This document shows positions 1 to 16,779 of a stretch of 16,779 nucleotides of DNA, piece after piece. How positions within the stretch are numbered: the first letter of the stretch is position 1; every line of letters starts with the position of its first letter. The DNA is taken from contig JACPSX010000052.1 of assembly GCA_016193065.1 (NCBI GenBank), forward strand, positions 1 to 16,779. The letters run 5' to 3'. Both the position numbers and the translations under genes were made by a program. The stretch is from Candidatus Tectimicrobiota bacterium. GTDB taxonomy: Bacteria > JACPSX01. The notes beneath the pieces were generated by a model, which worked only from the letters and a program-made list of their open reading frames with translations, was not told the DNA's origin and did no database searches.

Positions 1-930
1 ACCCAGGTGCAGGCGACGCAGACGGCGGTGGCGGCGGCTACTGCTGCGACTGCGGGGAATGCGCAGGCGGCCCAGTTTGCCACGCAGCAGGCCCAGCAAG
101 CGGCGACTCTGGCCACGCAGTCCACGCAGTCGGTGGCGGCGGGCGTGCAGGCAGTGGCCCAGACCCAGGCGACCAATCCTCAGGCGGCGGTGGCGGCGGC
201 GCAGGCGACCCAGCAGGCGACTCAGGCGACGCAGATGGCGGTGGGTGTGGTCAGCAACGTTGCCAATACGGCGGTGACGACTTCGTTGGCTCAGGCTCAA
301 CAAGGGGTGGCCCAATCGCAGGCGGCGGTGGCGGCGGCGCAGGTGGCGCAGCAGGCGGCGGCGCAGGTGAGCACGTTGGCGCAAGCGGCAGTGGTGGCGG
401 CGCAGAGTGCTTCGCAGGCGACGGGGGCGGCGGCCCAGCAGGCGGCGGCTCAGATAGTGCAAGCGGTTCAACAGGCGGCGGAGACCCAGGTGCAGGCGAC
501 GCAGGCGGCAGTGGCGGCGGCTACGGCGGCGGCGGCGGGAAATGTGCAGGCGGCGCAGTTTGCCACGCAGCAGGCCCAGCAGGCGGCGACTCTGTCCACG
601 CAGTCCTCACAGTCGGTGGCGGCGGGCGTGCAGGCAGCGGCCAGGGCTGAGGCGGCCAATCCGCAAGCGGCCCAGGCAGCGGCGCAGGCGGCCCAGAGTG
701 CGACTCAGGCAGCGCAGACAGCGGTGGGTGCAGTCAGCAATGTGGTCAACACGGCGGTGACGGCATCGGTGGCGCAAGCTCAGCAAGGGGTGGCCCAGTC
801 GCAGGCGGCGGTGGCGACGGCGCAGCAAGCCACCCAGGCGGCCTCCCAGACGGCGACTGCAGCGGCCCAGGGGAACGTGGCGCGGGCGTTGCAAGGGGCA
901 CAGCAGACACAGACACTGTCTACGCAGGTA
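1..930 (+). repeat. In-frame tandem repeat, 483-bp unit
   Basis: Base 1 onward matches base 484 onward, giving a period of 483 bp (161 codons). Copy 1 is 1-483 and is already cut by the window edge at an equivalent position, so further copies upstream are likely. Copy 2 (484 to about 840) loses similarity early. It is followed by a decayed third start near 850-930, where the T-A-A-A-Q-G-N-V and T-L-S-T-Q signatures return. 161 equals 23 heptads, so an uninterrupted helical register across units is possible. Differences between copies are scattered and mostly conservative. Confidence 0.85.
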
Positions 931-1848
931 CAGACGCAGACGGCGGCGCAGACTCCCACGGCTCCGGCACCTCCGACCCAGGCCGCAGCCCCGCCGCCGG
1001 CGGCAGCCCCGGTCTTTTCCGGGTTTACGCCCCCATCCCCATCGGTCGGGGGAGGAACAGTCACGACGACTACGACCGCCGCCGCCACAACGCCCAGCGC
1101 CTATCCGAGACCGGCGCTCGGGAGTCTTCTTACAAACTCAACGGCAACGGGAGTCCATGGACTCTCCAATGATGGTTCCGAGCTGGTGGTTTTTGACGGA
1201 TTCGCGTTTCCGTACTTCGTTGAAACGTACCCCCACGTTTACGTGAACGCCAATGGGAACCTCACGTTTGCGGGAGGCGACGACGATCATTCGGGCGATT
1301 TGCTGAGTCGAGTCGCGAATTCCTGGGTGCGAATCGTGCCCCTGTACGCAGATTTCAATATCCAGGGCAATACGAATCCGAATAGTTCTCTCGGAACGAT
1401 TCATACGGCTCAGAGGACTTCGAGCTTTTCAGTGACGTGGAAAAACGTGAACTCTCACAATGTTCCCGGAAACCAGGATACCACCTTTCGGATCACGCTA
1501 TTCAGTACGGGCGCCATTGAAATGAGCTACCAGACAATTGCACCAAAAGTCCAGGGAAGCACTCGAGACAACGTCTTTGTCGCTCTGATTCCCGGGGGTG
1601 GTCTTGAAACGGACATCCTGAGCGTGATCCTGAGTGCCGGAGGAGGCGGCAGCGCAGGCAGGCAGGTGATCAGCCAGATCTTCACTCAGAATAATGGCGG
1701 AAACATCAGCACAGATCTGGAAGGGAAAAATCTGCTCTTTGTGCCGAATGCCTCGGGGGGCTTTGACCTGATCGTGGCGCCTTTGACTGAAACAGATCCA
1801 TCGGGAATTATCCCGGGTCCGCCGGAGATCGCGAGTCCTTCGATCTAG
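1..1848 (+). CDS. Ala/Gln-rich tandem-repeat protein with nidogen-like C-terminal domain (5' partial)
   Basis: The frame is open from base 1 and ends at TAG 1846-1848, so the start lies outside the window; 615 residues are visible. The GTG at base 7 is not a start, because the same Thr-Gln-Val-Gln-Ala context recurs inside the second repeat. Residues 1 to about 310 are made almost only of Ala, Gln, Thr, Val and Ser with hardly any charge, as 161-residue repeats likely to be helical. A Pro/Thr/Ala linker (about 315-375) leads to a beta-rich domain (about 385-535). That domain has an N-G-N-L-T-F stretch, a V-P-L-Y-A-D-F segment, S-V-T-W-K-N-V, then T-F-R-I-T-L-F with G-A-I-E-M-S-Y, which is the order seen in nidogen-like (NIDO) domains. 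No membrane or sorting signal is visible at the C-terminus. The role is unknown; a secreted or surface fibre is an inference. Confidence 0.8.
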   Translation, partial: TQVQATQTAVAAATAATAGNAQAAQFATQQAQQAATLATQSTQSVAAGVQAVAQTQATNPQAAVAAAQATQQATQATQMAVGVVSNVANTAVTTSLAQAQQGVAQSQAAVAAAQVAQQAAAQVSTLAQAAVVAAQSASQATGAAAQQAAAQIVQAVQQAAETQVQATQAAVAAATAAAAGNVQAAQFATQQAQQAATLSTQSSQSVAAGVQAAARAEAANPQAAQAAAQAAQSATQAAQTAVGAVSNVVNTAVTASVAQAQQGVAQSQAAVATAQQATQAASQTATAAAQGNVARALQGAQQTQTLSTQVQTQTAAQTPTAPAPPTQAAAPPPAAAPVFSGFTPPSPSVGGGTVTTTTTAAATTPSAYPRPALGSLLTNSTATGVHGLSNDGSELVVFDGFAFPYFVETYPHVYVNANGNLTFAGGDDDHSGDLLSRVANSWVRIVPLYADFNIQGNTNPNSSLGTIHTAQRTSSFSVTWKNVNSHNVPGNQDTTFRITLFSTGAIEMSYQTIAPKVQGSTRDNVFVALIPGGGLETDILSVILSAGGGGSAGRQVISQIFTQNNGGNISTDLEGKNLLFVPNASGGFDLIVAPLTETDPSGIIPGPPEIASPSI

Positions 1849-2047
1849 CGGGCAGGCTTCTCACCTTAGTCCTCTAAAGGGAAAAGACCTCCGCGTGCAG
1901 GTGGCGAGGTTCCTCTGCTCTTTCCCACCGGCTGTCCTTGAAATGATGGAAAAGGTAGAGGTTAGGGGATTCCATCAACCGCGAAAGTGACACGGGTCGG
2001 GAACCGGATCCACGTCGGCTTCAGTCAGGAGATCGCTCACCCTCGAG

Positions 2048-2281
2048 TCACCTGGCCGTGTCCAGGGATCCCGCCTCAGAGGACTTGTCCTCGCGACTCT
2101 CGCGCTTTTCCGCGGCCCGGGTCAGATGGATGTCGGACCACTTGATCTGTGCGTCCAGGATGGACCGGATCGCCAGGAGCAGCTCCTTCTGGCTGTTGAC
2201 TAAATGCTTTGCAGTCTCCCCTGGCAGGTACGATAGGGACGTAGCGATGAGATTGTTGAAAAACCCTCTCATGCCGGCCAT
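2048..2281 (-). CDS. Small uncharacterised protein (77 aa)
   Basis: I do not recognise this family. ATG at 2281 is preceded by a strong Shine-Dalgarno (AAGGAGGG, about 8 nt upstream). An in-frame start 51 bp further upstream lacks this and is rejected. The product begins with an amphipathic M-A-G-M-R-G-F-F-N-N-L stretch. A long predicted helix follows (L-V-N-S-Q-K-E-L-L-L-A-I-R-S-I-L-D-A-Q), then a highly charged Lys/Arg/Glu tail. There is no signal peptide, Cys or His cluster, or membrane span. It lies 151 bp downstream of gltB on the same strand, beyond a GC hairpin, and has a candidate extended -10 box of its own, so it may be a separate unit. The ribosome site and codon use make it likely to be real. 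A membrane- or granule-surface helix protein is one guess among several. Confidence 0.65.
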   Translation of the reverse strand: MAGMRGFFNNLIATSLSYLPGETAKHLVNSQKELLLAIRSILDAQIKWSDIHLTRAAEKRESREDKSSEAGSLDTAR

Positions 2282-2322
2282 TGTTCTCCCTCCTTCCTTC
2301 CGCGCTAATCTCTCCAAAAGTA

Positions 2323-2331
2323 AATATATCA
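2323..2331 (-). promoter_or_regulatory. Candidate extended -10 promoter for the 77-aa gene
   Basis: On the - strand the sequence reads TGATATATT, an extended -10 (TGN plus TATATT), inside a short AT-rich island about 42 bp upstream of the ATG at 2281. No good -35 is seen 16-18 bp upstream, so this is only a candidate. Confidence 0.35.
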
Positions 2332-2361
2332 CGAGGCAGGCCGGGCGGCTATGCGCTCTGT

Positions 2362-2389
2362 TTCCCCCCCCATCCCGAAGGGGGGGGAA
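2362..2389. terminator. C8/G8 hairpin downstream of gltB, possible terminator
   Basis: A perfect 10-bp stem (TT plus eight C, pairing with eight G plus AA) closes an 8-nt loop at 2372-2379. It sits 43 bp beyond the gltB stop and before the next gene on the same strand. Neither strand has a U-run after the stem, so it is not a classical intrinsic terminator. It could act as a pause, an attenuator or an mRNA 3'-end stabiliser. Confidence 0.4.
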
Positions 2390-2432
2390 GGGTCTAAGAA
2401 AACGGAGTTAGCAGGAGGTAGGTGGGAGCCTT

Positions 2433-6974
<4,542 letters not shown>

Positions 6975-7122
6975 GGGGTTTTCCGTTCCGGAGCCTTGGG
7001 GCTTGAGTATCGAGTTTGCAGAGAGCAGGAGGGAAATGCCAGCGGCGCCAACCCGTCTCGCGATGGTCCGGAAGGCGGTGCCTCGAAGCCCCCTCTCGGC
7101 ACACACCATAATGCGTTGTTTT

Positions 7123-7151
7123 TAAATAACACGAAATGAGGGAATGGTCAA
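7123..7151 (-). promoter_or_regulatory. Candidate sigma-70 promoter for gltB
   Basis: On the - strand, TTGACC (7151-7146) is followed after 17 bp by TATTTA (7128-7123). The -35 is good and the -10 moderate. Transcription would begin near 7116, leaving a leader of about 140 nt before ATG 6974. It would leave almost no leader for the ATG at 7109, which supports the inner start. Confidence 0.45.
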
Positions 7152-7175
7152 CTTTCTTTTTGCCAAAGCTTGACC
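7146..7175. promoter_or_regulatory. Inverted repeat joining the two divergent -35 boxes
   Basis: GGTCAACTTT (7146-7155) and AAAGCTTGACC (7165-7175) are inverted copies apart from one extra base. The outer six bases are the -35 hexamers of the gltB and lrp promoters. A regulator bound here would touch both promoters. The adjacent Lrp-type protein is the natural candidate, but this is inference. Confidence 0.5.
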
Positions 7176-7199
7176 TTTTGTTGAAATCCCCTTTATAAT
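7170..7199 (+). promoter_or_regulatory. Strong sigma-70 promoter for the Lrp-type gene
   Basis: TTGACC (7170-7175), an 18-bp spacer and a perfect TATAAT (7194-7199) lie 42 bp before the proposed ATG, in the most AT-rich stretch of the region. The expected transcription start is near 7206. Confidence 0.75.
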
Positions 7200-7241
7200 T
7201 TTGGAAAAGTCGGCCTTTTGCTTAACAAACTTCGGACAGGG

Positions 7242-7709
7242 ATGCTTGTGGATAAAACAGACCTGAAAATTCTCGAGATCTTGCAGGACAACTGTCGCAT
7301 CTCCTTGCGGGATATTGCGCGTTCCGTCGGTTTGTCCTCTCCTTCCGTGGTGGAAAGGATCCGCAAGCTGGAGAAAAAGGGAATCCTGAGGGGCTACCGG
7401 GCGATTGTCGATGCCAGGAAAGTGGGGAAGGATATTACGGCCTTCATCGGCGTCTCGGTGAGCCACCCCCAGCAAATCGGGAGCTTCGAAAAGGAAATTG
7501 AAAAAGTGGAGGACATCCTCGAATGCCACCACGTGACCGGGGATCACACCTTCATGCTCAAAGTGAAAACAGAAAACACCTCGACACTGGAAAATCTTAT
7601 CCGCCAGATCCGATCCATCGAGGGGGTTACCCGTACTCTGACCAGCGTGGTCCTTTCCACACCGATCGAAAAAACCGCCCTCCACTTCAATTCCCAGGTG
7701 GAAGAATAA
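7242..7709 (+). CDS. Lrp/AsnC-family transcriptional regulator
   Basis: This is a DNA-binding protein that usually senses an amino acid through a RAM (AsnC) domain and acts as dimers or octamers. From ATG 7242 it has 155 residues, typical for the family. The N-terminus D-K-T-D-L-K-I-L-E-I-L is classic. The helix-turn-helix is about 21-42 (S-L-R-D-I-A-R-S-V-G-L-S, then V-V-E-R-I-R-K-L-E), followed by G-I-L-R-G-Y-R-A. The ligand domain is about 66-140, with V-T-G-D-H-T-F-M-L-K-V at the usual effector site. GTG 7248 is an equally good start, since AGGG lies 6 nt before it. The TTG at 7218 would leave a leader of only about 12 nt and is less likely. The gene is divergent from gltB and shares a symmetric promoter region with it. 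In E. coli, Lrp controls gltBD, so local control of gltB and of itself is plausible. Which amino acid it senses cannot be told. Confidence 0.93.
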   Translation: MLVDKTDLKILEILQDNCRISLRDIARSVGLSSPSVVERIRKLEKKGILRGYRAIVDARKVGKDITAFIGVSVSHPQQIGSFEKEIEKVEDILECHHVTGDHTFMLKVKTENTSTLENLIRQIRSIEGVTRTLTSVVLSTPIEKTALHFNSQVEE

Positions 7710-7790
7710 CTTCAAGCACTCAGCATTCAGCTATCAGCCCCGAAAATCTCACCGCACCTCGGACAACAGAAGGTTTCCCATATCCTCCCA

Positions 7791-7980
7791 AGGGGTAGCC
7801 CCCGCCGGCGACCTTCTATTGCTCCTGCTGAAAGGGACCGGGTGTGCCCCGAACGGGCGACTGAAAGTTTTGCAGGCGTCGTCGCCGGAAAGCTTGAATC
7901 TCCTCGCATGCGAAAGAGAACCGACCCTCAATTGCGCTCGTGCGCAAAAGTTTCCTGGAGCCCCAAGGGGCACCCCGGTC
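7791..7980 (+). repeat. Intergenic repeat element A
   Basis: The block 7791-7878 matches the reverse complement of 9389-9476 at 79 of 88 positions, with 33 identical bases at 7830-7862. The rest, to about 7980, resembles the right half of the module at 9215-9327 and 13864-13980. This includes the GGGGCACCCC arm (7967-7976), which can pair with GGGGTAGCCCC at 7792-7802. The element fills the gap between the convergent lrp and aminopeptidase genes and ends a few bases from the latter's stop. No convincing ORF and no terminal repeats were seen. Confidence 0.8.
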
Positions 7981-7992
7981 TCCTTTTGGAAT

Positions 7993-9123
7993 TTAGAGTT
8001 GGAGAACTTTCGGAGCGCGGGTCAGGTTCTCGCAACCCTCTTCCCGAACCACGACCACGTCCTCGATGCGCACCCCCCCGATGCCGGGGTAGTAGAGTCC
8101 GGGCTCGACGGTAACTACGTTGCCGGACTGCAGGACCCCTCCCCCCTTTCCGAGGCGGGGGAGTTCATGAATGTCGAGCCCGAGCCCGTGGCCTGTCCCG
8201 TGGAAAAAACCCTGCTGGCGCCCGTTCACTTCCCCGGTCTGGAAGCCGAGCCGTTCCAGGCGGGAAGAGACGGCCTCGTGTACCTCCTGACCTGTCACAC
8301 CGGCTTTAATGCGGGAAAAGGCCTCTTCCTGAGCAGCTAAGACCCCGTCAAAAAGTCTCTTGAGTTCGACCGAAGGCGTGCCTTTAACCACCGTGCGGGT
8401 AATGTCCGCGTGATAACGGCTGCCCAGGGAGCGGGGGAAGACGTCAATGATGATCGACTGATGGGGGAGGAGGGGCCCTTTACCCTCTTCGTGGGGATCA
8501 CACCCCTGATCACTGCAGGCCACGATTGTCTGCTCGGCAACACAATCGCGATCCAGAAGGCCGTGGTGAATCAGGCGCCGTAGACCCTCGGCGGTCAGTG
8601 GCTGGGAACCCTGGTACAGAAGGCCATTGCGGATCGTACTTTGGCGGATGGTCTCCAGGGCCAGCTCCAGCACCTCTTCGGTGGCCCGCAGAGCCTGGGT
8701 CATGTGGGCGATCTCCTCGGCAGACTTTCGCAAGCGCTCATCCCAGAAGGGATCTTTTTTGAAGTTGACGCGATAACCCCTGGATCGCAGGGAATCGGCA
8801 AGTTCAAGACCGAAAGAGGCCGGGACGAGAAGCGTACCGATGCTCCGTTCCTTCAGGATCTCTGCAATCAGTTCGGCCTGGCCGGGCTCCAGGGAACCCT
8901 GCTGCCGGAGCCGCTCAGAGTACCGGCTCAGAGGCAGGATCTCATCCACGGCTGCCTGGGCTCGAGCCCGATCGAGCTCCAAGTCGCTGACGGCAATCCA
9001 CTTGCGGGAGGTGGTCTGGAGGAAGATGAAGGGGTCGGGGGCCAAAAAGCGGCTGGCGTAGTACATGTCCGCGTTGATCGTGCTTGCCGCTACGACCAGG
9101 ATTGCCTCGTGGGATTGGTTCAT
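7993..9123 (-). CDS. M24-family metallopeptidase, Xaa-Pro aminopeptidase type
   Basis: Members remove N-terminal residues next to proline using two metal ions in a pita-bread fold; this one is probably cytoplasmic, since no signal peptide is seen. The 376-residue protein has an N-terminal creatinase-like domain (about 1-135) and a catalytic domain (about 140-365). All five expected metal ligands are present: Asp227 (I-I-I-D-V-F-P-R), Asp240 (H-A-D-I-T-R-T), His312 (F-F-H-G-T-G-H-G-L-G), Glu340 (V-T-V-E-P-G-L-Y) and Glu354 (G-V-R-I-E-D). The first ligand sits in D-V-F-P-R rather than the more common D-x-G, a variant I associate with one subgroup of these enzymes. ATG 9123 has AGAGGA about 11 nt upstream. 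The gene stands alone between inverted intergenic repeats, and its own promoter lies inside the right-hand gap. True specificity (Xaa-Pro or other dipeptides) cannot be decided from sequence. Confidence 0.9.
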   Translation of the reverse strand: MNQSHEAILVVAASTINADMYYASRFLAPDPFIFLQTTSRKWIAVSDLELDRARAQAAVDEILPLSRYSERLRQQGSLEPGQAELIAEILKERSIGTLLVPASFGLELADSLRSRGYRVNFKKDPFWDERLRKSAEEIAHMTQALRATEEVLELALETIRQSTIRNGLLYQGSQPLTAEGLRRLIHHGLLDRDCVAEQTIVACSDQGCDPHEEGKGPLLPHQSIIIDVFPRSLGSRYHADITRTVVKGTPSVELKRLFDGVLAAQEEAFSRIKAGVTGQEVHEAVSSRLERLGFQTGEVNGRQQGFFHGTGHGLGLDIHELPRLGKGGGVLQSGNVVTVEPGLYYPGIGGVRIEDVVVVREEGCENLTRAPKVLQL

Positions 9124-9167
9124 GATCGAACTCGTCCTCTGGAAACGGGGTCTCCCTGCCTTGTAAA

Positions 9168-9176
9168 ACTATAGCA
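9168..9176 (-). promoter_or_regulatory. Candidate extended -10 promoter for the M24 peptidase gene
   Basis: The - strand reads TGCTATAGT, an extended -10, about 45 bp upstream of ATG 9123. The -35 region is weak; TTGCCC is present but with only a 15-bp spacer. The box lies between repeat B and the gene, so B would be upstream of the transcription start. Confidence 0.5.
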
Positions 9177-9210
9177 CATGCTGCGCTCGGGCAACAGAAG
9201 ACCACGGGCG

Positions 9211-9773
9211 AAGTCCTCGGGGTGCCCCCTTGGGCTCACGAAGCGCTTGCGACGTGAGTTGCGTCGGCCGGATTGAGAGTTCTCTTCCTCGCAACCGCTT
9301 AGATCGCCTACGGGGGCAACCCCTCGGACAGGATGGGGAAGCTTTCCATTGTCCAATGTGCAAGATGCTTGATGGCTAGGAGGGGCGGCGCCTGCAAAAC
9401 TTTAAGTCGCCCGTTCGGGGCACACCCGGTCCCTTTCTACAAAAGCAATATAAGGTTGCCCGCGGGGGCTACCCCCTCAGGTAGAGACGACCGAAGAGGC
9501 TGCCCGATCCGCCTTGAGCGTAACTGCCGGGAGCAACGGCACCCAAAGGGTACCCGACCGGGAGCGGCCAGGGATGGGAAACCGCGCAGCCAGAACGCGC
9601 TTTCAGATAGCTGGAAACATATCGTGGCGGTAGGGGAGGGTTCCGGGTACCCGTCCTGGGTGTGGGTGCCCCGGGTCGTTGCGGAACACCCGCGAAGCGC
9701 GGGTACCCGGAAGCGAAGGGGGGGAGGGCAGTCCTCACTACAGGAGCACATGCAGAAACTGGGGGTGGGCAAG
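9211..9773 (-). repeat. Intergenic repeat element B (composite)
   Basis: Read on the - strand, B follows the order of element C (13611-13980). It has an end block CTTGCCCACCCCCAGTTT (9773-9756), a middle block shared with 13678-13840 (about 9690-9490), and an arm module shared with 13864-13980 (9327-9215). Between the last two it carries an extra block, 9389-9476, shared with element A. B is thus C-like with an A-type module added. Together with its flanks it occupies most of the 720-bp gap 9124-9843, in which I see no credible gene. The end expected near 9200 lacks a recognisable terminal repeat, so this copy may be decayed or truncated. Confidence 0.8.
9643..9710. repeat. Nested palindromes within element B
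   Basis: CCGGGTACCCG (9643-9653) and CGGGTACCCGG (9700-9710) are each nearly self-complementary and are also inverted copies of each other. Between them, next to the right copy, lies a perfect 6-bp hairpin, CCCGCG-AAG-CGCGGG (9689-9703). The rest of the loop is GC-rich. Alternative foldings are possible on either strand. This palindromic part is weaker in element C. Confidence 0.7.
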
Positions 9774-9785
9774 GGCCAGGTATCC

Positions 9786-9814
9786 TTGACAAGGGGGGAG
9801 GTCTCCAATAGAGT
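9786..9814 (+). promoter_or_regulatory. Sigma-70 promoter for the NTF2-like/glcDE gene set
   Basis: A perfect TTGACA (9786-9791), a 17-bp spacer and TAGAGT (9809-9814) lie 29 bp before the ATG at 9844. The site begins 13 bp beyond the edge of repeat B. The predicted leader is about 24 nt and contains GAGGAAAGG as a ribosome site. Confidence 0.6.
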
Positions 9815-9843
9815 GAATTTCCAGTGCGAGGAAAGGGCGGTAG

Positions 9844-10263
9844 ATGACTTCTGAAGAGCGGGTGAGAGAGGCAAATCGCCAGTTTTATCGGGCCTTTGAG
9901 AGCCTGGATCTGGAGATCATGGAAAAGATCTGGATCAAAGACGGCAGGGCCCAATGCATTCACCCCGGATGGCCCTTGATGAACGGATGGTCCGAGGTCC
10001 GCGAGAGCTGGTCCCGGATTTTTGCCAATACCCAGTTCATCAAGTTCACGATTGAAGAGGTCCACATCACCCTGCAGGGAGATTGGGCCTGGGTGATTTG
10101 CCTGGAAAACCTCCTCACTTTAAGCGGAGGGGGTCTAACGGAGAGCAAGGTTTTAACCACGAATATCTTTATCGAGGAGGAGGGGGTCTGGTACCTGGTC
10201 CATCACCACGGCTCCCCGCTGTTTCTCTGGGGACCTCCGGAGCAGCCTGAGGAAGTGCAGTGA
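9844..10263 (+). CDS. NTF2/SnoaL-like small protein
   Basis: The 139-residue product has the size and pattern of the cone-shaped NTF2/SnoaL superfamily. A long N-terminal helix (E-A-N-R-Q-F-Y-R-A-F-E-S-L-D) is followed by M-E-K-I-W, C-I-H-P-G-W-P, G-W-S-E-V-R-E-S-W near 47-56, then a curved sheet (W-A-W-V-I-C-L-E-N, and T-N-I-F-I-E-E-E-G-V-W-Y-L-V-H-H-H-G-S). The I-H-P-G-W and W-Y-x-V-H-H-H-x-S features are typical of the SnoaL_3-like subgroup. Members are ligand-binding or catalytic, and function varies too much to assign. ATG 9844 follows GAGGAAAGG. The stop overlaps the next start by four bases (GTGA), so translation is probably coupled. It is the first gene of a set leading to glcDE. A role related to glycolate oxidation is possible but rests on position only. 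Confidence 0.85.
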   Translation: MTSEERVREANRQFYRAFESLDLEIMEKIWIKDGRAQCIHPGWPLMNGWSEVRESWSRIFANTQFIKFTIEEVHITLQGDWAWVICLENLLTLSGGGLTESKVLTTNIFIEEEGVWYLVHHHGSPLFLWGPPEQPEEVQ

Positions 10264-10598
10264 ATTCCTCCTTAAGAAATTTCGCGGCGGAACTGCTCTG
10301 CCATGCCCTCACCACCCCTGCCAGGCTGGGGGATCTCCTCTGGTGGGTGGGGTTCTGCACCGTTGCGGATCGGGAGCATTCTCCCATGGTTTCCGCCGCT
10401 TCTCTGGAGGAAGAGGTGGGCAGGAGAGAGGAGGAAGCGCGAGACCGCGGTATGAACGTTCCCCCCCGGTCTCTGCCGGGATTTTTCCAGTTGTTCCATG
10501 AAGGTGCGCCCGCTTCCTCCGAGCCGTTTGAAGCCCAGAGAGAAGATCGCTCTTACGGACCTGGAGAAACTTTTGAGAATCGGGGCCGGGCTTTTTAA
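10260..10598 (+). CDS. Doubtful small protein, overlaps both neighbours (112 aa)
   Basis: I do not recognise it. GTG 10260 overlaps the upstream stop (GTGA), and GAGGAAG lies 4 nt before it, which is good evidence for coupled translation. Codons in 10260-10497 look coding-like, with mostly G or C in third positions. The product starts with a hydrophobic Ala/Leu/Trp-rich stretch and has an acidic helix (S-L-E-E-E-V-G-R-R-E-E-E-A-R). The last third is read through the start of the DUF309 gene in another frame and loses this bias. Either it is a real unknown protein, or it is decayed sequence whose reading continued into DUF309 in an ancestor. Confidence 0.45.
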   Translation: MNSSLRNFAAELLCHALTTPARLGDLLWWVGFCTVADREHSPMVSAASLEEEVGRREEEARDRGMNVPPRSLPGFFQLFHEGAPASSEPFEAQREDRSYGPGETFENRGRAF

Positions 10599-10953
10599 CC
10601 ACGGGTTGTTCTTTGAGTTTCACGAGCTCTTGGAGGAGTCCTGGTCCCGAGCTCAGGAGCCGGAAAAGCAGTTCCTGCAAGCGCTCATCCAGATCGCCGT
10701 GGGGTTTTACCGGCTGCAGGCGCGCAAGGTGCGGGGATGCCTGCAGCTTCTCCGCGAGGGGGAGGAAAAGGCGGGTCCCCTTGCCCCGGCTTGTCTGGGG
10801 CTGGAAGTGCGGGAATTTCTGGGTGGGATTGCCGCCTGCCGTTCGGCAATTGCCCGTCTGGGGGAGCGAGCCCCCGATGAATTTGATTGGGCCTCGATCC
10901 CGTTTATGAGGTCTGTCCACACTTCCCCGGGAATCGCCTCCCGGGATCGATAG
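10498..10953 (+). CDS. DUF309 domain protein
   Basis: The 151-residue product carries the DUF309 signature. It has G-L-F-N-H-G-L-F-F-E-F-H-E-L-L-E-E-S-W at 31-49, then F-L-Q-A-L-I-Q-I-A-V-G-F-Y-R-L-Q at 59-74, and a leucine-rich helix (C-L-Q-L-L-R-E-G-E-E). Family members are small all-helical proteins of unknown biochemical role. The ATG at 10498 is the first start after an in-frame stop at 10453-10455 but has no clear Shine-Dalgarno. It lies inside the preceding ORF, so translation may depend on coupling. The domain begins near residue 25, so a slightly later start is possible. The stop TAG overlaps the ribosome site of glcDE, which starts 12 bases later, a sign of a shared transcript. Confidence 0.85.
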   Translation: MKVRPLPPSRLKPREKIALTDLEKLLRIGAGLFNHGLFFEFHELLEESWSRAQEPEKQFLQALIQIAVGFYRLQARKVRGCLQLLREGEEKAGPLAPACLGLEVREFLGGIAACRSAIARLGERAPDEFDWASIPFMRSVHTSPGIASRDR

Positions 10954-10964
10954 AGGAAAGCCGT

Positions 10965-13610
10965 GTGATCTCCGATCCGGTGCGCCGCGAGCTGGAAAAA
11001 ATTCTAGCGCCTGAAGATGTTCTGACAGATCCGGAGGTTCTGGTGACCTATGCGGGTGACGCGGGCCTCGACCGGGGAATGCCGGATGCCGTGGTCTTCG
11101 TGCACACTGCCGCGGAAATTCAGGCCGTCGTACGCTGCGCGCTGAGGCATCGCATCCCCTTTCTGCCCAGGGCATCGGGGACCTCCCTGAGTGGAGGTCC
11201 GGTCCCATCCTGCGGGGGGATTCTTGTGGAATGCTCCCGGATGAGGACCATCTCCTTTGATTCAGGAAGTAAGAGAGCTTCCGTAGAACCCGGGGTCATT
11301 AACCTGGACCTGCAGAAGGCGCTGGCCTCCTCCGGTCTTTTTTTCCCTCCCGACCCTGCCAGCCAGAGGGCTTCCTGCCTGGGCGGAAACATTGCCGAGA
11401 ACGCGGGTGGGCCCCTGTGCTTCAAGTACGGGGTGACCGGTCATTACGTCCTGGGTCTTGAGGCGGTTCTTCCCGACGGCGGGATCGTGCAGACGGGAGG
11501 TCTCAGCAGCGACTACCCCGAATACGATTTCAGGGGGGTTTTGGTCGGATCGGAAGGGACCCTGGGTATCGTCACCCGGGCCTATCTGCGACTGGTCAAT
11601 GTTCCCGCCGCCGCGGCCACTCTCGTAGCCAGCTTTGACAGCCTGGAAGCGGCAGCCCAAGCCGTCTCTGCGATCATTGCGGCGGGCATCGTGCCCGCCG
11701 CCTTGGAGCTCATGGATCAAACCGTCATCCGCATGATCGAGGATTTTCTTCGCAGTGGGCTCCCGGTGGACGCCGCAGCGATTTTGATTGTAGAGGTCGA
11801 CGGGGCTGAGGAGAGCCTGGTCCCGCAGGGGGAGGAGATCCAGAGGGTCCTTGAGGCAAACGGAAGCCGGAATGTCCGTTGCGCCAGGACCGCCGAGGAG
11901 AGAGAACGGATCTGGTATGCCCGGCGCAGCGTGGCCGGCGCCATCGCCCGTCTTGCCCCGTATCATTACACCCAGGATGGGACCGTGCCGCGCTCCCGGC
12001 TCGCCGAGGTTCTCGTAAAGGTCGGGGACATCGGGCGCCGCTTCGGGCTCTCCATTGGGAATCTGGCCCATGCCGGAGACGGGAACCTCCACCCCCTGAT
12101 CCTCTTTGATCCCCAAGATGCGGAGGAGACCCGCCGGGTTCTGGAGGCCGGGATGGAGATCCTGAGGGAGTGCGTCCGGGCTGGAGGAGTGATCACGGGA
12201 GAGCACGGGGTGGGACTTGAGAAAAAAGAGGCGATGCACCTCATGTACACCCCGGCGGAGTTAAACGCGATGCGTGACCTGAAGAGGATCCTCGATCCCG
12301 AGGGGCTGTGTAATCCGGGCAAGATCTTTCCGGATACGGAATCGTTGCCCGAGCGGGAGGATGTGCAGCCGGCAGAAATTCCCAGGCCGGCTCAAGAGGA
12401 GGAAGTTGCCTCCTGTCTTTTGGAAGCGGCACGGAAGGAAACTCCCGTTTCCGTGGTGGGCGGCGGGACGAAGCACTTCCTGGGAAATGTCTGGAATGAA
12501 GGGACGGTCCGGCTGCTGTCCACGGCGTCCTTCTCAGGAGTCGTTGATTACGCCCCTGAGGATCTGGTGCTCACTGTGGGGGCGGGGACCCCGCTTTCTG
12601 AAATCCATCAGTTTCTGGAGGGGAGCCACCTTCAGTTGCCCTGGAGACACCCCTGGTCCCGGAGTACGGTGGGCGGTGTTCTTGCCTGCAACTGGAATCC
12701 TCCCGGCAGGCTCCGTATCGGGTCTTTAAAGGACCAGGTCTTAGGCCTGCGGGTTGTTCTTCCCCGGGGAGAGATCCTGCACTGCGGGGGCAGAGTGGTG
12801 AAGAACGTGGCGGGATATGACTTGACCAAGCTCTTTATCGGGGCTATGGGGACGCTGGGGGTGATCCTGCAGGCGACTTTGAAGCTCTCTCCCCGGCCCC
12901 AAGAAGAGGCAACGGTCGTCTTTTCGTTCCCTGGTTTGCCTGATGTGGCGGCTGCCGGGACGGCTCTCTTCGGGGATGCCCGGCTGAACCCCGATCTCCT
13001 GATGGCAGTGAGTACTGGAGGAGACCAGATTCTCGAAGAGACTCTGGGAGTCAGGGGCCACGTTCTCATCGTCTCTCTTCAGGGGAGGAAGGAAGAAGTC
13101 AGTGCGGGTCTTCGTAGATTGGAAGCGGAGAGATCAGGCTTGCGGCCGCTGGCCTTTTCCCCGGAGAAAGGGAGCGGAGTACACCTATGGGGATCGTTTG
13201 TGGAAACCGGTGTCCGTCAGGCCCTCGAGAATGGCACGGATTCCCTCTTTGTAAAAGGGGGTGTTCCCGGGCAAAGTCTTTTCTCCTTCCTGCAGGAGCT
13301 GGATCGGAAGGTCAGCGAATGCGGAGGGGTCCTTGCTTGTTGCGTGGAAATTGGCTTTGGTGTGTTTTATGCTTTTTTGAAATTTTCCGGCGCCGACCCG
13401 AAGGATCTCTCGGCGCTGTCCCGCGCCATGTCCCAGCGGGTTTCGGAACTGGGGGGCTATTGGATCCTGGCGGCGGCCTCCGATCAGGTCAAAGCCGGCC
13501 TTGATATCTGGGGGGAGACGAGGCCTGCTTTCTCACTGATGAAGGCTTTGAAAAGCACCTGGGATCCGAGCCACATCCTCAATCGCGGCCGGTTTGCCGG
13601 TTTCATCTGA
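10965..13610 (+). CDS. glcDE: Glycolate oxidase, fused GlcD-GlcE subunits
   Basis: The enzyme oxidises glycolate (or a related 2-hydroxyacid) to glyoxylate, passing electrons through FAD and normally an Fe-S subunit, GlcF. The 881-residue protein joins two FAD-binding subunits that are separate in E. coli. Residues 1-457 are GlcD: P-F-L-P-R-A-S-G-T-S-L-S-G-G (65-78), G-G-N-I-A-E-N-A-G-G (140-149), V-G-S-E-G-T-L-G-I-V-T (194-204), H-A-G-D-G-N-L-H (369-376) and T-G-E-H-G-V-G (411-417). Residues about 475-881 are GlcE: V-V-G-G-G-T-K (497-503), S-T-V-G-G-V-L-A (567-574), G-R-V-V-K-N-V-A-G-Y-D-L-T-K-L (609-623) and M-G-T-L-G-V (628-633). GTG 10965 has AGAGGAAAG just upstream; the longer frame from TTG 10887 would overlap DUF309. 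No frameshift or internal stop marks the junction. No glcF lies nearby. The TTC-ATC-TGA end is duplicated at 14010-14018 by the adjacent element. Confidence 0.93.
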   Translation: MISDPVRRELEKILAPEDVLTDPEVLVTYAGDAGLDRGMPDAVVFVHTAAEIQAVVRCALRHRIPFLPRASGTSLSGGPVPSCGGILVECSRMRTISFDSGSKRASVEPGVINLDLQKALASSGLFFPPDPASQRASCLGGNIAENAGGPLCFKYGVTGHYVLGLEAVLPDGGIVQTGGLSSDYPEYDFRGVLVGSEGTLGIVTRAYLRLVNVPAAAATLVASFDSLEAAAQAVSAIIAAGIVPAALELMDQTVIRMIEDFLRSGLPVDAAAILIVEVDGAEESLVPQGEEIQRVLEANGSRNVRCARTAEERERIWYARRSVAGAIARLAPYHYTQDGTVPRSRLAEVLVKVGDIGRRFGLSIGNLAHAGDGNLHPLILFDPQDAEETRRVLEAGMEILRECVRAGGVITGEHGVGLEKKEAMHLMYTPAELNAMRDLKRILDPEGLCNPGKIFPDTESLPEREDVQPAEIPRPAQEEEVASCLLEAARKETPVSVVGGGTKHFLGNVWNEGTVRLLSTASFSGVVDYAPEDLVLTVGAGTPLSEIHQFLEGSHLQLPWRHPWSRSTVGGVLACNWNPPGRLRIGSLKDQVLGLRVVLPRGEILHCGGRVVKNVAGYDLTKLFIGAMGTLGVILQATLKLSPRPQEEATVVFSFPGLPDVAAAGTALFGDARLNPDLLMAVSTGGDQILEETLGVRGHVLIVSLQGRKEEVSAGLRRLEAERSGLRPLAFSPEKGSGVHLWGSFVETGVRQALENGTDSLFVKGGVPGQSLFSFLQELDRKVSECGGVLACCVEIGFGVFYAFLKFSGADPKDLSALSRAMSQRVSELGGYWILAAASDQVKAGLDIWGETRPAFSLMKALKSTWDPSHILNRGRFAGFI
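13602..13610 (+). repeat. 9-bp direct repeat, left copy (target-site duplication)
   Basis: TTCATCTGA is the last Phe-Ile pair and stop of glcDE. The identical 9 bases recur at 14010-14018, immediately outside the other end of element C. Confidence 0.8.
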
Positions 13611-14009
13611 CTTGCCCACTCCCAGTTTTTGGAGCTCCATAGCCGGGGGGACTGCCTCCCGCCCCTCGCTTCACGCCTCCCGTAGCGACCCTTGTCGGGG
13701 CGCCCAGGGTGGGAGCCCTCCGCTACCGCCACGATAAGTGTTCAGCTATCTGCAAGCGCGTCCAGGCTGCGCGGTTTCCCATCCCTGGCCGCTCCCGTTG
13801 GGTCCCCGCTGCTCCCGGCAGTTTCGCTCAGGGCGGGAAGGTCAGTCCCCTTTGGGCTCTTTCTCCGAGGGAGTTGCCCCCGCAGGCGACCTAAGAGGTT
13901 TCGGGTCAGAAGAGACTCGATCCAGCTGACAAATCTACCGCCGAAAGCTCTTCGGGAGCCCAAGGGGGCACTCCCGAGGATGCCGAAGAGAAAGTGGGGG
14001 TGGGCAAGC
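13611..14009 (+). mobile_element. Element C, MITE-like non-autonomous insertion
   Basis: The left end CTTGCCCACTCCCAGTTTTT (13611-13630) and the right end 13990-14008, read in reverse as CTTGCCCACCCCCACTTTC, are imperfect terminal inverted repeats of about 19 bp. Directly outside lie identical 9-bp repeats, TTCATCTGA. The element is about 400 bp, has no transposase and no credible ORF, and shares its interior with element B. The block at 13678-13735 (GTAGCGACCC to CTACCGCC) resembles palindromic intergenic repeats common in environmental genomes, from memory. The interior module 13864-13980 has the paired-arm structure given separately. Together this fits a MITE moved by a transposase encoded elsewhere. 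It explains the whole gap between glcDE and the next gene. Confidence 0.8.
13864..13980 (+). other. Paired-arm module (possible RNA or cruciform stem) in element C
   Basis: GGGAGTTGCCCCC (13869-13881) pairs with GGGGGCACTCCC (13964-13975): 6 bp, one bulged T, then 6 bp. The stem extends outward through a GA/GA internal loop to TCC-GGA and inward through a 3x3 loop to GGC-GCC. The equivalent arms in B (9312-9323 and 9219-9229) pair the same way with one base pair fewer. Confidence 0.6.
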
Positions 14010-14018
14010 TTCATCTGA
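14010..14018 (+). repeat. 9-bp direct repeat, right copy (target-site duplication)
   Basis: TTCATCTGA, identical to 13602-13610, follows the right terminal repeat of element C. Removing 13611-14018 would restore a glcDE stop lying only about 3 bp before the TTGACA at 14022. Confidence 0.8.
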
Positions 14019-14021
14019 GCA

Positions 14022-14050
14022 TTGACATGAGAGTTGAATTCATTTACTTT
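14022..14050 (+). promoter_or_regulatory. Candidate promoter for the Lon-N-domain gene
   Basis: A perfect TTGACA (14022-14027), a 17-bp spacer and TACTTT (14045-14050; weak, but T1, A2 and T6 are kept). The start of transcription would be near 14057. That makes the in-frame TTG at 14034 impossible as a start and the ATG at 14058 leaderless. Confidence 0.4.
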
Positions 14051-14090
14051 GCAGCCTATGGGAGACCAGGGGATAGGAGACCGCGGTGAA

Positions 14091-14744
14091 GTGAAATGGA
14101 TCCCCCAAGTGATTCCTATTTTCCCCTTGCCCGATGTGGTGTTTTTCCCCGAGACGTTTCTCCCCCTCCACATCTTTGAGCCCCGCTACCGGCAGATGGT
14201 TCAAGACTGCCTTGAGGACCGGCCTTTTATCGGCATGGCGCTCCTGCGTGAGGGCTGGGAGCCGAACTATTACGGAGCCCCTCCTGTCTATCCCCTGGGC
14301 TGCGTGGGGGAAATCATTCACTCCGAGAAGCTATCCGACGGGCGCTACAACATTGTCCTGCGTGGTCTGAAGAAGTATGAAATCCTGGAAGAACTCTTTC
14401 ATCGCAGCTATCGCCAGGCCTTGGTGGGTTTCCGCGACCTCCCGGAGGAAGAAGCCTCCCTCCCGGAGTCCGTTCGCGAGGAACTGGAATCCCTGATGCG
14501 GCGGTATTCCAGACTCATCGATCAAGAAATAGCCGTTGACAACCTTCTTGCCATGGGCCTAGAATCCACTGCCTTGTTAAATACTCTCTCCTCCGTGCTC
14601 CCTCTCCCTCCAGGGGAAAAGTACTTTCTTCTGGAGTCCGAGAATCCTTCCCAGCATTGCGGAAGGCTGCTGGATCTTTTGCGCTTCAACATTATTGCGC
14701 TTCAGGGTGGAAGGGGTCCCAGCGGCCCCCCTCTTGTGCATTAA
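14091..14744 (+). CDS. Lon N-terminal (substrate-binding) domain protein, stand-alone
   Basis: The 217-residue product matches the stand-alone LonSB family (N-terminal domain of Lon protease) without ATPase or protease parts. It shows I-P-I-F-P-L-P-D-V-V-F-F-P at about 8-20, the family hallmark L-P-L-H-I-F-E-P-R-Y-R-Q-M at 24-36, and G-C-V-G-E-I-I-H near 81, followed by Y-N-I-V-L-R-G. A C-terminal helical bundle ends in L-L-D-L-L-R-F-N. Its function is not established; binding of unfolded or specific protein segments is inferred from Lon. GTG 14091 is chosen because AGGAGA lies 10 nt upstream and homologues usually begin just before the I-P-L-F-P-L motif. ATG 14058 and TTG 14034 are in-frame alternatives. 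The next gene follows after 90 bp on the same strand and may be co-transcribed. Confidence 0.9.
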   Translation: MKWIPQVIPIFPLPDVVFFPETFLPLHIFEPRYRQMVQDCLEDRPFIGMALLREGWEPNYYGAPPVYPLGCVGEIIHSEKLSDGRYNIVLRGLKKYEILEELFHRSYRQALVGFRDLPEEEASLPESVREELESLMRRYSRLIDQEIAVDNLLAMGLESTALLNTLSSVLPLPPGEKYFLLESENPSQHCGRLLDLLRFNIIALQGGRGPSGPPLVH

Positions 14745-14834
14745 ATTCTCGGGGTGATGTGCCGGGCATCTACTGAGAGGGAACTTCTTGCGGATACGAA
14801 CAGACGGCCTCCTGATTCTGAAAGGAGGGCGGTC

Positions 14835-16328
14835 ATGAAAGTGGCCATCGTCGGGCTTGGCGAAGCCGGGGCGGAGCTATTAAAAAACCTGGCCCGCCAT
14901 CAGGCGGTCCACTTGGTCAGTGCAGTGGAGAGCAGTCCGCTTGCCCCCGGAGTGGCGCTAGCCCGCTCCTTGAGGATCCCGATCACGGCGGACCTGGATT
15001 CCCTGCTTTCCCGGAAGGGGATCGATTTGTATGTGGAGACCAGCGGCAGCCGGGAAGCCTTCGAGTCGCTCCGCCAAAAAGCAGGTCCCGACGTTGAGGT
15101 TCTGGGCCCCGTGGGAACCAAGATGTTCCTGAAGCTGCTGGGAAGGGAATCGGGTTCGGCTCTCACCAGCCTGGAAGCAAGCGAGGAGGGCCATCTTCGA
15201 GAGCAACTCATGCAGTCCGAAAAGCTGGCTGCCATGGGGCAGATCATGGCCGGGCTGGCCCACGAGCTCAACAACCCGCTGACCAGCATCATCGGCTACT
15301 GCGAGCTGGCCCTGGAGCGGATGCGTACGGGGAAGCACAAGGACTACGTGTCCAAGGTACTGCAAGAAGCAGATCGGGCCGCTAAGATTGTTCAGCACCT
15401 GGTGGCCTTTGCCCGGAAGCACAAGCCTGAAAAGGAAGTCGTGAACCTCAATGAGCTCCTCGATGCCACCCTGGCTCTCCAGGACTACTCTTTGCGGGTT
15501 AGCGGGATTCAGGTCCTCCGGGAACTGGATCCCGACCTGCCGATGACGACCGTTGACGCCCACCAGCTCCAGCAGGTGTTTCTCAACCTCCTGATCAACG
15601 CCGAGCAGGCCATCCGGGATTCGGGCAAGGGAGGGATCATACGCATCCGCAGCTTTGCAGCAAAGGATGGGGCTCGGGCCGTCATTGAGATCACGGACGA
15701 CGGTCCCGGCGTTCCCATGGAGAACCAGCAGAAGCTCTTTGAGCCCTTCTTCACCACGAAAGAGGTCGGCAGAGGGACTGGACTGGGGCTGTCGATTTCC
15801 CAGGGGATCGTACGAAGTCACGGCGGGCACATTTACGTGCGCTCCAAGTCAGGGGCGGGGGCGACCTTTGGGGTTGATCTGCCGGCGGCTTCCCAGGAGA
15901 CTTCGCCGCGGGTGCGAGGCAAGGGAAGAGTCGAGAAGCGGGAAGGGGGGGGCGATATTTTAATTGTCGACGACGAAGAGACAGTCCTGGAGGTCATGGT
16001 GGAAATTCTTCAGGCGGATGGCTATCGCCCCGATGTGGCTACCGACGGCCAGAGAGCTCTCGATATGGTCCTCGCGAAACCCTATGATCTCATGATCACC
16101 GACGTGCGCATGCCGGGCATGGATGGCCCGAGGATTCATCAGGAACTCCTGGCCCGGGACCCGGAGCTGGCCAGGCGCTGTCTGTTCACAACGGGAGACA
16201 CCCTCAATCCGGAAGTGCGGAAGTTTTTTCAGCGTACCGGCTGCCCGTACCTGCACAAACCATTTTCCTCGAAGGATCTGCGGGGGGCCGTCCGCCGGGC
16301 CTTACGGGGTGAAGGAGGTCCCTGTTAG
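14835..16328 (+). CDS. Hybrid histidine kinase with N-terminal Rossmann domain and C-terminal receiver
   Basis: The 497-residue protein lacks membrane spans, so it is cytoplasmic. Residues 1 to about 105 look like a dinucleotide-binding Rossmann domain: V-A-I-V-G-L-G-E-A-G with Gly7, Gly9 and Gly12, then D-L-Y-V-E-T-S-G and V-L-G-P-V-G, as in homoserine or aspartate dehydrogenase N-domains. The kinase core follows. It has phospho-acceptor His143 in G-L-A-H-E-L-N-N-P-L, N-box Asn251 and Asn255, G1 D-D-G-P-G (288-292), F-box F-E-P-F-F-T-T-K (302-309) and G2 G-R-G-T-G-L-G-L-S (312-320). The receiver (about 373-492) has Asp379-Asp380, phospho-acceptor Asp423 (I-T-D-V-R-M-P-G), Thr453 and Lys475 (H-K-P-F). 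All catalytic residues are present. ATG 14835 has AAGGAGGG 6 nt upstream; the frame is open further up, but those starts have no comparable site. No separate DNA-binding output regulator lies nearby. Sensing of NAD(P)H or a related ligand is inferred. Confidence 0.93.
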   Translation: MKVAIVGLGEAGAELLKNLARHQAVHLVSAVESSPLAPGVALARSLRIPITADLDSLLSRKGIDLYVETSGSREAFESLRQKAGPDVEVLGPVGTKMFLKLLGRESGSALTSLEASEEGHLREQLMQSEKLAAMGQIMAGLAHELNNPLTSIIGYCELALERMRTGKHKDYVSKVLQEADRAAKIVQHLVAFARKHKPEKEVVNLNELLDATLALQDYSLRVSGIQVLRELDPDLPMTTVDAHQLQQVFLNLLINAEQAIRDSGKGGIIRIRSFAAKDGARAVIEITDDGPGVPMENQQKLFEPFFTTKEVGRGTGLGLSISQGIVRSHGGHIYVRSKSGAGATFGVDLPAASQETSPRVRGKGRVEKREGGGDILIVDDEETVLEVMVEILQADGYRPDVATDGQRALDMVLAKPYDLMITDVRMPGMDGPRIHQELLARDPELARRCLFTTGDTLNPEVRKFFQRTGCPYLHKPFSSKDLRGAVRRALRGEGGPC

Positions 16329-16336
16329 GGAGAGGT

Positions 16337-16779
16337 TCACCGGGGGCTCGTGGTGGTGATCAGCAAGTACCAGATCATCAGCTCCTCCGGCCCGCTAGCG
16401 GCAAAATCATGAGCGATTCCCGAGGAGATACGGACCACAGTTCCTGCCTTCAGGAGTATCATCTCCGTCTTCTCTGCCCGGTTTAGCCGCAAGCGCCCTT
16501 GGCCTGAGAGCACGTGGCAAACCACATCTTTGTCCGTGTGAACGATCTGCTTAGGATCCGGCTCCGGTTGGGGTTGGAAGGAGATCAGTCCGCTTTCATA
16601 CCGTTCCCCTCGAAAGCAGACGCGCCGGGCTAATTCCCGGCTGAGCCGCTCAAGCTTGTTCCTCAGATTCTCGAGCTCCAACACCTCGACCCCTTGGCCC
16701 GGGGAATCCTTCTCTCGCCCGGGGGTATTCCTCAACAGGCTCGGCAGTTCCCGGACCAGGTCCTCCTGAGTAAATACCT
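16337..16779 (-). CDS. Cupin-domain protein (5' partial)
   Basis: The frame runs from the right edge, without a start, to TGA 16339-16337; 146 residues are visible. The TTG at 16735 could be used, but sensible sequence continues upstream (T-Q-E-D-L-V-R-E-L-P-S-L-L), so the start probably lies beyond the window. A charged helix (L-E-L-E-N-L-R-N-K-L-E-R-L) precedes a single cupin barrel. Cupin motif 1 is represented by H-T-D-K-D-V-V-C-H-V-L-S-G-Q-G, and motif 2 by S-S-G-I-A-H-D-F. The His and Asp residues could bind metal, but the usual HxH is replaced by H-T-D, so activity is uncertain. The stop is 8 bp from that of the convergent kinase gene, with no terminator hairpin between them. No specific substrate can be named. 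Confidence 0.82.
   Translation of the reverse strand, partial: VFTQEDLVRELPSLLRNTPGREKDSPGQGVEVLELENLRNKLERLSRELARRVCFRGERYESGLISFQPQPEPDPKQIVHTDKDVVCHVLSGQGRLRLNRAEKTEMILLKAGTVVRISSGIAHDFAASGPEELMIWYLLITTTSPR

Follow-up and report, generated by a model that had tools for sequence, protein, structure and literature searches.

What is the G+C-rich stretch of 398 bp that separates two genes, and how did it come to begin exactly at a stop codon? The question arises at positions 13611-14008 of the window, i.e., the whole stretch of 16,779 nucleotides analysed here, where this segment has 18-bp terminal inverted repeats at its ends and a direct repeat on either side. As the earlier note had described, TTCATCTGA is present twice, at 13602-13610 and 14010-14018, and lies just outside a left terminal repeat (13611-13628, + strand, CTTGCCCACTCCCAGTTT) and a right terminal repeat (13991-14008, - strand, CTTGCCCACCCCCACTTT on that strand and AAAGTGGGGGTGGGCAAG as written), which are complementary at 16 of their 18 positions. 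The consensus of the terminal repeat is CTTGCCCAC[C/T]CCCA[G/C]TTT. The upstream gene (10887-13610, + strand) encodes an intact, fused glycolate-oxidase-like FAD protein (glcDE-like) with FAD_binding_4 and FAD-oxidase_C domains. Its TGA stop codon lies within the left repeat, and the protein is left unchanged, as had been claimed. The downstream gene (14034-14744, + strand, with its start at 14034 or slightly later) encodes a LON substrate-binding domain protein. When the flanks of the element are joined, the glcDE TGA is followed by the LON-domain ORF and nothing is lost. We infer that the two genes were adjacent before an insertion that lengthened their gap by 408 bp; the empty-site form of this gap would read a single TTCATCTGA followed by GCATTGACA.

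The segment itself has no family-matching ORF. The two ORFs that run over the 398 bp gave no match in a Pfam search, in agreement with the observation that no transposase lies inside the element, and the element matched nothing in Rfam. It is strongly self-complementary, and its + strand is predicted to fold as RNA well above shuffled sequences (z -7.3). A scan for promoters and terminators in and around the element returned no such site, and a promoter role for the TTGACA at 14022 is thus not supported by that scan.

The duplication recognised in the earlier note stands, while its length of 9 bp does not: TTTCATCTGA at 13601-13610, whose last three positions form the stop codon of glcDE, and CTTCATCTGA at 14009-14018 are identical at 9 of 10 positions and are best read as a 10-bp target duplication with one mismatch, because other copies of the element have 10-bp duplications. 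These are exact around a 434-bp copy (ATTTCTCGGT) and a 306-bp copy (CGATCCGTCC), and carry one mismatch around the 301-, 398-, 451-, 452- and 66-bp copies; weaker flank matches are seen for a 415-bp copy (10/11) and a 237-bp copy (7/10). Flank matching was assessed for duplication lengths t = 7-12, scoring at least t-2 matches and retaining all end pairs, poor ones included. At t = 10, at least 8 of 10 positions match in 6 of 20 pairs from the same genome, against 0.5% at this threshold when flanks are swapped between elements; no pair scores at t = 7, 8, 9 or 12, and a single one (1/17) does so at t = 11. In other genomes carrying the same ends, 12 of 49 pairs have at least 8/10 matches at t = 10, and no other length gives more than 2 such pairs; swapped flanks reach 0.5-0.6% over the two sets. 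The duplication thus has the constant length expected around a MITE, with a peak at 10 bp only.

The host genome is represented by a 2.9-Mb MAG of 294 contigs that is 86% complete. The 398-bp element has 43 DNA matches in it, mostly at 72-90% identity, and is clearly not a chance feature. Parts of the element occur at about 70 loci, most with the same ends where ends are still visible, and the end pattern with at most two mismatches is found at 93 sites, compared with 29 for a reversed control pattern. Across 52 ends backed by family sequence, conservation rises sharply at the C of CTTGCCC (position 1) and extends to about position 18, which fixes the start of the element; the sequence outside is at background level, except that position -1 is C or G in 41 of the 52. 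Complete members measure 66, 237, 301, 306, 398, 415, 434, 451 and 452 bp, and the search that the earlier note had proposed for further copies with ends about 400 bp apart was therefore answered within this genome by those of 398 to 452 bp. The 66-bp member (3018-3083 of locus L037), which has a 10-bp duplication (9/10), consists of barely more than the two ends and may be close to the smallest element on which the transposase can act. Altogether, the 398-bp element is short (MITEs being about 50-500 bp), lacks a transposase, has terminal inverted repeats and belongs to a family of many dispersed copies.

A mobile family had been proposed to be active in this genome. The family is borne out by its dispersal and modular build, but its activity is not, given a divergence of 10-25% between most copies and a mismatch in many of the duplications; at this level of divergence, the family may be extinct in its own genome. 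About 19 contig ends (a manual count) fall inside family members, above the share expected from the fraction of the genome that they occupy, which suggests that some copies are near-identical and break the assembly.

The interior of the members follows the order end-A-(C)-B-end across the roughly 70 loci, and modules A, C and B all contain hairpins. In the 398-bp element, module A, left terminal repeat included, spans 13611-13862 (+ strand) and module B 13863-13983 (+ strand), the latter a hairpin that measures about 117-121 bp and has its arms near 13875-13904 and 13941-13970. Other members lack C, lack both A and C, or are reduced to nearly the ends alone. The module junctions share a recurrent motif close to GGGGTTGCCCCCG.AGGCGACCT, and the copies with fewer modules would be internal deletions from an A-C-B ancestor, presumably by deletion between copies of this junction motif. 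A further, longer member lies elsewhere in the window on the - strand (9214-9773), flanked by the M24 peptidase gene and by a SnoaL-like gene; its module A covers about 9453-9773, module C about 9386-9475 and module B 9214-9328. One of its ends is intact, the terminal repeat at 9756-9773 being the exact consensus; the opposite terminal repeat is decayed, and the member shows no duplication. A lone module C (7783-7986, + strand), with no recognisable terminal repeat, lies just beyond the 3′ end of this peptidase gene, with an Lrp/AsnC gene as its other neighbour, and is probably the remnant of a family member. The left edge of the window (1-1848) is occupied by a long, Ala/Gln-rich repetitive ORF.

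When the flanks of 23 paired elements were joined by script, most elements were found to lie between ORFs, and the insertion at the glcDE stop codon is one of the few that touch an ORF boundary. This landing is read as tolerated rather than targeted, and it needs no targeting. The intergenic position of most copies, together with the stable fold, could also be taken to mean that the hairpin-rich insert has been retained for use between glcDE and the LON-domain gene, in transcript stability, attenuation or processing. Such a role is compatible with a MITE, but we consider it improbable: neither a promoter- or terminator-like site in or around the element nor an Rfam counterpart was found, and the presence of copies in many unrelated gaps is what mere removal of insertions from genes would leave.

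The same ends are found well beyond this genome. Among about 85,000 genomes, 45 stretches contain the exact 18-mer, compared with a chance expectation of about 7 in 257 Gb, as estimated from 4^18. Paired ends with a 10-bp duplication are present in the deltaproteobacterial MAGs AlinenSedimentsD2 bin-1424, LacPavin SED5 and RBG_13_61_14, as well as in Troglogloeales and Acidobacteria MAGs. The entries G039 and G064 have identical coordinates and are apparently one genome, RBG_13_61_14, to which locus L031 also belongs. Among the genomes compared, the interiors are unrelated and the ends alone are common to them; in the Troglogloeales MAG, for instance, the ends (L101, 3425-3616) enclose a GTCATTTCGA...GAGAAATC-type repeat unrelated to the modules of the window. 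Lone 18-mer matches, such as those in Phaeovibrio, Spirulina, Comamonadaceae and Chloroflexi, lack a good partner end and are probably due to chance. At locus L017, two ends lie 9 bp apart; two insertions sharing one target were considered there and rejected, as no second flank matched. Viral contigs scanned with the 18-bp end gave no match, nor did plasmids searched with the 398-bp element.

A full transposon with these ends, which the earlier note had suggested looking for, exists in the MAG of Acidobacteria bacterium 37-71-11. There, both ends lie 1861 bp apart (L102, 925-2785) around an intact insertion sequence flanked by a perfect 10-bp target duplication, GTCCGCGCCC. Its first ORF, upstream of the transposase, encodes a DUF6788 protein (PF20586, E 1e-6), and the second a protein of 454 aa with a DDE_Tnp_1 domain (PF01609, E 5e-11). 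The latter has a complete YREK signature, Y(2)R(3)E(6)K at residues 325-339 (YRERMQVEQGFRDLK at 325), and a putative catalytic triad D160-D226-E332, i.e., D(65)D(105)E. Its best NCBIfam model is NF033591 (IS4; E 2e-35), with 122.5 bits against a cut-off of 152, and because this score is below the cut-off, the element is named IS4-like rather than an IS4 member. By these sequence features, the transposase appears akin to those of IS4; its profile matched no PDB sequence.

This two-ORF layout, whole or partial, recurs in about six further MAGs, where most copies are broken or run off the contig, and the Acidobacteria copy is the only one seen whole. A protein search with its transposase found relatives in 7 of 25 genomes, the source genome counted; these genomes had been picked for the end sequence, and the association between end and transposase is partly due to that selection. 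Among loci reached by the transposase protein alone, three of four (L134, L136 and L137) carry the end next to the transposase gene. DUF6788 followed by the transposase behind the same end is found at L104/L133, L113/L132, L077/L135 and L105, and as fragments at L136, while at L075/L139 a 660-bp pair of ends surrounds DUF6788 with most of the transposase missing. No such transposase was detected in the assembly of the window's own genome by protein, profile, PF01609 or PF20586 search, nor in most of the other MITE-bearing genomes examined. The parent element may have been lost from the own genome, unassembled or too diverged.

The IS4 family is characterised by the YREK motif, Y(2)R(3)E(6)K, by a D(60-110)D(100-150)E triad, by single-ORF transposases and by target duplications of about 10 bp, ranging from 7 to 13 bp by subgroup (PMC2266710). 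The Acidobacteria element has the spacing of both the DDE and YREK signatures, a CT-starting terminal repeat and a duplication of about one helix turn. It departs from the family in its extra upstream ORF and in falling short of the curated IS4 model. Among the seven IS4 subgroups, CT-type ends are found only in IS10 and IS50, which duplicate 8-9 bp (PMC2266710), and no listed subgroup combines a CTTGCCCACCCCCAGTTT end and a duplication of 10 bp. The closest annotated transposase in the plasmid collection, with about 30% identity over about 60% of the length, is that of ISTth2, an IS4-like element of Thermus thermophilus plasmids. ISTth2 also has a CT-type end, but the sequence of this end differs (CTGAGTTCTCATCACTTT), the element measures about 1.2 kb, and it has no DUF6788, since its upstream ORF has no Pfam match. 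The two-ORF partner appears to be undescribed in the open literature, ISfinder being outside the scope of that search.

Altogether, these findings lead to a model in which 13611-14008 is very probably a non-autonomous MITE with nothing but its ends in common with its parent and was mobilised by an IS4-like, two-ORF transposase. The transposase of the DUF6788 and DDE insertion sequence would recognise the 18-bp CTTGCCCACCCCCAGTTT ends, and the element would probably insert by cut-and-paste, by analogy with IS4-family elements; staggered cuts in the target would leave the 10-bp duplication. Here, the target would have held the last bases of glcDE, and the duplication would have kept the stop codon and left the protein whole. 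Because such a transposase was not found in the own assembly, we infer that an enzyme of this type mobilised the copies of this genome in trans, and the cut-and-paste chemistry is likewise presumed. The failure to find the transposase there, the imperfect duplication in the window (9/10) and the divergence of most copies count against this model.

One could instead suppose that the MITE was moved by a different, resident transposase, from another IS family with similar ends and unrelated to the DUF6788-bearing, IS4-like element. The own assembly, in which no IS4-like transposase of the right kind was found, does contain others. On contig C242 (L131, 1981-3689 and 367-1779), a DUF6788 ORF lies by a different transposase-like ORF, with an IS1380-like DDE transposase adjoining. 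This DUF6788 gene was considered as the parent and rejected, as the neighbouring transposases are of other kinds and the ends do not match; DUF6788 ORFs seem to occur beside transposases of more than one kind. We regard mobilisation by such a resident enzyme as unlikely, given that the C242 transposases have no such ends in the stretch read and that both the 18-bp terminal repeats and the 10-bp duplication length are common to the MITE and the IS4-like element.

The Chunjie MITE of the deltaproteobacterium Geobacter uraniireducens is described as 178-235 bp long with many partial copies, and with one copy in an operon (PMC10969869); as far as that description goes, it resembles the present family in being a MITE of variable length with terminal and direct repeats. 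No Geobacter record appeared in the 18-mer scan of the genome collection. QMITE1 and QMITE2 of Coxiella burnetii are presented as hairpin-forming MITEs of about 190-400 bp whose truncated copies are REP-like (PMC5896051). QMITE2 differs in its duplications of 7-9 bp, its ends being compared by description only, and a cross-phylum partner with the same ends does not figure in the part of the account consulted for either element (PMC5896051). That the present copies are themselves REP/BIME-like hairpin repeats, spread by copying or recombination with no end-recognising transposase, would suit their strong inner hairpins and the occurrence of modules B and C without clear ends, including 7783-7986 of the window, but it is refuted for complete copies by the peak of the duplications at exactly 10 bp, sits badly with the sharp element boundaries, does not account for genomes that have ends and not interiors in common, and is highly improbable overall, the end-less copies being explained by age-related loss of ends, as in other MITEs (PMC10969869).

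As a MITE, the element is ordinary; as a family, it seems new and apparently undescribed, again on a search of the open literature. We put at about an even chance the broader proposal that the combination of CTTGCCCACCCCCAGTTT ends and a 10-bp duplication is the hallmark of an IS4-related lineage, undescribed so far, in which DUF6788 is an accessory protein. This lineage would be present in several phyla and would mobilise in trans interiors that are unrelated between genomes, and a separate MITE family would have arisen in each host out of unrelated hairpin sequence. The analysis gives a name to mobile elements of uncultured bacteria that might otherwise have passed for intergenic repeats without explanation, defines their exact ends and the length of their target duplication, and links them to a candidate for the autonomous element. 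The presence of a DUF6788 ORF within an IS4-like element offers a testable setting for a family of unknown function, and the unrelated interiors carried between the same ends across phyla form a natural series on the minimal sequence for an IS4-type transposase.
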